Source: Cytophagales bacterium Alg240-R148 (GTDB lineage Bacteria > Bacteroidota > Bacteroidia > Cytophagales > Cyclobacteriaceae). From it: a DNA stretch of 64,000 bases. The stretch lies in assembly GCA_900537185.1 (NCBI GenBank), contig LS999826.1, positions 795,521-859,520 on the forward strand, in the 5' to 3' direction. The notes under the pieces are model-generated. The model worked only from the letters and a program-made list of their open reading frames with translations, had not been told where the DNA came from and did not search any database. Positions 1 through 64,000 of this stretch are shown piece by piece; position 1 is the first letter of the stretch; every line of letters starts with the position of its first letter. The position numbers and the translations under genes were made by a program.

Positions 1-2
1 AT

Positions 3-932
3 GATGAATCGGACGATATTACCGTTCAAGGCACCTATACTGTTTTGCCATCCGGCTTTTTGGAATGTACCATCAATGGGGTGGCCCCTTCTACGCCTGA
101 TATTCCGGCAGATGGCACCGCATGGTTTTACGCTATGCATTTACCAGATATGGCGATGGTAATCAAACCAGAAGGAAGCATCAAAGGGGATATCATCGCT
201 GCAGTTGCTGCTGGCGACTGTTCGGATGTTGTGGGAGATTATAACTACTTTAATATTGCTCCAGGCAACGGAGAAAAATACGATCCCAATACCGAAGAAG
301 CCTATGGTCGGGCAACATTTTTAGACAATGGTGATGGAACCTACGAAATTCATGGAGATAAATATTCCTTGGATTGCGCGAACGGGGGCCCTTGTACCGT
401 AGACACTGGTATTCAAGATTCACCAGCAGCTGTTTGTACAGAAAATGGCGCCATTGTGATTAGTTCGAGTGGGTCAACCGTAACGGAAGGTCAATTTACC
501 AAATCTGGTGTGATGATGTTGGACAAAGGAGAAGGCAATGGTGGGGTGTTGGCACTGAGCAAGGCCAATGCTTTTGAGTTTGATGATTTGGATGGGTTGG
601 AGTTCGTGGGGCTGGCTTATTTGCCTGCCAATAACGATAATAAAACAGTACCAGTACACCTTTCTTTTGAAGACGATGGGCAAACAATTATAGGTACAGG
701 AACAAAAATAGAAAACATCAATACAGGAGCGCTCGAAGCAGATGAGTCGGTGTCCATGCGATTCGATTCTAACGATCAAGGTTTGATGTTGGGACAAATG
801 ACCCATGGAGATGGCAAATCCACTTATTTTGTTGCATCTTTCCTGTCTAGTGAAGGTAAAAAAATTATTGTTTTGAGCTCCACTTCTAGTCCGGACAATG
901 ATCCATTTATTCTAGTAGTTGCGAGCAAGTAA
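3..932 (+). CDS. Secreted-type protein of unknown function (5' end missing)
   Basis: The frame is open from the first bases of the window, so the true start lies upstream and only about 309 residues are visible. The protein is acidic and rich in Gly, Asp, Ser and Thr, with short beta-strand-like stretches and several Cys (TGDC-like, DCANGGPC, AVCTENG), as expected of an exported or outer-surface protein. No family was recognised. It is followed by a strong terminator, so it ends its transcription unit. The signal peptide or lipobox, if present, is outside the window. I am sure that this is coding (long, stop-free, biased composition) but not of any function. Confidence 0.7.
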   Translation, partial: DESDDITVQGTYTVLPSGFLECTINGVAPSTPDIPADGTAWFYAMHLPDMAMVIKPEGSIKGDIIAAVAAGDCSDVVGDYNYFNIAPGNGEKYDPNTEEAYGRATFLDNGDGTYEIHGDKYSLDCANGGPCTVDTGIQDSPAAVCTENGAIVISSSGSTVTEGQFTKSGVMMLDKGEGNGGVLALSKANAFEFDDLDGLEFVGLAYLPANNDNKTVPVHLSFEDDGQTIIGTGTKIENINTGALEADESVSMRFDSNDQGLMLGQMTHGDGKSTYFVASFLSSEGKKIIVLSSTSSPDNDPFILVVASK

Positions 933-952
933 AACACAAAGTTGGCTTATAG

Positions 953-985
953 AAAAGGGATGGTGCAAGCCATCCCTTTTTGTTT
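953..985 (+). terminator. Rho-independent terminator
   Basis: Perfect 11-bp stem, AAAAGGGATGG (953-963) with CCATCCCTTTT (970-980), a 6-nt loop, and a T-rich tail. It lies 20 bases after the stop of the partial gene at the window start. Confidence 0.85.
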
Positions 986-1165
986 TATGCTTATTTAAAG
1001 AATAATATGGACCTTTTTATTTAGTTCCAACCATCTTGAAAACCACCGCACTTTCTTCCATTTATTTTTGTTTATAGACCAGAACGAGGTGGGTGCAACT
1101 GAATTTTGCAAAGCTGGGCCTTGATTTGTTTTTATTTTTTCTAATTAAATTGTAAATTGCCCTAT

Positions 1166-1387
1166 ATGAAAATTGAGGAACCATTATCATTGCGAGTAGC
1201 CAAGACATTGGTAAATTTATTGGGAGACAGCCATTCGTCGGTGAGTGTGCAGCAATTATCATTTGAATTGAAGTCTTCTCCAGAAGACCTACTCAAAATT
1301 ATAGATAAATTCACCAAAAATGGTACCGCGCGTTTGATGGGCAGTCAAATCTACTTGACTGAAGAAGGCCTGTCGAAAGTAGCGTAG
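1166..1387 (+). CDS. Small protein of unknown function, winged-helix-like
   Basis: 73 residues from the ATG at 1166; an in-frame TTG three codons upstream is possible but less likely. The pattern LRVAKTLVNLLG...VSVQQLSFELKSSPEDLLKIIDKF..NGTARLMGSQIYLTEEG reads like helix-helix-helix-beta-hairpin, the outline of a small winged-helix DNA-binding domain of the kind that tests for a target and then has a beta wing. This is inference from residue pattern only; no family was recognised. It lies 19 bp ahead of the membrane protein at 1407, same strand, and is probably co-transcribed with it. Confidence 0.55.
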   Translation: MKIEEPLSLRVAKTLVNLLGDSHSSVSVQQLSFELKSSPEDLLKIIDKFTKNGTARLMGSQIYLTEEGLSKVA

Positions 1388-1406
1388 TCCAGTTCAAAAT
1401 TTTTTT

Positions 1407-2066
1407 ATGTCCGTTGAGGAAATTATTGGGTGGATACCCATTTTTATCGCTTTTATTACTGCCTATCCGATCTCGATGTTAGAATATGGGCATCGCAAGT
1501 TTCGGAAAAACTATCTTTTGCTTTTTGTAATTTCATTGCCCTTTCATTTGTATGGTTTTTTACATGGTTTGTTGGCTGTGCTAATTTATTGGGTACTATC
1601 AGAAAAGCATCTTTTGGCAACTGGGGAGGTAGCATTTGTGTTAAACCCTTTGCTGGTAGGCTTGGGTATAAAAGGCATTACCAATCTCAATTTCTACAAC
1701 ATAGTATCGGCCAAAGGCAAAGAAGAAAAAATGGAAATCACCCCATTGGGCCCCAAACTCATTATGGATTCCATCGAAAAATATTCTGAAACACTCATTG
1801 AAGACAACCACGACAAATATTTGGATATGCAAATCCACCAATCGCTTAAAAATCCCTTACAACAAATCCCAACAGCAACATTATTAAAAGAAATGCCTAA
1901 GTTTCTCCCCCACAGTTTGGAGCGAGTGGTGCAAGTGGCCTTTATGGACGAAGTAAAAGAAAGCATTGCTACGCACAAAGGAGATTTGCATTTTGCCATG
2001 CGATTGTTTGTAAGCCAATATGGTTTAAGCCGCTACAAAATGTTTGTAAAGGGGTTCAGGAAATAG
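1407..2066 (+). CDS. Membrane-anchored protein of unknown function
   Basis: 219 residues. The first ~100 residues hold about three hydrophobic segments (near 8-25, 35-70 and 76-92), followed by a polar, charged C-terminal half with predicted helices (KLIMDSIEKYSETLIED, LERVVQVAFMDEVKESI) that should lie in the cytoplasm or periplasm. No catalytic motif is visible. The gene follows the small winged-helix-like protein by 19 bp, so the two may be a regulator/membrane pair, but that is guesswork. The start ATG at 1407 is the only reasonable one. Confidence 0.55.
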   Translation: MSVEEIIGWIPIFIAFITAYPISMLEYGHRKFRKNYLLLFVISLPFHLYGFLHGLLAVLIYWVLSEKHLLATGEVAFVLNPLLVGLGIKGITNLNFYNIVSAKGKEEKMEITPLGPKLIMDSIEKYSETLIEDNHDKYLDMQIHQSLKNPLQQIPTATLLKEMPKFLPHSLERVVQVAFMDEVKESIATHKGDLHFAMRLFVSQYGLSRYKMFVKGFRK

Positions 2067-2155
2067 AAGTACAGACCTTTCCTAGGTAGGATGGTTGTTG
2101 AAGTGTTTAATTGATAGTAATTCGCGAATGAAATTTCAAAATTAACTATTTCGAG

Positions 2156-2644
2156 ATGCAAATAAGACCCATATCCAACCCTGATATTCCGGCCATAACC
2201 GAGATATACAATTACTACATCCAACATTCGAGTGCTACATTCGAAGAATTGTGCATAGACGCTGCAATCATGAGTAAAAGAGTAGGGGCTGTGGTTATCA
2301 ACCAGCCCTGGTTGGTGGCGGTCCAAGACAATGTGGTTATGGGCTATGCCTATGCAACACCCTGGAAACTTCGGAGTGCCTACCGCAATACAGTTGAAAG
2401 TACTGTATATGTACATCCGGAGCATTTTAAAAAAGGCATAGGTGTTGCTCTGTATAAACAATTATTAGAGAAACTAAAAGAAATGAAAACCCATGCTGTG
2501 TTGGGCGGTATCACCTTGCCCAATGCTCCCAGTGTGGGTTTGCATGAAAAATTGGGTTTTGTTAAGGTAGCGCACTTTAAGGAAACCGGATTTAAATTTG
2601 GTGTTTGGCAAGATGTTGGCTATTGGCAATTGCTGTTGGATTGA
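2156..2644 (+). CDS. GNAT family N-acetyltransferase, PAT/YncA-like
   Basis: 162 residues, the usual size for a single GNAT domain. The N-terminus IRPISNPDIPAITEIYNYYI, followed by SSATFEE, is typical of the phosphinothricin acetyltransferase/YncA subgroup. The acetyl-CoA loop region is at VHPEHFKKGIGVALYKQLLEKL (about residues 90-110), a slightly divergent form of the Q/RxxGxG/A signature. The C-terminal GLHEKLGFVKVAHFKETGFKFG also matches this subgroup, which acetylates small amines such as methionine sulfoximine or sulfone and phosphinothricin. The substrate here is unknown. The gene stands alone. Confidence 0.85.
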   Translation: MQIRPISNPDIPAITEIYNYYIQHSSATFEELCIDAAIMSKRVGAVVINQPWLVAVQDNVVMGYAYATPWKLRSAYRNTVESTVYVHPEHFKKGIGVALYKQLLEKLKEMKTHAVLGGITLPNAPSVGLHEKLGFVKVAHFKETGFKFGVWQDVGYWQLLLD

Positions 2645-2740
2645 AAACTGAAGCTGGTTTTAGTCAGAATATAAAATAATGTAGTAATTTGGGGTGCAAT
2701 ACTCGTTTGTTTTCAACTATTATATAGCCAATACTAAAAT

Positions 2741-3640
2741 ATGAAAGACAATTCTACCATTGAAAAAAGGGCGCTTTATGTAGGCGCTGTTCTCAATGTT
2801 ATCATGGCCGTGGCTGGTTGGGGTGCTTATGCCTTGTCCCAGTCACAGGCACTATTGTTGGATGGTAATTTTTCTTTTGTAGCTTTTGTATCCACTTTGG
2901 TTGCGGTCAAAATTGCTGCGGTTAAAGCCAATAAATCTGCAACCTTTCCTTTCGGGCAGTTTGTTTATGAAGCGTTGTATTCGTTTGTTTTAGGGCTTTT
3001 AACTGTAGGCATTATCCTTGCGGCTTTGGTTCAAAATTCTATTAAAATTATAGAGTATGTAAAAGGAGAACAATTTGTGCCTATTCAATCGTCCATACTT
3101 ATTTATTATACTCTATTTACGGTTGTGCTGGGTTTGTTAGGTGGATTCTTTTTTAGAAATAGCAATAAAAAATTAGGCAATACCAGCACCATTTTAAAAG
3201 CCTATGCTACCCAAGTATTTACCGATGCCTACTTATCGGCAGGAGTAGGTGTTGCCTTGATTTTGATGGCTTTCGTTAAAACAGGAACACCCCTTGCCTT
3301 TTTACTTCAAATTGGTGATGCCGTTATTGTGGTGTTAATGTGTTTGTTGCTGGGATACCAACCCCTAAAATTGATAAAAGAAGCTTTTGTAGAAATGGCT
3401 GGTGGTAAAATTTCGGATCAAACCACACAAACGGATATTGAAACTATAATAAAAAACCACATTCCTGAAAAGATGGTCCAAGGGATTTTTGTATCCAAAA
3501 CAGGGAGTAGTTTTTTAGCAGTGGCAGAGGTGGAGGTTCAATTTATCAAACAACAGGACGCGGTGTCTGTGCGGCAGCGCATCGAAAAAGAACTCAAAGA
3601 AAAATATGGCTATGTTTTTTTTGAAATAATTTTCTCTTAG
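2741..3640 (+). CDS. Cation diffusion facilitator family transporter
   Basis: 299 residues with about six hydrophobic segments in the first 215 residues, then a soluble C-terminal domain (IETIIKNHIPEKMVQGIFVSK...VEVEVQF) like the CDF cytoplasmic domain. The region LLLDGNFSFVAFVS in the second membrane segment, and TDAYLSAGVGVAL in the fifth, correspond to the metal-site helices of CDF exporters, but the usual HxxxD/DxxxD residues are not all present (LDGNFS, TDAYLS). It may therefore carry a changed metal preference or belong to a divergent subgroup. CDF proteins normally export Zn, Fe, Mn or Co in exchange for protons. It converges on the next gene with a 4-bp gap. Confidence 0.75.
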   Translation: MKDNSTIEKRALYVGAVLNVIMAVAGWGAYALSQSQALLLDGNFSFVAFVSTLVAVKIAAVKANKSATFPFGQFVYEALYSFVLGLLTVGIILAALVQNSIKIIEYVKGEQFVPIQSSILIYYTLFTVVLGLLGGFFFRNSNKKLGNTSTILKAYATQVFTDAYLSAGVGVALILMAFVKTGTPLAFLLQIGDAVIVVLMCLLLGYQPLKLIKEAFVEMAGGKISDQTTQTDIETIIKNHIPEKMVQGIFVSKTGSSFLAVAEVEVQFIKQQDAVSVRQRIEKELKEKYGYVFFEIIFS

Positions 3641-3644
3641 CTGA

Positions 3645-5069
3645 TTATTGCATCAAACTTAACAGCGTTTCTTCTTGGCAAAAGAGCTTCCTTGCTATTG
3701 GTTGTATGTACCGGTTGGGGAACGTTATTTTGTTAACCCGTTTGTAAGCTTTGTCTCGGTTGCCATTTAAGCAATGAATAAAGGCCAACCCCATCTCTAT
3801 GAACCCTTGGAATTGATTGAAATTATTGATCTTTTTTAATTCTTTTAACTCGAGCTGGTATACTTGAAGCTTGTTTTTGTTTTGCCTGTTTTGAAGGGCT
3901 TTAATGATTAAAGTAAGGACGGTAGCAGGTATGGCAGAGCGGTAGGCTCGGTTGAGTTTTTTAAAAGTACAGAATACCAATTCGTATTGGTCCAATAAAA
4001 AATATCCTTCCATAATCTTGTACAAGTTTTCGGGGAAAATGTCAATGGTGATTTGGTACAATTGAATGGCCTCTTCGAATCTTTTTTTGTTGTAGAAGGC
4101 CTCTGCTCTAGTTTGCACTACACTTACCATACCAGGGTGTTCTATTCCAAAGTAATCCAACAATCGCGCAAAGGCTTCTTCGCTGTAATCGGCGATGTGT
4201 TGTTGCTGGTCGTTTGATATTTTGATGCCCATTGCCATAAGTTTGTCCGCCCAATGTTCAAATTCCAATGGTTTGGAGATGGGGTGGGGCAAGTCCGAAC
4301 GTCGGATGGTGTCCACGGTGGTACCATCAAAAAAGTCTCTTAGAGCGGCAAACAAACTTGCGTTTTTCTGGTTTTGGATGTCCGTTTGCGTTTCATTTGA
4401 AGTGATTTCCCAGATGGTAGGTTCGTGTTTGATTTTAAACGTGAACGGGTGTCTGGAGGCGCCTTTACCAATTTTGCCATGTAAAATTAATTCAAAGTCG
4501 GCAGGTTGGAAAACGGTGCACCTGCTTCCTTTAGAGGAGGTGGAACCAAGTTCTTGGTCGTGCACAAAAGTGATTTTTTCATTCGAAATTAATAAATACC
4601 CAATTAGAGATTGGCTGTTGTGTTTCAGGCGGACGCCAAACAACGGGGCATGACCACCTTCCATGAAAAAACCTATCAGATCTATATTATTTTTGTACAG
4701 GCTGTACATGCCAACCACCTGATCAAAATTGCGGTAGTTGATCTGAGAAAATAACTTGCGGAAATTAATTGCCACCCTGTCTTGGTCGGGTCCTGGGTCA
4801 TTCGGTTTGGAAGCGCTCCTAGCATGGTTGGGTGCATTTAACTCAATTTGGCCAAGTTCCTTTCCTACTGTACCAGCATGTGGTTTGGACACAATGGAAC
4901 TGTGGACATGGGCATGCTGTCCGTTTTTGGAATAAGTTAGAAAGATGCACTGGGTAGTATTGGTGCTTAAGGTACCTTGTTGAATGGATTTAGAAATAAT
5001 GGAGGAAAGGGCTGATTCAATATCGCGCTGCATTTTCTTTGTTGTTGGGTTGTAATTTAAACCGATCAT
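3645..5069 (-). CDS. Protein of unknown function with TPR-like C-terminus
   Basis: 474 residues from ATG 5069; an in-frame TTG at 5087 is unlikely because a good promoter places the RNA start near 5092. No signal peptide or membrane segment. The first ~250 residues contain a globular part (MEGGHAPLFGVRLKH, LIGYLLISNEKITFVHDQE, HPFTFKIKHEPTIWEI). The last ~190 residues look like helical TPR-type repeats (VVQTRAEAFYNKKRFEEAIQLYQITIDIFPENLYK, then further helices). Family not recognised. A remote resemblance of the GGHAPLF stretch to SpoIIE/PP2C-type phosphatases was considered but is too weak to name. Probably a cytoplasmic scaffold or regulatory protein. Confidence 0.6.
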   Translation of the reverse strand: MIGLNYNPTTKKMQRDIESALSSIISKSIQQGTLSTNTTQCIFLTYSKNGQHAHVHSSIVSKPHAGTVGKELGQIELNAPNHARSASKPNDPGPDQDRVAINFRKLFSQINYRNFDQVVGMYSLYKNNIDLIGFFMEGGHAPLFGVRLKHNSQSLIGYLLISNEKITFVHDQELGSTSSKGSRCTVFQPADFELILHGKIGKGASRHPFTFKIKHEPTIWEITSNETQTDIQNQKNASLFAALRDFFDGTTVDTIRRSDLPHPISKPLEFEHWADKLMAMGIKISNDQQQHIADYSEEAFARLLDYFGIEHPGMVSVVQTRAEAFYNKKRFEEAIQLYQITIDIFPENLYKIMEGYFLLDQYELVFCTFKKLNRAYRSAIPATVLTLIIKALQNRQNKNKLQVYQLELKELKKINNFNQFQGFIEMGLAFIHCLNGNRDKAYKRVNKITFPNRYIQPIARKLFCQEETLLSLMQ

Positions 5070-5097
5070 TGCAGGTGCTCGAAACAAATTGATGGTA

Positions 5098-5128
5098 CAA
5101 AGATAGACAGAGCAGGCAGGATTTCAAG
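5098..5128 (-). promoter_or_regulatory. Bacteroidota-type promoter for the 3645-5069 gene
   Basis: Reading the minus strand: CTTG (5125-5128), a 19-bp spacer, then TATCTTTG (5098-5105), an exact match to the TAnnTTTG -7 box. This places the RNA start near 5092, about 23 nt before the ATG at 5069. Confidence 0.65.
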
Positions 5129-5304
5129 GTTCGGAAGCAAACTTCATACAGTCTTGATGTTCTTAATAATTAGGCAACAACTAGGCAATAATTCATTTTT
5201 ATAAGTACCTGCGTCCGATCATCTGCGCCGGCACCCGATAAAAAAGAAGCGCTTTTTTTAACTGAATTTTGTTGTAACTAGTTGGCATACCAAACTTTTT
5301 TACC

Positions 5305-6984
5305 ATGACGAAGAAAATAGTTGCACTTATTTTTATAGCAGTCTTTTTGGCCTTGGCTTTTTACCTCCTAATGCCCACGTTGCAGTATGGATTTTTTGGG
5401 CTTCCGTGGTTGCTTATTTTAATGATGGTCCTGACTTTATTCTCGTTGGGACTCAACAGGAGCACCAAGAAAATCAACGGAATAGGGAAAATTGCAGCTC
5501 TGGGTATCTTAATAGGTCTGGTTTATGCTTTAATTGTACCTTTATTTTCGACCTGGGCATTGTTTAGAAGTGATGATTACCGCGCTCTGATAGGGGAGGT
5601 GCAAATGGGAGAAGACTTCTCTAACCATGTGGCACCAATTTCGACAGAAGAGATTAGAATTGTGGACCAAGCCATTGCCTACCGGTTGGGTGATAAGGTA
5701 TTGGGGGCAAAGCCCTCGTTGGGCAGCCAAGCATATATTGGTGAGTTTACCATTCAGAAGGTTAAAGGACAATTGTACTGGGTAGCACCTTTGTTGCATT
5801 CTGGATTGTTCAAATGGATGAACAACAAAGAAGGAACACCGGGATATGTGATGGTTTCGGCCACCAACGAACGGGATGTTCAGTTAGTGGATAACCTCAA
5901 TGGCCAACCCATTAAAATTAAATACCAGCCCAATGCTTATTTTGGAAGCTTACTCCAGCGCCACGTTTTCTTTAATGGGTATATGAGCACAGGTTTTACC
6001 GATTATACTTTTGAAATTGATGACGACGGGCAACCTTTTTGGGTCATTACCTTGTATAAAAAGAAAGTTGGCTTTTCTGGAGAAGAAGCCACTGGAGTGC
6101 TTACCGTGGATGCTTCTACTGGAGCAATTCAAGAATATAACATCCATGATGCACCATTGTGGCTGGACCGTATTCAGCCGGCACAATTTATTGTGGAGCA
6201 GCTCGACAACTGGGGAGAATATGTCAAAGGCTATTGGAATTTTGCCAATGAAAATAAACTGACCACTACCCGAGGTATTTCGTTGGTGTATGGACAAAAC
6301 AACAAATCTTATTGGTATACTGGGCTTACTTCAGTAGGGGCCGACGAAGGTACTGTGGGCTTTGTTTTAGTAGACACCAGAACCAAGGAAACCATATGGT
6401 ACAAACAGGTAGGTGCAACGGAGACAGCTGCCCAGAGTTCAGGGGAAGGCAAAGTGCAAGAGAAGGGATATTATGCATCCTTTCCAATTACCTACAACAT
6501 CAATGGCATACCCACTTATGTGATGTCTTTAAAAGACAATGGTGGGTTGGTGAAAATGATTGCAATGGTTTCAGTACAAGACTATACCATAGTAGGGGTT
6601 GGCAATACATTAAATGAATCCCTTCGCGATTATAAAAACAATCTGAACAGCAAAGGCAACGCCATTGCCCCATCCAGCGAGATGTCCAGTTATAATAACA
6701 GCAGCCGGGTGTATAGAATTGGCCAGGACACCAGAAATGGGAATATGTTGTTTTACATCCAATTAGAAGGGCTTGAAAATAAGATTTTCATTGGCAGCAC
6801 CAGTATTTCAAATGAATTGCCATTGACTCAAATTGGCGATTCGGTTCGGGTGGTTTATGACGATGGAGGCAATGAGTTGATTGATTTGATGCATTTTGAT
6901 AACTTGAACATCAATACCCAAAAAACAGAAGCACAAAAAAGAGTTGAGAAAAAAAGAGTTGAAAAAATTGAAGTTATAGAATAG
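5305..6984 (+). CDS. Large membrane-anchored protein of unknown function
   Basis: 559 residues. Three hydrophobic segments lie in the first ~85 residues (7-25, 31-48, 62-85), then a long extracytoplasmic region. That region has repeated beta-rich segments: GYVMVSATNERDVQLV, a stretch ending in FWVITLYKKK, GVLTVDASTGAIQEYNI and GTVGFVLVDTRTKETIWYKQVGATETAAQSSGEGKVQEKGY (given in parts). These look like PepSY-type folds. From memory, a conserved membrane protein with very similar segments (TGVTSVG.DE...GF.LV..RTKE, SAEG.VQ..GY.A.FP) occurs widely in Clostridia and Bacilli without known function. The C-terminal KKRVEKKRVEKIE is a charged tail. It is followed after 8 bp by the VOC gene. Confidence 0.65.
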   Translation: MTKKIVALIFIAVFLALAFYLLMPTLQYGFFGLPWLLILMMVLTLFSLGLNRSTKKINGIGKIAALGILIGLVYALIVPLFSTWALFRSDDYRALIGEVQMGEDFSNHVAPISTEEIRIVDQAIAYRLGDKVLGAKPSLGSQAYIGEFTIQKVKGQLYWVAPLLHSGLFKWMNNKEGTPGYVMVSATNERDVQLVDNLNGQPIKIKYQPNAYFGSLLQRHVFFNGYMSTGFTDYTFEIDDDGQPFWVITLYKKKVGFSGEEATGVLTVDASTGAIQEYNIHDAPLWLDRIQPAQFIVEQLDNWGEYVKGYWNFANENKLTTTRGISLVYGQNNKSYWYTGLTSVGADEGTVGFVLVDTRTKETIWYKQVGATETAAQSSGEGKVQEKGYYASFPITYNINGIPTYVMSLKDNGGLVKMIAMVSVQDYTIVGVGNTLNESLRDYKNNLNSKGNAIAPSSEMSSYNNSSRVYRIGQDTRNGNMLFYIQLEGLENKIFIGSTSISNELPLTQIGDSVRVVYDDGGNELIDLMHFDNLNINTQKTEAQKRVEKKRVEKIEVIE

Positions 6985-6992
6985 AAAACACC

Positions 6993-7355
6993 ATGACCAG
7001 TTTAGTCCATGCCGTAGTACCATTTTTACCCTCTGCTGATATTCAAAGAGATGTTGCGTGGTATCAAAAACATGTTGGGTTCGAGCCAATAAGAGCCGAT
7101 GCCAATTATGCCATATTAAAAAAAGAGGCATTGGTTTTTCATTTACAATGGCATGCGGGAACAGAGGAAGACCCATTGTTGGGTGGGTCTGTGGTTAAAA
7201 TATTTGTTTCGGATGTGGGGGCAACGCATAAGGATTTGCTCATGAGACAAACAGTTGGTGTACAAGCACTGCGGCGCAATACCCCATGGGGCACCCACGA
7301 AGTAGGCTTTTATGACCTCAATAACAATGCAATTTTTTTTGTGGAAAATACCTGA
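6993..7355 (+). CDS. VOC family protein (glyoxalase/bleomycin-resistance fold)
   Basis: 120 residues, the standard length for the bleomycin-resistance-protein branch of the vicinal oxygen chelate superfamily. The order is typical: a first beta-alpha-beta module opening VPFLPSADIQRDVAWYQKHVGFEP, the sequestration-type HLQWHAG, a second module SVVKIFVSDVGATHKDLL, and a C-terminal GFYDLNNNAIFFVE. Such dimers bind drugs or catalyse small-molecule chemistry. Only one clear metal-ligand position (E of FVE) and a possible HLQWH His are seen, so drug sequestration is as plausible as enzyme activity. It lies 8 bp after the large membrane protein and is likely co-transcribed with it. Confidence 0.8.
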   Translation: MTSLVHAVVPFLPSADIQRDVAWYQKHVGFEPIRADANYAILKKEALVFHLQWHAGTEEDPLLGGSVVKIFVSDVGATHKDLLMRQTVGVQALRRNTPWGTHEVGFYDLNNNAIFFVENT

Positions 7356-7511
7356 ACCAACAAGCTGAAGCTGGCAATTGGTTAGGGCTTTTTTATTCGT
7401 TTTTAACCCCTTAACGGGGGAATTTACTCGTTTTGGACCGTTTTTATTTCAGGAATTATTGTCGATGACTAATTTTTTGGCGAATCTGGAAACAGATTAA
7501 GCTCCTGATAT

Positions 7512-8621
7512 ATGAAAAACTCAATTGTACTCTTTTTGATGCTACTGCTAGGCAGTGGCTTTGCACACGCTCAAAAAACTTGTGACCAACTCAAGCAAGT
7601 AAACACCACAAACAACCGAGCCGATTATCAAATTGATGGTAGGTGGATGTTGGACCATTGGACCATCAACCCCAAAATAAAAAACGATGTTCTGACCATC
7701 CGCAGTTACGGTAAAAACACTTTATTTAAATTCAGAACAGATTCGGATAGCATTTCTATTCGTTTAAAACCTGGAGAACAAAGTAGTTTTTGTGTGGTAA
7801 TGCCAGATAAGAGCACCGCTCGGACTACCGTTAAAGCAACTTGGTTCGAACCAGAATCACTTTCGTTCAATAGAAAAGAACCAGAAACCACACCAATTGT
7901 GTATACCAACCAAGCAGATGGGCCGTATTTAGAAGCATTGAAATCGGCCTATCCACTAGACGATGCATTAAAAAATTGGACTTCGGAACTGGAAAAATTA
8001 AAAGCCATTACCAATTGGACCCACAACAGATGGCCGCACAATGGAAACACCATGCCCGAAAAAAGTGACGGGTTATCCATTCTGAAAGAAGCCGAGGCAG
8101 GAGGAACCTTTCCTTGTTTTGCATACGCTACTGTGTTAAAAGACCAATTAGCGGTAGCTGGTTTCAAAGCCCGTGTAATTGGGTTAAAAACCAAAGACGC
8201 GAAAAAATCCAAAGCCCCTCCAGGGCACGTAGCCAATGAAGTATATTTGCAAGATTTTAACAAGTGGGTATTTGTGGACGCGCAATTTAATGTCATTCCG
8301 GTACTCAAAGGGAAGCCACTTAATGCAGTTGAACTTCAGCAAGCCATAAGTGAAAACTATTACGATCTGCAATTTCTTTCCTTGGGTAAAGCCAATAAAA
8401 GACAGTATGTGGATTTTGTTTATCCCTATCTTTATTATATGGATATCCATATCGATAATTCTTATTCAAAAGTTAAAAGTACTTCGGTAGATGGGAAAAG
8501 CAAATTGATGTTGGTGCCAGAAGGTGCCAAAAACCTAACTAAAATTAATTTTTGGAACATGACCATCGACTATTGTGTGTATACGCACTCCTTAAATAAG
8601 TTTTACGCCAAACCGATTTAA
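7512..8621 (+). CDS. Secreted transglutaminase-like superfamily protein
   Basis: 369 residues with a clear signal peptide (first 20 residues, cleavage after AHA in FAHAQ). The papain-like transglutaminase core is complete: Cys202 in GGTFPCFAYATVLKDQL, His239 in PPGHVANEVYL and Asp256 in WVFVDAQFN form the expected Cys-His-Asp triad. Proteins of this type act outside the cytoplasm as cysteine peptidases or peptide-bond-forming enzymes. The N-terminal ~130 residues form an extra beta-rich domain. No partner gene is close: 156 bp separate it from the VOC gene and 276 bp from the FAS1 lipoprotein. The triad makes the family call firm; the substrate is unknown. Confidence 0.85.
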   Translation: MKNSIVLFLMLLLGSGFAHAQKTCDQLKQVNTTNNRADYQIDGRWMLDHWTINPKIKNDVLTIRSYGKNTLFKFRTDSDSISIRLKPGEQSSFCVVMPDKSTARTTVKATWFEPESLSFNRKEPETTPIVYTNQADGPYLEALKSAYPLDDALKNWTSELEKLKAITNWTHNRWPHNGNTMPEKSDGLSILKEAEAGGTFPCFAYATVLKDQLAVAGFKARVIGLKTKDAKKSKAPPGHVANEVYLQDFNKWVFVDAQFNVIPVLKGKPLNAVELQQAISENYYDLQFLSLGKANKRQYVDFVYPYLYYMDIHIDNSYSKVKSTSVDGKSKLMLVPEGAKNLTKINFWNMTIDYCVYTHSLNKFYAKPI

Positions 8622-8733
8622 GGGTGGGTTGCTTTGGTTAAAGAGCAGTACCAGCAGCTGAAACACATTTTTTTTAAATTTTTGTTGGGCCAATAATAAT
8701 ATCGATTCTTTGTTGGTGTTGATTTATGTAAAG

Positions 8734-8864
8734 AACTGATAATCAGTTACTTGGTATTGTTTGTTTGCTGTTGGTACTGTTTGTTGTTTCTGTTGTATAG
8801 GAAGATCTTCAATATGTTTGTTTAACTTTTTTACTGTTTTGTTAAACAATATGTTTAAACATAT
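8734..8864 (+). promoter_or_regulatory. Promoter and palindromic sites upstream of the FAS1 lipoprotein
   Basis: The 276-bp gap before the FAS1 gene holds three kinds of element. One is an exact -7 box TATGTTTG at 8813-8820, with TTG 17 bp upstream. Another is a 15-bp palindrome, AACTGAT-A-ATCAGTT, at 8734-8748. In the predicted leader there is a pair TGTTTAAC (8819-8826)/GTTAAACA (8841-8848), followed by the perfect 16-bp palindrome ATATGTTTAAACATAT (8849-8864). AATATGTTT occurs twice (8811, 8848). The palindromes are candidate operators; no binding protein can be named. Confidence 0.45.
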
Positions 8865-8897
8865 GTTTTTACTCTACAACACAAAAAAACAGTAGTT

Positions 8898-10271
8898 ATG
8901 AAAACATTATTAAAACCAGCATTCTTGATTCTATTAGTAGTAGGTTCATTTTTAACAAGTTGTAAAGAGGACAGTGTTACTCCAGTAGAAGACCCACAGT
9001 CTATTGCGGCCTTAGCTCAAGCCGAACCAAGTTTAAGCATTTTAGTAGATGCCCTGACCAAAGCAGATTTGGTATCTACTTTTAGCAACGACGGAAATTA
9101 TACAGTTTTTGCTCCTACCAACGCCGCATTTGTAGCCTTATTAGGCGCCACAGGACAATCAGAATTGGATGATCTTCCAGTAGATGTTTTGACCAACGTT
9201 TTAAAAAATCACGTACTAAGTTCTAAAGTGATGTCCACAGATTTAGTAGATGGCACTACTGCCAAAGCATTGAATGGAGAAAATGTATCCATTGGTGTAG
9301 GCAATGAAGTGACCATTTCAGGAGTAAAGGTGACGGTTACCGATATTGAAGCGAGCAATGGGATCATCCACATCATTGATGCCGTAATTGTTCCGGAGAG
9401 CATCCAACCTATAGTAGGGACCATCGTAGCTCCAGCTTACTTTAATAAAAACTTTACCACTTTGATTGCTGCCGTACAAGCAGCGGATGAAGACATTTTA
9501 TCTGTATTGCTTGGAGATGGCCCCTCTGGAAATGGTATGACCCTTTTTGCTCCTACCAACGATGCGTTTGAAGCAGCAGGCATAACTTCATTACCAGATG
9601 CTTCCACTCTTTCAGCAGTTTTGAAATACCATTTATTGGATGCAACTGTCAATTCATCGGACATAGCAGATGGTAGCTCGACTGCTGGTGCAGTAGGAGG
9701 CAATCTTTATTTGAGTAATAACGGAACAGACGGTTTGTTTATTAATGGCAACACCTCGGTGAGCATAGCCAATATAGCAGGTTCCAATGGGGTTGTCCAT
9801 GTAATTGACAGAACCTTAGTACCACCGTCAAACGATATTGTTGCCACAGCAACAGCCGCAGGTTTCAATAAATTGGCAGAAGCATTGACAGAAGCAAACT
9901 TGGTGTCAGCACTACAAGCCAATGGAGATTTTACAGTTTTTGCTCCAACGGATGCAGCATTTACAGCTTTGTACACAGCATTGGGTGTGAGTGGTCCTAG
10001 TGAAGTTGACGATGCTTTGTTAGAAGATGTATTGCTGTACCATGTAGTGTCTGGCGCCAGGGTTTTTTCAACTGATTTATCAGACAACCAAGAAGTGACA
10101 ACCTTGACCGACTTGTCCACTGGTAAATTTACAGTTCATTTGGCTTCTGGTGTGTCTTTAATAGACAACGATCCAGATTTTACAGACCCTAATGTAACAT
10201 CCGCCAACGTTTTAACAACCAATGGTGTGATTCATGTAGTAGATGCTGTTTTGATCCCAGCTGATCTTTAA
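8898..10271 (+). CDS. Lipoprotein with three fasciclin (FAS1) domains
   Basis: 457 residues. A lipoprotein signal ends in FLTSC, with Cys22 as the lipidation site. Three FAS1 domains follow in tandem, each with its H1 motif (TVFAPTNAAF, TLFAPTNDAF, TVFAPTDAAF) and its H2/YH-type ending (GIIHIIDAVIVP, GVVHVIDRTLVP, GVIHVVDAVLIP). They cover about residues 36-165, 172-312 and 316-457. FAS1 domains mediate adhesion to other proteins, polysaccharides or surfaces, so a surface-exposed adhesion role is likely. The gene has its own promoter region with palindromes and its own strong terminator, so it is monocistronic. Confidence 0.92.
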   Translation: MKTLLKPAFLILLVVGSFLTSCKEDSVTPVEDPQSIAALAQAEPSLSILVDALTKADLVSTFSNDGNYTVFAPTNAAFVALLGATGQSELDDLPVDVLTNVLKNHVLSSKVMSTDLVDGTTAKALNGENVSIGVGNEVTISGVKVTVTDIEASNGIIHIIDAVIVPESIQPIVGTIVAPAYFNKNFTTLIAAVQAADEDILSVLLGDGPSGNGMTLFAPTNDAFEAAGITSLPDASTLSAVLKYHLLDATVNSSDIADGSSTAGAVGGNLYLSNNGTDGLFINGNTSVSIANIAGSNGVVHVIDRTLVPPSNDIVATATAAGFNKLAEALTEANLVSALQANGDFTVFAPTDAAFTALYTALGVSGPSEVDDALLEDVLLYHVVSGARVFSTDLSDNQEVTTLTDLSTGKFTVHLASGVSLIDNDPDFTDPNVTSANVLTTNGVIHVVDAVLIPADL

Positions 10272-10286
10272 TTAAGGTTTGTTGAG

Positions 10287-10317
10287 AGGCCCTCATGAAA
10301 ATGAGGGCCTTTTTTTT
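10287..10317 (+). terminator. Rho-independent terminator after the FAS1 gene
   Basis: Perfect 10-bp stem AGGCCCTCAT (10287-10296)/ATGAGGGCCT (10301-10310) closed by a GAAA tetraloop and followed by a run of T. Confidence 0.93.
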
Positions 10318-10420
10318 GTTCAAATTTTAATGGGATTCTTGGTCCATCTGATCTTGTTTATTGATTCGATTTTGTTACTTTGTTATTTCGTTATGACTGA
10401 CCATTAAAACCAAAGCCATC

Positions 10421-10771
10421 ATGCCTTACAGTGAGTTTTTAGCCGATCGTGTCCGTTCTAGACTTAAGAACCAACCGAACGTTGAAGAAAAAAAAATGAT
10501 GGGGGGACTTATTTTTATGGTGGATCAAAAAATGTGCATCGGGGTAGACAAAGACCGTAAAACAGGAGAAGACCGCATCATGGTACGGGTAGGAAAGGCG
10601 GTTTACTTGCCATTGTTAGAGAAAAAAGGGTGTAGAGAAATGGATTTTACAGGCAAACCAATGAAAGGCTTTTTATTCGTTTACTCAGAAGGGATTGATT
10701 TCGAGGCCGATTTAGATTTTTGGGTAGAGAAAGCCCTTGAATTCAATGTGCTTGCACAAAAAAGTAAATAA
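10421..10771 (+). CDS. TfoX/Sxy N-terminal domain protein
   Basis: 116 residues covering only the TfoX N-terminal domain: an alpha helix (FLADRVRSRL), the hallmark KKMMGGLIFMVDQKMCIGV, then RIMVRVGKAVYLPLL and the MDFTGKPMKGFLFV segment. In gammaproteobacteria full-length TfoX/Sxy activates competence genes; the stand-alone N-terminal domain is common in Bacteroidota and has no proven role there. Nothing nearby suggests a competence locus. A near-match -7 element (TTACTTTG at 10375-10382) lies about 40 bp upstream. ChaN-like protein follows after 32 bp on the same strand. Confidence 0.85.
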   Translation: MPYSEFLADRVRSRLKNQPNVEEKKMMGGLIFMVDQKMCIGVDKDRKTGEDRIMVRVGKAVYLPLLEKKGCREMDFTGKPMKGFLFVYSEGIDFEADLDFWVEKALEFNVLAQKSK

Positions 10772-10803
10772 CCAGTTGTGGTACCCGCTTTCCTTAAAAA
10801 GTT

Positions 10804-11661
10804 ATGAAAAAAATATGGATGTTCTTAAGTGTATTGTGCTTTCTGTACAATGCCCAGGCACAAGACAAAATGCCAGCCTATGTCTTATACAATGCACAAG
10901 GTAAAAAAGTCAGCTTTAAAAAATTGATTAAGGCCATGGAGGGGAGCGACATAGTTTTGTTTGGAGAACAGCACAACAACCCCATTGCCCATTGGCTCCA
11001 GTTGGAGTCAATTAAAGCATTGCATCCAAAGCGGAATTTAGTGCTCGGGGCGGAAATGATAGAGGCCGACAACCAGGCAGCATTGGATGCTTATTTAAAT
11101 GGCAATGTGGATAACAAAGGGCTGGACACCTTGGCCAGGTTGTGGGGCAATTATAAAACAGACTATGCACCTTTGGTTGACTTTTGCAAAAACAACAACC
11201 TCGCATTTATTGCGACCAATGTGCCAAGGACTTACGCGAGAATGGTACACAAAGGAGGGTTTGAGGCTCTAGAAAACCTAGATGCAACTGCATTACAATG
11301 GCTGGTACCTTTGCCTTTTCCTTTTGATCCCAACCTACCAACCTACAAGAGTATTCTAGAGATGATGGGCGATCATGGTAGTATCGAATTGGTGAAGGCC
11401 CAAGCGCTCAAAGACGCAACCATGGCCCATTTTATCCTAAAAAATAGAGAAGATAGTAGTTTGTTTGTCCATTTTAATGGGGCCTACCATTCCGATAATT
11501 ATGAAGGCATATTGTGGTATTTGAAAAATGCATGGAGCGATTTGCAATACTTAACTGTATCAACGGTAACCCAAGAAAATGTTTTTAAGTTAGAAAAAGA
11601 ACACCTTCGCAAAGCAGATTTTATTATTTGCGTAGACAAGGATATGACTACAACCTATTAA
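10804..11661 (+). CDS. ChaN-like (haem-binding uptake, Tiki superfamily) secreted protein
   Basis: 285 residues with a signal peptide (about residues 1-19, ending in AQAQ). The core signature is VLFGEQHNNPIAHWLQL near residues 49-65, followed by LVLGAEMIEADNQAALDAYL, ALKDATMAH near 200 and the C-terminal FVHFNGAYHSDNYEGIL. These are the conserved E-H and H-F-N-G-x-H-H/Y-x-D motifs of the ChaN/TIKI fold. ChaN of Campylobacter is an iron-regulated lipoprotein that binds haem. TIKI proteins are metalloproteases of the same fold. No lipobox Cys is seen here, so it is likely periplasmic. The substrate is undetermined. Confidence 0.85.
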   Translation: MKKIWMFLSVLCFLYNAQAQDKMPAYVLYNAQGKKVSFKKLIKAMEGSDIVLFGEQHNNPIAHWLQLESIKALHPKRNLVLGAEMIEADNQAALDAYLNGNVDNKGLDTLARLWGNYKTDYAPLVDFCKNNNLAFIATNVPRTYARMVHKGGFEALENLDATALQWLVPLPFPFDPNLPTYKSILEMMGDHGSIELVKAQALKDATMAHFILKNREDSSLFVHFNGAYHSDNYEGILWYLKNAWSDLQYLTVSTVTQENVFKLEKEHLRKADFIICVDKDMTTTY

Positions 11662-11695
11662 GCACCAAATACATCGGCTTTTTCCAGTTCTTCTC

Positions 11696-12280
11696 TTAAG
11701 AATTCTTTTTCACGAATTTGGTTAGCAATACAATTTGTTGGCCACTTACTTTTCCTTCAATTTGCTCTGAATTATTGTGAACTAGGGAAATTCCTCGAAC
11801 TGCCGTACCTCTTTTTGCTACTAGGCTGGAACCTTTGACGTTGAGGTCTTTTATTAAAACTACATTGTCTCCGGATTGTAAAACTACACCATTGCTATCC
11901 ATGTGTTGCACTGCATCACTAGATTCTTCCGAAACGTAATCTGCTGATTTTGCCCATTCTACTGTTGCATCGTCCAAATACATCATATCCAACAAATCTT
12001 GAGGCCAGCCTTCGTGTTTCAGTTTGTGTAAAACCCGCCAAGCAATAACCTGTACCGCAGGTATTTCGCTCCACATGCTGTCGTTCAAACAGCGCCAGTG
12101 GTTGGGGTCGGCAGAAGCAGGTTCTTCCAACTGGCTTTTACATGTAACACAAGTATTTATACTGTGTTCTGTAGATATGGTTGTTTCAGGCGGTACAGTA
12201 TAAAGGGATAAGTCTATTGTGGACCCACACAGTTCACACTTGTTGTTGCTTCGTTGGTTGATATAATTATCAATATTCAT
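11696..12280 (-). CDS. yjdM: PhnA/YjdM family zinc-ribbon protein
   Basis: 194 residues. The N-terminal zinc ribbon has two Cys pairs, CELC (about residue 16) and CVTC (about 44). The C-terminal domain carries the family hallmark GDNVVLIKDLNVKGSS, AKRGTAVRGISLV and EGKVSGQQIVLLTKFVKK. Once called PhnA for alkylphosphonate use, this family is not a phosphonoacetate hydrolase and its true role is unsettled. At 194 residues it is the longer form, with a middle segment (about residues 55-120) between ribbon and hallmark domain, compared with about 110 for the E. coli protein. It is transcribed alone and converges on the ChaN-like gene. Confidence 0.87.
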   Translation of the reverse strand: MNIDNYINQRSNNKCELCGSTIDLSLYTVPPETTISTEHSINTCVTCKSQLEEPASADPNHWRCLNDSMWSEIPAVQVIAWRVLHKLKHEGWPQDLLDMMYLDDATVEWAKSADYVSEESSDAVQHMDSNGVVLQSGDNVVLIKDLNVKGSSLVAKRGTAVRGISLVHNNSEQIEGKVSGQQIVLLTKFVKKNS

Positions 12281-12308
12281 GTAAAAAAGATGCTTGGTGT
12301 TGAACAGC

Positions 12309-12316
12309 CAAAGTTA
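12309..12316 (-). promoter_or_regulatory. Probable -7 promoter box for yjdM
   Basis: The minus strand reads TAACTTTG, an exact TAnnTTTG, which puts the RNA start near 12302, about 22 nt before the ATG at 12280. The -33 region is weak (GCTG at the 19-bp spacing). The rest of the 12281-12573 divergent gap is AT-rich with no other clear element. Confidence 0.5.
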
Positions 12317-12573
12317 CTGCTTATAATTGAGATTACAGCGAAGCAACTGTATTTACCAATTGGTTGGGGAGCTTTTGTTGCCCCTATGCAATTGCTCCTG
12401 TCCAATTACTGTAATATTATAGGATAAAAGATATAATTAAAATAATATTTCTACGCAAATTTATGCTTTAATAACGGGGTTAATGGAAAAGAAAAGGAAA
12501 AATTATTCTGAAATTAAACGAGTAATGTTATATTGGGGATGATTTTTTTATATAATCTTTAGTATTAGTGTGT

Positions 12574-12930
12574 ATGTTGGATCCAATAAAGTTAGAGCAT
12601 TTCAGAAATTTAGTATCCTTGGCGGGCATTGATGGCTCTATTGATGAGTCTGAAAGAGTAGCACTTTCCAAAATTGCATTTGATCGAGGAATTGCATTGG
12701 ACCGTTTAAATGTTATGTTAAACCGCTCCGATGAATACGTATACTTAATCCCTCAAAATACGCAAGAACGCGAGAGTCAAATTACTGAAATGATCAAATT
12801 GGCTTTGGTGGATGGCGAGTTTTCTAAAGCAGAGCTTGAGTTGATATTGACAGTAGGTGAAAAGCTTAGTTACACGTATGAAGAAATTCATGCATTGATA
12901 GAAAAAAATACAGCAAGTTCTATTTTTTAG
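12574..12930 (+). CDS. Small TerB-like protein
   Basis: 118 residues from ATG 12574 (a GTG two codons upstream is also in frame). The pattern is all-helical: NLVSLAGIDGSIDESERVALSKIAFDRGI, then ITEMIKLALVDGEFSKAELELILTVGEKLSYTYEEIHALI. The repeated (A/V)DG-x-(I/F)-x-x-x-E motif is that of the TerB domain, which binds divalent metal with paired acidic residues. TerB-like proteins occur in tellurite-resistance and stress clusters, but stand-alone copies are common and uncharacterised. Its 3' end overlaps the ion-channel gene by 11 bp on the opposite strand. A TATAATCTTTAG sequence at 12551-12562 could be its promoter. Confidence 0.7.
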   Translation: MLDPIKLEHFRNLVSLAGIDGSIDESERVALSKIAFDRGIALDRLNVMLNRSDEYVYLIPQNTQERESQITEMIKLALVDGEFSKAELELILTVGEKLSYTYEEIHALIEKNTASSIF

Positions 12931-13579
12931 ATTCTTGGTTGAGGTATTTGCCAATAATTAATGCCACAATAATGGTTTGGTAAATCTGACATGCCAATCC
13001 AAATAACATCACTACTCTTTTTGAAAATTCATTCGATGGGGTTATGTCTCCATACCCTATGGTGGTTTGTGTGACGTAACTAAAATACAATAGATCCGTA
13101 CTTTTTTCAGCTAAAGTGCCGTTCAAGTTATTGAAAGAACCAGGTTGGTAAATTTCTATCAATAAGAAGATAAAAAAGCCAGTAAGGCCCAATACTACAA
13201 ACCCACACAACACGGCAATTAAAATGCTAGGTTCTATGTGGTCGGCCTGTAGGATGTCTCTGAAAAGTTGAAAAGCGACAATGGCAAAGAAGATAAGGTA
13301 GAGAGAAAAAATATAACTTTCCGACGAAAATACTTTGAAAAAATTAAGCCCAACAATCAAAAACGCCAACCCCAAGAATATCATGAGGTAGCGCATAATT
13401 TTTTTTCTGTGGTAAAATAAATTGATACCCGCAATTAGGTTGATTCCGAAAACCAAGGGCTGCATATTGTCTTGGTAAAAATCATCGGGGAAAAACAAAG
13501 GTAAAAATATAAGGAGCAGAAAACTCAATAATAACAAGTTGTACCGCAGATCAAAAAGTTTTTCTCTAAAGTTGCTCAT
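12920..13579 (-). CDS. Ion channel protein with potassium-type selectivity filter
   Basis: 219 residues from ATG 13579; the longer reading from TTG 13600 would run almost into the upstream gene and is unlikely. Four hydrophobic segments fill residues 13-104. A channel module follows: outer helix (about 118-142), pore helix and the filter TIGYGD at 173-178 in SYVTQTTIGYGDITP, then the inner helix LFGLACQIYQTIIVALIIGKYL. TIGYGD is the classic potassium filter. The four extra N-terminal helices lack the Arg ladder of voltage sensors. There is no C-terminal RCK or cyclic-nucleotide domain. It is the last gene of a four-gene operon with three outer-membrane proteins. Confidence 0.88.
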   Translation of the reverse strand: MSNFREKLFDLRYNLLLLSFLLLIFLPLFFPDDFYQDNMQPLVFGINLIAGINLFYHRKKIMRYLMIFLGLAFLIVGLNFFKVFSSESYIFSLYLIFFAIVAFQLFRDILQADHIEPSILIAVLCGFVVLGLTGFFIFLLIEIYQPGSFNNLNGTLAEKSTDLLYFSYVTQTTIGYGDITPSNEFSKRVVMLFGLACQIYQTIIVALIIGKYLNQESKK

Positions 13580-13600
13580 GTGCAATAAATATACAATCAA

Positions 13601-14299
13601 TTATTGAATTTTATGAAATACGCGCAGCCTAAATACCAAATCAGAACGGTTTAAATTTCCTGTGGCGAGGTCTCCTCTGCTCTGAATCATGACATTGGAT
13701 TCGACCGTCCATTGTCCATCAAAAACATATCCCAAGCCTGTTGTAAATCGAAAAGAATCATCTTCAACGTCTACAGAAGGGTCCAAATGAAAAATATATT
13801 CTGCGGTAAACGGAGTGAAAAAATAAGCCACGAAGGTGTCGTGCCTGTATCTAAAGGTACTGCCAATCCTATACCGATAACGCAGGAAACTTTCTAAAGG
13901 GGACCCTATTGGTCTTAGCCTTCTATTTTCAATTCGAAAAAGGTGGTCAATAGCAATTTTATCAAATCGAGGCCAGGATACTTTAGTGCCTATAAACGGT
14001 CTGATTTCATTTAAATCGGGGGTTTCATTGTCGTTGACTATATAAAACCAACCCATCCCCCCAAGTAACTCCCAGTGGTCTTTAATAAAATATTTGAATT
14101 TTGGTCTTAATACGGTTCTAAATTTTTGGTTAACGCTGTTGAAGTTTTTTCTCCAACCCACGTCAGCAAGAACGGTTAGTTTGGTGCTGAGGCTAAATGA
14201 CGGGTTGTAATCAAACCAAAAACGTTTGTTTGTTTTGGTTTGCCCCATCGACACCAACGGAGACAAACAAAACAGAAACCATACAATTCTTAAAGACAT
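13601..14299 (-). CDS. DUF2490 outer-membrane beta-barrel protein
   Basis: 232 residues with a signal peptide (about residues 1-19, ending SMGQ). The body alternates aromatic and polar residues in amphipathic strands (RFWFDYNPSFSLSTKLTVLADVGWRKN, ELLGGMGWFYIVND, IENRRLRPIGSPLESFLRYRYRIG), the pattern of the DUF2490 family of Bacteroidota barrels, whose function is unknown. It lies 3 bp after the barrel gene upstream and 21 bp before the channel start, in the same operon. The C-terminal LVFRLRVFHKIQ strand ends in polar residues rather than aromatic Phe. Confidence 0.82.
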   Translation of the reverse strand: MSLRIVWFLFCLSPLVSMGQTKTNKRFWFDYNPSFSLSTKLTVLADVGWRKNFNSVNQKFRTVLRPKFKYFIKDHWELLGGMGWFYIVNDNETPDLNEIRPFIGTKVSWPRFDKIAIDHLFRIENRRLRPIGSPLESFLRYRYRIGSTFRYRHDTFVAYFFTPFTAEYIFHLDPSVDVEDDSFRFTTGLGYVFDGQWTVESNVMIQSRGDLATGNLNRSDLVFRLRVFHKIQ

Positions 14300-14302
14300 T
14301 AA

Positions 14303-14998
14303 TTAGTCGTATTTATACATTTCCTTGAACTTCATACCGTCGCGGTGGTAAATCATAAAACTTAAAGAGATAGAAAATACACGGGCATCCATCCCTTCAT
14401 AAGGTTTTACATTTACGCCGTTCCCATCTGTCTCTATAAAATCAGGGTTTAAAAAGTTCTGAGGGTAATAGGTGAACCGCAAATTGGACCCATAAGGGAA
14501 TTGAACACCAGCAAACAAGGAGGGCACAAAACGAGGTGTTCTGTCTGAAAACCACGAGTTAAATTTGCTTTTGTTGTTGTTTTCAAATGTTTTCTCTTTG
14601 TAGTTGACAACCAAGTCATATTGGCCTCCGCCATAAAAGAAAAAGTCATGTTTTAAGTCACCATATTTAAAGGCTAGTGGAATACCGAAATTGTAGGTTC
14701 TCATTTTTTTTCTAATGCCATTGGCTTCGTCGTATATAAACCCGATATTTTTTAATGAAAACCCTGAGTAGAAACCAGCTTTTTCCGAAAAATCTTTGTT
14801 GATGTATTGTTGGATGTGCAGGAAGAGTGTAAATCGGACAACGTTATTGAGCTCTACATTGTTTTTTTTAACATTGGCAAAAGAGAAGATAAATTCTCCT
14901 CCTGACGACCAATATGTAGGCTTTTCTTGGGCCATGGTATTTTGACAGACGGACATTGCTACCAAAACGATCGAACAAATAATTAAAGTCTTTTTCAT
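14303..14998 (-). CDS. Outer-membrane beta-barrel protein, family unknown
   Basis: 231 residues with a signal peptide ending in TMAQ (about residue 23). Amphipathic strands follow (EFIFSFANVKK, YNFGIPLAFKYGD, FFFYGGGQYDLVVNY, FVPSLFAGVQFPYGSNLRFTYYP, RVFSISLSFMIYHRDG), a pattern matching the small PorT-like or OMP_b-brl barrels of Bacteroidota. It sits second in the operon that begins with the BamA-like gene (16-bp gap) and continues into DUF2490 (3-bp gap). No partner or cargo can be told from the sequence. Confidence 0.72.
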   Translation of the reverse strand: MKKTLIICSIVLVAMSVCQNTMAQEKPTYWSSGGEFIFSFANVKKNNVELNNVVRFTLFLHIQQYINKDFSEKAGFYSGFSLKNIGFIYDEANGIRKKMRTYNFGIPLAFKYGDLKHDFFFYGGGQYDLVVNYKEKTFENNNKSKFNSWFSDRTPRFVPSLFAGVQFPYGSNLRFTYYPQNFLNPDFIETDGNGVNVKPYEGMDARVFSISLSFMIYHRDGMKFKEMYKYD

Positions 14999-15014
14999 AA
15001 CATATTGATAATTA

Positions 15015-16940
15015 TCACTCTAAAGTAATGATTTTTGGCTTTCCGGGCCTAAAATCTTCAAATATTCTTGGGTTATTGGTCGAAAATTCGAAGCGGAAGG
15101 AGTTCCCATTTGGAGGAACTACAGGGTAGTAAGCAAACCTTAATTGTATGGTCTGAATGACCAGGCTTTCGTTTCTTATGCGAATTCCAGCACCTACTGC
15201 CATATAAGTATCTGAATATTTAAACAGACTTTGGTTGGTGCCCACTACCGCAACATCCCCAAATGCATAAGGCGCAAATTTAAAACCCAAAAAATACCAA
15301 GGCGTAAATACGATGGCTTCAAAACTCCCGGATACGATTTGATCGCTCTCAATATCGTCCCCGTTTAACCCTCTAACTTGCTCCTTCGTATTAATATTTT
15401 CTATTCTATTATTAAAAATGGTTTTTCCATATTTAACCGAAGAAATGGTTCTTAATTTATACCGTCCAATGGTGTTCAATTCTGAAATATGCAACAAACC
15501 AAATTTCAACACACCATCATTCAGGGATCTATTCTCCCAAAACCCACCAATAGCCGCAGTACCCAATAAAAAACCTTGCCCTTTGTTGTACCAAGCCCTG
15601 CCTAAAGTTAGTCCGGTATAAGGCCGCTGGACATATTCACTGTTCTCATATCCCAGTGAAAAGGAAGAAATATACCCTATTGGAATATCCTCAGTAATGC
15701 CAAACCCATAGATTAGGCTACTTTTCATGTAGTTTCTTGAACTGAAACTTATTTCTCCCAAATACCCAAGTCGGTCCTGAAAATAAAATAGTGTATCGGC
15801 ATCTGTACTTTCTGGTCTTCGAATAAACTCGCTGTTGTAAAAGCGCCCAGTAATAAAGATGTTTTGTCTTTCATTTTTTCTATTAACCTGTAAAGATTTT
15901 CCAAACCAAAAATCGGAGGTAACCGATTCGAATGGGGCGCTGTAAATGGTGTCTTGGTTAAAGTCTTGCCAATAGTGAAAAGCCCTGAGGCTGTGCACAT
16001 CAAAACCATATCCCGTTTTTGTCTCTGGCGTAATAAACGGTTTGTCCAAAAATACCCGAACTTCATTCTGTTCACCGGAATTCACAAAACTTGCTCCTGC
16101 ATCTACAATAGTATTGCCTATATTGCTCACCTTGTATTGTGCAGCATATCCGAAAGGGGGAGGAAACTCTTTTTTGTACAAGCCTAATAGCGATAGTTCA
16201 TGGCCCTGTCTGAACATATTTTTATGGGCCACACCAAAACTGAAATCATCGGCACTGCCAAAAGACCCTTCAACCGAGTAAGGAAAGTTGTCTTGCACCA
16301 CCACAATTACTTCTACTTTCTCTTCGTCTAATGGCGTAGTTTTGACATAGATTTTAACATCATGAATAAAGGTAAGGTTTCTTATAATTCTTTCATTGTC
16401 TGCAATAACAAGTGGGTTAAGGGGGGTGTTTTCTTTAAATTGTATGAATTTTAAAATGGCCTTTTCCCGGGTGGAACGATGGAGTTTATTAGCAAATGTC
16501 GCTAGTTTGTTAGGAGTGAGCAAGGTAGTGTCCAAAACGCTCTGGCCAAAAGATTCCAATTGTTTGATTCGGATACTTTGGATGGTTTTGCCCTTGTAGG
16601 GCATAAAGAAGTCCTCACTTTTTATGGTGTTGATGGCTTCTTCCTCTAGGTTGTTCGGTTCCGTTATTAGGGCATCGAACAAATTCTTGGTGAACCAGTT
16701 TTGATAACTTTTATTTTTGATAGAATCGTAGAAAACATCGGATTTTGTATATGGGTTTTTACGAATTTTGTATTTGACACTATCCGGTAAGTAAACCACC
16801 GTATCAGTTAAAGTCATAATCAATGTGTCTTTCAGAACAATCATTCTGCCCGATTTCACCTTAATTTCATTGTTCTGGGCAATAGATTTTAACGCCAGAA
16901 TAAAAATGAAACAAAATAGGATGGTAATGCTTTTTTTCAA
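15015..16940 (-). CDS. BamA/TamA-like outer-membrane protein
   Basis: 641 residues, starting at TTG 16940: an in-frame stop lies three codons upstream and no ATG is nearer. A signal peptide (to about residue 21, SIAQ) precedes POTRA-like segments: IQSIRIKQLESFG...LDTTLL, then ILKFIQFKENTPLNPLVIADNERIIRNLTFIHDVKIYVK and the strand VEVIVVVQDNFP (about residues 115-225). The rest is a barrel of about 16 strands with NPRIFEDFRPGKPKIITLE at the end. BamA-family proteins insert barrels or move substrates across the outer membrane. The N-terminus lacks the full five-POTRA set, so this is an accessory homologue. It leads the four-gene operon. Confidence 0.8.
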   Translation of the reverse strand: MKKSITILFCFIFILALKSIAQNNEIKVKSGRMIVLKDTLIMTLTDTVVYLPDSVKYKIRKNPYTKSDVFYDSIKNKSYQNWFTKNLFDALITEPNNLEEEAINTIKSEDFFMPYKGKTIQSIRIKQLESFGQSVLDTTLLTPNKLATFANKLHRSTREKAILKFIQFKENTPLNPLVIADNERIIRNLTFIHDVKIYVKTTPLDEEKVEVIVVVQDNFPYSVEGSFGSADDFSFGVAHKNMFRQGHELSLLGLYKKEFPPPFGYAAQYKVSNIGNTIVDAGASFVNSGEQNEVRVFLDKPFITPETKTGYGFDVHSLRAFHYWQDFNQDTIYSAPFESVTSDFWFGKSLQVNRKNERQNIFITGRFYNSEFIRRPESTDADTLFYFQDRLGYLGEISFSSRNYMKSSLIYGFGITEDIPIGYISSFSLGYENSEYVQRPYTGLTLGRAWYNKGQGFLLGTAAIGGFWENRSLNDGVLKFGLLHISELNTIGRYKLRTISSVKYGKTIFNNRIENINTKEQVRGLNGDDIESDQIVSGSFEAIVFTPWYFLGFKFAPYAFGDVAVVGTNQSLFKYSDTYMAVGAGIRIRNESLVIQTIQLRFAYYPVVPPNGNSFRFEFSTNNPRIFEDFRPGKPKIITLE

Positions 16941-16964
16941 TCTTAATCAGAGTATTTTTATATT

Positions 16965-16972
16965 CAAATATA
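16965..16972 (-). promoter_or_regulatory. -7 promoter box for the BamA-like operon
   Basis: The minus strand reads TATATTTG, an exact TAnnTTTG match. It predicts an RNA start near 16958, about 18 nt ahead of the TTG start codon at 16940. The 41-bp divergent gap also has to serve the plus-strand gene at 16982; TATTTTTA at 16953-16960 is a near-match in that direction. Confidence 0.55.
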
Positions 16973-16981
16973 ACATATAAA

Positions 16982-17539
16982 ATGAAAATTGGCTGGTTGA
17001 TTTTATTTCTGTTGGGTTCGTATTTTGGCTATTCTCAAAAATATGATTCGGTGAGGATTACCTTGTATCCCAATGGTACCACCATGGTAGAAGAGCCTTT
17101 TATTGCTGGAGAAATTGTTGGACAAGTTCAATATTTTTACCCCAATGGCCAACTTCAAGCGGTTGAAACTTGGGGGGAGGGTGTGCCGAATGGTACGGCA
17201 GTATATTATTTTGAAAATGGGGTCAAAAGCAAAGAAGGAAATTATAGGTCTGGAGTTTACCAAGGCCCTTGGTTGTATTATTTTGAAAATGGAGGGATAA
17301 AACGCAGTCAAAACTATGATAATGGGTTGTTGCATGGTAATTTTTTAGCCTTTAGTGCAAGTGCACACGTGTTGCAGAAAGGACAATATAAAAATGGCTT
17401 GGAAACTGGCCTTTGGTACTTTTATGATGCCAACGGAGAAATGACTTTTTCGGGTACCTATATTTTGGGGAAACAGCGCGGGGTGTGGTACCGGTATACC
17501 AAATCGGGGAAAAAGAAAGTGTACAAAAAATTCAACTAA
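16982..17539 (+). CDS. YwqK/MORN-like repeat protein, secreted
   Basis: 185 residues with a signal peptide (about 1-18, FGYSQ). Five to six repeats of roughly 23 residues follow, built on G-x-Y-x-x-G-x-x-x-G-x-W-x-Y-Y/F-x-x-x-G (for example YRSGVYQGPWLYYFENG, YKNGLETGLWYFYDANG, YILGKQRGVWYRYTKSG). These MORN-type hairpins are the family labelled YwqK after a Bacillus antitoxin, a label that means little here because the Bacteroidota members are exported and have no toxin neighbour. The last residues overlap the 3' end of the convergent BamA-like gene by 4 bp. Confidence 0.8.
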   Translation: MKIGWLILFLLGSYFGYSQKYDSVRITLYPNGTTMVEEPFIAGEIVGQVQYFYPNGQLQAVETWGEGVPNGTAVYYFENGVKSKEGNYRSGVYQGPWLYYFENGGIKRSQNYDNGLLHGNFLAFSASAHVLQKGQYKNGLETGLWYFYDANGEMTFSGTYILGKQRGVWYRYTKSGKKKVYKKFN

Positions 17540-18957
17540 AACCCCTGCCAAAAGTGCAGGTATATACCACCTTTTTGCTCTTTGTTAACGGTGTATTCTA
17601 CTCTGAATATAGCATCGTACATGGTAATGAAGTCAAGGCCAACGCCGCCACCAGCAATGAACCTGTCCGTAAGCCTTGAATTCCCTTCGTAATTCGGGAA
17701 ATTTTGGACATAACCAAAATCTACAAAAGTTTTGAGGTACAGCGCATAAGGGATGGTTCTAAATTGAGGAACAGGAAATTTCTTCCAGTATTTTGATCCG
17801 GAAAACAACTTCTTTTTGAAAGTGTTTTTAGAAACAAAATAGCGAGGCCCTTCTATAAAGTCCAATTCATATCCACGCACCAAATCCAACCCATTGCCCA
17901 TGCCGTTGTAAGAAGAATAGGGGCGATCGTCTGGGTTGCTTACATACCCTGATATGTAATTCGATAAATAGTATTCATTGCCTAAATCAAAGTATTTGGC
18001 CATGGATGCTTTTAATTCATAATAATCGATGTCGTTGTATAACCCAATACCGTATTTTAATATTTCAGCCTTTAACTGGTAGCCTTTGAGTGGGTAAGAC
18101 CGTATGTCTCTTTTATCCTTTCGATAGGAGTACCTCAAAAAAACATAGTCTTGATTGACCTTTCCCGGGCCATAAAAATTGGGATTTAGAATGGCTACGG
18201 TATCCGCAATAGAAGAAAATTTAAAACTGGCTTCCAGCGAGTGGAAATCCGTTATTTTACTTCGGTACAAATACCCCATTCCGAAAGAATAGTTTTCACT
18301 CAAAACCAGGTCGGTTTCGAAAAATTGGGCTACATGGTCGTCTGTATACAATTGAAGGTTTTTTAACTCATTGTACTGGACCCCAAATGAAAGGCCATGC
18401 CGCTGGGTCTTTTCAATATAAGGGATTTTATAATTGATACCCAGGTTCGTAGAATACCCAAACTGTGCATTTAATTCTAATTTTTCATTTCTACCCCTCA
18501 TGTTGTAATGGTCCAGCTTTAAACCATATACTACCCTCGAAAAATCTGCATTTCTATTGGTAATCCAATCATTAAAATTTCTGTCTACAAATTTTAAAAG
18601 TGGGATGGGAAACAAATACCACCGTTCGTCCACTTTGATAACTAAATCCACCAAGTCATTGCTCAAGTCCAAAATGTTGATTTCAACCGAGTTAAAAAGG
18701 CCAGTGTTATAAACTTTGTTTCTATCTTCTACAATGAGGGTTTTTAGATCCTTATAATATATCCATTCTCCGCGATCTATGGTTACTTCTCTTAATATTA
18801 TATTGTCTTTGGTAGTTTTGTTGCCTATAACAAATATTTTGTCAATTCGAACATAGCGTTCGGTAGAATCACCATTTGTTGTAGTCATAGGATTGTTTTG
18901 ACCTAAAACTGGCAGGTAAAAAAGTGAAAAAAATAATATGGTGAAAGCTCCCCTCAT
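17536..18957 (-). CDS. BamA/TamA-like outer-membrane protein with POTRA domain
   Basis: 473 residues with a signal peptide (about 1-19, VLGQ). A single POTRA domain spans about residues 28-115: YVRIDKIFVIGNKTTKDNIILREVTIDRGEWI, LKTLIVEDRNKVYNTGLFNSVEINIL, VDLVIKVDERWYLFPIP. It contains the classical GNKxT opening and GLF turn. A 16-strand-type barrel follows, with the conserved loop DRPYSSYNGMGNGLDLVRGYE near 370. The compact one-POTRA plan differs from BamA. It lies 90 bp after nadE on the same strand, so it may be the tail of the acpP-fabF-rnc-nadE run. Confidence 0.83.
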   Translation of the reverse strand: MRGAFTILFFSLFYLPVLGQNNPMTTTNGDSTERYVRIDKIFVIGNKTTKDNIILREVTIDRGEWIYYKDLKTLIVEDRNKVYNTGLFNSVEINILDLSNDLVDLVIKVDERWYLFPIPLLKFVDRNFNDWITNRNADFSRVVYGLKLDHYNMRGRNEKLELNAQFGYSTNLGINYKIPYIEKTQRHGLSFGVQYNELKNLQLYTDDHVAQFFETDLVLSENYSFGMGYLYRSKITDFHSLEASFKFSSIADTVAILNPNFYGPGKVNQDYVFLRYSYRKDKRDIRSYPLKGYQLKAEILKYGIGLYNDIDYYELKASMAKYFDLGNEYYLSNYISGYVSNPDDRPYSSYNGMGNGLDLVRGYELDFIEGPRYFVSKNTFKKKLFSGSKYWKKFPVPQFRTIPYALYLKTFVDFGYVQNFPNYEGNSRLTDRFIAGGGVGLDFITMYDAIFRVEYTVNKEQKGGIYLHFWQGF

Positions 18958-19047
18958 ACTTGTACTACAAGTTCAAAACAAAAATCACGCTTTGTAGAAT
19001 AATGTTAGCGCAGTTTTTTAATATAAACAAATAGAATCAATTCTTTG

Positions 19048-20904
19048 TTATAGCCCCAGTTTTTTAGCCAATAGTTCCGATTCTTCTAAATATCCTCCTG
19101 ATAAAATTGGGTTGCGCATCCAACTTCGAGGGTCAATATTAAAATCATCCAAATGGAAGGAAGGGGCAAGTCTTTCTCTTTTCCATTGATTCCTGCTCCA
19201 CAATTGAAGAAACTTGTTTAAGAAAGAGAAGAGGGTCTTTGTTTCCAAAGTTGGGTTTTGATCGCGCAGCAGGAAGAATGTTTGTTCTACAGAATGTTTG
19301 TTTTTGACCAACAAACGTTCTATCTGCACCATAATGTCGTAGGGCATTAAATCTTTTTCATCTTCTTGAGCACTTTCTTGCGGTCTCAATTCGGCAGTCG
19401 GGTTTTGAGCGTTAATAGGACCCAATCCTTTGTATCCTAATGCAGTTTCTGCCCATAACAACCAGTGCCTAATAAAGGGTTTGTCTACCCCGGCAATTGG
19501 AGCGATGCTGCCACTTGTATCCCCATCCATGGTGGCATATCCAACATCTCCTTCACTTCTGTTGGAAGTGGTAAGCAAAAGCCCATTAAAAATATTGGCC
19601 AGCATCCATATTTTTGGTGCACGTACTCGGGCTTGAATGTTTTGCAAGGTAATGTCATCCATTTCCCAGCTCAATTTTCGACCTATTGCAGTTTCAATAT
19701 CTTCTATGTTGCTACTTACTTCGGTATCAATTTTCCAATCGTAAAACGTGGCACCTATGTAGTGCGCTAAATGTTGGGCAGCCTGCAAGGTGGTATTGGA
19801 AGAGTTTTTACTGCCCTGGTAGGCTGTAATAAGCAGCTTTTTGCAGAGGTCTTTGTTGGTGTAATTGTTGTTTTCAATATGAAGGGCCTTACAGAATTTT
19901 TCCATCCCTAAAGTATCGGTCCCTTTTTTAACCATTAAATCTACCAAAACCGCACAAGTGGCCGAATCTGCTCCCCCGCTCAAAGAAAGTACAAAACAGC
20001 GGCTTCTTGATTTGCGTAAATAGTCAAAAAGGCCAAGGGTAGCGGCAGCTAGAAATTCTTGCTCTTTGGTTGGAATTTCTACAGGTTGGTCTATTGCATT
20101 GGAAGCTTCCTTTCCAAAATAAATGGGTGCAAATGTAAGTTGGAAGGGCGCAAACGACAACCTTGGCCCATAGATTTGAATCTTTCCATTTTGAGACAAA
20201 ACTACGTCGCCATCGTAAATAATCCTTCCCGCTTCGTTACCCAATAGGTTTACATAAAGGTAAGCGCAACTAAAATCTTTGCTACTGGATTGAACCAGGT
20301 GGAGTCTTTCTTGGGTTTTACCCATAGCAAAATGGCTGGCACTAGGGTTGATGATCAAATCCACGCCTAATTCTTGCAACCTGCAGGCAGGTCTGTTTTC
20401 TGTCCATGCATCTTCGCAAATTTCGAAACCAATTTTTACTCCTTTGTAAGTGCATTGTATGTCTCCAACCGGAATGTTTTGTTGGTTGTACAAGAACGTA
20501 TCTTGTGTGGCACTTGGCCAAGGCTGAAACCACCTTGATTCGTAGTGCACGCCATCGTTGGCCATATTCTGCTTGAAGTATATGCCCTTAAGTTGAGCAT
20601 CTTCTATTATGGCCGTAGCGTTGTATCTTTTGTTTTGGTGCAAAAATGGAAAACCAATCGCTACCAAGAGCCCTTGGCAATGGGCTACAATATGTTCTAA
20701 TTCCCGAAATGCCTTTTTATAAATCCACTCGCTCAAAAATAGATCCTCACAGCCGTAACCCGTGATACACAGCTCGGGAAGACCCAATATATCTACTTTG
20801 TTTTTTTTGGCTTGCTCCACTGCTGCAACTATGTTGGAAGTGTTGTTGTTCCAATCGATGGGAGTCTGGTTGAGGGAAGCACCTCCTACTAAAAGTGTAG
20901 ACAT
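19048..20904 (-). CDS. nadE: Glutamine-dependent NAD+ synthetase
   Basis: 618 residues, the two-domain form. The N-terminal nitrilase-type amidase has its triad at Glu44 (LPELCITGYGCED), Lys111 (YFKQNMANDGVHYE) and Cys163 (FEICEDAW). It frees ammonia from glutamine. The C-terminal adenine-nucleotide hydrolase domain has the P-loop SGGADS at 309-314, with further conserved TSNRSEGDVGYATMDGDTSGS and PTAELRPQESAQEDE. It catalyses the last step of NAD synthesis (deamido-NAD + ATP + Gln). It starts 3 bp after rnc and so belongs to the acpP-fabF-rnc run. Confidence 0.97.
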   Translation of the reverse strand: MSTLLVGGASLNQTPIDWNNNTSNIVAAVEQAKKNKVDILGLPELCITGYGCEDLFLSEWIYKKAFRELEHIVAHCQGLLVAIGFPFLHQNKRYNATAIIEDAQLKGIYFKQNMANDGVHYESRWFQPWPSATQDTFLYNQQNIPVGDIQCTYKGVKIGFEICEDAWTENRPACRLQELGVDLIINPSASHFAMGKTQERLHLVQSSSKDFSCAYLYVNLLGNEAGRIIYDGDVVLSQNGKIQIYGPRLSFAPFQLTFAPIYFGKEASNAIDQPVEIPTKEQEFLAAATLGLFDYLRKSRSRCFVLSLSGGADSATCAVLVDLMVKKGTDTLGMEKFCKALHIENNNYTNKDLCKKLLITAYQGSKNSSNTTLQAAQHLAHYIGATFYDWKIDTEVSSNIEDIETAIGRKLSWEMDDITLQNIQARVRAPKIWMLANIFNGLLLTTSNRSEGDVGYATMDGDTSGSIAPIAGVDKPFIRHWLLWAETALGYKGLGPINAQNPTAELRPQESAQEDEKDLMPYDIMVQIERLLVKNKHSVEQTFFLLRDQNPTLETKTLFSFLNKFLQLWSRNQWKRERLAPSFHLDDFNIDPRSWMRNPILSGGYLEESELLAKKLGL

Positions 20905-20907
20905 GGT

Positions 20908-21648
20908 TTAGATGTTGAATTTTTCACAAGATTTTCGAGCTGCCGCTTGTTCGGCTTTTTTCTTACTTACCCCAAATCCTTCTCCGGCAAGTTCGTCATT
21001 AATTATAACTTGAGCCTTAAATTCTCTAATGCTTTTTTTACCTGAAGATATATCTTCTACATCAAACCGAATATCGTGGTTGTCTTTTTGCGCCCACTCA
21101 ATAATTTTACTTTTAAAATTGGGGTCTTGGTTGATGATTTCGTCCAGGTCGTAGTAATTGGGGATGATTTTTTTATTGATGATTTTTTTGGTGCGCTTGT
21201 ATCCGATATCCAAATACAAAGCACCAATAACTGCCTCTAACGTATTTCCATAAATAGATTTGTGGGGCCTACCGCCACGATTGGTGTCAAATTCAACGAG
21301 CTTATTCAGTCCCAATTTTATGCCTAAGGCATTGAGTGCTTCGCGATTGACAATTCGCGATCGAATCTCGGTAAGGAATCCTTCGTCTTTGTAAGGGTAT
21401 TTTTTAAATAAATACTCTGCTACAATAGAGCCCAATATGGCATCTCCTAAGTATTCCAATCGCTCATTGGATTCTTTTAGGCCTGTTTTGTTTATTTTAG
21501 CAATACTTGTGTGTTGCATTGCCAGCCAGTATAATTTTACATTATAAGGCCTATAACCAAAAATGTTGCTAATTGCCTTTGAAAGCGCTTTGTCTTTTTT
21601 TGTTTGTTCAGACTTTAAAAATAGAAAGCGTTTAAAGGCCCTGTTCAC
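20908..21648 (-). CDS. rnc: Ribonuclease III
   Basis: 246 residues. The dsRNA endonuclease signature NERLEYLGDAILG lies at 61-73, with the second active-site block YGNTLEAVIGALYLD near 128-142. The C-terminal dsRNA-binding domain has FKSKIIEWAQKD near its start and GEGFGVSKKKAEQAAARKSCEKF at its end. It processes rRNA precursors and double-stranded RNA. It starts at GTG 21648, sharing the G of the fabF TAG stop (TAGTG), which implies translational coupling. No ATG offers an alternative near the start. The order acpP-fabF-rnc is widely conserved in bacteria. Confidence 0.96.
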   Translation of the reverse strand: MNRAFKRFLFLKSEQTKKDKALSKAISNIFGYRPYNVKLYWLAMQHTSIAKINKTGLKESNERLEYLGDAILGSIVAEYLFKKYPYKDEGFLTEIRSRIVNREALNALGIKLGLNKLVEFDTNRGGRPHKSIYGNTLEAVIGALYLDIGYKRTKKIINKKIIPNYYDLDEIINQDPNFKSKIIEWAQKDNHDIRFDVEDISSGKKSIREFKAQVIINDELAGEGFGVSKKKAEQAAARKSCEKFNI

Positions 21649-22901
21649 TAGGCGTCTACTTTTTTGACTATAATGGAGGTGTTGTGTCCACCAAAACCAA
21701 AAGTATTGCTCAAAGCAAATTTAACTTCCCTTTTCTGAGCCTTATTAAATGTGAAATTCAATTTAGGGTCGAAATCTTCATCATCCGTAAAATGGTTGAT
21801 GGTAGGAGGGATGGTTTGGTGTTCTATAGATTTAACACAAGCGATCGCTTCAATGGCTCCGGCGGCTCCTAAAAGGTGGCCAGTCATTGATTTTGTCGAG
21901 CTTATGTTAAGGTTGTAAGCATGGTCTCCAAATACCTTTTTGATGGCTTTGGTTTCAGCCAAATCACCCAAAGGAGTAGATGTTCCATGTACATTGATGT
22001 AATCAATTTGATCGGCACTAATTTTAGCATCTTCCAATGCATACTTCATAGTGTTCATAGCGCCCAATCCTTCTGGATGTGGTGCCGTGATGTGGTGGGC
22101 GTCTGCTGACATACCGCCGCCAACTACTTCCGCATAAATTTTAGCGCCACGTGCTACAGCGTGTTCGTATTCTTCTAGAATCAAGGCACCGGAACCTTCT
22201 CCCAATACAAAACCATCTCTTTCTTTGTCAAAAGGTCTGGATGCAGTGGTAGGGTCATCGTTGCGCTCAGACAATGCTTTCATTGCATTGAATCCTCCAA
22301 TTCCCGCTTGTGTTACAGCAGCTTCAGAGCCACCAGTAATACAAACATTCATCATGCCCAATCGAATATAATTGAAAGCATCAATGATGGCATTGGTCCC
22401 TGAGGCACATGCTGAAACCGTTACAAAGTTAGGTCCTCTGAACCCGTGTTTGATAGAGATGTAACCAGCGCTGATGTCAGGAATCATTTTAGGAATGAAG
22501 AAGGGATTAAACCGAGGTGTCCCTTCTCCAGTAGCAAATGCTTTAACTTCTTCTTGAAATGAGAAAAGTCCGCCTATACCAGACCCCCATATCACACCCG
22601 CTTTGTCAAGGTCGATCTTTTCAACATCCAATCCAGAATCCACGACCGCCTCATTTGAGGTGACCATAGCATATTGAGTAAAAGGGTCCATTTTACGGGA
22701 TTCCTTTCTATCCAAATGATCTAGGATTGAAAAATCTTTGATTTCACATGCAAACTTAGTCCTGAATTTTTCAGGATCAAATTGGGTTATAGGGGCTGCA
22801 CCACTTACTCCATTAACTAATCCGTTCCAGTAATCTGAAGCGGTATTACCAATTGGTGTCAGGGCACCCAGGCCGGTTACTACGACTCTTCTTATAGACA
22901 T
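21648..22901 (-). CDS. fabF: Beta-ketoacyl-ACP synthase II
   Basis: 417 residues, the usual length. The thiolase-fold condensing enzyme has its catalytic Cys165 in TVSACASGTNA, His305 in INVHGTSTPLGD and His342 in KSMTGHLLGAAGA. The C-terminal ALSNTFGFGGHNTSIIVKK is the standard ending. It extends acyl-ACP with malonyl-ACP in type II fatty acid synthesis. It lies 24 bp after acpP and overlaps the rnc start by one base, so it is the central gene of the housekeeping operon. The first ATG gives MSIRRVVVTGLGALTPIG, the canonical start. Confidence 0.97.
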   Translation of the reverse strand: MSIRRVVVTGLGALTPIGNTASDYWNGLVNGVSGAAPITQFDPEKFRTKFACEIKDFSILDHLDRKESRKMDPFTQYAMVTSNEAVVDSGLDVEKIDLDKAGVIWGSGIGGLFSFQEEVKAFATGEGTPRFNPFFIPKMIPDISAGYISIKHGFRGPNFVTVSACASGTNAIIDAFNYIRLGMMNVCITGGSEAAVTQAGIGGFNAMKALSERNDDPTTASRPFDKERDGFVLGEGSGALILEEYEHAVARGAKIYAEVVGGGMSADAHHITAPHPEGLGAMNTMKYALEDAKISADQIDYINVHGTSTPLGDLAETKAIKKVFGDHAYNLNISSTKSMTGHLLGAAGAIEAIACVKSIEHQTIPPTINHFTDDEDFDPKLNFTFNKAQKREVKFALSNTFGFGGHNTSIIVKKVDA

Positions 22902-22925
22902 AAAGAAGTATAAAAGATTTTAAAA

Positions 22926-23162
22926 TTACTTTACGTTCTCTTCCAAGTAAGATATTGCTTGGCCTACTGTTGCGATGTTCTCTGCTTGATCATCAGGAAT
23001 AGAGATGTTAAATTCTTTCTCGAATTCCATGATAAGCTCAACAGTGTCCAACGAATCAGCTCCCAAGTCGTTTGTAAAGCTCGCTTCAGGAGTGACTTCA
23101 GATTCCTCTACTCCAAGCTTGTCAATAATAATACTTTTTACTTTTTGTGCAATTTCAGACAT
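22926..23162 (-). CDS. acpP: Acyl carrier protein
   Basis: 78 residues, standard for ACP. Ser37 in [15 protein letters not shown] is the 4'-phosphopantetheine site. The protein is acidic with the four-helix pattern, and the opening [18 protein letters not shown] is typical. It carries acyl chains for fatty acid and lipid A synthesis. It is the first gene of the run fabF-rnc-nadE. The 234-bp divergent gap towards the IPExxxVDY gene must hold its promoter. On its strand a TTTG and a TAtttcTTTG sequence lie about 18 bp apart near 23189-23222, a near-match with a two-base insertion in the -7 box. Confidence 0.98.
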
Positions 23163-23346
23163 TTTTCTAACTTTTAGTTAAAAATCACTGCAAAGAAATA
23201 CATTTAAAAATTGAATGTCAAACAAATTGTCAATTTGATTTTACATTTGTTTTTATATGCAAACCCTGCTTCAGAATTAATTTTTAATTTTTGCGTAATA
23301 TTAAAATAAATTTATTTGAATATACGGATATTTAGATGAAATTTTA

Positions 23347-23378
23347 TTGAAATACTTAATTGCTTTTTCGTATTTTTG
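23347..23378 (+). promoter_or_regulatory. Promoter for the IPExxxVDY-pyk operon
   Basis: TATTTTTG at 23371-23378 is an exact TAnnTTTG, with TTG at 23347-23349 (21-bp spacing). The RNA start would fall near 23385, 12 nt before the ATG at 23397. Confidence 0.6.
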
Positions 23379-23396
23379 CGCGGCTCTACAGAAATA

Positions 23397-23822
23397 ATGA
23401 AGGTAAACAAACTTGATATTGAGTACGAATTTGAGTTTGAACTTATAGGAATAGTGTCAGCAGCTAAGGATTATAAGTTGGCCTGGGCTATTAACAAAAG
23501 TATTGATATAGAGCTAATTAGGGATAATGACCACGAATTGTTTTTAAGAAAAAAATCTAAAACACAATTCGCATATTATTCCCACCACACCGAGCATACA
23601 TCATTTCGTTTATTTAAAAATAGATCTTTAAATAACGGTTCTGCAATGGGATATTTAATTCCAGAATTAAAGCAGATGGATTATTTTCTTGTAGTTGAGG
23701 GCGAAGAAATATTAAACAATTCTTTAAACTTAGCCCAACAATTGAATAACATTAATGTTGTAAATACCGCCCTTAAGATCGCAACAGATAAATTGAAATC
23801 GAAAGAAAACCTTTTAGTTTAG
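23397..23822 (+). CDS. IPExxxVDY family protein
   Basis: 141 residues from ATG 23397; the longer reading from a TTG at 23376 would start inside the -7 box and is rejected. The family-naming motif appears as LIPELKQMDYFLVVEGE, with Met in place of Val at the VDY position (IPELKQMDY). The family is confined to Bacteroidota, is small and cytoplasmic, and has no known function. It regularly precedes pyruvate kinase, as here (8-bp gap). This fixed linkage hints at a role linked to glycolysis or to the fatty acid genes across the divergent promoter, but this is inference. Confidence 0.85.
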   Translation: MKVNKLDIEYEFEFELIGIVSAAKDYKLAWAINKSIDIELIRDNDHELFLRKKSKTQFAYYSHHTEHTSFRLFKNRSLNNGSAMGYLIPELKQMDYFLVVEGEEILNNSLNLAQQLNNINVVNTALKIATDKLKSKENLLV

Positions 23823-23830
23823 AAATTATT

Positions 23831-25261
23831 ATGGAAGAAAAAATCGTGTTTAACAAAACGAAAATTATTGCAACGGTAGGACCTGCCTCCAATTCAAAGG
23901 AAATGTTGACCAAATTGGTAAAAGCAGGAGTGGATGTATTTAGACTAAATTTTTCTCATGGGAGCCATGAAGATCATTTAAAAGTGATCAATTTTGTAAG
24001 AGAGATTAACAAAGAAATGGGTACCCATGTGAGCTTATTGCAGGACCTTCAAGGACCAAAAATAAGGTTGGGAGATATGAAGGACGGCGAAATAATTGAG
24101 CCTGGTGATACCATTGTTATTAGCAACGAAAACTTTGTAGGAACTGCTCAGAGGGCTTCTACTACTTATAAATCTTTGCCTACAGATGTGGAAATTGGTG
24201 CAACTATTTTATTGGATGATGGCAAATTAGAGCTTAAAGTGTCTGGTAAAACAGAAACCGAAGTAAGTGCAACAGTAGTACATGGTGGGCCAATTAAGTC
24301 CAAAAAAGGCATCAACTTGCCTAATACCGACGTTTCGGCTCCATGTTTAACAGAAAAGGACACGGCAGATTTAGAATTTGGCTTGAAACACGATGTGGAT
24401 TGGGTAGCGTTGTCTTTTGTAAGACGAGCGGAAGATATTATAGAGTTGCGCAACATCATCGATAGAAAAGGGTCTCAAACTAAAATTATAGCTAAAATTG
24501 AGAAGCCAGAGGCACTGGTTAATATCGATGCCATCATTGAAGAAACAGATGCCATTATGGTAGCTAGAGGAGACCTAGGGGTTGAAATTATGATGGAGGA
24601 AGTGCCGTTGGAGCAGAAAAGGATAGTAGAAAAGTGCAACCGTGCAGCCAAGCCGGTGATTATTGCGACACAGATGATGGAGAGTATGATAGAAAACCCT
24701 CGTCCAACAAGAGCAGAAACCAACGATGTGGCCAATGCTGTTATGGATGGAGCGGATACCTTAATGCTTTCAGGAGAAACTGCGGTTGGCAAATATCCAG
24801 AACTTGTAATTGAAAGTATGGTTAGGACCATAAAAAATATGGAACGACAGGATAGCATTTACTTCAAATTCTTTGAATTGGATAAAGATTCCCCAATATT
24901 TTTCAATGATAGCTTGGTTCGCACCGCATGCCGACTATCAGAACAAACAGGAGCAAAGGCCATAGTTGGTATGACGCAGTCGGGTTATACCGGTTTTAAA
25001 TTATCTTCCAATCGTCCAAAAGCGAATATTTTTATTTTCACAAGTAACAAGTTGCTTTTAAATAAATTGAGCTTGGTATGGGGGGTAAGAGGTATTTATT
25101 ATGATTCAGAAATTTCAACAGACGATACTATTTCGGATATTGAAGATTTACTTAAAAAGTATGGCCATGTAGAAAGTGGCGATGTGATCATCAATACTGC
25201 CAGTATGCCAATTCACGATAGAGGAAGAACCAATATGTTGAAAATTAGTGTAGCCAAGTAA
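23831..25261 (+). CDS. pyk: Pyruvate kinase
   Basis: 476 residues, typical length. N-terminal KTKIIATVGPAS and VFRLNFSHGSHEDH (Arg38, Asn40, Ser42 of the substrate and K+ site), then the hallmark KIIAKIEKPEALVNIDAII with the active-site Lys and Glu, and the metal/ADP region GDLGVEI and ATQMMESMIENPRPTRAE. The C-terminal domain includes the usual FTSNK loop. It converts PEP and ADP to pyruvate and ATP. It is the second gene after the IPExxxVDY protein and is closed by a strong bidirectional terminator. Confidence 0.98.
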   Translation: MEEKIVFNKTKIIATVGPASNSKEMLTKLVKAGVDVFRLNFSHGSHEDHLKVINFVREINKEMGTHVSLLQDLQGPKIRLGDMKDGEIIEPGDTIVISNENFVGTAQRASTTYKSLPTDVEIGATILLDDGKLELKVSGKTETEVSATVVHGGPIKSKKGINLPNTDVSAPCLTEKDTADLEFGLKHDVDWVALSFVRRAEDIIELRNIIDRKGSQTKIIAKIEKPEALVNIDAIIEETDAIMVARGDLGVEIMMEEVPLEQKRIVEKCNRAAKPVIIATQMMESMIENPRPTRAETNDVANAVMDGADTLMLSGETAVGKYPELVIESMVRTIKNMERQDSIYFKFFELDKDSPIFFNDSLVRTACRLSEQTGAKAIVGMTQSGYTGFKLSSNRPKANIFIFTSNKLLLNKLSLVWGVRGIYYDSEISTDDTISDIEDLLKKYGHVESGDVIINTASMPIHDRGRTNMLKISVAK

Positions 25262-25280
25262 ATGCTACTAAAGCAATACA

Positions 25281-25312
25281 AAAAAAAGGGAGCCATTGGC
25301 TCCCTTTTTTTA
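25281..25312 (+). terminator. Terminator after pyk, probably bidirectional
   Basis: AAAAAAAGGGAGCC then ATT then GGCTCCCTTTTTTT (25281-25311): a perfect stem of 13-14 bp with A and T runs on both sides. It can end both pyk and the convergent NFACT gene. Confidence 0.9.
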
Positions 25313-25376
25313 TGCCTAACACCCAAGCTTGGTGCTTTCTTCAATTAGGTTGTTGGCGCATGGTGGTAGTGTTGGT

Positions 25377-26930
25377 TTAAAAGTTGTTTTCCGGTGCCAC
25401 CATAATTACAGTTTCTCTTTCTACAATAACCTCCCCAAAATGAGCTCCTTTTCTTTTTCTAACGTATTTTTTGAGGGTATAACTGACAGGGCAGAGGGTG
25501 TCGGACTTTCTTTTGGAGTAATAGGCAGCAAGTGAGGCTGCTTTTTCAATTACCAATGCGGGTGTTGGTTTTCCGGCCTGGGCTTTAATTACTACATGCG
25601 AACCTGCTACGTCTTTGGCATGGAGCCATAAATCGTCTTTTTTAGCATGTTTTAAGGTGAGTTCATCATTGGCTCTGGCATTTTTACCTACCCACACTTT
25701 AAAGCCATCTATTAAAAAGTCATAGTAAGGTGCTGTGAGCCTGCTTTCCTTTTCTTTTTGTTGCTTCCCAATGGCCTTTTCAGAGTTTTTTAGAATCTTA
25801 AACGTATCTGTGTTGTCAATTTCCAACAGCATTTTTTCTATATCTTCCAGTTGCTGTTGTTTTCCTTTGATGTTTTTTAAAAGTATCTGTTCTTCTTTTT
25901 TTTGATTCTTAGCTTTTTTATAATACTGTTCAGCATTTTTTTGAGGGCTTAGATTCGCTTTTAATTTAATATCAATAGTGCATTCTTCGTAAAAGTCGAA
26001 CAAAGTTACCTTTTGTGTTCCTATTTTAATGGTGTGTAAATTGGCCATGATAATATTGGCTAGTTTTTCAAAATCTCTATTTTTAAGTTCCTCCAGTTTT
26101 TGCTTTGATTTTGTTATGTAATTGCGCGCTTTTTTCTTGTTTCGGCTTAAAGTAGATCGGAGTGCAGTTTTCTTTTTGTTGAGGTTGTAATTTTTGAGAT
26201 AGGAAAAAAATAAAGCATTGGAACATTCGATGGCACTTTTGTAAAGCTCAAAGGCACCACTAGGTTCAATTAAACTCAGTTGAGGGAGGTCCTGTACTGA
26301 ATGCAAATAAAAAGATTCTGGATGGTTAATGGTGTCTAGCATATTAGCAATAGAGTGCCATTGATCCTGTTTGTTTTTCTCTTCGAACCCTTCTGATATT
26401 AATTGTTTAACGCCAGACTTTCCAAGTTGTGTGGTCAGAAAATTAACGTTGTGATGGCCTGAGATCCATGCATTGGCATTCAAAGTTGGAGTCTCTTTGT
26501 AAGCTTGTAATTCTAAAAATTCGGGAGGAGACGCTTTCTGTTTAAAAGACCCAATAAGTTTTTTGGATTGGTAGGCTACCATATTACAACGCTTACCATA
26601 AAATTGGATTTGAAAAACTTGTTCATTTTCCATTTCAAAAAGAATACTTCTGTCGAAATCAACTGCAGCAATTTTAATTACTTTTAAACCATTAAAATCA
26701 GCAAATAGATTGATGGTATTTCTTTTGGCCCTCTGTACGTTATGGCTGTAATTAATGCCTGAAAAATAACTCTCCATCAATAGCCGGATGTAGTGCTCCT
26801 TTCCTGCTTTCTCCAAGCACAGGATTATTTCATTTTTGTTTTGGCTAAATGTTTCAACGAGTATTGCCGATTGAAGTGCATGATTCAACTCAGCAGCTAA
26901 TGAACGGAGAAAATAATAATTATGGTGCAC
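25377..26930 (-). CDS. NFACT family protein, RqcH/NEMF-like
   Basis: 517 residues from GTG 26930, which begins HHNYYFLRSLAAELNHAL, the usual N-terminus of the family. NFACT-N is followed by a long coiled-coil middle rich in Lys (about 240-385) and the C-terminal NFACT-R domain with DDLWLHAKDVAGSHVVIKA and SYTLKKYVRKRKGAHFGEV. In Bacillus RqcH binds stalled 50S subunits and adds C-terminal Ala tails with tRNA-Ala, marking nascent chains for degradation; the older name is fibronectin-binding protein. It lies 2 bp after the PhnP-like gene at the end of a five-gene operon. Confidence 0.88.
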   Translation of the reverse strand: MHHNYYFLRSLAAELNHALQSAILVETFSQNKNEIILCLEKAGKEHYIRLLMESYFSGINYSHNVQRAKRNTINLFADFNGLKVIKIAAVDFDRSILFEMENEQVFQIQFYGKRCNMVAYQSKKLIGSFKQKASPPEFLELQAYKETPTLNANAWISGHHNVNFLTTQLGKSGVKQLISEGFEEKNKQDQWHSIANMLDTINHPESFYLHSVQDLPQLSLIEPSGAFELYKSAIECSNALFFSYLKNYNLNKKKTALRSTLSRNKKKARNYITKSKQKLEELKNRDFEKLANIIMANLHTIKIGTQKVTLFDFYEECTIDIKLKANLSPQKNAEQYYKKAKNQKKEEQILLKNIKGKQQQLEDIEKMLLEIDNTDTFKILKNSEKAIGKQQKEKESRLTAPYYDFLIDGFKVWVGKNARANDELTLKHAKKDDLWLHAKDVAGSHVVIKAQAGKPTPALVIEKAASLAAYYSKRKSDTLCPVSYTLKKYVRKRKGAHFGEVIVERETVIMVAPENNF

Positions 26931-26932
26931 AA

Positions 26933-27694
26933 TTACAGTTGGATTTGTAGGCCGTCATGGGCCAAGAAAACATTTTCCGGAAGATCCGCGTCTACTTTTT
27001 TGTGGCTTCCCAGTTTATGAGAAATATGGGTGAGGTATGCTTTTTTCGGATTTAATTGTTTAATTACGTCCAGTGCCTCTTGCAAATTAAAATGCGATAT
27101 GTGTTTTTCAATTTGCAAGGCGTTGATCACCAGAACTTCTAAGTTTTTTAGTTGGTTCATAGAAGACTCGTCTATGAAGTTGGTGTCTGTGATGTAGGCA
27201 AAATCCAGAATTCTATAACCATAAACCGGTAGTTTATAGTGCATGGTTTCTATAGGAGTAATTTCAGTGGTTCCGATTTTAAAAGGACTACCATCTATTA
27301 CATTGGCCTTTACTTGTGGCAATCCTGGGTATTGGTTATCTGAAAATATATAGGCAAACTCTTGCTGCAATTGTTCTAATACTTCCTTTCGGACGTATAT
27401 GGGGATGTCTTGGTTTTGTTTGAAATTAAAGCTTCGTATTTCGTCTAACCCGGCTGTATGGTCCCTGTGTTGGTGGGTGTACAACACCGCATCTAAATGG
27501 TTGATGCGCTCCCGCAAAACTTGCTGCCTGAAATCAGGACCAGTATCTACTACTAAGCTTAAATTGTCAGAATTAATGTGAATGGATGTTCTTAATCTGT
27601 TGTCTCTAAAATCCATGGAGTTACAAACTGCGCATTCGCAGGCAATTACGGGTACTCCCTGTGATGTTCCAGTTCCTAAAAACGTAATTTTCAA
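26933..27694 (-). CDS. MBL-fold metallo-hydrolase, PhnP-like
   Basis: 253 residues. The N-terminus MKITFLGTGTSQGVPVI leads into the CECAVC motif (Cys19, 21, 24), a structural zinc site seen in PhnP. The catalytic motif THQHRDHTAGLDE gives His74, His76, Asp78 and His79. Further ligands follow (TMHYKLPVYGYRI, YITDTNFI, YLTHISHKLG). PhnP hydrolyses cyclic phosphodiesters in phosphonate breakdown, but no phn genes are nearby, and this subgroup in Bacteroidota is usually annotated only as MBL hydrolase. It overlaps the 91-residue gene by 4 bp and is followed by NFACT after 2 bp. Confidence 0.88.
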   Translation of the reverse strand: MKITFLGTGTSQGVPVIACECAVCNSMDFRDNRLRTSIHINSDNLSLVVDTGPDFRQQVLRERINHLDAVLYTHQHRDHTAGLDEIRSFNFKQNQDIPIYVRKEVLEQLQQEFAYIFSDNQYPGLPQVKANVIDGSPFKIGTTEITPIETMHYKLPVYGYRILDFAYITDTNFIDESSMNQLKNLEVLVINALQIEKHISHFNLQEALDVIKQLNPKKAYLTHISHKLGSHKKVDADLPENVFLAHDGLQIQL

Positions 27695-27966
27695 AGCTTT
27701 AATTCTGTTTGTGAGAGTTCAGAGAACAACTTTTTATTTTTATCTGTCATTTTGGTCGTATCGAGTGCCAAGGTGTTCAGCAGATCAACCAGACAATTAA
27801 TTTTACCCTCTAAAGTAAAGTATTTGTTGATGATGATAATTTTGGTTTCTTTTAAAACACAAAATCCAGATTTGAAATTTCCTTTTTCATACCGAAGGGT
27901 ATAGTCCGATTCGGCAATAATGTCTTCTATTTTATTTAATAAACTTTTGGTATACTTAATATTCAT
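27691..27966 (-). CDS. Small conserved-looking protein of unknown function
   Basis: 91 residues, no signal peptide or membrane segment. Predicted helix, then a beta hairpin (YTLRYEKGNFKSGFCVLKETKIIIINKYF), then helices (LEGKINCLVDLLNTLALD). No family recognised. Its coding status is supported by its exact fit: it starts 2 bp after the receiver gene and its stop overlaps the PhnP-like start by 4 bp (27691-27694). Confidence 0.65.
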   Translation of the reverse strand: MNIKYTKSLLNKIEDIIAESDYTLRYEKGNFKSGFCVLKETKIIIINKYFTLEGKINCLVDLLNTLALDTTKMTDKNKKLFSELSQTELKL

Positions 27967-27968
27967 TT

Positions 27969-28337
27969 TTATAACGCCACTGCTTTAACGGCATCCACTA
28001 GTGCATCGTAATCCAGAGGTTTCTTTAGAAATATGCTGATGTCAAGTTTTTCAAAATCTTCTTTAGAGTAATTTTTGTAATTTCCTGAGATGATGATAAT
28101 GGGTGTTTTGGACTTGTTGTTTTTCAACCCTCTAATTTGATTGATCAAAGTCATGCCATCAACACCGGGTAAATTAATGTCCATCAAAATTACATCGTAA
28201 TCATCTTTTTCGATGGTTTCCATAACCTTTACACCACTCTTTAAACCCTTCACTTCAAAATCTTGGGTTGTTAAGATTTTTTTCGTCAACGTCTGGATAA
28301 CAGAACTGTCATCCGCAACCAATACCTTTTTACTCAT
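27969..28337 (-). CDS. Single-domain response regulator (CheY-like)
   Basis: 122 residues, one receiver domain and nothing else. Phospho-acceptor Asp53 (VILMDINLPGVDG), acidic pair Asp9-Asp10 (VADDSS), Thr/Ser switch at IIIISGN and Lys in FLKKPLD. With no output domain it must act by protein contact or as a phosphate shuttle. Its start overlaps the end of the hybrid kinase gene by 8 bp, so it is the natural partner of the C-terminal Hpt domain of that kinase. Confidence 0.92.
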   Translation of the reverse strand: MSKKVLVADDSSVIQTLTKKILTTQDFEVKGLKSGVKVMETIEKDDYDVILMDINLPGVDGMTLINQIRGLKNNKSKTPIIIISGNYKNYSKEDFEKLDISIFLKKPLDYDALVDAVKAVAL

Positions 28338-31300
28338 TGTTTGAATGATTTAGATACTTAATAATTGTATTCTTAAAGTTTGAAAAAGCTAAATTTAACT
28401 CATTTAAATCTTTATCCGAAAGTTTGTATTGTTCTTTTTTAATTTTTTCCTCTAATTCTTCTGCTAATAACGAAAAAACCAGCCCTCCAAGTGTACCAGC
28501 GTTCCCTTTTATTGTATGCAGGTGGGACAGAATGGTTTCGTAGTCATCATTGTTAACACTTGCATTAATTTCACTCAATTGAAAAATAGTCTCTTCTTCA
28601 AAATTATAAAGCGTCTCTTGTATTAAGTCCAAGCCTCCGAGCTCAATGAGCCTTTCTATCACCTTTAAATCCATTATGGGTATGGCCTTTTCTTCTGCTG
28701 CCAATATAACATCGGAAGGTGGTACAATGTTGCCCACATTTAGGTGAGATTGGATTATGTTGATCAGTAAGTCAGGTTTCAATGGTTTGGAAATGTACCC
28801 ATCCATCCCAGCATTTAAAAACTTTTCTTCATCTTCCTTCATGGAATAAGCGGTCATGGCTAGAATAGGAGGCAACTGCTGGTGTCTTTCTTTTAAAATA
28901 GAAGTAGTTTCTAATCCATCCATTTCGGGCATTTGAATGTCCATTAAAATAATATCGAATGCATTTTTTGCTACTTCAGCCAATGCCTTTTCTCCAGAAT
29001 CACAGGAGGTTATAACGGCGCCAGCTTTTTTTAAAATTTCACTTGCTACCATGCGGTTGACTTTGTTGTCGTCTACCAATAAGATTTTCGGACATAATTC
29101 TTTTAAATCTGGGTAGCTTTTTTTGGGCGCTGCATCTTTTTTAACAATTGGTTTGTTGGCAATCCAAGTCTTAATTGTGAACCAGAAAGTACTCCCCACG
29201 TCTTTTTCAGACTGAACACCAATCTTGCCACCCATCAGTTCACAAAGTTGTTTGGAAATGGCCAAACCCAGTCCTGTACCTTTGTAGTTCTTACTGAAAG
29301 AACTGTCCACCTGAGAAAAACTGTTGAACAATTTGTCTATATCGTCCGGAGAAATTCCTATTCCTGTATCTTTAATCTCAAATTTTAATTCAACTTTATT
29401 ATCTGAAAGGGCGTCTTGGTTCAACAACTTTATGTGAATGGCTCCTTTCTCAGGGGTGAATTTAATGGCATTTGAAATAAGATTCGAAAGCACCTGAATC
29501 AATCGAATTTCATCGGCAATAAAGGCTTCAGGAACTTGATCGTTGATATCGAATAGCAGTTGTATGTTTTTGTTGCTAGTTGCAGTTGTAAAAAGACCCT
29601 TTAATTTCATAAATAGGTCTTTGGTAGTTACCAAGGAATTGCGCAATTCCATTTTACCCGCTTCTATTTTGGATAAATCCAAAATATCGTTGATGATGTG
29701 CAATAGTGTCTCAGACGATTTTTTGACAGTATCTAGATAGTATTGTTGTTTTTCTGACAACTGGGTATTGTACAGCAAGTCAATCATACCAATAACTCCT
29801 GTCATAGGAGTTCTAATCTCATGGCTCATATTGGCCAGAAATTGTTCTTTGCTTTTTAAAGAGCGCTCTGCCAAATCTTTTGCTTCTAACAATGCTTTGT
29901 TGGTGGCTTTTAATTTGGTGATATCTCGGGCAACACTTTCAAATCCTATGGCTTTGCCGCTGCTGTTGCGCAGCAAGTTGATGTTGCATATACTCGGGAT
30001 AATGTCTCCTTTTTTGGAAATGAGTGACAGTTCGAAGTTTTTGATAAACCCATTTCTCAATAGGTCTTTGAGCAGTTTTTTTGTTTTGATGTTGTACAAG
30101 TAATAATCAGAAACATTCTTATTGACCAACTCGGTTTGTTTGTAGCCGATCATGAGTTTGGCAGAAGGGCTTACCATTTGAATATTCCCTTTTAAATCGC
30201 ATTTTACATACAAATCTTGAAACGATTCGAATATGTTTCGGAACATTTCTTCGTTTTCAATAAGTGCCGCTTCCGATTCTTTTTTTTCTGTAATATCTTG
30301 TGCAATTCCTGAAATTTCTGTGATGCTCCCATCTTCCATATAGACGGGGTTCAAGAAAACCTCTTTCCAAGAAAACCGCCCTTCGTAGTTGCTTATTTTA
30401 ATTTCGAAATGCTGGTTTTGCCCTTCAAAAGCTGTTTTGTATTTGTCTTGCCAAAAAAGCTCTGGTTCATAATGGACGAGCTCGGCATCTTTGTATTGCT
30501 GGATGGTAGTAGTGTCTTTGTTTCCAAAAATATTATCGTTAAAAAACCGTTGGTTGATGGTGGTCAAATCAAAGGATTTATTTACAGCCCAAATCAATAA
30601 ATTACTGCTTTCAAATATGGAATTGAGTCGAGCAGTTTGTTCTTGCAGTGTTTTGTGTTCTTTTTGCCTTACTATGGCAATGGCCAATTGGTCCGACAGA
30701 AATTCTAGTACTTCTAATTCGTGTTTGGTAAACTGAAAGTTGCTGTCGTAGCTGTAGGTAACGATAACACCAATAATTTCTGTTTTATTTCTAAGCGGAA
30801 TACCGATCAATGAGTCGGGCAAAAACGCTTTTTTATAATTGTCCAAGCTTGCACTAACAATCATTTCTACCTCTGTATTTAAAATGATTGGATTTCCATT
30901 GTTGATGGTGTACAAGGAGAGGGCCCGTTGAATATCTTGTATGGCATTCCAATCTTCTTTGGAATGAATGTCGTCGATAAAGAAAGGAAAGTTAGTAGAA
31001 CTCCCCTGTTTAAGTAAAAGATAGAAATTTCGGGCGTCAATTACATCGTTGATTTCTTGGTGTACTTGGGCATAAAAGTTTTTCTGATCTGTTTTATGCG
31101 AACTTATTTTTGAAATGCTAAAATATGCCTTAGAGGCTTTTTCAAATTTAATTTTCTCAGAATTATCTTGAAGCGTGATAATGAAGTAAGGGGAGGGGTC
31201 TTTTTTTTGCAATCCAATGCTACCGGTTAGGTAAAGCTTGTTGTTGTCATTTGTAAGCAATAAAGTGTCAATTCTACAAGGTTCTGTAGTTTCAGCCACT

Positions 31301-31545
31301 TTATGGATCAATTGGATCAAAGCATTTTTATAGTCTGGATGGCAAATGTCTTGTAAGATTAAATCTTTTTTGTAATCCGTTTTATAACCGGATTTATCTT
31401 CCCACCTTTTATTTGCATAAAGTATGGTACTCTTATTGTCCAGCATCAAAAAGATTTGATCGCTTTGTTCCATTAATGAAACCAAGGAATTGCCTAAGTC
31501 CATTATGGTTTTGCCTAAATCAATGTTATAATTATTTTCCTCCAT
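28330..31545 (-). CDS. Hybrid sensor histidine kinase with PAS, GAF, receiver and Hpt domains
   Basis: 1071 residues, cytoplasmic (no membrane segment). In order: PAS (about 28-130), GAF (about 150-295), PAS (about 305-425), PAS (about 430-550), HisKA with His575 in FLANMSHEIRTPMTG, HATPase_c (DTGIGISPDDIDKLF, GTGLGLAI), receiver with Asp869 in IILMDIQMPEMDG, and Hpt with His1010 in LHTIKGNAGTLG. This is a full His-Asp-His phosphorelay that needs an external receiver, and the adjacent CheY-like protein would complete it. The PAS/GAF sensors bind small ligands, but the signal is unknown. It leads the five-gene operon. Confidence 0.93.
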   Translation of the reverse strand: MEENNYNIDLGKTIMDLGNSLVSLMEQSDQIFLMLDNKSTILYANKRWEDKSGYKTDYKKDLILQDICHPDYKNALIQLIHKVAETTEPCRIDTLLLTNDNNKLYLTGSIGLQKKDPSPYFIITLQDNSEKIKFEKASKAYFSISKISSHKTDQKNFYAQVHQEINDVIDARNFYLLLKQGSSTNFPFFIDDIHSKEDWNAIQDIQRALSLYTINNGNPIILNTEVEMIVSASLDNYKKAFLPDSLIGIPLRNKTEIIGVIVTYSYDSNFQFTKHELEVLEFLSDQLAIAIVRQKEHKTLQEQTARLNSIFESSNLLIWAVNKSFDLTTINQRFFNDNIFGNKDTTTIQQYKDAELVHYEPELFWQDKYKTAFEGQNQHFEIKISNYEGRFSWKEVFLNPVYMEDGSITEISGIAQDITEKKESEAALIENEEMFRNIFESFQDLYVKCDLKGNIQMVSPSAKLMIGYKQTELVNKNVSDYYLYNIKTKKLLKDLLRNGFIKNFELSLISKKGDIIPSICNINLLRNSSGKAIGFESVARDITKLKATNKALLEAKDLAERSLKSKEQFLANMSHEIRTPMTGVIGMIDLLYNTQLSEKQQYYLDTVKKSSETLLHIINDILDLSKIEAGKMELRNSLVTTKDLFMKLKGLFTTATSNKNIQLLFDINDQVPEAFIADEIRLIQVLSNLISNAIKFTPEKGAIHIKLLNQDALSDNKVELKFEIKDTGIGISPDDIDKLFNSFSQVDSSFSKNYKGTGLGLAISKQLCELMGGKIGVQSEKDVGSTFWFTIKTWIANKPIVKKDAAPKKSYPDLKELCPKILLVDDNKVNRMVASEILKKAGAVITSCDSGEKALAEVAKNAFDIILMDIQMPEMDGLETTSILKERHQQLPPILAMTAYSMKEDEEKFLNAGMDGYISKPLKPDLLINIIQSHLNVGNIVPPSDVILAAEEKAIPIMDLKVIERLIELGGLDLIQETLYNFEEETIFQLSEINASVNNDDYETILSHLHTIKGNAGTLGGLVFSLLAEELEEKIKKEQYKLSDKDLNELNLAFSNFKNTIIKYLNHSNNE

Positions 31546-31610
31546 TTAACTTTTAAAAGATAACCTTTTTATCTTTACCCAATAAAATTAACTCTAAAAA
31601 TAAAAAAGCT

Positions 31611-32531
31611 TTGTCAGAAAAAGCTAAAAAAAATTTAATTGTTGTGGTTGGTCCTACTGCTGTAGGTAAAACTGCATTGTGCATAGAATTGTCCCAAATA
31701 TTCTCAGCCGATATTGTTTCGGCTGATAGCCGCCAATTTTACAAAGAAATGGCCATTGGTACAGCCAAGCCAACACCAGAAGAACTGGCTCAAGCACCGC
31801 ATCATTTTGTAGACTCCCATTCTATTGAAAATGAATTGAATGCAGGAAGTTTTGAGGTACAAGGGTTGAAAAAGATACACTTGCTTTTTGAAAAACAAAA
31901 CAACGTAATATTAACAGGTGGGTCTGGCCTTTACATTCAGGCCATTTGTGAAGGCTTCGATGATATGCCTCAAATCCCGCCGGTTATCCGAGCAAATTTG
32001 AAAAAAGAATTCGAACTTGGAGGGATTAAACCCTTGTTAGAAGAGTTAAAAATAAAAGATAGTGCTTATTTTGAAACGGTAGACCAAGACAACCACCAAA
32101 GGGTTATTAGAGCATTAGAAGTTATTCGTTTTTCAAACGCTCCTTTTAGTGAATTTTTAAAAAGAGACTTTGCTTTGCGTCCATTTAATTGCATAAAAGT
32201 AGCCTTGCAAAGACCAACGGAAGAGCTTTATGAGAGAATTAACCATCGGGTTGACCTCATGTTCGAAGCTGGGTTGGAACAAGAAGTTCGATCACTCATT
32301 GGTTTTAGAGACCGATATGCACTGCAAACGGTTGGGTACAAGGAGGTGTTTGGATGGCTGGATAAAGAATATGATTTTGAGGAGTGTGTGCGGTTGTTAA
32401 AAAGAAATACAAGAAGGTATGCCAAGCGCCAAATGACTTGGTTCAGAAAAGACAAAGGGTATACTTGGTTTCATCCTGATCAAAAAGATGGTATTGTAAC
32501 CCATATTTCAAAAATTATTAACCATGAGTAA
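31611..32531 (+). CDS. miaA: tRNA dimethylallyltransferase
   Basis: 306 residues from TTG 31611; no in-frame ATG lies upstream within the divergent gap. P-loop GPTAVGKT at 14-21, then DSRQFYKEMAIGTAKP, GGSGLYIQAI, DNHQRVIRALEV and the C-terminal RNTRRYAKRQMTWFR, all standard MiaA blocks. It adds the isopentenyl group to A37 of tRNAs reading UNN codons. The 65-bp gap to the divergent kinase gene has a near-match -7 sequence TATCTTTA (31570-31577). Its last codons overlap the start of the glycosyltransferase by 8 bp. Confidence 0.96.
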   Translation: MSEKAKKNLIVVVGPTAVGKTALCIELSQIFSADIVSADSRQFYKEMAIGTAKPTPEELAQAPHHFVDSHSIENELNAGSFEVQGLKKIHLLFEKQNNVILTGGSGLYIQAICEGFDDMPQIPPVIRANLKKEFELGGIKPLLEELKIKDSAYFETVDQDNHQRVIRALEVIRFSNAPFSEFLKRDFALRPFNCIKVALQRPTEELYERINHRVDLMFEAGLEQEVRSLIGFRDRYALQTVGYKEVFGWLDKEYDFEECVRLLKRNTRRYAKRQMTWFRKDKGYTWFHPDQKDGIVTHISKIINHE

Positions 32532-33813
32532 AAAGGTACTAATAGTAGCCTATTATTGGCCACCGAGTGGCGGCGGTGGGGTTCAAAGGTGGGTGAAATT
32601 TGTAAAATACCTGCCTGGTTTTGATATAGAACCCATTGTGTTTACCCCTGAAAACCCAACCTTTAGTTTTAAAGATGACACCTTAAAACAAGACGTTGAC
32701 CCGGCAACAACTGTAGTTAAGCTGCCTATTTGGGAACCGTATAGTCTGCTCGGGTTTTTAAAGAAAAAAGGAACGGAAAGGCAAGGGCAGGCATTGGACA
32801 AGGGTAAAAAGTCTTGGTTGGACCATTTGATTATATGGATAAGAGGTAATTTTTTTATCCCAGACCCCAGGGTGTTTTGGGTTAAACCCGCAAGCAAATT
32901 TCTTGTAGAGTATATTCAAAAAAACAAGGTGGATGTAATTGTTACGACTGGTCCCCCTAACAGCATGCACCTTATTGGCAAAAGAGTAAAGCAAAAGACC
33001 AACGTTAAATGGATTGCAGATTTTAGAGACCCATGGTCTGAATGGTCGCAATACAAACATTTAAAAGTGGGGAAGTTGGCCCTTTCAATTCACCGGTCTA
33101 TGGAAAAAAGTGTTTTTTCACTATCGGATGTAGTAATAGCCACAAATCCAGTGGCACAAGAAGATTTTAGGCGATTGGGAGCGAAGCATGTTGTAAGCAT
33201 TACCAATGGAGTGGACCCATCCGATTTTCCTGTTTTGCAAGATAAACGGAAAGAGTCGGTTTTTTTATTGTCGCACATTGGTACTATTGATGACTTGAGA
33301 GATCCAAGGCCTTTCTTAGAAGCGTTCAAAGCCTTGTGTAATGAAAATGAAAATTTTGCGGCATTGGCACGCTTCAGAATGACGGGAATCATCAGTGGCT
33401 CCTATTTGGAAGATTACTGGAACGACCCGGTTTTGAAAGGAAGGCTAATAGTGGAAGATTATGTGCCGCACCATGAGATCTTACAAAGAGTGGAAGATTC
33501 CGATGTGTTGTTGCTCTTGCTTTCTGATTTTGACAATGCGCTAGGCTGTATGCCTGGTAAATTTTTTGAGTATTTGTATTTTTCTAGGCCTATATTGGCC
33601 TTGGTGCCGGATGGGCATCAAATTCAAAAAGACATAGCAGAGTTACAAATGGGGCTGTCTACTAACAATGTAGAAGTAGACAAGATTAAATCAGCGCTGT
33701 TGCAGTTGTTTGAGCAAAGAAAAGATGAAAATCATACACCATCAGATGCCATGGAATACACCAGACAAAAATTAACAAGCAAATTGGCAGAAGTTATTCA
33801 TGCCCTTGATTAG
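32524..33813 (+). CDS. Glycosyltransferase, GT4-like
   Basis: 429 residues, GT-B fold. The N-terminal KVLIVAYYWPPSGGGGVQRWVKFVKYLP is the donor/acceptor loop of the Glyco_transf_4-like group. VDVIVTTGPPNS and WIADFRDPWSEW follow in the N-terminal domain, and MPGKFFEYLYFSRPILALVPDG in the C-terminal domain contains the E that contacts the nucleotide sugar in GT4. It begins inside miaA (8-bp overlap), and its end overlaps the convergent glycosyltransferase by 20 bp. Probable role in surface polysaccharide synthesis; the sugar is unknown. Confidence 0.88.
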   Translation: MSKKVLIVAYYWPPSGGGGVQRWVKFVKYLPGFDIEPIVFTPENPTFSFKDDTLKQDVDPATTVVKLPIWEPYSLLGFLKKKGTERQGQALDKGKKSWLDHLIIWIRGNFFIPDPRVFWVKPASKFLVEYIQKNKVDVIVTTGPPNSMHLIGKRVKQKTNVKWIADFRDPWSEWSQYKHLKVGKLALSIHRSMEKSVFSLSDVVIATNPVAQEDFRRLGAKHVVSITNGVDPSDFPVLQDKRKESVFLLSHIGTIDDLRDPRPFLEAFKALCNENENFAALARFRMTGIISGSYLEDYWNDPVLKGRLIVEDYVPHHEILQRVEDSDVLLLLLSDFDNALGCMPGKFFEYLYFSRPILALVPDGHQIQKDIAELQMGLSTNNVEVDKIKSALLQLFEQRKDENHTPSDAMEYTRQKLTSKLAEVIHALD

Positions 33814-34969
33814 AAGATAGTATACTGTGCAAAGATTTATTTAAAAGCTGTTCATTCTTTTCAGCATTCAGTTGTTGGCTGGCCGTGTTTGAATTTTTCT
33901 TGAAAAGCTCGATTTTTTCTTTGTTTAATTGCTGTATGGCAGAAGCCAAATTCATTGGATTAAAATCTTTGGCGACTACACCGCAATTGTATTGCTCCAC
34001 AATTTTTTTCATTTCAATAGAAGGGCTGATAGCAACGGCCAATCGAGCCTGGATAAATTCGAATAATTTATTGGGCAACGCGTGGGTATAATTGAAATTG
34101 ATGGGCTCTAAATGGAATAAGCCTATGTCATAAGCCTTTATTTTGTCCACAATTTCATGGCCTTTGACTGGAGGAATGATATTGATTTTTGGGTTGTCCT
34201 TTATTTTCTCTTTTAGGAAATCAATGTAGCCTTTGGTTTTTGCGGAAGCGTACAAAGGTGTTATTAACATCAAGTCCAATTCAAAACGGTCGTCGAGCCC
34301 ATCCATGATGTCGAACATATTTTCTAATTTTCTACTGAAATTGGCTACGCCATGGTGAATGATTCTAATTTTTGAGCTATCTACTTCGGTAGGGACTAGG
34401 TTAACCAATGGAGGCGCGTTGGTTATAATAATAGGTTCTACACCAAATAGTTTGTTGTACTCTATGGCCAAGCCATCACAAACCGTAGACATGCCATCGG
34501 TTTTGGGTAAATACTTTGCACACATCCAAGTATTAAAACCCTGGAAGAAAATCCTCCATATTAGTTTATCTTCAAAATGTCTTGGCGCAAATTCATGTGC
34601 GTCAAAAAACAGCTTGGTATTGCCTTTTAATAGTTGTACAGCCAAAGGCAAAGATTCAATGTCGTTGGCAAGGATCAAATCAAAAGATTTTGATTTATAT
34701 TCTTTTGTAAGGAAGTCGTAATGGTGCAAAACATGGTAGGCAGCCTTGTAGAATCTGAAGAACAACAAAAAGGCACTCCATACCTTTTTAATAAAAGGCA
34801 ATGGGCTTTGGTCTATGATGTTGTAAACCACCCCTTTGGTGTCATTTGCCCCGAAACAAACTACTTCTAATTCATATTTTTCTTTCAGAAAGTTTACTTG
34901 CCTGTTGACACGTGCATCGTGCTTGAGGTTGCTAAAACTAATAATTAAAATCTTCTTCTTATTTTCCAT
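33794..34969 (-). CDS. Glycosyltransferase
   Basis: 391 residues from ATG 34969. The longer open frame to 35062 adds 31 residues and would overlap the deacetylase by 104 bp, so the shorter start is chosen (11-bp overlap). N-terminal KKILIISFSNLKHDARVNRQVNFLKE is the opening typical of GT4-like glycosyltransferases. LFDAHEFAPRHF lies mid-way, and the C-terminal ALPNKLFEFIQARLAVAISPS holds the GT4 Glu motif. It is the last gene of the minus-strand glycan cluster. Donor and acceptor are unknown. Confidence 0.86.
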   Translation of the reverse strand: MENKKKILIISFSNLKHDARVNRQVNFLKEKYELEVVCFGANDTKGVVYNIIDQSPLPFIKKVWSAFLLFFRFYKAAYHVLHHYDFLTKEYKSKSFDLILANDIESLPLAVQLLKGNTKLFFDAHEFAPRHFEDKLIWRIFFQGFNTWMCAKYLPKTDGMSTVCDGLAIEYNKLFGVEPIIITNAPPLVNLVPTEVDSSKIRIIHHGVANFSRKLENMFDIMDGLDDRFELDLMLITPLYASAKTKGYIDFLKEKIKDNPKINIIPPVKGHEIVDKIKAYDIGLFHLEPINFNYTHALPNKLFEFIQARLAVAISPSIEMKKIVEQYNCGVVAKDFNPMNLASAIQQLNKEKIELFKKNSNTASQQLNAEKNEQLLNKSLHSILSSNQGHE

Positions 34970-36308
34970 GCAAAGTAAAGTCGCTGATAATGTTTTCGTA
35001 AATAAAACGGAATTTTTCGTCTTCCGGGTTAAAAAGTGTGTTGTTATGCCATAAAAAAACAAAATTTCCTTGGTGCTTTTTTACAGTTTGCATCAAATTA
35101 AACACTTGCTCGTTGGCTTGTTTTGGAGTCAATTGCATGTGTTCTATCGCAGCAACCTCCATAAACAACAAAGGAGACTCAATTAAATCAAGTTGTTTGC
35201 CTTGTTCAATATCAAATACTGGATAAGGATAACAAATGCCACAACGAAACCCTATATTTTCTGAATAGCCTAGGGTAGAGTCCATTTTCATATTGTTGTT
35301 GTCCCAAATGGCCCAGGTTTGTGGTACATCAAAACGCAAGTAATGCTGCCTTCCTACTAGAGTTGTAATACCACTTGTTTTATCCAGGAGCAGTTTTTCT
35401 TTTTCCCAAAGGTCTTGATCCTCAGTTGTAAGATAGGAAGGGTGGTAGCCAATGCGGTGCCCTCTTTTTTGTATGGATTCAAAAATTGGCGAAAGGCGTG
35501 GGTCATTGATTTTGAAATCAGCATCCACCTTGTGCCGGTTGCCAGTTAGAAAATAAAAATGAGACTGCAATCCATATTTTTCTGACAAACCCATGAGGTA
35601 TTCAAACTGAAAATATGGGTCGGTGGCTTTATTTATTTTTACTTGGAAGAGGTTGACCAAATTTTGAAACCCCAATTTAAAACTGCCTTTTGTTATGAAA
35701 TTGTGGGCCAACTTTTTTCTTATATTGCTGATTGTGCCCCACTTATAAATATGGTCGATGTCATGGGTGGGAATAATTTTAAAAGATCTAGGTTTTCGTT
35801 GTAAAGAAGGCTCCAATAAATTTATTAATGCCATCAGCAGGTCTATGTATTCGTTAACAATCGGTCTTTGAAAAAAATCGTATTGGGCGGCGATGGAGGC
35901 ATGGAAAGGAAAGCGGCCATGTTTGTCTTTAGGTCCAATATTTTCCTCCCACCTGCTCAACATAAAAAAACTACTGGCCAATAGATCTATTTTGCATGTT
36001 ATAATATCGGAACCCAACTCGATCTCCGGAACCCCGTAGAGTACAGGCAAGGAATCTATGGTTAACTCCGAACTACTAAACCTTTCTACCTTTTGTGGCA
36101 ATTGACTTTTATCTGGGAAAGCAGCGGGAGCAATCTTATTGAAAAAGTGGTCTTCCACTATAAGCAGTTTGTTGGATAACTCAATTCGAGTGTGCGCTGT
36201 GTCTTCAATTTTTATTGCTATTTCTAAACCAAGTACCTCTTTAAACAAATATTGAAGGACGTAGGTTTTTGCTTCTTTGAATTGTGGAGCGATGGCAATT
36301 TTTATCAT
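34959..36308 (-). CDS. Polysaccharide deacetylase-like protein with N-terminal DUF7033-type domain
   Basis: 449 residues. About 150 N-terminal residues (IAIAPQFKEAKTYVLQYLF, VLYGVPEI, DLLASSFFMLSRWEE) match the DUF7033 domain that precedes NodB-like domains in Bacteroidota glycan clusters. The NodB-like part has the metal motif start IPTHDIDH, a GHRIGYHPSY motif, FDVPQTWAIWDNN, and FRCGICYPYPVFD. LWHNNTLF lies near the end. It likely removes acetyl groups from a glycan precursor. It starts on the flippase stop codon (TAATG) and overlaps the next glycosyltransferase by 11 bp. Confidence 0.85.
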   Translation of the reverse strand: MIKIAIAPQFKEAKTYVLQYLFKEVLGLEIAIKIEDTAHTRIELSNKLLIVEDHFFNKIAPAAFPDKSQLPQKVERFSSSELTIDSLPVLYGVPEIELGSDIITCKIDLLASSFFMLSRWEENIGPKDKHGRFPFHASIAAQYDFFQRPIVNEYIDLLMALINLLEPSLQRKPRSFKIIPTHDIDHIYKWGTISNIRKKLAHNFITKGSFKLGFQNLVNLFQVKINKATDPYFQFEYLMGLSEKYGLQSHFYFLTGNRHKVDADFKINDPRLSPIFESIQKRGHRIGYHPSYLTTEDQDLWEKEKLLLDKTSGITTLVGRQHYLRFDVPQTWAIWDNNNMKMDSTLGYSENIGFRCGICYPYPVFDIEQGKQLDLIESPLLFMEVAAIEHMQLTPKQANEQVFNLMQTVKKHQGNFVFLWHNNTLFNPEDEKFRFIYENIISDFTLHGK

Positions 36309-37762
36309 TAGATTTTTTTAATGCAATTATTAACGATCCTATTGAGGTCTAACGAAACTTTCAATTGATAGGCTAGTACAACAAAGGAACCACAATATAG
36401 AATAGTTTTACTCATGCAATTGATCCAGATGTTATCTGAAATGTTAATAAAACTAACTAAAAAACACAACCCTAACAACAACACACTTTTTAAATAAGAA
36501 ACAGAAAAAGGGGAGAAATTAAACTTGATTTTCAAAAGTAAGGCCTTAGAACAGTTGTAAATGAATATGGAAATGGCTGTGGCAATTGCTGCACCTTGTA
36601 TGCCCCATAGTGGAATGAGTAAATAGTTGCTGAATATAGATAGAACTAATAACAACAAAGAAAAGACAAGGTCCCATTTGTAATACTTTGAATTGATTAT
36701 AATTATTCCATTTAACCCCAAGCCAGTATCTATCACTTTAGCAAGTGATAAAAATAAAAATACATACAAACCATTTTTATAGGTGTCATTTAAAAAGAAA
36801 AGTGCCAAATCATAATTGATCCATAATAATGTAAATACGGCAGTTCCAAAAAGGAGTTGGCTATTGGCATTTGTTTTGTATTCTGACTTAATACCATCTA
36901 CATCATTTTCTGCAAAAAAAGTAGAAATACGTACGGTAGCCGTTCTTGCCAATGCTTTAGTAGGCACAACTACCAACATAGACATATAGGCTGCAATGCT
37001 ATAAATTGCTACTTCTATCAAGCCTTCCAGTTGGCCTATTATTAAAATGTCCACCTTATTTATTAAATGGGCTGAAATGCCACTAATGGTGGTAAATAAG
37101 GAAAAAACTAACATTTTTTTAGAAGACGCTATTTTATCAATCTTAAAAGACCAATGAATAGGGGTGCTTTTTAGTAAATAGGCAAAAGCAATTAAGGCTA
37201 TCAATATTTGGGCTCCTACAAATAACAAAACAAAAACATCGAAATTGATTGCTTGGATCCAATAGAAGAAAGAAAATAGAAGCCAAAGTAGCCTTATTAC
37301 TATATTATTAAGTAGGAGTGGAACAACATTTTTATTTATGGATCTTAAGTAGGCATCCATGAACCCAAAAAAGGCAGTTGCAATAAAAAAAGGGATGAGG
37401 TAGAAAAAGTAACTTGCAAAGAGAGGCGATTTTGTTTCATAGGCCCCAATGAATACATTTTTGAAAAGCATCAAATAAATTCCAACACCAAATATTCCGA
37501 TGGTTAAAATGGTGGTACCCATTGAAAAAACAGGGTTGAATTTTTTGTCTTTATAGAAAGGGTGAAATTTTAGTACAAAATTAGGCAAACCTAAAAGGGC
37601 AAATTGCGACAATACTGCGGCTGCAGAAATCAATATCCTCGTTAATCCGAAATTTTCTTCGTTAAAAACATTGGGGAAGACCAACACAACATTGATGTAC
37701 CCAAGAACTATCCCTGAGTACAGAATCGCAGTGTAAATGAAGCTTCCTTTTTTTAATTCCAT
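36308..37762 (-). CDS. Oligosaccharide flippase, Wzx/MOP superfamily
   Basis: 484 residues with 12-14 hydrophobic segments throughout and few charged residues, the size and layout of Wzx flippases. The N-terminus is MELKKGSFIYTAILYSGIVLGYINVVLVFPNVFNEENFG..RI. The mid-section contains NKVDILIIGQLEGLIEVAIYSIA, a conserved region of lipid-linked oligosaccharide exporters. It flips undecaprenyl-linked repeat units across the inner membrane. It sits between the FemAB-like gene (5-bp gap) and the deacetylase (1-bp overlap), as expected for a polysaccharide export step. Confidence 0.88.
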   Translation of the reverse strand: MELKKGSFIYTAILYSGIVLGYINVVLVFPNVFNEENFGLTRILISAAAVLSQFALLGLPNFVLKFHPFYKDKKFNPVFSMGTTILTIGIFGVGIYLMLFKNVFIGAYETKSPLFASYFFYLIPFFIATAFFGFMDAYLRSINKNVVPLLLNNIVIRLLWLLFSFFYWIQAINFDVFVLLFVGAQILIALIAFAYLLKSTPIHWSFKIDKIASSKKMLVFSLFTTISGISAHLINKVDILIIGQLEGLIEVAIYSIAAYMSMLVVVPTKALARTATVRISTFFAENDVDGIKSEYKTNANSQLLFGTAVFTLLWINYDLALFFLNDTYKNGLYVFLFLSLAKVIDTGLGLNGIIIINSKYYKWDLVFSLLLLVLSIFSNYLLIPLWGIQGAAIATAISIFIYNCSKALLLKIKFNFSPFSVSYLKSVLLLGLCFLVSFINISDNIWINCMSKTILYCGSFVVLAYQLKVSLDLNRIVNNCIKKI

Positions 37763-37767
37763 TGGTA

Positions 37768-38691
37768 TTATTTGAATGTTTTCAAATAAAAGTTAAATAA
37801 TTTATTAGGCGTATGGGTTATATTAAAGTAGGGTTTTAGTTGGGTATTGAAACCATCAAAAAAGTGGGATATGTTGGCATTCATACTGCCTTCAAAATCA
37901 AATATTTTGTGTTGTTCAAAACTGATTTTAATACCCTCCCAAATAAGAGAGGTGGAAACACCATATGAAGCAAATTGTTGGTTGAAACCACCTAGTAAAT
38001 AGTACACTCTTTTGTTGTCCCAAGCAAAAAATATGGCACCGCAAATTTCGTTGTTGTATTTGGCAACAAGAATTTTCCCGCTATTTTTTTTCAAACATAC
38101 TTGTGTAAGTTGTTTTACCTGGTTTTCGTTTAATTTGAAAGTCTGATTCTTTCTTGTATAAGAGTCCAAAATACATTGGTGTAAAATGGAATAATCCTCT
38201 GTAGCCTCTATATTTAGATTTTTGTTCCCCTTTTTAATGTTCCTTTTGTGGTTGTTGCGTAAAGTTTTAAAGTGGTTTTCTAATTCTTTACCCTCGGTAT
38301 TGATCTCTTGGCTGTAAAAAGTTTTTTGGTCAAACCCTTTCCAATAGAGGGGCTTCCAGTTGCAGAGGCTATACCAGAAATTTTGTTCTAGGTGGTCGTA
38401 GCCAGGTAATTCCTCTAGAAGTTGTTCCGTGATTTTTATCTTTTCCGGCTCTGACAGCGCATCACTCAACCAAATACCAGTATGTTTGATCAAAGGTACA
38501 GGGGGGATGAGTTGTAATCCATATTTTTTTTGGGGAGTAAAAATCCATGCACCCAACAATTGGCCGTCTTCGGATGAAAATCTAACATCCCAATTGGAAC
38601 CTACTAAACCATCCAGAAACCAAGGCAACCAAAACAATGGAAGCTCGTGGTTGGTGTTACATAGTTTAATATATTCAGATTTTTGAGTCAT
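37768..38691 (-). CDS. FemAB-like GNAT acyltransferase
   Basis: 307 residues. The tandem GNAT-like plan shows as KTLRNNHKRNIKKGNKNLNIE (about 140-160), ILVAKYNNEICGAIFFAWDNKRVYYLLGGF (about 215-245), and a final helix and FDFEGSMNANISHFFDGFN loop. This matches the BioF2-like/FemAB group, which transfers an acyl or aminoacyl group to sugars or peptidoglycan. In polysaccharide clusters such proteins decorate the repeat unit with amino acids or acyl groups. It lies 9 bp after the sulfotransferase and 5 bp before the flippase. Confidence 0.8.
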   Translation of the reverse strand: MTQKSEYIKLCNTNHELPLFWLPWFLDGLVGSNWDVRFSSEDGQLLGAWIFTPQKKYGLQLIPPVPLIKHTGIWLSDALSEPEKIKITEQLLEELPGYDHLEQNFWYSLCNWKPLYWKGFDQKTFYSQEINTEGKELENHFKTLRNNHKRNIKKGNKNLNIEATEDYSILHQCILDSYTRKNQTFKLNENQVKQLTQVCLKKNSGKILVAKYNNEICGAIFFAWDNKRVYYLLGGFNQQFASYGVSTSLIWEGIKISFEQHKIFDFEGSMNANISHFFDGFNTQLKPYFNITHTPNKLFNFYLKTFK

Positions 38692-38700
38692 GTTCTTTTA

Positions 38701-39561
38701 TTAACTACCTTTTGTTCTACTTATTTCACTTTCAATTTGACTAGGAATGTTGAGCTCCATTCCCAAAAACTCAGATAAGGTTGCTAAGGTTGTTTTCGGA
38801 TTGGCAACTAGGTTTTCATAGGTGCAAATACAAAGGTTTTGTTTTTCGGCATCCGTTTCAATAATGTGCTCTATCGAGGAGATCTGATTTTTTACTTGGG
38901 CCAACTCCGAACCGAATGCTTCTTCGTTATTTGGGCTAACAGACCAAGTAACTTTCTGCGGTACTCCAAGCTTTCTTTTAGCTTGGATAATGGACTGTAT
39001 TGTATCCGGATGGTTTCTTTTAATCCAAATAAACTTGGCGGTTGGAAACACCTTTTGCAAGGTTTTGATTCTTAGGCTATTGTTTAAGTTTTTAATAAGC
39101 AATGGTTTCTTGGAATAGTGCATTGCGGCATGCAATTCTTGAGCCATTTCGATTTTTGATTTTTCAGAATTTAAGGGTTGCCCAGTATATGGTTTGTTTT
39201 TTGTAAACCAGCGGTACCACAGCTTGCCACACTCTGATGGAGAATACCACCCATTGGTTCTACCTAAGTCGGATCGCAAATGAATTTTATCGTTTTTCGT
39301 GAGAACTTTCGATGAAATTTTCATCCCCATCGTTATGTTTTCGTAAAACATGCAGGTCAAATTGTTAATGTAACAAAATGTTTTGGTTGAACACAGCAAT
39401 TGATAAAGCAGTGTAGACCCAGTTCTAGGCGCGCCTATAATAAATACAGGTGCAAACTGTGTTGTATTCTCAGGTGATTTTGTACCTCTGATTACATTCT
39501 GAACTTTAACAACATACTTTATCAAAGAACGCAATAAAAAAAGTGTTGCAGCTTTTATCAT
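38701..39561 (-). CDS. PAPS-dependent sulfotransferase
   Basis: 286 residues. The 5'-phosphosulfate loop is APVFIIGAPRTGSTLLYQLLCST at about residues 37-59. The 3'-phosphate site region includes KFIWIKRNHPDTIQSIIQAKR, and CTYENLVANPKTTLATLSEFLGM closes it. These are the standard blocks of the sulfotransferase family, which move sulfate from PAPS to a hydroxyl or amine. In this cluster a sulfated sugar is the likely product. No PAPS synthesis genes are present in the window. It overlaps the methyltransferase by 4 bp. Confidence 0.88.
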   Translation of the reverse strand: MIKAATLFLLRSLIKYVVKVQNVIRGTKSPENTTQFAPVFIIGAPRTGSTLLYQLLCSTKTFCYINNLTCMFYENITMGMKISSKVLTKNDKIHLRSDLGRTNGWYSPSECGKLWYRWFTKNKPYTGQPLNSEKSKIEMAQELHAAMHYSKKPLLIKNLNNSLRIKTLQKVFPTAKFIWIKRNHPDTIQSIIQAKRKLGVPQKVTWSVSPNNEEAFGSELAQVKNQISSIEHIIETDAEKQNLCICTYENLVANPKTTLATLSEFLGMELNIPSQIESEISRTKGS

Positions 39562-40331
39562 CCCGTTGGACTTTTTCTTTCTAGTAATAGCAGTATTTGA
39601 CTTGGTCTTTTGGGTGCTAGGAAGGCATTTAGATAATCGAAACTATTGGCAAAGAAATTCCCGCTTCCATTTATTTCATTTTTAGCATTACAATGCATGC
39701 AATAACTAATGTTAATATTTTGTTTTTTTACCCAGAAACTAGGAATCCAATGCTTAGAAGGTACTAAGAAGTGCTTTAATTGGGCTAAATATTTATTGTA
39801 TCCTCTAATCTTGGGGTCAATCAAAAAGTGAGACACTTCTTGCCAATCTGGAAACAAAGAGAGCAAAGACTTAAGATCGAAGCTGTGCAAATGGTTGTTT
39901 TTGTGGTACTTTTTTTTGCATTCCGGACATTGCACTACAAGTTTGTGAAGATCTTCTTTGTATGGTACAGATACCATGATGTAAGATTTGGCTATTCTAT
40001 TGAATTCTTTTATGGCCCCTCTAAGTACTTTGTCTGGAAGGTGTTCTAACATTTCACTTGAAAACACCAAGTCTACTTGGTCCTGGAATGGGATGTTGTC
40101 ACAGGAAGCCTCAATACTTTGTCCTTGAACAAACTTTAGTTTATTTGGGTTTAAATCAACACCAATTGCATTGAATTTTTTAGCGAATTCATTGGTGTAA
40201 AACCCATTCCCACAACCTATATCCATAATGCTTTGTATAGTTTCAGGGAGATTGTCGAATATAATTTTGAGCTTATCGAGGTCTGTTATATCTATTTTAT
40301 TATTGTATTCTCTTGTGCTATAATTTGACAT
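39558..40331 (-). CDS. Class I SAM-dependent methyltransferase
   Basis: 257 residues. The SAM-binding motif I is SIMDIGCGNGFYTNEFAKKF (about 38-57), with the acidic IGVDLNPNKLKF strand after it and LVFSSEMLEHLPD for motif post-I/II. A four-Cys set, CPECKKK and CMHCNAK, may form a zinc site, and a long C-terminal part continues beyond the Rossmann domain. It resembles methyltransferases in lipopolysaccharide and capsule clusters. It is the first gene of the minus-strand glycan cluster, with 118 bp to the divergent Kelch lipoprotein. Confidence 0.82.
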   Translation of the reverse strand: MSNYSTREYNNKIDITDLDKLKIIFDNLPETIQSIMDIGCGNGFYTNEFAKKFNAIGVDLNPNKLKFVQGQSIEASCDNIPFQDQVDLVFSSEMLEHLPDKVLRGAIKEFNRIAKSYIMVSVPYKEDLHKLVVQCPECKKKYHKNNHLHSFDLKSLLSLFPDWQEVSHFLIDPKIRGYNKYLAQLKHFLVPSKHWIPSFWVKKQNINISYCMHCNAKNEINGSGNFFANSFDYLNAFLAPKRPSQILLLLERKSPTG

Positions 40332-40449
40332 TATCTATGGATGCAGTACATGCAACTAGGTTTAATTTAAAATTGACATGACTTGATTAGTAATAAAAGT
40401 CATAAATTGCACGAAATTTAATGATTAAAAATTAAAAAGAGTTTAAAGG

Positions 40450-41421
40450 ATGAAATTATTGATGAGATTTTTATTGGTTGTGGTGGTAATCTATTCTTGT
40501 AAAAAAGAGGAAGTAGCTCCTGAAACACCAGAAACACCAGAGACTCCTTTACCCGAATTTGAGCTGGTAAAGGCAAATGCTGGACTTTTTAAAGAACGCA
40601 ATGGACATCAAGTTGTTGGCTACATGGACAAAATGTGGTTGATTGGAGGGTTAACAGATGATGGAATCATAGGAGATGTTTGGTCCAGTGGCGATGGGGC
40701 TGAGTGGTCCGAAGTTGGCATCATTGGAGATAAATTCGAAGAGAGAAGTGGCCACCAAGTGTTAACGTTTTCTGATAAAATGTGGATCATTGGAGGTCTT
40801 AAAACAGATAGAATAACCAGTTTGGACGATGTTTGGTATAGCAGCAATGGAAGCGACTGGACTTCTGTGGTTTTTGAAGGTACACACTTTGCTGGCAGGT
40901 ATTCGCACCAATCTATTGTTTTTAAGGACAAAATGTGGGTGATAGGTGGAAAATATAAAGAGGATATTTGGTCCAGTTCCAATGGCGCCAAGTGGGATCT
41001 TATTGTAGAAAATGCTCCTTTTGGTGTATTAGAGAAATTTCAGTTGGTAACCGACGGGGATTATATGTACGTTTTGTCTGGAACAAACGGGGATGATTAT
41101 TTTGGCAATGTTTGGAGAAGTGAGGATGGAGTAAGTTGGACTAAAATTGTGGGCAACAACGACCTTTTAAAGAGGGCGCGATCTCAAGTAGTTTATTTTG
41201 ATGAACAATTTTGGCAGATAGGGGGAGAATTCAATAATAGTCCTTTCGAGGAGGTTTACGTTTCTGATGATGGCATTACATGGGAAAAAGCCAATGTTAC
41301 AGGCACCCTATTTTCAGCAAGATTTGCGCATCAAACGGTAGTTTTTGACGATACAATTTGGGTGATTGCTGGCTACGATGGAGAGAACCGTTTAAACGAG
41401 GTTTGGAAAAAAATTAAATAG
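40450..41421 (+). CDS. Lipoprotein with Kelch-type beta-propeller
   Basis: 323 residues. Lipobox VIYSC, with Cys17 as the lipidation site, then an acidic linker with three copies of PET(P). Five to six Kelch-like repeats follow, each holding the pattern R-x-x-H-Q-x-x-x-x-x-D-x-M/I-W-x-I-G/A-G (for example RSGHQVLTFSDKMWIIGG, RYSHQSIVFKDKMWVIGG, RFAHQTVVFDDTIWVIAG), and WSSGDGAEW/WYSSNGSDW-type turns. This folds as a beta-propeller. Likely surface-exposed and binding glycan or protein. The ATG is preceded by AAAGG close by. Its neighbours are the methyltransferase (divergent) and ribE. Confidence 0.84.
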   Translation: MKLLMRFLLVVVVIYSCKKEEVAPETPETPETPLPEFELVKANAGLFKERNGHQVVGYMDKMWLIGGLTDDGIIGDVWSSGDGAEWSEVGIIGDKFEERSGHQVLTFSDKMWIIGGLKTDRITSLDDVWYSSNGSDWTSVVFEGTHFAGRYSHQSIVFKDKMWVIGGKYKEDIWSSSNGAKWDLIVENAPFGVLEKFQLVTDGDYMYVLSGTNGDDYFGNVWRSEDGVSWTKIVGNNDLLKRARSQVVYFDEQFWQIGGEFNNSPFEEVYVSDDGITWEKANVTGTLFSARFAHQTVVFDDTIWVIAGYDGENRLNEVWKKIK

Positions 41422-41473
41422 ACACGATCGAAATAGAAATAAAGTAGTACGCCGTGTCTACTTTATTTCTATT
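41421..41473 (+). repeat. Inverted repeat between Kelch gene and ribE
   Basis: AATAGAAATAAAGTAG (41432-41447) is followed by a 10-nt loop and its perfect reverse complement CTACTTTATTTCTATT (41458-41473), a 16-bp stem. A second pair, GACACG (41421-41426) with CGTGTC (41453-41458), overlaps it, so two mutually exclusive folds are possible. No T-run follows, so it is not a typical terminator. Confidence 0.7.
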
Positions 41474-41499
41474 AATTCATAAATTTATTGAAAAAAAAG

Positions 41500-42084
41500 A
41501 TGTTCACTGGTATAGTCGAAACCTTAGGGAAAATAAAATCCATAGAGACGGACAAGGAAAACCTACATTTTGAAGTGGAGTCCAACTTTAACGATGCTGT
41601 AACGGTAGACCAAAGCATTGCACATGATGGTGTTTGTTTGACGGTTACAGAAGTGCTGGACACCACTTACAAGGTGACTGCAATTAAAGAAACATTGGAA
41701 AAGACAGGACTCAAACATTGGAAACCAGGTTCGAAAGTTAATTTAGAGCGTTGTATGGTGGCCAATGGGCGCTTCGATGGGCATGTGGTACAAGGGCATG
41801 TTGATCAAACCGGTAAAGTTCAATCCATTACCGACCTCAATGGAAGCTGGGAGATCGCCATCCAATACGATGCAGGTTTGGGCAATGTGACAGTAGAGAA
41901 AGGAAGTATAACCTTAAATGGGATCAGTTTAACTTGTTTTAATTCTGAGGAAAACTCTTTTTCCGTGGCCATTATTCCATACACCTTTGAGCATACCAAT
42001 GTCCATGCGTGGAATGTAGGAGATGTGGTTAATTTGGAATTTGATATTATTGGAAAGTATGTTAAGCGCCTGATGCGTTTATAA
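41500..42084 (+). CDS. ribE: Riboflavin synthase alpha subunit
   Basis: 194 residues from ATG 41500, which gives the canonical MFTGIVE start (a TTG at 41488 also lies in frame). Two tandem lumazine-binding domains: the first has the MFTGIVETLGKIKSI opening and IAHDGVCLTVTEV; the second has GHVVQGHVDQTGKV and SITLNGISLTCFN. The second domain begins at about residue 98. It dismutates two 6,7-dimethyl-8-ribityllumazine molecules to riboflavin. Its 3' end overlaps the convergent PAP2 gene by 23 bp. The leader contains the 16-bp inverted repeat. No FMN riboswitch was seen there. Confidence 0.97.
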   Translation: MFTGIVETLGKIKSIETDKENLHFEVESNFNDAVTVDQSIAHDGVCLTVTEVLDTTYKVTAIKETLEKTGLKHWKPGSKVNLERCMVANGRFDGHVVQGHVDQTGKVQSITDLNGSWEIAIQYDAGLGNVTVEKGSITLNGISLTCFNSEENSFSVAIIPYTFEHTNVHAWNVGDVVNLEFDIIGKYVKRLMRL

Positions 42085-42643
42085 AGTATTTGGATAGTAT
42101 TTTTTTACAGGCAAAAGCTGTAATCCATCCAAAAAAACTTCCAAGAAGTCCGCCAACCAGAATATCCCCTGGGTAGTGTACGCCTAAATAAATTCTAGTG
42201 TAACTGACTACAGCAGCCCAAAGTATCATCCAATAAAAAATTTTCATTTTACCACCCAATAGTGTGATGAAAAATAATGCAAGCGCAAAGGTGTTGGCCG
42301 CGTGAGAAGAGGCAAAACCAAATGCACCACCTTTGTAATTAAAAACATGGTGAACGAGGCCTTGCAAGTCCGGTTCGTGAGAAGGTCTCAGCCGTTCGAA
42401 GAAGGGCTTCATAAAACCAGAAGTTGTTTTATCGGCCAATAATATTGCCAATCCGATAAACAAAAGTGGAACCCAAACGTTTCTATTGTAGTTTTTAAAA
42501 AGGATCCAAACCAAGAACAAATAAAAAGGGATCCAAATACCAGTGCTTGACAAATAAAACATTATGGGGTCCAAAGCCTCAAAATGGAGACCATTGAGAA
42601 AAAGAAATATTTCTTTGTCGATATTTTGTATTATTTCAAGCAT
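42062..42643 (-). CDS. PAP2 superfamily membrane phosphatase
   Basis: 193 residues, about five membrane helices. Phosphatase motifs appear in order: KPFFERLRPSHEP (motif 1, K-x6-RP), SSHAANTFALAL (motif 2, PSGH-like as ASSHA), and SYTRIYLGVHYPGDILVGG (motif 3, SR-x5-H-x3-D with TR in place of SR). The family dephosphorylates lipid phosphates such as undecaprenyl diphosphate or phosphatidylglycerol phosphate. The 23-bp 3' overlap with ribE is on opposite strands. It stands alone. Confidence 0.88.
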   Translation of the reverse strand: MLEIIQNIDKEIFLFLNGLHFEALDPIMFYLSSTGIWIPFYLFLVWILFKNYNRNVWVPLLFIGLAILLADKTTSGFMKPFFERLRPSHEPDLQGLVHHVFNYKGGAFGFASSHAANTFALALFFITLLGGKMKIFYWMILWAAVVSYTRIYLGVHYPGDILVGGLLGSFFGWITAFACKKILSKYFINASGA

Positions 42644-42692
42644 TTTTGTTTATTATGTTATACTGAAATTAAAGAATCGCTACCTACCTTTT

Positions 42693-43094
42693 ATGATCAA
42701 CGTGGAAAAAACCTTCACCATTACCACCAAAACAACTGGCTATTATTTTGACGAAGATAGAAAGATATTATTTGGCTCTGTATTAAAAGGAGCAGAAATT
42801 GAAGTAGAAGATGCCATTGAGGGGTTTATAGCACGGCAGAAAATTTTAGAGAGCAAGCAACCTACCCCATTGATATTGGATATAAGAAAAATAGAGCACA
42901 TCTCATCTGAAGCCAGACAGTATTCTTCAAGGTCCACGGATGGACTGCTTTGTTTGGCCATAGTGGTAGACTCAGGCTATTCTAAAATTTTCGGCAATTA
43001 TGCCTTGTTTCTTAACAGGCCGCTCATACCTACTAAACTTTTTACTTCGGAAGAAAAAGCATTGCAATGGGTCGAAAAACAAATGGGCCATTAA
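42693..43094 (+). CDS. STAS/SpoIIAA-like protein of the DUF7793 type
   Basis: 133 residues from ATG 42693; the longer reading from 42564 lies inside the divergent PAP2 gene and is rejected. KTTGYYFDEDRKILFGSVLKGAEIEVEDAIEGF and LILDIRKIEHISSEARQYSS make the alternating beta-alpha pattern of STAS/SpoIIAA-like folds. GLLCLAIVVDSGYSKIFGNYALFLNRPLIPTKLFTSEEKALQWVEKQ completes it. This small Bacteroidota family has no known role. It overlaps the end of hemF by 4 bp on the opposite strand. Confidence 0.72.
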   Translation: MINVEKTFTITTKTTGYYFDEDRKILFGSVLKGAEIEVEDAIEGFIARQKILESKQPTPLILDIRKIEHISSEARQYSSRSTDGLLCLAIVVDSGYSKIFGNYALFLNRPLIPTKLFTSEEKALQWVEKQMGH

Positions 43095-43987
43095 ACCCAG
43101 TTTTTACCCTTAACCAATTTACTCAAGGTAGTTGCTTCTGCACTGTTGGGCTCTACTTCAAAGTTGTATTCCCACCCAGCATTTTTAGGCAGACTCATCA
43201 GGATGGACTCTATTCTACCATTGGTTTCGAGCCCAAATTTGGTTCCTTTGTCGTAGACCAAATTAAATTCAACATACCTTCCTCTTCTTATATTCTGCCA
43301 TAACAATTCCTTGTCCCCAAACGCTAAATCTCTGTTGCTGTTCATAAAATGGGTATAAATAGGAGCGAAGGCATTGCCAACTCCCATGACAAAATCAAAA
43401 AGCTGTTCTTTCGAAAGTTGTTCATTGTTGCCCAATCGATCAAAAAAGATGCCGCCGATTCCCCTCGTTTCTTTTCTGTGTTGGTTGTAAAAATAATTAT
43501 CCGCCCATTCTTTGAAACGGTTGTAATAATTAGCTTCGTGCTGGTCGCATACTTGTTTTAGTTCTTGGTGGAAATACCGAGCATCTTTGTCGACAATATA
43601 ATGGGGGGTTAAATCAATTCCCCCTCCAAACCACCAAGTGCTTTCTGAAATTTCAAAATACCGAATATTCATATGTATTATTGGAACCATCGGATTTTTT
43701 GGATGGATTACTATGGAAACCCCAGTCGCATAAAACTCCTTGTCTTCAACTTGGAGAGCGTTTGAAATGTTCTCTGGCAATTGTCCGTGGACGGCAGAGA
43801 AATTTACACCTCCTTTTTCAATAACAGCACCATCTTGAATGATTCTGGTTCTGCCACCTCCGCCACCAGATCTGTCCCATAAATCTTCTTTGAAAACACC
43901 AATACCATCTGATTTTGAAAGAGCGGTACAAATGCCATCTTGTAAGGAACGAAAAGAATTTTCTATGGTTTTTTTATCGATTTTCAT
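43091..43987 (-). CDS. hemF: Oxygen-dependent coproporphyrinogen III oxidase
   Basis: 298 residues from ATG 43987. The open frame extends upstream to 44134, but the extra 49 residues overlap the divergent E1 gene and are not family-like; a -7 box at 44006-44013 fits the shorter start. The signature DRSGGGGGRTRIIQDGAVIEKGGVNFSAV, the HMNIRYFE strand, WWFGGGIDLTPHY, and RGRYVEFNLVYDKGTKFGLETNGRIESILMSLP are classical HemF blocks. It converts coproporphyrinogen III to protoporphyrinogen IX using O2. Its presence indicates aerobic haem synthesis. Confidence 0.97.
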   Translation of the reverse strand: MKIDKKTIENSFRSLQDGICTALSKSDGIGVFKEDLWDRSGGGGGRTRIIQDGAVIEKGGVNFSAVHGQLPENISNALQVEDKEFYATGVSIVIHPKNPMVPIIHMNIRYFEISESTWWFGGGIDLTPHYIVDKDARYFHQELKQVCDQHEANYYNRFKEWADNYFYNQHRKETRGIGGIFFDRLGNNEQLSKEQLFDFVMGVGNAFAPIYTHFMNSNRDLAFGDKELLWQNIRRGRYVEFNLVYDKGTKFGLETNGRIESILMSLPKNAGWEYNFEVEPNSAEATTLSKLVKGKNWV

Positions 43988-44005
43988 GCTTTGTCCAAAT
44001 TTTCT

Positions 44006-44013
44006 CAAAGGTA
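44006..44013 (-). promoter_or_regulatory. -7 promoter box for hemF
   Basis: The minus strand reads TACCTTTG, an exact TAnnTTTG. The predicted RNA start near 44000 is about 13 nt before the hemF ATG at 43987. No convincing -33 box stands at the 19-bp spacing. Confidence 0.5.
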
Positions 44014-44108
44014 ATCCATTAAATAAAAAATGCCACTCATTTTCCTCTATTTCAACTCTATTTGTAAGCTTTAAATTGTTTAACTTCGTAGGCATAAACC
44101 CTAAAAAC

Positions 44109-46187
44109 ATGACAAACATTGCGTCCAAACCCAAGATAGCAAAGAAGATACTTTTGCGTGCCTACGAATTAATGTGCACAGCAAAACGGATGGCTGAGAC
44201 CTATGACGAAAACAAAGAAATTTGCTCTAAATATGTTCACAGTACTTCAAGAGGACATGAAGCCATACAGTTGGCGGCAGCATTTCAATTGAAACCTATA
44301 GATTATGCTGCCCCTTATTATAGAGACGAATCTATATTGTTGGGCATTGGCATGCAGCCCTATGAGTTGATGCTGCAATTGATGGCAAAAAAAGACGATC
44401 CATTTTCTGGTGGTCGTTCTTATTATGGGCACCCCTCTTTGAAAAGAGAAGGGTTTCCAACCATTCCACACCAAAGTTCTGCTACTGGTATGCAGGCCAT
44501 ACCAGCTACTGGAATGGCCCACGGGATCCAATATTTAAGAGCACAGGGTGTGATGCCTAATTCTAAAAAACCTGTAGTATTGTGCTCCATAGGAGATGGT
44601 GCGGTAACAGAAGGTGAAGTTTCAGAAGCTTTTCAAATGGCTGTATTAAAAGAACTACCCATTGTCTATTTAATCCAAGACAACGATTGGGGTATATCGG
44701 CTACAGGTTCGGAAATGAGAACCATGGATGCCTACGAATTTGTTAGTGGTTTTAAAGGGATGGAGCGCATGCATGTAAACGGCTCTGACTTTGTAGACAG
44801 CTACCTAGGAATGGAAAAGGCGTTTAAATACGCAAGAAAAGAAAGGAAACCGATCTTAGTACACGCCAAATGTCCTTTGTTAGGACACCATACCAGTGGA
44901 GTAAGAAAAGAATGGTACAGAGGAGAGGAGGATTTGTTGAAACACAGCCAGCAGGACCCTATTCCAATTATTGAATCTTATCTAATTGACATAGGCGTTA
45001 CAGAAAAGGCCCTACAGGCCATTCAGGACAAAGCTGCTACAACCGTAGAAGAGGATTACCAAAGGGCTCTTTTGGCGGAAGATCCGGTATTAGAAGATTT
45101 TGACAAACACGAATTTGCTCCAACTCCTGTAACAGAAGAAAAGGGCAATCGAAAACCTGCAGGTGGTGAAAAAGTAGTGATGGTAGATGCAGCACTGCAT
45201 GCTGTTGACGAAATCATGCAAGCCCACGAAGATGCACTTTTTTATGGCCAAGATGTGGGCGGAACCTTGGGTGGGGTTTTCCGAGAGGCTGCTACGTTGG
45301 CACAAAAGTATGGAGACCATCGCGTGTTCAACACGCCTATTCAGGAAGCTTATATTGTTGGGTCCACGGCTGGGATGTCGGCCGTAGGAGCGAAGGCCTT
45401 TGTTGAAGTACAATTTGCAGATTACATTTGGCCTGGAATTAACCAATTGGTTGAAGAATTGTCAAAAAGTTGTTATTTGTCTGAAGGAAAGTTCCCAATA
45501 CAATCTGTATTGCGGGTGCCGATCGGTGCGTACGGTGGCGGTGGTCCTTACCATAGTGGTAGCATTGAATCAACACTGGCTAATATAAGGGGAATAAAAG
45601 TTGCCTATCCTTCCAATGCAGCGGATATGAAAGGCTTAATGAAGGCCGCTTATTACGATCCTAACCCCGTGGTTATGTTGGAGCACAAAGGGCTGTACTG
45701 GTCCAAGGTGCCCGGTACGACGGACGCCAAAACAATTGAACCGGATGCCGATTATATCATTCCCTTAGGAAAAGGAATCACAGCTGTAGAGGCCGATGAA
45801 GCCGCTATGGAGGTGGGAGACTCCGTTCTTGTAGTGACTTATGGCATGGGCGTACACTGGGCGAGAGCTGCCGCAAAAAATCTTGAAAACAAAGTAGAAG
45901 TTTTTGACCTTAGAACCATCAACCCAATAGATTGGGATGGGATAAAAGAAAGAGTGCAGGTGCATAATAAAGTACTTGTTCTAACAGAAGAACCTTTGCT
46001 CAACTCTTTTGCAGAGTCACTAGCTGGCCGAATTGCAAAGGAGTGTTTTGAGGATTTGGATGCTCCAGTTCAAACTTTAGGAGCGGTAGACTTACCTGCT
46101 ATCCCTTTGAATGTAGAACTTGAAAAAATGATGCTACCCAATGCGCAAAAGGTTGAAGATCAGTTGGTAACATTGCTGAATTATTGA
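44109..46187 (+). CDS. Fused alpha/beta E1 component of a 2-oxo acid dehydrogenase
   Basis: 692 residues from ATG 44109, just after the divergent hemF promoter. The alpha part (about 1-330) has the ThDP motif GDGAVTEGEVSEAFQMAVL at 162-180 and DNDWGISATGSE. The beta part (about 355-692) has VMVDAALHAVDEIM, FYGQDVGGTLGGVFREA and MLEHKGLYWSKVPGT, and ends with LNVELEKMMLP. Alpha and beta subunits are separate in most bacteria, and this fusion is typical of Bacteroidota. Sequence style fits the branched-chain 2-oxoacid (2-oxoisovalerate) type. E2 and E3 genes are not in the window. Confidence 0.92.
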   Translation: MTNIASKPKIAKKILLRAYELMCTAKRMAETYDENKEICSKYVHSTSRGHEAIQLAAAFQLKPIDYAAPYYRDESILLGIGMQPYELMLQLMAKKDDPFSGGRSYYGHPSLKREGFPTIPHQSSATGMQAIPATGMAHGIQYLRAQGVMPNSKKPVVLCSIGDGAVTEGEVSEAFQMAVLKELPIVYLIQDNDWGISATGSEMRTMDAYEFVSGFKGMERMHVNGSDFVDSYLGMEKAFKYARKERKPILVHAKCPLLGHHTSGVRKEWYRGEEDLLKHSQQDPIPIIESYLIDIGVTEKALQAIQDKAATTVEEDYQRALLAEDPVLEDFDKHEFAPTPVTEEKGNRKPAGGEKVVMVDAALHAVDEIMQAHEDALFYGQDVGGTLGGVFREAATLAQKYGDHRVFNTPIQEAYIVGSTAGMSAVGAKAFVEVQFADYIWPGINQLVEELSKSCYLSEGKFPIQSVLRVPIGAYGGGGPYHSGSIESTLANIRGIKVAYPSNAADMKGLMKAAYYDPNPVVMLEHKGLYWSKVPGTTDAKTIEPDADYIIPLGKGITAVEADEAAMEVGDSVLVVTYGMGVHWARAAAKNLENKVEVFDLRTINPIDWDGIKERVQVHNKVLVLTEEPLLNSFAESLAGRIAKECFEDLDAPVQTLGAVDLPAIPLNVELEKMMLPNAQKVEDQLVTLLNY

Positions 46188-46229
46188 AGATAAATTGTTA
46201 TATTCCAATTGAAACCTTAATAATTTATC

Positions 46230-46478
46230 ATGGAAAATAACAATTACAAACCAATGTCTGTTGTAGACTGGCTGATCACAATGCTGATTACTGCCATACC
46301 TATTGTAGGATTTATAATGCTCTTTGTTTGGGCATTTAGCAGAGATACACAACCTTCCAAAGCCAACTGGGCGAAAGCTGGGTTGGTTTTTTACGCCATT
46401 GTTGTTGCCATGTACCTAGTGTTTGGTGCCGCAATTATCGGGTTGTTTTTATCCTCTGGAGGGTACGAGTCAATGTAA
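46230..46478 (+). CDS. Small two-helix membrane protein
   Basis: 82 residues. Two hydrophobic helices (about 14-34 and 48-72) flank a short basic-polar loop (RDTQPSKANWAKA). The N-terminal NNNYKPMSVVDWL plus TMLITAIPIVGFIMLFVWAF is a recurrent plan among small Bacteroidota membrane proteins of unknown function. It follows the E1 gene by 42 bp on the same strand and is closed by a bidirectional hairpin, so it is probably in the E1 transcript. Confidence 0.7.
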   Translation: MENNNYKPMSVVDWLITMLITAIPIVGFIMLFVWAFSRDTQPSKANWAKAGLVFYAIVVAMYLVFGAAIIGLFLSSGGYESM

Positions 46479-46484
46479 TCCATA

Positions 46485-46524
46485 TTTTGGTATTGGTTGT
46501 TAAAACGAATAACCAATACCAAAA
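46485..46524. terminator. Bidirectional hairpin overlapping the tamL 3' end
   Basis: TTTTGGTATTGGTT (46485-46498) pairs perfectly over 14 bp with AACCAATACCAAAA (46511-46524) around a 12-nt loop. The right arm codes the final residues of TamL; the loop holds its stop codon (46500-46502). It would end both the E1 transcript and the tamL transcript. Confidence 0.65.
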
Positions 46525-48908
46525 TTTAACAAGAAGGTTTCTCTGGCATTGCGGTTGTCAAAAGGAGCATCGTTGTGCCCTTGATTAAGTATAAAGCGCT
46601 TTCCTTCGGGGCGTGCTGGATCGTAAAGTTTGGCTGCCAAATCAAACCTAAGAATCAAAAAAGTGAAATCAAACCTGAGGCCGACCCCTCCTGAAACGGC
46701 CAGTTCTTTGTAAAACCGGTTGAAGGCGAAGTTGCCACCTTCTCTGTTCACAGACTCTTCTAATAACCAGATGTTGCCGGCATCAATAAATGCAGCGCCG
46801 TCAATAAATCCAATTAGTTTTTTCCGCAATTCTAAACTAGCCTCTAATAAAATTTCACCTTGTTGCTCAAATTGGTAGGATAAATTCCCAGCAGAATCCA
46901 GTGGGGTATAGGAACCAGGTCCTAGCCGCCTAGGCCGCCAAGCCCTAATGCCGTTGCTACCTCCTGCAAATAAATATTTTTCATAAGGAAGTACTTTCTT
47001 TTCGCTGTAAGGTACGGCAATCCCTCCATTCAATCGAAAAGCAACCGAGGAATTTCTTGTGATCGGTATCACTTGCCTATAATCGCCATTCACTTTTAAA
47101 TATTTATAAGTTTCCAAACCATGGCGCTCGGCAAATTTAAACTCCACCAAGTTTTGAGTGGTACCACCGCTTTCTCCCGTTAATCTTAAAAATGAACTTT
47201 TTTGATTGTTTCGACCGTATTGATTGAAGTTATAAGTGGCGTCAAATATCATGGAAGTAACAAAAGAAGGTTTAAAAGTATTGATAAGTAAGTTGCCTTG
47301 TTCTTCCAATTCTTTCAGTCGTTTTTCAAAAGCTTGGTCCAAGTCGCTCTGAATAAAGTTAATGTCCGTCACAACAAAACGGTAGAATACCCGGTTGTCT
47401 TTTTCCCACAAAAAAGCATTGTTAACATTAAAGGTGTTTCTTTTGTATTCTGGTCGGTCTTGAAAGGAATAACCAGCTTCCATTTTGGTTCTAGGGTTCA
47501 ACTGGAAATCTCGGACCTTAATTTTTTTGCTGAATGGAATAATGAATTTAGGAAATGTAAGGGAAACGTTGGCTCCAGCTTCTGTACTTTGGTACACATT
47601 GTCTACTTCTGTAAGAGGAGCGACGCCTTCAAAACCGAATCGTGCAGAAAACTCCAAAGATTCCAGCCCACCGAATAAATTTCTCTTTTTGAAGCTTGTG
47701 TTGACAAAGGGCCCAGGAAGCCCTTGGGTAATGCTAACACCAAATTCATTGGTCCAAGAATACCTTTTTAAGGGACTTGTAAATATATTGGCAATAAAAT
47801 CGCCTCCAGTGGTGTCATAGGTGATATTGATAAATTTGAACATGTCCAACGAGGCCAGTTGCCGTTGCATCGTCAGGGTGTTTTTGCGGTTGTAAAGACT
47901 GTCTTTGTATATGAAAATTCTGGACTGAAGGGCTTTTAATTTGTATTGTTTGTCGTAGTAACTGTAGGTAATACCATCTTTATAAATGTGTTTCCTATTG
48001 GTTTTAAGGCCTTTGATGTCTGCATCCGTTGTGAATATAACCGAGTCTATGGTAAAGGTTTTGTGCAAGGTACGTCCGCCTCGGTTAAAAATGGACATCC
48101 GTATGCCCACCCGCTGGGGGTTGTAGGCGGTATCGATGTCATAGTGGATGAAATTTTTGGAGAAGTCGTAATACCCCTTGTTTTTTAAAAACAAGTCTAT
48201 GTCGTCCCGCTCTTGGGTCAAAACATCTTGGTCGTAAGGAGCTCCAATCGCAACTTTAGAGGCTCTCTTATTTAATAGCTCTAATAAATGTTCGTCTTTG
48301 GTGCTTATAAAAAAAGTATCAATCAAGTATTGAGTACCAATATCAAAATTGTAGTTAACTCGAATTTTTTTTCTGCTTTTAATCCCAGCTGGGTGTACAA
48401 TGTCTTTGCTAGAACTGGCTTTGAAAAATCCCTTTGATGTTAAATATAAATTGATTCGACGCTCGGTTTCTTCAGATGCAGCACTATCAAAAACAGCCAA
48501 AGGTTCGCCCCATCGCATGAGCAAGTTTCCATCGGTAATAACCAGGTCTTTTTTCGCAATTTTTTTATCTCGTTTTCGAGCGTATTTTAGTTTTTTAGAT
48601 TCGCTCTCCGTAGATTCAATTTTTTCATTGAATTTTAGAACTATCTTTTCTTTCTGTCTTTCAACTTTTTCAATGTCGTAATTTTTTTTGCCTTTTTCGT
48701 AAAGCCAAGCGTAGGGTATAGGAAACCGCTTATTTGGTTTTTGAGCATAAAATTCTTCCAGTCTAAACTTACTGATCTTTTGAGTACCTTTAATTTTTTG
48801 AGATACCAATACTTGCTCACCTGGTTGTAAGTATCGTGTTCCGGAGCAACTTGCAAGAAAAAGTGCCGCAATTGAAACTAAATATATATATTGTAACCTG
48901 ATCGTCAC
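46500..48908 (-). CDS. tamL: Translocation and assembly module lipoprotein TamL
   Basis: 802 residues from GTG 48908, only 7 bp from the divergent trmH start. Lipobox FLASC, Cys21. POTRA-like segments fill about 25-370 (ETERRINLYLTSKGFFKASS, RDDIDLFLKNKGYYDFSKN, ITYDTTGGDFIANIFTSPL), followed by the barrel with FAGGSNGIRAWRPRRLGPGSY near 640 and the C-terminal NFGIGYSF beta signal. In Bacteroidota TamL is the lipidated BamA-type partner of TamB, but no tamB gene is in this window. It is expected to help move or assemble surface lipoproteins and barrels. Confidence 0.88.
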   Translation of the reverse strand: MTIRLQYIYLVSIAALFLASCSGTRYLQPGEQVLVSQKIKGTQKISKFRLEEFYAQKPNKRFPIPYAWLYEKGKKNYDIEKVERQKEKIVLKFNEKIESTESESKKLKYARKRDKKIAKKDLVITDGNLLMRWGEPLAVFDSAASEETERRINLYLTSKGFFKASSSKDIVHPAGIKSRKKIRVNYNFDIGTQYLIDTFFISTKDEHLLELLNKRASKVAIGAPYDQDVLTQERDDIDLFLKNKGYYDFSKNFIHYDIDTAYNPQRVGIRMSIFNRGGRTLHKTFTIDSVIFTTDADIKGLKTNRKHIYKDGITYSYYDKQYKLKALQSRIFIYKDSLYNRKNTLTMQRQLASLDMFKFINITYDTTGGDFIANIFTSPLKRYSWTNEFGVSITQGLPGPFVNTSFKKRNLFGGLESLEFSARFGFEGVAPLTEVDNVYQSTEAGANVSLTFPKFIIPFSKKIKVRDFQLNPRTKMEAGYSFQDRPEYKRNTFNVNNAFLWEKDNRVFYRFVVTDINFIQSDLDQAFEKRLKELEEQGNLLINTFKPSFVTSMIFDATYNFNQYGRNNQKSSFLRLTGESGGTTQNLVEFKFAERHGLETYKYLKVNGDYRQVIPITRNSSVAFRLNGGIAVPYSEKKVLPYEKYLFAGGSNGIRAWRPRRLGPGSYTPLDSAGNLSYQFEQQGEILLEASLELRKKLIGFIDGAAFIDAGNIWLLEESVNREGGNFAFNRFYKELAVSGGVGLRFDFTFLILRFDLAAKLYDPARPEGKRFILNQGHNDAPFDNRNARETFLLNFGIGYSF

Positions 48909-48915
48909 TAATAGA

Positions 48916-49656
48916 ATGTTATCGAAAGCAAAAATAAAATATATTAACGCATTACAAACAAAGAAAGTAAGAATAAAGGAAGAAACTTTTTTAGTTCAGG
49001 GTACAAAAAGCGTTTTAGAGCTTATAAAATCTGAATTTACTGTCAAGTATTTGGTAGTTACCAAAGCTTTTTTGGAAGAGAATAATCCTACATTATATGC
49101 AGGCATAACAACCATAGAAGCAAGCGAAAAGGAGCTAGCTGCAATAGGTACTTTTCAATCCAACAACCAAGTATTGGCGGTGGTTGAAATGAGAAAACCG
49201 AAGCAATTGGATTTAATAAAGGAAGAATTTATATTGGCTTTAGACGATATTCGAGATCCTGGCAATTTGGGTACCCTTATTCGGTTGGCCGATTGGTACG
49301 GTATAAAAACAGTGCTCTGCGCCCACAGTTGTGTTGATTTTTACAACCCAAAAGTAATTAGTTCTACCATGGGGTCTTTTACTAGAATTGTGCCCCAGTA
49401 CTGTGATTTGAAAGAAGTATTGCAGGCATACGATGGACCAGTTTACGGTGCCTATATGGAAGGTGAAAATGTACACCACGTACCATTGGAGCCCAAAGGG
49501 GTGTTGGTGATAGGGAATGAATCCAAAGGGATTAATCCTGCTTTGGAGCCTTCCATCCGTAAAAAACTTTCTATTGTAGGCAATGGACCAACAGAGTCTT
49601 TAAATGCTGCCATAGCCGCAGCCATTTTAGTAGATAATTTTTATAGAAATATGTAG
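48916..49656 (+). CDS. TrmH/SpoU family RNA methyltransferase
   Basis: 246 residues. N-terminal substrate-binding part begins YINALQTKKVRIKEETFLVQGTKSVLEL. The SPOUT catalytic domain has motif 1 ALDDIRDPGNLGTLIRLADWYG, motif 2 LVIGNESKGI and motif 3 ESLNAAIAAAI, forming the knot that binds SAM. It transfers a methyl group to a ribose 2'-O of tRNA or rRNA; the target cannot be told from sequence. It is divergent from tamL with 7 bp between start codons, a gene pair seen often in Bacteroidota. Confidence 0.92.
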   Translation: MLSKAKIKYINALQTKKVRIKEETFLVQGTKSVLELIKSEFTVKYLVVTKAFLEENNPTLYAGITTIEASEKELAAIGTFQSNNQVLAVVEMRKPKQLDLIKEEFILALDDIRDPGNLGTLIRLADWYGIKTVLCAHSCVDFYNPKVISSTMGSFTRIVPQYCDLKEVLQAYDGPVYGAYMEGENVHHVPLEPKGVLVIGNESKGINPALEPSIRKKLSIVGNGPTESLNAAIAAAILVDNFYRNM

Positions 49657-49678
49657 GGCAAATGCCTTGGGTGGTATT

Positions 49679-50479
49679 TTAGAAAAACCCTTCACTTTTG
49701 TCAGCAGCTTCTTCCATTAGTGCTTGGGCTTTTTCCTTACCTAAATAATTATCGATGAGGTTGTGCCCCAAATACAGAACGGGTGTTAACACCACTGCTA
49801 TAATAAATTTGTAGATGTAATTAAGCAAGGCTACAGAAACTACTGTGATTGCCGGCCATTGGGTGCCTTTTGGTGCAAGGAAGTAAAAGGCAATGAAAAG
49901 AACCACGAAACTGTCGACCAATTGCGATACTAGGGTTGAGCCGGTGGCTCGCAGCCATAATTTTTTACTTCCTGTTAGCTTTCTTAGTTTATGGAATACA
50001 AAAACATCCAGTAATTGCCCGATTAAAAAGGCAATCAACGACCCTACAATTATGTTGGCACCTTGGCCAAATATTTTTTGAAAAGCAAGGTTGATGTCAA
50101 TGGGTTGCTCCACGCTGCTATTTATATTAATGTCTACCCAAAATTGAGCAGGTGCTAAATAAATCGCGACCGTAATAATGAGAAAAGCATAAACTATAAA
50201 AGCAATGGTTAAAAAAGTTATTTTTTTCACACCCTCCTTACCAAAATACTCATTGATGATGTCGGTAGTGATAAATACAACAGGCCACAACAGTACGCCT
50301 GTGGTTAGGTTAAAGTCTAAAAAGGATCCAAAAATATTGATTTGAGCTGGATCTATCCCCAAGGTGCCTTCCAAAGAGAAGATTTTAACCCCCACTAACT
50401 CGGCTAATAAGGCATTGGTTAAGAAAATGCCACTCAATACTATGTATAAAAATGTTTTTTTGTCCTTTACTGGATTCAT
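49679..50479 (-). CDS. yhhQ: Queuosine precursor transporter, YhhQ/VUT family
   Basis: 266 residues with about seven membrane segments. Conserved signatures: LVGVKIF, WPVVFITTDIINEYFGKEG in the second third, GANIIVGSLIAFLIGQLLDVFVFHKLRKLTG, WLRATGSTLVSQLVDSFVVLF. The VUT family imports queuine-type precursors (preQ0/preQ1 in E. coli). The enlarged loop YLAPAQFWVDININSSVEQPIDINL is unremarkable for Bacteroidota members. It overlaps rnz by 4 bp, joining tRNA-modification supply with tRNA end processing in one transcript. Confidence 0.9.
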   Translation of the reverse strand: MNPVKDKKTFLYIVLSGIFLTNALLAELVGVKIFSLEGTLGIDPAQINIFGSFLDFNLTTGVLLWPVVFITTDIINEYFGKEGVKKITFLTIAFIVYAFLIITVAIYLAPAQFWVDININSSVEQPIDINLAFQKIFGQGANIIVGSLIAFLIGQLLDVFVFHKLRKLTGSKKLWLRATGSTLVSQLVDSFVVLFIAFYFLAPKGTQWPAITVVSVALLNYIYKFIIAVVLTPVLYLGHNLIDNYLGKEKAQALMEEAADKSEGFF

Positions 50480-51396
50480 GATTTATACAATTCAATGGTC
50501 GCTCCTTCTAAAGCCAACTCTGTATTTTTGAAATATTCCTGACATTCTTCCAAGAAGGGTTCCAAGTCTCTGTATCGTGCAGAAAAATGGCCAATCAACA
50601 ACTTGCCAACTTCCGCTTTGGTTGCGATAACGGCAGCATCTTGGGTCGTGCTGTGGAAGGTTGTGGCTGCTCGGTCTCCTTTGTCTTTAAGGAAGGTTGT
50701 TTCGTGGTACAATAGGTCTGCTTTTTTGATTGTTGGAAGGATGGATTCGTTGTAACGAGTATCCGAACAATAGGCATAGCTGTAGCTTGGAGAAGCAGGC
50801 AAAGTCAGCGCTTCTGATTGGTACAGTATTTCACCAGCATCATCAAAAATGTCTTGCCCTTTTTTTAACAATGCCATATACCGAAGCGGCATGTCTTTAG
50901 GGAGTTTGGTTTTATCTATTTTTCTGAGTTTGGGTTTTTCTTGAAATAAGAAGCCTGTGCATGGAATTCTATGGTCCAATGGAAACGAGGTGACCTTTAG
51001 GAAGTCGTTTTCATGAATAATTTCTGTGCTTCGAGGGTTGGTCTCATGAAAGTGCACTACAAAATTCAGAATGGTTTCTGAATATTTAAATTGGGTAGTG
51101 ATTATTTCTTTGAGTCCTTTTGGTCCAAAAACATGGAGGTCTTTGACCCGCCCCATTAAGTGCATGGAGGATATTAGTCCAACTAATCCAAGGTAATGAT
51201 CCCCATGCAAATGGCTGATCAGGATGTGGTGGATTTTATTGTATTTGATTTTGTATTTTGAAAGCCTCAGTTGGGTGCCTTCTCCACAGTCAATCAAAAA
51301 ATAGTATTTTTGAATTTTAAGTATTTGAGAAGTATGATGCCTGCCGTAAGCAGGCATCGCAGAATTAGATCCCAGTATTTTTAAACTAAAACTCAA
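50476..51396 (-). CDS. rnz: Ribonuclease Z
   Basis: 306 residues from TTG 51396 (no nearer ATG; the family opening LKILGSNSAMPAYGRHHTSQ follows). The zinc motif SHLHGDHYLG gives His62, His64, Asp66 and His67, then FPLDHRIPCTGF, AYCSDTRYNESI and LLIGHFSARY. It is the tRNA 3' endonuclease that trims precursors before CCA addition. Length is standard for bacterial RNase Z. It starts 6 bp after the STAS gene and overlaps yhhQ by 4 bp. Confidence 0.94.
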   Translation of the reverse strand: MSFSLKILGSNSAMPAYGRHHTSQILKIQKYYFLIDCGEGTQLRLSKYKIKYNKIHHILISHLHGDHYLGLVGLISSMHLMGRVKDLHVFGPKGLKEIITTQFKYSETILNFVVHFHETNPRSTEIIHENDFLKVTSFPLDHRIPCTGFLFQEKPKLRKIDKTKLPKDMPLRYMALLKKGQDIFDDAGEILYQSEALTLPASPSYSYAYCSDTRYNESILPTIKKADLLYHETTFLKDKGDRAATTFHSTTQDAAVIATKAEVGKLLIGHFSARYRDLEPFLEECQEYFKNTELALEGATIELYKS

Positions 51397-51402
51397 AGGA
51401 GG

Positions 51403-51786
51403 TTAGTTATCAGATTCTTCATTTTTCAAATCGTTTTCAATGTCGTTCATGAAAACCGCATCAATTGCTTCCTCTATAGTAGGTAAAATGTTCAAAACAC
51501 TATCCAATTGTGATATTTTTATCAATTTTGAAGTGTGTTCTGACAAACAAGCCAATACAAAAATACCACCTTCTTCTTGGATGATTCTGTTGCCAACCAA
51601 CAAAGCACTCAACCCAGAGGAATCTGTGTATTTGGCCTCCGTTAGGTCAAGTATTATATTTTTGCTTCCTTCTGCATGTAGTGTAATCAATTCTGATTTC
51701 AACTTGGGTGCCACAGCCGAATCCAGTTTCTCTTCATGAAGCTTTATTAACGAATATTTTTCGTTTTTATCAATTGTGTATTTCAT
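51403..51786 (-). CDS. STAS-domain anti-sigma factor antagonist
   Basis: 127 residues, one STAS domain. The phosphorylatable Ser57 lies in AKYTDSSGLSALL, in the SpoIIAA/RsbV motif (DSSGL). LDSAVAPKLKSELITLHAEG and FVLACLSEHTSKLIKISQL complete the fold. An acidic tail (NDIENDLKNEESDN) is added. It would reverse an anti-sigma factor kinase, yet none is near, so its partner is elsewhere. It sits 53 bp after purC and 6 bp before rnz. Confidence 0.88.
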   Translation of the reverse strand: MKYTIDKNEKYSLIKLHEEKLDSAVAPKLKSELITLHAEGSKNIILDLTEAKYTDSSGLSALLVGNRIIQEEGGIFVLACLSEHTSKLIKISQLDSVLNILPTIEEAIDAVFMNDIENDLKNEESDN

Positions 51787-51839
51787 ATCCTGATGATTGT
51801 TCTTGTTATATTGTTTATAACGAAGGGTTAAATTAACGT

Positions 51840-52778
51840 TTAATTTAATATTTTTAAAACGTTCTCTTCGATTCTTTTTAAAAGGTCTTTATTGTTATTA
51901 CGAACAAACGCCTCTCCGGTTACTTGTTCGTATAGTTCAATGTATCGATTGGAGATACCTTCTACCACTGCATCGGTCATTTCTGGGATCTGCTGTCCGT
52001 CTTTTCCTTGAAATCCATTTTCTATCAGCCATTCTCTAACAAACTCTTTGGACAGTTGTTTTTGTCTTTCTCCTTTTTCTTGGCGGGCTTCATACCCTTC
52101 CATGTAGAAAAATCTAGAAGAATCTGGTGTGTGAATTTCATCAATTAGAATAATCTCATTTCCAATTTTCCCAAATTCATATTTTGTGTCTACTAATATT
52201 AAACCGCGTTGGGCAGCTAGTTCAGTGCCTCTTTGAAAAAGTGCTAAAGTATAGGCTTCCAATTGGGCGTATTCATGGCCATCCACAATACCCTGTTCTA
52301 GAATGGCCTCTCTTGTAATATCTTCGTCATGCCCTTCGTGGGCTTTGGTAGTAGGGGTGATGATAGGAGTCGGCAAGCGGTCATTTTCCTTTAACCCATC
52401 GGGTAAAGACACCCCACAAACGGCTCTTTTACCAGTTTTGTATTCGCGCCATGCATGGCCAGCCAGGTAGCCTCTTACAACCATTTCAACTGCATAAGGG
52501 GAACATTTTTTACCAATAGTAACGTTGGCATCAGGTACCACATCTACCCAGTTGGGAACGATGTCTTTGGTAGCTTCTAGGTTTTTTGCCGCCACCTGGT
52601 TGAGTACTTGTCCTTTGAAAGGGATAGGTCTTGGAAGTACCACGTCAAATGCAGAAATCCGGTCTGTTGCCACCATGATCAACTGGTCGTCAAGGAAGTA
52701 AACATCGCGGACTTTACCAGAATATTTTCCGGTTTGCTTCGGGAAATTGAAGTTGGTCTCTTTTATCGCTTCTTTCAT
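51840..52778 (-). CDS. purC: SAICAR synthetase
   Basis: 312 residues, the longer form (about 240 in E. coli). Typical blocks: [129 protein letters not shown]. It joins aspartate to CAIR in purine synthesis. It lies 46 bp after the YwqK-repeat gene; an exact -7 box sits directly ahead of the ATG and may give a nearly leaderless transcript. Confidence 0.96.
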
Positions 52779-52782
52779 GCCG

Positions 52783-52790
52783 CAAATTTA
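52783..52790 (-). promoter_or_regulatory. Possible -7 box ahead of purC
   Basis: The minus strand reads TAAATTTG directly before GCGGC-ATG (ATG at 52778). The predicted RNA start falls at or within a base or two of the ATG, so a promoter here would give a leaderless or almost leaderless purC mRNA. The -33 region is weak (TTTC or TTCA at 19-20 bp). Confidence 0.35.
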
Positions 52791-52824
52791 AATTATATTT
52801 TTTTTAGCATGAAACTTTTGTGCA

Positions 52825-54369
52825 TTAATTCTCTTCTAGGTCGAATGTTTTGCTGTCCACTACCTTTCCGTATCGGAAGGTTTCTTGTTTTTGAAGCTGT
52901 CCTTGTGCAGAATAATATTTCCAAATGCCGGTTTTTTTGTTGCCTCCATACAGCCCTTCTATTTTTAGAATGCTATCGGGGTAGTATTCAAAATAAGGGC
53001 CATGCTTTTTTAGAGATTTATAAGTGAAATATTTTTGGACCGTTTCATCGTCGTAATAATAAACTTCTTTGAGGTTGATTTTTCCAGCATTGTAAACGGC
53101 CTCCCACTTGAGGCTTCCATTGGGGTACCATTCTTTTTTAGTGCCTGTTAGCATTCCGTTTTGGTACTGTTCTTCTTGTTTGATTTTTCCAGTATCAAAA
53201 TAATGGACCCACTGGCCGGTGGGTTGTTCTTCTAGATAAAATTGTTTGTAAGCAACTTTTCCTGTTTCGTAATACCCTGTTTTACTAATTTCACCATTTC
53301 CTTTGAAGTTTTCCTCCAATTTTAAAGTGCCGGATTCGTAAAAAGTTTTGTTCAGACCAGATTTTTTACCCGCTTTGTATTGAAGTACAAAGCGTTTTTT
53401 ACCCGAAGGGTAGTAGCCAAGGTTCTCTCCGTGCAAGCGCCCATTTAAGTAATGGCCAATATTTAAAATTTGGCCCAAGGAATCATATTTTTTAAACATG
53501 CCTTTTCTTGAGCCATCGTCCCAGTTGGCTTCGGTATCCAATTGTTGGTTGGGATAATAAGTTTTAAAAAAACCGTCTACTTGGCCCTTTTTATAGTTGG
53601 CTTCAGACATTTTACTCCCTTTTTTATAGTAATGGTAGGCCAGCCCTTCTTGTTGGCCCATGATGTAATGGATTTGGCTTTCTAATTGGTTGTTTCGGTA
53701 ATAGGTTTTTACTTCTCCATTAAGTTTTCCCTCCTTGAAACAACCAATGGACCTTAATTTGCCATCATCGAAATACTGTTTGAGGGTGTCGTGGAGTACG
53801 TTCTTGCGGTAATTACCCTCCTGAATTAAAACCCCATTTTGGTTGTAAACTTGGATGGGACCGTTGCGCTGGTTGGCTGAAAGACTGGTAACTTTTTGTT
53901 GGACTCCATTTTGGTAAAACTCTGTTAAAACGCCATTCCCATTTTTATAATTGCCTTCACTTTTAATGGTACCATCAATGTAGTATTCAATCCACTTTCC
54001 GTTTTTTTGTCCTCTTCTGAAACTGCCTTCTTTTTTCTTTTGACCATCTCTGTAAAAGTAAATCCACTTTCCGTTGGGGAGGTCTTGTTTGAATTCTCCA
54101 AAAACTGATTTTAGTTCGTTGTCGTGGTAGTACTTCCAAAGCCCTTCTTTTTTGTTGCCCTTGTATTGTCCTTTGGCAATGATACCGCCTTCGGTATGGA
54201 ATTTTTCATAGGTCCCTTCCTTGGAGGTAGAATCGCTACTGCTTATTCCATAAACCTCTTTTAAAAGTTGTTTTTCTTCGTCGTAATAAGTTTTAATTGT
54301 TTTTTGAGCCTGTGCAAAGGAAAGGCTGTAAAAGGAAAATACAAAAACGAAAAATTGGATCCATTTCAT
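52825..54369 (-). CDS. Long secreted YwqK/MORN-like repeat protein
   Basis: 514 residues with a signal peptide (about 1-20, SFAQAQ). About 18-20 repeats of some 23 residues fill the rest, on the G-x-Y/F-x-x-G-x-x-x-G-x-W/F-x-x-Y-Y-x-x-G pattern (for example YKGNKKEGLWKYYHDNE, FRRGQKNGKWIEYYIDG, YQNGMLTGTKKEWYPNG, YGGNKKTGIWKYYSAQG). The repeats diverge from one another in DNA, so this is an old expansion. The exported beta-hairpin stack suggests a binding or structural role. It lies 46 bp ahead of purC on the same strand. Confidence 0.82.
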   Translation of the reverse strand: MKWIQFFVFVFSFYSLSFAQAQKTIKTYYDEEKQLLKEVYGISSSDSTSKEGTYEKFHTEGGIIAKGQYKGNKKEGLWKYYHDNELKSVFGEFKQDLPNGKWIYFYRDGQKKKEGSFRRGQKNGKWIEYYIDGTIKSEGNYKNGNGVLTEFYQNGVQQKVTSLSANQRNGPIQVYNQNGVLIQEGNYRKNVLHDTLKQYFDDGKLRSIGCFKEGKLNGEVKTYYRNNQLESQIHYIMGQQEGLAYHYYKKGSKMSEANYKKGQVDGFFKTYYPNQQLDTEANWDDGSRKGMFKKYDSLGQILNIGHYLNGRLHGENLGYYPSGKKRFVLQYKAGKKSGLNKTFYESGTLKLEENFKGNGEISKTGYYETGKVAYKQFYLEEQPTGQWVHYFDTGKIKQEEQYQNGMLTGTKKEWYPNGSLKWEAVYNAGKINLKEVYYYDDETVQKYFTYKSLKKHGPYFEYYPDSILKIEGLYGGNKKTGIWKYYSAQGQLQKQETFRYGKVVDSKTFDLEEN

Positions 54370-54511
54370 AATTGGCTGTTGAGTCTGCTATTGAAACGCA
54401 AAATAAATAAAATATTATAAAGGGCTTCAAATTTTAAATGTTCGATTTAGTCAATACTTCGTTCAAGAAGTTTTGGAACACTTTTATTTGTTCTTAAATT
54501 GAACCGAATAT

Positions 54512-55048
54512 ATGCGAATTATGATGAAAAAACCGATTATTGCCGTTCTGCTTTTTGTGTTGGGACCTTCTTTTTCTTTTGGCCAACACAAAAAGGAAAT
54601 AGAAGCAAAAAATTCAATAGCTTTTGTGCAGGGAATAACTATGATTCCTTCTATCAAAGAAGAAGGAGTAGAAGGAGAAGCCATTGGGTTTATTAATAGT
54701 TACGGATTGAATTACCACAGGATGTTGAACCACAAATGGGGTGTGAGTTGGATGAACGATTTGGAAGTAGGAGAATACTTTGTGACAAATAAAGAAGATA
54801 TTTTAAAGAGAGAAAATGCTTTTGTGTCGGCCTTGACTGCGCATTACCATATTGCGGAAGGTTTGGAGGTATTTGCAGGGCCTGGGTATGAGTGGGAACG
54901 GCATAAGAATTTATTTGTTTTTAGAATGGGAGTAGAGTACCAAATGCTGGTGGCCAATGAATGGTTTTTAGGGCCGGAATTATTTTTTGACTTTAAAGAA
55001 AAGTACCACAGCTGGACCCTCGGCTTGTTAATTGTCAAACATTTTTGA
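54512..55048 (+). CDS. Secreted or outer-membrane beta-barrel protein, unknown
   Basis: 178 residues from ATG 54512; ATG 54521 or 54524 would remove three or four residues and gives an equally good signal peptide (KKPIIAVLLFVLGPSFSFGQ). Amphipathic strands follow (AIGFINSYGLNYHRMLNHKWGVSWM, AFVSALTAHYHIAEGLEVFAGPGYEWE, LFVFRMGVEYQMLVANEWFLGPELFFDFKEKYHSWTLGLLIVKHF) in the pattern of a small eight-strand barrel. No family named. It stands alone between the YwqK gene (divergent) and the tRNA genes (convergent). Confidence 0.7.
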   Translation: MRIMMKKPIIAVLLFVLGPSFSFGQHKKEIEAKNSIAFVQGITMIPSIKEEGVEGEAIGFINSYGLNYHRMLNHKWGVSWMNDLEVGEYFVTNKEDILKRENAFVSALTAHYHIAEGLEVFAGPGYEWERHKNLFVFRMGVEYQMLVANEWFLGPELFFDFKEKYHSWTLGLLIVKHF

Positions 55049-55080
55049 TTGTAAAGGAAGGGTTGTTTAAGATAAAAGGC

Positions 55081-55110
55081 AAAAAAAAAGGTACTTGAAA
55101 AAGTACCTTT
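55081..55110 (-). terminator. Terminator of the tRNA-Asp unit
   Basis: On the minus strand, AAAGGTACTT (55101-55110) pairs with AAGTACCTTT (55087-55096) around a 4-nt loop, followed by a run of T (55081-55086). It lies just after the second tRNA of the unit. It may also slow plus-strand transcripts from the barrel gene at 54512. Confidence 0.85.
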
Positions 55111-55118
55111 AAAGTTGG

Positions 55119-55192
55119 CGGTCTGGACGAGACTCGAACTCGCGACCTCCTGCGTGACAGGCAGGCATTCTAACCAACTGAACTACCAGACC
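55119..55192 (-). tRNA. tRNA-Asp (GTC)
   Basis: Full cloverleaf: acceptor GGTCTGG/CCAGACC, D stem GTTC/GAAT, anticodon stem CCTGC/GCAGG with loop CTGTCAC (anticodon GTC), T arm GCGAG-TTCGAGT-CTCGT, discriminator G. The three bases after it read CCA, so the 3' CCA is encoded in this copy. Identical in body to the copy at 55286-55359; the terminator stem starts after a 5-base gap. Confidence 0.97.
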
Positions 55193-55285
55193 GTTGAGAA
55201 CAAATGTAAGTGCAATTTTTATAATTGCCAAATGTCTTCTGCTTTATGCGTATAAAATTTTGATCTATTTTCTTTATTTAAAAAG

Positions 55286-55359
55286 CGGTCTGGACGAGAC
55301 TCGAACTCGCGACCTCCTGCGTGACAGGCAGGCATTCTAACCAACTGAACTACCAGACC
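55286..55359 (-). tRNA. tRNA-Asp (GTC), first copy of the pair
   Basis: Same 74-nt cloverleaf as 55119-55192, with anticodon GTC. Here the bases after the discriminator G are CTT, so CCA is not encoded and must be added enzymatically. It is nearest to the promoter; 93 bp separate the two copies. Confidence 0.97.
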
Positions 55360-55401
55360 AATTACATCAAAATTTCATTCGCTTTTCGTATTAAAGCGAT
55401 G

Positions 55402-55432
55402 CAAAAGTATAGGCATTTTTTTTAATTCCAAA
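55402..55432 (-). promoter_or_regulatory. Consensus Bacteroidota promoter for the tRNA-Asp pair
   Basis: On the minus strand: TTTG (55429-55432), a spacer of exactly 19 bp, then TACTTTTG (55402-55409). Both boxes match the TTTG-N19-TAnnTTTG consensus perfectly. The RNA start would be near 55396, 37 nt before the first tRNA. Confidence 0.8.
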
Positions 55433-55522
55433 GTAACGGTAGGATTAAATTTTATTTTTTTCGTAAACACTTGATAATCAGCTGGTATACTGATGTGGGG
55501 GATTAATTTTCCTGCACTTCTC

Positions 55523-55553
55523 ACTGAAAAGTAATAAATTCGTTTTAGCTTTG
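55523..55553 (+). promoter_or_regulatory. Promoter for accA
   Basis: TAGCTTTG at 55546-55553 is an exact -7 match; at 19 bp spacing the -33 position reads ACTG (55523-55526), a weak match. The RNA start would be near 55560, about 20 nt before the ATG. Confidence 0.55.
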
Positions 55554-55579
55554 TGATTATAAGTTACTAAAATTTATCA

Positions 55580-56524
55580 ATGTTGGATTTTGAAAAGCCA
55601 ATCGTGGATCTTGAAGACAAGTTAAGCGATATGAAAAAGCTGGCAAAAGAAAGTAATGTAGACGTCTCTCAAGCTGTTGAATCTCTTGAAGTTAAAATAA
55701 GCGATTTGAAGAAGGAAACATATCAAAACTTAACGCGCTGGCAAATTGTTCAATTGTCCAGACATCCGGACAGACCGTATACATTGGACTATATTTATGC
55801 GATGACGGATGACTTCGTGGAGATTCATGGGGACCGTTCGGTTAAAGATGATAAAGCCATGGTTGGTGGATTCGGAACCATTGCTGGAGAAACCTATATG
55901 ATGATAGGGCAGCAAAAGGGAAGAAATACCAAACAGCGTCAAATGCGCAATTTTGGAATGGCCAACCCAGAAGGGTATAGGAAAGCTTTGAGGTTGATGA
56001 AAATGGCCGAGAAGTTTAACAAACCCATCATTACATTTATTGATACGCCAGGGGCATTTCCGGGTTTAGAAGCTGAAGAACGTGGGCAAGGCGAAGCCAT
56101 TGCGCGCAACTTAAAAGAAATGTTCATGCTTAAAGTACCTGTAATTTGTATCATCATAGGGGAAGGTGCTTCAGGAGGTGCGTTGGGAATTGGAATAGGA
56201 GATAAGGTGTTAATGTTAGAAAACACTTGGTATTCTGTTATCTCACCCGAAAATTGTTCTACGATTCTGTGGAGAAGTTGGGAGTTCAAGGAACAAGCAG
56301 CAGAAGCTTTGCGATTGACAGGCAAGGATATGAAAAAGTTAAAACTTGTAGATGGCATTATCAAAGAACCTTTGGGCGGGGCGCAAACCGACCTCAAATG
56401 GATGGCCAACGAAGTGAAAAAATCAATAGTGAAAGAAACAAAAGCTTTAAATGCACTATCCGTGGAGGATAGAATTGCAAAAAGAATAGATAAGTTTTGC
56501 CAAATGGGCGTTGTAGAAGAATAA
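55580..56524 (+). CDS. accA: Acetyl-CoA carboxylase carboxyltransferase alpha subunit
   Basis: 314 residues, typical length. N-terminal [19 protein letters not shown] coiled region, then [73 protein letters not shown], and [31 protein letters not shown], all standard AccA blocks including the oxyanion-hole glycines. With AccD (not in the window) it forms malonyl-CoA, feeding the FabF/AcpP pathway. It stands alone with its own promoter and terminator. Confidence 0.97.
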
Positions 56525-56548
56525 GGTTGCTACCATCCACCTGGCTGT

Positions 56549-56589
56549 AAATCCACAAATCCATTCAATGGGTTTGTGGATTTTTTTTT
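56549..56589 (+). terminator. Terminator after accA
   Basis: AAATCCACAAA (56549-56559) pairs perfectly with TTTGTGGATTT (56573-56583); inner bases CC/GG extend the stem. A run of T to 56589 follows. Confidence 0.9.
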
Positions 56590-56625
56590 ATTATATTGGT
56601 ATTCAATAATTTAAATTTTTTAGCC

Positions 56626-57288
56626 ATGTTTAAAAAAATCAATTGGTTGGTTCATTTTATTGAATTGCTGGTAGTCATTATTGGTATTACCATTGCCTTC
56701 CAACTTAACGTTCTTAAGGAAAACAGCAAAAATAATAAAAAAGAAAAAACCTATCTTAAAAGCCTCCAAGACGATCTGGATGTGGATATTGAAAAATTGG
56801 ATACCCTCATCCAACTCAACGAACAAAAAATACACTATTTTAATCGGTTGATTAGCATGTGTTTTCAACCGGACCAACGCAACGATTCTTTGTTTTTCTT
56901 TGTTTCAATGAACTATTATTCGGTTCCATTTCAGTCACAGTCTATTTCCTATAGTTCGCTTTCTAATTCTGGTAATTTAGATCTCATTGCTGATTATGGC
57001 CTGCGCACCCAAATAGTGTCGCTTTATGAACAAAAATATGAAGCCCTTCAATTGTATGACAAAGTACTGATGAACTATTCAGAAAGTTATTACAACAAAT
57101 ACGGTATTGAAAATATAAGACATACGAGTTATAATAAAGTGGATACGGGTTTTTTATCCGATTACGTGTTTCACAACCTCATTTTCAGTCTGCGGGGTAT
57201 TATGTCGCAGAAAGTGGGTTTTGAAAAAGAAGTTTTGCAATCGGCCAAGGACCTCAGAAGGACAATTGAAGAAAAAACTTCAGAATAG
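56626..57288 (+). CDS. DUF6090-like membrane-anchored protein
   Basis: 220 residues from ATG 56626 (MFKKINWL); the open frame extends upstream to 56596 but the internal ATG aligns with its paralogue. One N-terminal membrane helix (VHFIELLVVIIGITIAFQLN, about 9-28) is followed by a long charged, helical, probably extracytoplasmic part (KTYLKSLQDDLDVDIEKLDTLI). SISYSSLSNSGNLDLIADYGLRTQIVSLYEQKYEAL contains a motif shared with the next gene (ITYESMKTSGKLDLI). The family is common in Bacteroidota, with unknown role. It lies 111 bp ahead of its paralogue. Confidence 0.72.
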   Translation: MFKKINWLVHFIELLVVIIGITIAFQLNVLKENSKNNKKEKTYLKSLQDDLDVDIEKLDTLIQLNEQKIHYFNRLISMCFQPDQRNDSLFFFVSMNYYSVPFQSQSISYSSLSNSGNLDLIADYGLRTQIVSLYEQKYEALQLYDKVLMNYSESYYNKYGIENIRHTSYNKVDTGFLSDYVFHNLIFSLRGIMSQKVGFEKEVLQSAKDLRRTIEEKTSE

Positions 57289-57399
57289 CGGTTGTGGCCT
57301 CGGCCATATGTTGGGACAACCTATGCAGATTAAGTCCTTAAGTATTCCCTTTTTTAATTAAATCAGATTTAATACATTCAATTATAAAACAGCAAGCAT

Positions 57400-58047
57400 A
57401 TGTTGAAAAAGATCAATTGGCAATCTACCATTGTTGAATTATTGGTGGTGATTGTAGGTGTAACCATAGCCTTTCAGTTGAATAATATGAAAGAGAATGG
57501 AGCCAAGCTGGACCTTGAAAAAAAATACGTTGCTTCTTTGATATCGGATTTGGAATCGGACATACACAATTTGGATTCGCTTATCAATAGTGATGAAATT
57601 AGGATCAAACACATAAAGCGACTCTACCATTACCTTGCAGAAAACACCAATATGGATAGTGTGGATGTAGTGGTGCCGCAATTGGCCTACCTTTCTTTGT
57701 TTTATCCCAGGAACATCACCTACGAATCCATGAAAACCTCTGGTAAATTGGACTTGATACAAGATTTGACAATAAAAAATAAAATAGTAGAGTTGTACGA
57801 GTTTACTCTAGTAGAAAAAGAAGAAGCCGAATATTACCACCGCCTTTTAATAGACGATTACATGATCCCATTACTAATGGGAAATATTAATTATGATGGT
57901 ACCTTTGATCGTGGAATACTTGATAAAAAGTTTATGAACCACGTAATGTCCTATATTGTAACTATGGTGCAAAAAATTGCAAAATATAAATTGTTTAGGA
58001 AGAACAGTGCTTCTATTTTAAAAACACTAAAAGAAGAATACCAATGA
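57400..58047 (+). CDS. DUF6090-like membrane-anchored protein, paralogue of the preceding gene
   Basis: 215 residues. Same plan as the preceding gene: MLKKINWQSTIVELLVVIVGVTIAFQLNNMKEN membrane helix, then KKYVASLISDLESDIHNLDSLI coiled region, the TYESMKTSGKLDLIQDLTIKNKIVELYEF motif, and a short C-terminal tail. The two differ by roughly half their residues, so the duplication is old. It overlaps the MBL hydrolase by 4 bp at the end (ATGA), which ties it to the hydrolase and patatin genes in one transcript. Confidence 0.75.
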   Translation: MLKKINWQSTIVELLVVIVGVTIAFQLNNMKENGAKLDLEKKYVASLISDLESDIHNLDSLINSDEIRIKHIKRLYHYLAENTNMDSVDVVVPQLAYLSLFYPRNITYESMKTSGKLDLIQDLTIKNKIVELYEFTLVEKEEAEYYHRLLIDDYMIPLLMGNINYDGTFDRGILDKKFMNHVMSYIVTMVQKIAKYKLFRKNSASILKTLKEEYQ

Positions 58048-58880
58048 ATTTACACGTAATCAATAATGGTTTTTTTAAGCTGGATGGGGGTGCCATGTTT
58101 GGTGTGGTGCCTAAATCTATTTGGCAAAAAACCAACCCAGCAGATGAGAGGAATTTATGCAACTGGGCCATGCGCAGCTTGTTGGTAGAACACGAGGGCC
58201 GTGTGGTGTTAATAGACAACGGCATAGGGAACAAACAAAGCGAAAAGTTTTTCAGTTATTATTTCTTGAATGGCAATGATTCTCTGGATAAATCCTTGCA
58301 TAAAGCAGGGTTTAACCCCGACGATATTACCGATAATTTTCTTACCCATTTGCATTTTGATCACTGCGGTGGTGGGGTAGAGAGGCACGGTGATCAGTAC
58401 AAGATGAAATTTAAAGATGCTACTTATTGGTCGAACAGTGGCCATTGGGACTGGGCTACCCAACCCAACCCTCGAGAAAAAGCCAGTTTTTTAACCGAGA
58501 ACATTGTACCCATGCAGGACAGCGGTCAATTGCGATTTTTAGACCAAACACAAGACTCTAATTTGCCCTTTGAGGTAATAACCATGGATGGGCATACCGA
58601 AAAACAAATGTTGCCTAAAATTCAGTACAAGGACCAAACCATTGTATTCATGGCTGATTTATTGCCATCGGTAGGGCACATTCCATTGGCTTATGTGATG
58701 GGCTACGACACCAGACCTTTGCTTACTTTGGAAGAAAAAGAGCAGTTCTTAAATGAAGCAGCAGACCAACAATACATCCTATTTTTGGAACACGATGGAG
58801 AAAACGAATGTTGCACAGTAAAAAAAACGGAAAGAGGGGTACGGCTGGATCGAACCTTCCCATTAAGTGAGATTTTATGA
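58044..58880 (+). CDS. MBL-fold metallo-hydrolase
   Basis: 278 residues with all metal ligands: His102, His104, Asp106, His107 (LTHLHFDHCGG), His184 (MDGHTEKQ), Asp205 (FMADLLP) and His250 (FLEHDG). The opening MNLHVINNGFFKLDGGAMFGVVPKSIWQK and the order match the subgroup that includes lactonases of the YtnP kind. Some of these open acyl-homoserine lactone rings, but the substrate here is unknown. No signal peptide, so cytoplasmic. It overlaps the DUF6090-like gene and the patatin by 4 bp each, so the three are co-translated. Confidence 0.9.
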   Translation: MNLHVINNGFFKLDGGAMFGVVPKSIWQKTNPADERNLCNWAMRSLLVEHEGRVVLIDNGIGNKQSEKFFSYYFLNGNDSLDKSLHKAGFNPDDITDNFLTHLHFDHCGGGVERHGDQYKMKFKDATYWSNSGHWDWATQPNPREKASFLTENIVPMQDSGQLRFLDQTQDSNLPFEVITMDGHTEKQMLPKIQYKDQTIVFMADLLPSVGHIPLAYVMGYDTRPLLTLEEKEQFLNEAADQQYILFLEHDGENECCTVKKTERGVRLDRTFPLSEIL

Positions 58881-59647
58881 AGAAAAAAATAGGGCTAGTT
58901 TTATCTGGTGGTGGCGCAAGGGGAATAGCACATTTGGGCGTTGTAAAGGCTTTACAAGAGGAAGGAATTGAATTTTCTGCTGTATCTGGTACCAGTGCTG
59001 GTTCCATAATAGGCACTTTCTTGTGCAAAGGATTTACACCAGACGATATATTTGATATCATTAATAAAACCAGTTTTTTAAGAAAAATTAAACCTGCTTT
59101 TTTTAAAAGAGGTTTGATCGATTGGAGTTCGTTTCGTTCCATTTTTGAGGATTATTTAGGTGCTCAAGTTTGTTTTGAAGATTTGAACATTCCCATGTTT
59201 ATTGCAGCTACCAATGTTAATACAGGAACAGTGCAGTACTTTTCTGAAGGTCCGTTGTTAGCGCCGTTGATGGCCTCCGCTACTGTACCGGTGGTGTTTA
59301 ACCCAGTTCAAATGGATGGAAATCATTTCGTAGATGGAGGCATTACAGACAACTTACCTGTGCAACCAATCAAAGACCTAGTAGATGTGGTGGTTTCGTC
59401 CCACTGTAACCCGGTAGGCAATATTGATGGGTTGAACAATTTTAAAACCTTGGTAGAGCGTTGTTTGCTGATTGCCATTAAAGGCAATACAGCGACGAGT
59501 AAAAATATGTCAGACGTTTTTATTGAACCTCCGGGAATCGAAAATATCAGTGGGTTTGATTTAAAAAGTGCGGACCGTCTTTTTCAGGAAGGCTATGACC
59601 ATACAAAAAAAAATATACCTAACTTCGCCCAGATTTTTAACCCTTAA
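58877..59647 (+). CDS. Patatin-like phospholipase
   Basis: 256 residues, a compact patatin domain. Oxyanion glycine loop GGGARGIAHLG (11-21), nucleophile Ser40 in SGTSAGS, catalytic Asp153 in FVDGGITDNLPVQP; the Ser-Asp dyad is complete. No membrane segment. These enzymes hydrolyse phospholipid or lysophospholipid ester bonds. The C-terminal part is short, without the barrel found in type V exported patatins. Its stop lies inside the TTAACCC repeat that precedes hutU. Confidence 0.93.
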   Translation: MKKKIGLVLSGGGARGIAHLGVVKALQEEGIEFSAVSGTSAGSIIGTFLCKGFTPDDIFDIINKTSFLRKIKPAFFKRGLIDWSSFRSIFEDYLGAQVCFEDLNIPMFIAATNVNTGTVQYFSEGPLLAPLMASATVPVVFNPVQMDGNHFVDGGITDNLPVQPIKDLVDVVVSSHCNPVGNIDGLNNFKTLVERCLLIAIKGNTATSKNMSDVFIEPPGIENISGFDLKSADRLFQEGYDHTKKNIPNFAQIFNP

Positions 59648-59657
59648 CCCTTAACCC
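59637..59657 (+). repeat. Three tandem copies of TTAACCC
   Basis: Perfect 7-bp repeats at 59637-59643, 59644-59650 and 59651-59657, spanning the patatin stop (59645-59647). A copy-number change would shift only the last two codons and the spacing to hutU. Confidence 0.8.
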
Positions 59658-59666
59658 GAGTAGAAG

Positions 59667-61667
59667 ATGCATAATTTTAAAGAACAGGTTTTGCAGGGGA
59701 TCCCAGCTGAACTTCCAGCTAAAAAACCTTTGGATCCAACGGTCGATCATGCGCCGAAAAGAAAAGAGATTCTTACTCAACCAGAAAAAAAACTAGCATT
59801 AAAAAATGCACTTAGGTATTTTGACCCCAAGCACCACGCTGAACTGGCTCCTGAATTTTTAGAAGAACTGGAAGCCTTTGGTCGAATTTATATGTATCGG
59901 TTGCGTCCAGATTATAAGCTATACGCCAGGCCAATTGAAGAATATCCGGCACAATGTGCACAAGCAGCAGCTATTATGTTGATGATCCAAAATAATTTGG
60001 ATGACGCAGTAGCGCAGCACCCGCACGAATTGATTACCTATGGTGGAAATGGCGCTGTTTTTCAAAATTGGGCACAGTATTTATTGACTATGCAGTACTT
60101 GGCGCTCATGACCGATGAACAATCGTTGCACATGTACTCTGGTCATCCGATGGGGCTGTTTCCTTCGCACAAAGATGCTCCGAGGGTGGTAGTAACCAAC
60201 GGTATGATGATACCCAATTACTCCAAGCCGGATGATTGGGAGAAATACAATGCACTTGGTGTAACCCAATACGGTCAGATGACCGCTGGTTCTTACATGT
60301 ACATTGGCCCTCAGGGCATTGTACATGGTACTACTATAACGGTTTTGAATGCAGGCCGGAAAGTCCTTGAAAAAGGGGCTTCGTTGGCCGGAAAGCTTTT
60401 TGTGACCGCAGGCCTAGGAGGAATGTCTGGTGCACAACCCAAAGCTGGCAATATTGCTGGTTGTGTATCTGTAACCGCAGAGGTAAACCCGCATGCTGCT
60501 AAAAAAAGACATGAACAAGGTTGGGTAGATGAGTTGATTGAGGACATGGATGTTTTGGTTGACCGCGTAAAAAAAGCGAAAGCTGGTAATGAAGTGGTTT
60601 CCATAGCCTTTATTGGTAACGTAGTAGCTGTTTGGGAAGAATTTTATAAAAAGGATATTTTTATTGAAATAGGGTCAGACCAGACTTCCTTGCACAACCC
60701 GTGGGCGGGTGGTTATTATCCGGTTACCGTTTCATTCGAGGATTCCAAAAAAATGATGGCCGAAGACCCAGAAAAGTTCAAGGGCGAGGTACAAGAAACA
60801 CTAAGGCGCCATGCCGCATCTGTTAATTTACACGCTGCCAAGGGTACTTATTTCTTTGACTATGGGAATGCATTTTTGTTAGAAGCGAGTAGGGCAGGAG
60901 CCGATGTGATGGCAGAAGATGGTATACAGTTCAAATACCCTTCTTACGTTCAGGATATTATGGGACCTATGTGTTTTGACTATGGTTTTGGTCCTTTTAG
61001 ATGGGTTTGTACATCGGGTAGACCTGAAGACCTTTTGATTACCGATAACTTGGCTTGCGAAGTGCTGGAGGAAATTAAATTACAATCTCCACCAGAAATT
61101 CAGCAACAAATGACAGACAATATTCAATGGATTAAAGGTGCCCAAGAAAATAAATTGGTAGTAGGTTCACAGGCTAGAATTTTATATGCGGATGCTGAAG
61201 GCAGAACGAAAATTGCCCTGGCTTTTAATAAGGCTATTTCCGAAGGCAAAATAGGACCTGTTGTATTGGGCAGAGACCACCACGACGTATCCGGTACGGA
61301 CTCTCCTTTTAGAGAAACCAGTAACATATACGATGGTTCTAGTTATACGAGCGATATGGCCATACAAAATGTAATTGGTGATGGTTTTAGAGGCGCTACC
61401 TGGGTATCCATCCACAATGGTGGAGGCGTTGGTTGGGGAGAAGTAGTGAATGGCGGTTTCGGGATGTTGTTGGATGGTTCCAAAGAAGCAGCGCGCCGTT
61501 TGGAAATGATGTTGTTTTACGATGTAAACAATGGCATTGCAAGAAGGTCTTGGGCTCGAAACAAAGAAGCCATTTTTGCCATAAAAAGAGAGATGGATCG
61601 ATCTCCAGGACTTAAGGTTACTGTACCTAATATTGCGGATGATTCTTTAATTGATGGATTGGTTTAA
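59667..61667 (+). CDS. hutU: Urocanate hydratase
   Basis: 666 residues, the long form found in Bacteroidota (about 550 in Pseudomonas). ELITYGGNGAVFQNWAQYLL and YSGHPMGLFPSHKDAPRVVVTNG mark the N-terminal part. GSYMYIGPQGIVHGTTIT, GLGGMSGAQPKAG (NAD-binding), IGSDQTSLHNPWAGGYYPV and GDGFRGATWVSIHNGGGVGWGEVVNGGFGM (with the usual Asp/Arg region) follow. It hydrates urocanate to imidazolonepropionate in histidine breakdown, with NAD+ as electrophile. hutH, hutI and hutG are not in the window. It begins 19 bp after the patatin. Confidence 0.96.
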   Translation: MHNFKEQVLQGIPAELPAKKPLDPTVDHAPKRKEILTQPEKKLALKNALRYFDPKHHAELAPEFLEELEAFGRIYMYRLRPDYKLYARPIEEYPAQCAQAAAIMLMIQNNLDDAVAQHPHELITYGGNGAVFQNWAQYLLTMQYLALMTDEQSLHMYSGHPMGLFPSHKDAPRVVVTNGMMIPNYSKPDDWEKYNALGVTQYGQMTAGSYMYIGPQGIVHGTTITVLNAGRKVLEKGASLAGKLFVTAGLGGMSGAQPKAGNIAGCVSVTAEVNPHAAKKRHEQGWVDELIEDMDVLVDRVKKAKAGNEVVSIAFIGNVVAVWEEFYKKDIFIEIGSDQTSLHNPWAGGYYPVTVSFEDSKKMMAEDPEKFKGEVQETLRRHAASVNLHAAKGTYFFDYGNAFLLEASRAGADVMAEDGIQFKYPSYVQDIMGPMCFDYGFGPFRWVCTSGRPEDLLITDNLACEVLEEIKLQSPPEIQQQMTDNIQWIKGAQENKLVVGSQARILYADAEGRTKIALAFNKAISEGKIGPVVLGRDHHDVSGTDSPFRETSNIYDGSSYTSDMAIQNVIGDGFRGATWVSIHNGGGVGWGEVVNGGFGMLLDGSKEAARRLEMMLFYDVNNGIARRSWARNKEAIFAIKREMDRSPGLKVTVPNIADDSLIDGLV

Positions 61668-61689
61668 CAGAACATAAATATTTGTATTC

Positions 61690-61713
61690 AAGGGGGCGTG
61701 CCCCCTTTTTTTA
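61690..61713 (+). terminator. Terminator after hutU
   Basis: AAGGGGG (61690-61696), a 4-nt CGTG loop, then CCCCCTT (61701-61707) and more T. A short but very GC-rich stem with a T-run. Confidence 0.85.
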
Positions 61714-61755
61714 TTTGAATAAAATAAAGTAATTTAGATTATTACAGATACCAAT

Positions 61756-62304
61756 ATGTTCAGAGCGTTTAGCAAATTTTTATTTAGGTTGATGGGGTGG
61801 AAGTGTGCAAACAATTTTGACAGCGCACCTCCTAAGTACATTATTGCGGTTGCCCCCCATACCAGCAATTGGGATTTTATTATTGGGGTATTGAGCCGAT
61901 CAATTTTGAAAATAACCAATGCGAAATACCTTGGAAAAAAGGAGTTGTTTGATTCTTTTTTTGGTTTTTTCTTTAAATGGACGGGAGGATATCCAGTGGA
62001 CCGTTCTAAAAGCAAAAATATGGTGGATGCAGTGGTGGATATTTTTAATTCGAAGGATGCCTTTGCAATAGCCCTTGCTCCAGAAGGAACAAGAAAAAAA
62101 GTAGAGAAGATACGAACTGGATTTTATTACATAGCAAAAGGTGCTAATATCCCAATAATATTGGTTGGGTTTGACTACGCTACCAAAACAGTCGTAGTCA
62201 AAGATGCATTTTATCCTACGGAGGATGAAAACAAAGATTTTGAATATATAATGCGTTTTTTTAAAAGTATAACTGGAAAATTCCCTGAAAAAGGGGTGTC
62301 ATAA
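61756..62304 (+). CDS. 1-acylglycerol-3-phosphate acyltransferase-like protein
   Basis: 182 residues. The PlsC catalytic motif H-x4-D is His35-TSNW-Asp40 (APHTSNWD). The phosphate-binding EGTR lies in LAPEGTRKKVEKIRTGFYYIA, and IPIILVGFDYATKTVVV is the third block. It lacks the usual N-terminal membrane helix and is shorter than PlsC (about 240), placing it in the small subgroup of uncertain acceptor. It acylates a lipid or lipid-like acceptor at the membrane. It lies 3 bp before the porin-like gene and probably shares its transcript. Confidence 0.87.
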   Translation: MFRAFSKFLFRLMGWKCANNFDSAPPKYIIAVAPHTSNWDFIIGVLSRSILKITNAKYLGKKELFDSFFGFFFKWTGGYPVDRSKSKNMVDAVVDIFNSKDAFAIALAPEGTRKKVEKIRTGFYYIAKGANIPIILVGFDYATKTVVVKDAFYPTEDENKDFEYIMRFFKSITGKFPEKGVS

Positions 62305-62307
62305 ATT

Positions 62308-62871
62308 ATGAAGAAGATATTTTTTGCTTGTTGTATGCTGTTGGTTTTGAATGCATTCGCGCAAGACGAAACGGTTGAATTTGGCGTAAGAGGAGGTTTG
62401 AACTTAAATAGTACTAGTTATGAAGGCGTAGATTATGCGATTAAAACAAGACATGATTTTCACTGGGGTGTCTTTGGCTTGAAAATGTTCAATGAAGACT
62501 TAGGTATGCTTGGAGAACTGCAATACTCTAAAAAAGGAGGCTTTATCAATGATGAAAAGTTTGTCTTGCACTACTTGGCTCTGCAACCCATGGCTTTGTA
62601 CGATTTTAATGGGATTTTTAATATACAAGCGGGTATGGAGTTGGCCTGGCTATTGAATGCAGACTACCCAGGAACTTCCAGCTTAAAAGATAACTTTAAT
62701 AATTTTGATTATTCAGTGGTTCTGGGTGCAGGCATGGTTTTGTGGCGGTTGAGAATGGATCTTAAATATTTGATAGGGTTGACTAATGTTTCGGACAAAG
62801 GCATTCCTGAATTGCCTACAAAGATGAACAACCGTACCTTTCAGGTCTCTTTGGGATATCGAATCAATTAA
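62308..62871 (+). CDS. Porin-like outer-membrane beta-barrel protein
   Basis: 187 residues with a signal peptide (about 1-18, NAFAQ). The strands run ETVEFGVRGGLNLNSTSYEG, FHWGVFGLKMFNEDLGMLGELQYSKKGGF, HYLALQPMALYDFNGIFNIQAGMELAW, YSVVLGAGMVLWRLRMDLKYLIGLTNVSD and FQVSLGYRIN, the opening and ending of the PorT/OMP_b-brl group of small barrels. It follows the PlsC-like gene by 3 bp and is related in plan to the next gene, which is a probable paralogue. Confidence 0.85.
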   Translation: MKKIFFACCMLLVLNAFAQDETVEFGVRGGLNLNSTSYEGVDYAIKTRHDFHWGVFGLKMFNEDLGMLGELQYSKKGGFINDEKFVLHYLALQPMALYDFNGIFNIQAGMELAWLLNADYPGTSSLKDNFNNFDYSVVLGAGMVLWRLRMDLKYLIGLTNVSDKGIPELPTKMNNRTFQVSLGYRIN

Positions 62872-62891
62872 TTTGTCCTTATTTTATTCTC

Positions 62892-62937
62892 AAAAACAGC
62901 TTACACGATGGAAATATGCTTGTAAACTGTTTTTTTA
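62892..62937 (+). terminator. Terminator after the first porin-like gene
   Basis: AAAACAG-C-TTACA (near 62893-62905) pairs with TGTAA-A-CTGTTTT (62921-62933) with one internal mismatch, and T follows to 62936. Confidence 0.65.
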
Positions 62938-62981
62938 TAGTCGTTTTGGTTAAATTATATACAAACCAAACATAAAAAGAC

Positions 62982-63566
62982 ATGAAAAAGGGATTTACTC
63001 TAATTTGCGTGCTTCTATTTATTTGCAGTTTAAGTCGAGCACAGGGCCTTATTATAGGTGTTAAAGCCGGGGTTAATTTTGCCAATCAAAAAGTTGAAAT
63101 AGGAGGAACATCGGATCCTGATACAGAGACCCTCACCGGGTACCACGTTGGGGGTGTATTTGCTTATAAGTTTAGCGAGAAAGCAGGAATTCAAGGAGAA
63201 TTGTTGTACAACTTGGTAGGTGCCAAACAAGGAGATTTCAAAAACGAATTGAGTTACATTTCCATACCAATATTATTTCGTTTCAATGTAATTGATATTT
63301 TAAATTTACACGCCGGTCCGCAATTTAGTTTTTTGGCTTCTGCCAAAGATGAAGATGGTACCGATCTGAAAGATTTTTATAAGGGTTCTGACGTAGGAAT
63401 TGCGCTTGGAGCTGGTTTGGATGTTTCGAGGTTTACTGTGGTAGCCCGTTACATTATAGGGATGACCAACGTAGCGGATATCGATGGCATTAGCAGCAGC
63501 GATTACTCTGCCAAAAACAATGTGTTTCAACTCTCCGTAGGATTTAATATTATCAATAATAAATAA
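62982..63566 (+). CDS. Porin-like outer-membrane beta-barrel protein
   Basis: 194 residues with a signal peptide (about 1-20, SRAQG). Strand pattern GLIIGVKAGVNFANQKVEIG, YHVGGVFAYKFSEKAGIQGELLYNLVGA, LSYISIPILFRFNVIDILNLHAGPQFSFL, DVGIALGAGLDVSRFTVVARYIIGMTNVAD, FQLSVGFNI: a typical OMP_b-brl barrel of about eight strands. It is a relative of the preceding barrel (both share G-x-G-x-N-F openings and Y-x-I-G-L/M-T-N-V strands), but has its own upstream gap of 110 bp and is followed by a bidirectional terminator. Confidence 0.87.
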   Translation: MKKGFTLICVLLFICSLSRAQGLIIGVKAGVNFANQKVEIGGTSDPDTETLTGYHVGGVFAYKFSEKAGIQGELLYNLVGAKQGDFKNELSYISIPILFRFNVIDILNLHAGPQFSFLASAKDEDGTDLKDFYKGSDVGIALGAGLDVSRFTVVARYIIGMTNVADIDGISSSDYSAKNNVFQLSVGFNIINNK

Positions 63567-63596
63567 AAAAAGGCCGGTGATAGAGCCGGCCTTTTT
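63567..63596. terminator. Bidirectional terminator between the porin-like gene and tyrS
   Basis: AAAAAGGCCGG (63567-63577) pairs perfectly with CCGGCCTTTTT (63586-63596) around an 8-nt loop. It serves the plus-strand gene ending at 63566 and the minus-strand tyrS ending at 63599. Confidence 0.92.
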
Positions 63597-63598
63597 GT

Positions 63599-64000
63599 TT
63601 ATTTAACGGCAATTAAAAAGTAATTTTTCTTGCCCCTTTGAGCAATTAAATATTTGTCTTTTAACAACGAATAGTCAACAGGAGCATTGGGTTCAGTAAC
63701 TTTGTTTTTATTGATGCTAACGCCTCCTCCTTTAATCATTTTTCTAGCTTCTCCTTTGGATTTAAAAATAAGTCCATTGGTTGCTTCACTAAGCAAATCT
63801 GTTGTGTTCTCCAATAGATTGAAGGATTCTTTGGAAATGCTTGTTTGAGGCACCCCTTCAAAAACGGCTAACAATGTATTTTCATCCAGAGAGGCTAGGT
63901 CATCTGCCGTAGACTTCCCAAATAAAATATTGGAAGCTTTTATAGCGGTATCCAAGTCCTCTTTAGAATGCACCCTTACGGTTATGTCTTCTGCCACCGC
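63599..64000 (-). CDS. tyrS: Tyrosyl-tRNA synthetase, C-terminal part
   Basis: Only the last 133 residues are in the window; the frame is open to the right edge, so the gene continues beyond it. The visible part covers the end of the anticodon-binding region (AEDITVRVHSKEDLDTAIKASNILFG) and the S4-like RNA-binding domain (NGLIFKSKGEARKMIKGGGVSINKNKV, YLIAQRGKKNYFLI), exactly as at the C-terminus of bacterial TyrRS. The catalytic domain with HIGH and KMSKS is outside. It attaches tyrosine to tRNA-Tyr. The M at 63997 is internal, not a start. Confidence 0.93.
   Translation of the reverse strand, partial: AVAEDITVRVHSKEDLDTAIKASNILFGKSTADDLASLDENTLLAVFEGVPQTSISKESFNLLENTTDLLSEATNGLIFKSKGEARKMIKGGGVSINKNKVTEPNAPVDYSLLKDKYLIAQRGKKNYFLIAVK

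Follow-up and report, generated by a model that had tools for sequence, protein, structure and literature searches.

Here we describe four adjacent genes in a 64,000-nucleotide stretch of the genome of Cytophagales bacterium Alg240-R148 (hereafter, the window). All four lie on the minus strand and follow one another in the order BARREL, OMP3, DUF2490 and CHAN, with successive gaps of 16, 3 and 21 bp by ORF calling (Table 1), as a first-pass annotation of this DNA had recorded. That annotation had suggested that the products of the cluster might work together across the cell envelope. Below, we examine each product, the order of the same gene families in relatives, and the alternative readings that the gene neighborhoods allow.

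Table 1. Features of the four-gene cluster (window coordinates)
Feature	Position	Strand	Basis
BARREL, 641 aa, TTG start	16940-15015	-	ORF
OMP3, 231 aa	14998-14303	-	ORF, Pfam PF13505
DUF2490 outer-membrane protein, 232 aa	14299-13601	-	ORF, Pfam PF10677
CHAN, K+-type channel, 219 aa, ATG start	13579-12920	-	ORF, PF07885
TATATTTG, possible Bacteroidota -7 box, 24 bp ahead of BARREL TTG	16965-16972	-	sequence

Organization of the cluster

Judging from direction and spacing, the four genes probably constitute an operon, and it is from the DNA that we infer co-transcription, as well as the location and function of the four products. The cluster had also been described as standing behind one exact -7 box. 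The 8-mer is indeed present but is not distinctive: TAnnTTTG occurs four times on the minus strand within 12920-17000 (at 16972, 16054, 15282 and 13503), against 3.35 expected from 300 shuffles, and the box at 16972 has no TTG within 45 bp on its upstream side. The cluster region contains more terminator-like sites than expected (10 versus 4.5); those on the minus strand, four in number, each fall inside a gene, two of them within BARREL and the DUF2490 gene, and none at a gene junction of the cluster.

Close same-strand spacing is common in the window. Among its 59 ORFs of at least 100 aa, 39 of the 58 neighboring pairs share a strand, 21 of these 39 with gaps of 25 bp or less, and a longer tight same-strand run is found at 33.8-40.3 kb.

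CHAN, a potassium-type channel

CHAN matches Ion_trans_2 (PF07885) with 31.5 bits against a cut-off of 22.5; its reading frame is open upstream to a TTG at 13600. The structure model (pLDDT 91.4) has four membrane helices followed by two pore helices, between which lies TTIGYGD, a selectivity filter of the TxGYGD type that marks K+ channel pores, and T173, G175 and G177 are invariant across 21 CHAN sequences. In profile comparisons the pore matched KCNK6 (E 1.2e-11) and Lmo2059 (E 2.1e-10); Foldseek with the model returned no row at E 0.001, the best being SKOR at 0.011. The fourth helix (87-111) contains a single Arg, its counterparts in relatives contain 0-4 Lys/Arg, and no voltage-gated S4 is recognizable; an RCK domain is likewise lacking, the last pore helix being followed by the C terminus. 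The earlier description of a six-helix TIGYGD channel devoid of RCK and voltage-sensor features is thus borne out. CHAN resembles the two-TM and six-TM K+ channels (KCNK, Lmo2059 and SthK kin) in its TIGYGD filter and pore helices, but departs from them in two ways: its N-terminal part has four additional helices that lack S4 charges, and a cytosolic gating domain is missing.

A single-sequence search found one copy of CHAN in its own genome, and the family profile found three matches there, of which only the window copy is among the matches listed. The neighbors of CHAN relatives are many and unrelated: of 20 regions, 5 have RND efflux operons, and elsewhere there are an ABC transporter, a Mur ligase, a sulfatase, an M48 peptidase and others. 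A channel-cyclase pairing was considered and dropped, because cyclases of this kind abound (the own genome alone has 8 matches) and adjoin the channel in only 3 of the 20 regions.

BARREL, a divergent protein with an Omp85-like predicted fold

BARREL is a secreted protein in which we recognize a POTRA-like segment (117-217), a series of strand elements (221-621) and the loop-6 motif VRGL (522-525), which is of the (V/I)RG(F/Y) type. In its AlphaFold model (pLDDT 80.6, pTM 0.70), the POTRA-like part consists of a strand, helices and two strands at 119-217, and is followed by 20 strand elements, a count that does not imply a closed barrel of that size; the last 16 (277-621) match the BamA barrel. 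The top Foldseek row was TamA (E 1.4e-12), and VIA alignment with BamA gave Z 17.0 over 356 aligned residues at an rmsd of 6.0. Porins and TonB receptors appear in the VIA-align list as well, at Z 13.5-16.3, so the match to BamA is partly that of a generic barrel. Within the family, the loop-6 Arg is present in 20 of 21 members and Arg-Gly in 13 of 21, with mostly Leu or Ile in the final position; the corresponding motif of Flavobacterium johnsoniae BamA is given as LRGY (PMC12611786).

Sequence comparisons yielded far less. The window protein has no Pfam match and no NCBIfam match, including the BamA model TIGR03303. Across the family, the Pfam Omp85 models match 0 of 21 members at E 1, and Pfam POTRA matches weakly in 3 of 21, with a best E of 0.043. 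Among the loci retrieved, the BARREL profile matched no other Omp85 protein significantly, a PDB sequence search returned nothing, and a single-sequence scan of the genome contigs found no relative. A comparison of BARREL with an Omp85 alignment was set aside: that alignment is small and mistakenly included one row built from 20 bases, and the outcome was weak (probability 1.1%, E 0.049).

BARREL is best described, on the strength of its model, as a divergent outer-membrane protein of Omp85-like fold that is BamA-like in predicted fold only and is not BamA itself; of its earlier designation as a TTG-initiated BamA-like barrel, the start codon and the likeness in predicted fold stand. It resembles the Omp85 superfamily (BamA, TamA, TamL, FhaC) in the predicted POTRA-like domain, in the last 16 modeled strand elements, which align with the barrel of BamA, and in the loop-6 Arg. 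It differs in the lack of any Pfam Omp85 match among 21 members, in four extra strand elements ahead of the modeled BamA-aligned barrel and in having only one POTRA-like domain. TamL is a lipoprotein (PMC12045153), whereas the signal peptide of BARREL has no lipobox. In the BAM complex of F. johnsoniae, a Bacteroidota Omp85 protein works with a second barrel, BamG (PMC12611786); BARREL, by comparison, has no NCBIfam BamA match and is present in fewer than half of the family genomes (142 of 305), and for these reasons is not a core BAM component. An outer-membrane family with an Omp85-like predicted fold that is this frequent and has no Pfam or NCBIfam match is a lead in its own right.

OMP3 and the DUF2490 protein

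OMP3, previously left as an unclassified barrel, is a barrel that can be classified marginally, just passing the gathering cut-off of OMP_b-brl (PF13505; 29.0 versus 28.7 bits). It belongs to a distinct conserved family; of the 12 members in the alignment, PF13505 recognizes 4 at E 0.01. This family of outer-membrane beta-barrels is widespread in Bacteroidota: OMP3 occurs in 26 of 146 genomes, its own included, and relatives are encoded in 188 genome-contig stretches. The DUF2490 assignment was confirmed, with PF10677 matching at 58.1 bits against a gathering cut-off of 29.8. The protein is a normal match that shows nothing notably different from its family, a putative porin family (TC 1.B.81) whose "functions are not established" according to a passage in PMC4827864. 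Its own genome holds a second copy at C4:256235 and four matches to the family profile. PDB sequence searches gave nothing convincing for OMP3 or for the DUF2490 protein, the best row for the latter being TMB12sol9_3 (E 0.011).

Profile comparisons of BARREL with OMP3, and of OMP3 with DUF2490, matched in the signal peptides only, and common origin of either pair is accordingly unsupported. When the BARREL profile was scanned, OMP3 gave weak rows, which we do not take as signs of kinship.

Gene order in relatives

We compared the four families across a set of 305 family genomes, own included. Pair distances were computed from the matches listed for each family, namely 127 channel places in 119 genomes (E 1e-18 cut; at E 0.001 the channel profile matches in 299 of 305), 149 BARREL places in 137 of the 142 BARREL genomes, 150 DUF2490 places in 128 of 275 DUF2490 genomes, and 54 OMP3 places in 53 of 54 OMP3 genomes, one weak row and one duplicate piece being left out. 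Among these matches, the channel co-occurs with BARREL in 38 genomes, with OMP3 in 38 and with DUF2490 in 52; distances exist only for the 14, 9 and 16 of these, respectively (own genome included), in which the pair shares a contig, many of the relatives having fragmented assemblies.

The arrangement is not conserved in the relatives searched. Among the matches listed in the 304 other family genomes, no channel lies less than 18 kb from BARREL, OMP3 or DUF2490, many pairs being on different contigs; the nearest channel pairs outside the window are at 18.6 kb for DUF2490, 23.9 kb for BARREL and 47.6 kb for OMP3, low end to low end. We also compared 60 regions, each surrounding a copy of one of the four genes (59 from relatives and one for the own genome's second DUF2490 copy); at a BLASTP threshold of 1e-4, none contained two of the four families. 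In relatives, then, the channel largely lies elsewhere and the barrels keep varied other neighbors, the pattern that the first-pass annotation had set down as telling against its own proposal of a joint trans-envelope unit that senses or sets ion or osmotic conditions. For a single four-part ion- or osmo-sensing complex there speak only co-direction and short gaps, and given the separation in relatives we regard it as extremely improbable.

The alternative offered at the same time, that the BamA-like protein assembles the two barrels, would make BARREL a dedicated insertase for OMP3 and/or DUF2490. Its Omp85-like predicted fold and its adjacency in the window fit such a role, and so do the BARREL and OMP3 genes found within about 4 kb of each other in three genomes of one genus and on contig L270, and BARREL and DUF2490 genes separated by 7-15 kb in another genus (four genomes). 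However, where BARREL and OMP3 lie close together they face opposite ways, on different strands, and the two families are not linked in their occurrence: among the matches listed they co-occur in 22 of 305 genomes against 23.8 expected, and in 4 of 84 one-per-genus genomes against 6.1 expected. Most of the genomes in which one of the two is listed lack the other. Co-occurrence that does not exceed expectation speaks against a dedicated OMP3 assembler, and we consider a dedicated insertase for OMP3 and/or DUF2490 very unlikely.

BARREL and OMP3 also have settings of their own. Of 20 first-round BARREL regions, 4 have BARREL behind an acyltransferase-gpsA pair, one of them with an intervening ORF on the opposite strand; of 11 first-round regions for OMP3, 3 have it behind acyltransferase-gpsA-permease.

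OMP3 beside ion channels

The best 80 of the 188 OMP3 stretches were analyzed, and 77 loci remained after removal of three in which the gene caller had no OMP3 ORF. In 8 of the 77, a gene of MscS type lies directly upstream of OMP3 on the same strand, with gaps of -23 to 79 bp; the eighth locus (L269) is cut by a contig end, and its MscS was recognized from the profile only. In Mongoliitalea lutea (L289), a single gene separates MscS from OMP3. Four of these loci continue with an acyltransferase-family gene, and the OMP3s of all eight are 55-90% identical among themselves. The MscS profile was absent from 24 BARREL, 20 CHAN, 9 DUF2490, 24 Cytophagales OMP3 and 3 BARREL+OMP3 regions. Furthermore, a CHAN-family gene stands one gene away from OMP3 in 2 of the 80 loci, L227 (1.8 kb) and L263 (2.1 kb), where about 0.1 would be expected from family-genome density. 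These two are on separate branches and, with the window, make three separate changes on the OMP3 tree, a quick tree of 92 rows from which near-identical and short OMP3s were left out and in which many deep forks are open. Neighbor families took their Pfam names from one representative each, except for MscS, for which eight adjacent or near genes were scanned; at least three contigs are duplicates (L233 = L163, L272 = L167, L224 = L194).

One reading of these neighborhoods is that OMP3 and the channel form a two-membrane pair, in which the channel would release K+ (elsewhere MscS, osmolytes) and OMP3 would be the outer-membrane exit or tension partner, with BARREL and DUF2490 as passengers. The MscS loci and the two CHAN loci argue for it, as does an association of the profiles at genus level: at a loose cut-off the channel accompanies OMP3 in 14 of 16 OMP3 genera, where 6.7 would be expected (Fisher p 4.5e-5). 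A more stringent threshold for the channel lowers this to 7 genera against 4.2 (p 0.11); for channel and DUF2490, in the 84 one-per-genus genomes and among the matches listed, the figures are 18 against 13.3 (p 0.042). Both comparisons are uncorrected for relatedness. The arguments on the other side are several. The MscS arrangement requires just 2 changes on the OMP3 tree and so amounts to approximately one evolutionary event, and other OMP3 clades have equally constant neighbors that are not channels, namely a B12-binding protein (11 loci), an enoyl-CoA hydratase (11) and an amino-acid permease (8). BARREL is near OMP3 as often as CHAN is (2 of 80, the two being related to each other), CHAN and OMP3 are not in one operon in L227 and L263, and the count of CHAN loci was made post hoc. 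Where channel and OMP3 share a contig elsewhere in the family (8 genomes), the matches listed are at least 47.6 kb apart. On balance we consider the pair unlikely. The general form of the idea, that OMP3 is an outer-membrane partner family of inner-membrane ion channels (MscS in Bacteroidales-type bacteria, the TIGYGD channel here) and serves ion release across two membranes under osmotic stress, appears to us improbable. A link of some kind between OMP3 and inner-membrane channels is nevertheless possible in view of the MscS and CHAN neighbors, and because of them the interpretation of the first-pass annotation, taken as a whole, is partly supported rather than unsupported. With OMP3 operonic with MscS, the exit of ions through the outer membrane in osmotic shock would become a testable question. 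None of the titles listed in literature searches names these operons, although this does not establish that they are unpublished.

A probable lineage-specific envelope operon

As relatives keep the four genes apart, they are probably not one machine. We think it likely that they constitute a lineage-specific envelope operon, the products of which act independently and form no physical complex. The genes would have been brought together in this lineage, and what they have in common would be their expression, perhaps in some envelope-related or osmotic condition. BARREL, going by its fold, may be an accessory outer-membrane Omp85-like protein for assembly or translocation; OMP3 and the DUF2490 protein would serve as small outer-membrane barrels or porins, and CHAN as an inner-membrane K+ channel without a recognized gating domain. 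An operon can be striking without encoding a machine: here, gene order in about 300 relatives separates the parts. The family set contains no second genome of the own genus, inside which the four-gene unit may be conserved. Genome G024 has members of all four families inside a stretch of about 70 kb, in mixed orientation, and two other envelope-type genes of the window are matched there as well.

Genetic organization of the cluster

In this 5.3 Mb genome of seven contigs (the window being C1:795521-859520), four minus-strand genes encode a 641-aa outer-membrane protein (BARREL), a 231-aa outer-membrane beta-barrel (OMP3), a DUF2490 outer-membrane protein and a 219-aa K+-type channel (CHAN). 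Their order and their gaps of 16, 3 and 21 bp, as given in the first-pass annotation, were confirmed from the ORFs and the sequence. Together they likely constitute an operon. A scan of the region revealed no terminator-like sites at the three junctions; the region contained 10 such sites (4.5 expected), of which the minus strand carries four, all intragenic. A sigma-70 scan of the region remained at chance level (14 observed versus 15.9 expected), and the single exact -7 box previously assigned upstream of BARREL is of little significance: TAnnTTTG, the Bacteroidota -7 consensus, is an 8-mer found at chance level in the region (4 observed versus 3.35 expected). Since gaps of 25 bp or less occur in 21 of the 39 same-strand neighbour pairs of the window, tight same-strand neighbours are normal there and the spacing alone is unremarkable.

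Features of the cluster and other genes of the window
Feature	Position	Strand	Remarks
TerB-like gene	12568-12930	plus	convergent; 3' end overlaps CHAN gene by 11 bp
CHAN	13579-12920	minus	ORF
DUF2490	14299-13601	minus	ORF; identity per annotation (Pfam)
OMP3	14998-14303	minus	ORF; identity per annotation (Pfam)
BARREL	16940-15015	minus	ORF, TTG start
MORN-repeat gene	16982-17539	plus	upstream; begins 41 bp from BARREL, opposite direction
Omp85 protein, single POTRA	17536-18957	minus	beyond MORN-repeat gene; Pfam POTRA and Omp85 domains
Omp85-like gene	46500-48908		lipobox-like signal LASC; TamL-like by description only

The opposite-strand MORN-repeat gene separates the single-POTRA Omp85 gene from BARREL and overlaps the 3' end of the former by 4 bp. 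In one relative genome, the counterpart of the further Omp85-like gene lies directly behind a 1551-codon gene of TamB-like size.

Conservation of the four genes in relatives

Single-protein searches of 146 genomes, including this one, gave 62 for CHAN, 59 for BARREL, 27 for DUF2490 and 26 for OMP3, and none of the 60 regions fetched around matches (59 in relatives) contained two of the four families. Distances, taken from low end to low end, came from profile searches of 305 family genomes, in which the window's own genus is represented by this genome alone; the window was excluded for closest pairs, and CHAN was taken at an E cut-off of 1e-18 (127 places). Among the matches listed, the closest same-contig partner of CHAN was DUF2490 at 18.6 kb, followed by BARREL at 23.9 kb and OMP3 at 47.6 kb; the closest pairs otherwise were BARREL-OMP3 (1.6 kb), BARREL-DUF2490 (7.4 kb) and OMP3-DUF2490 (30.1 kb). 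Most pairs were on different contigs, with CHAN sharing a contig with BARREL in 14 of 38 genomes, with OMP3 in 9 of 38 and with DUF2490 in 16 of 52. One genus has BARREL and OMP3 near each other, on opposite strands, in three of its genomes, at distances of 1.6, 3.1 and 4.1 kb, and, among the matches listed, BARREL and DUF2490 are 7-15 kb apart in four genomes of another genus. Co-occurrence among the matches listed in the 305 genomes was not above expectation for BARREL and OMP3 (22 versus 23.8) and was below it for CHAN and BARREL (38 versus 53.5; with one genome per genus, 11 versus 13.3, p 0.36). The trans-envelope unit of all four products that had been proposed is unconserved in the genomes searched; the most probable reading of the group is an envelope operon specific to this lineage whose products act independently.

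Elsewhere the genes have other partners. Of 20 CHAN regions, five (L120, L121, L131, L132, L133) have CHAN behind an RND efflux operon (outer-membrane efflux protein, HlyD, AcrB), three (L131, L133, L125) have a class III cyclase gene directly after it, and in one (L128) it stands 64 bp behind a patatin-POTRA-Omp85 gene, with another Omp85-like gene nearby. Acyltransferase and gpsA genes precede BARREL in 4 of 20 first-round regions (L147, L152, L155, L157), once with an opposite-strand ORF between; with a permease gene in between, they precede OMP3 in 3 of 11 (L163, L167, L168). This latter set recurs in 7 of the 80 named OMP3 loci, the best 80 of 188, at least two having been counted in the first round. 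Acyltransferase-gpsA is a phospholipid-synthesis neighbourhood common to BARREL in some genera and to OMP3 in others.

OMP3 and inner-membrane channels

A narrower reading, in which OMP3 is paired with an inner-membrane channel, is improbable in our estimation. In L227, CHAN is 1.8 kb from OMP3 with one gene between, divergent and behind a DUF5723 gene; in L263 it is 2.1 kb away in the same direction, with an opposite-strand gene between. With the window, these represent three separate changes on the OMP3 tree, a quick tree whose deep forks are weakly supported. Two such cases in 1.28 Mb of OMP3 loci compare with about 0.1 expected (127 CHAN places in 305 genomes, each taken as 5 Mb), a post hoc count with three families tried, in which BARREL also gave two, from one genus-like group. 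At genus level, with kinship ignored, CHAN and OMP3 co-occurred in 14 of 16 OMP3 genera versus 6.7 expected (p 4.5e-5), dropping to 7 versus 4.2 (p 0.11) under a strict CHAN cut-off.

Neighbours were counted in the same best 80 of 188 OMP3 loci; OMP3 itself was called as a gene in 77 of them. In L241, L246, L248, L251, L252, L264 and L295 the gene immediately before OMP3, in the same orientation, encodes a mechanosensitive MscS-type channel (gaps -23 to 59 bp); in L269, a locus cut at the contig end, such a gene was identified by profile (gap 79). From gene order, the two appear to form an operon-like pair in these eight loci, whose OMP3s are 55-90% identical; an acyltransferase-family gene follows OMP3 in four (family scanned on one). 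The same profile found no MscS in 80 other regions (24 BARREL, 20 CHAN, 9 DUF2490, 24 Cytophagales OMP3 and 3 BARREL plus OMP3). The MscS-linked rows require two changes on the OMP3 tree, so that the arrangement amounts to roughly one event, and other OMP3 clades have other, equally constant neighbours. On the quick tree the window OMP3 falls outside the Cyclobacteriaceae rows, isolated at the end of a long branch, and may therefore have been acquired.

Predicted structures of BARREL and CHAN

The earlier description of BARREL as BamA-like holds for its predicted fold, which is Omp85-like, but not for Omp85 membership by sequence: it has no Pfam or NCBIfam match, and a PDB sequence search with its family (n=21) found nothing at E 10. 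The model (pLDDT 80.6, pTM 0.70) places a POTRA-like unit at residues 117-217, ahead of 20 strand elements spanning 221-621. In Foldseek, 48 of the 50 matches listed were titled as BAM/BamA or TamA structures, the best being TamA (E 1.4e-12, query TM-score 0.35) and the other two 5ayw ("a membrane complex") and a TOC-TIC supercomplex chain. VIA-align gave Z 17.0 against BamA (356 residues, rmsd 6.0), with porins and TonB receptors also reaching Z 13.5-16.3. The loop-6 Arg is present in 20 of 21 family members. Profile matches to BARREL occurred in 142 of the 305 family genomes and, in a sample of 48 genomes of the phylum, in 6, this one included.

Known Omp85 barrels have 16 strands. The isolated BamA barrel aligns to BARREL from about residue 278, preceded by four short strand elements (residues 221-274), and the model suggests a possible 20-strand Omp85-like barrel with four strand elements beyond the 16-strand BamA match.

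The CHAN model (pLDDT 91.4) predicts a K+-type pore with four additional helices. TxGYGD is the K+ filter, and the T, G and G of the CHAN filter do not vary among 21 sequences; a single Arg lies on helix four.
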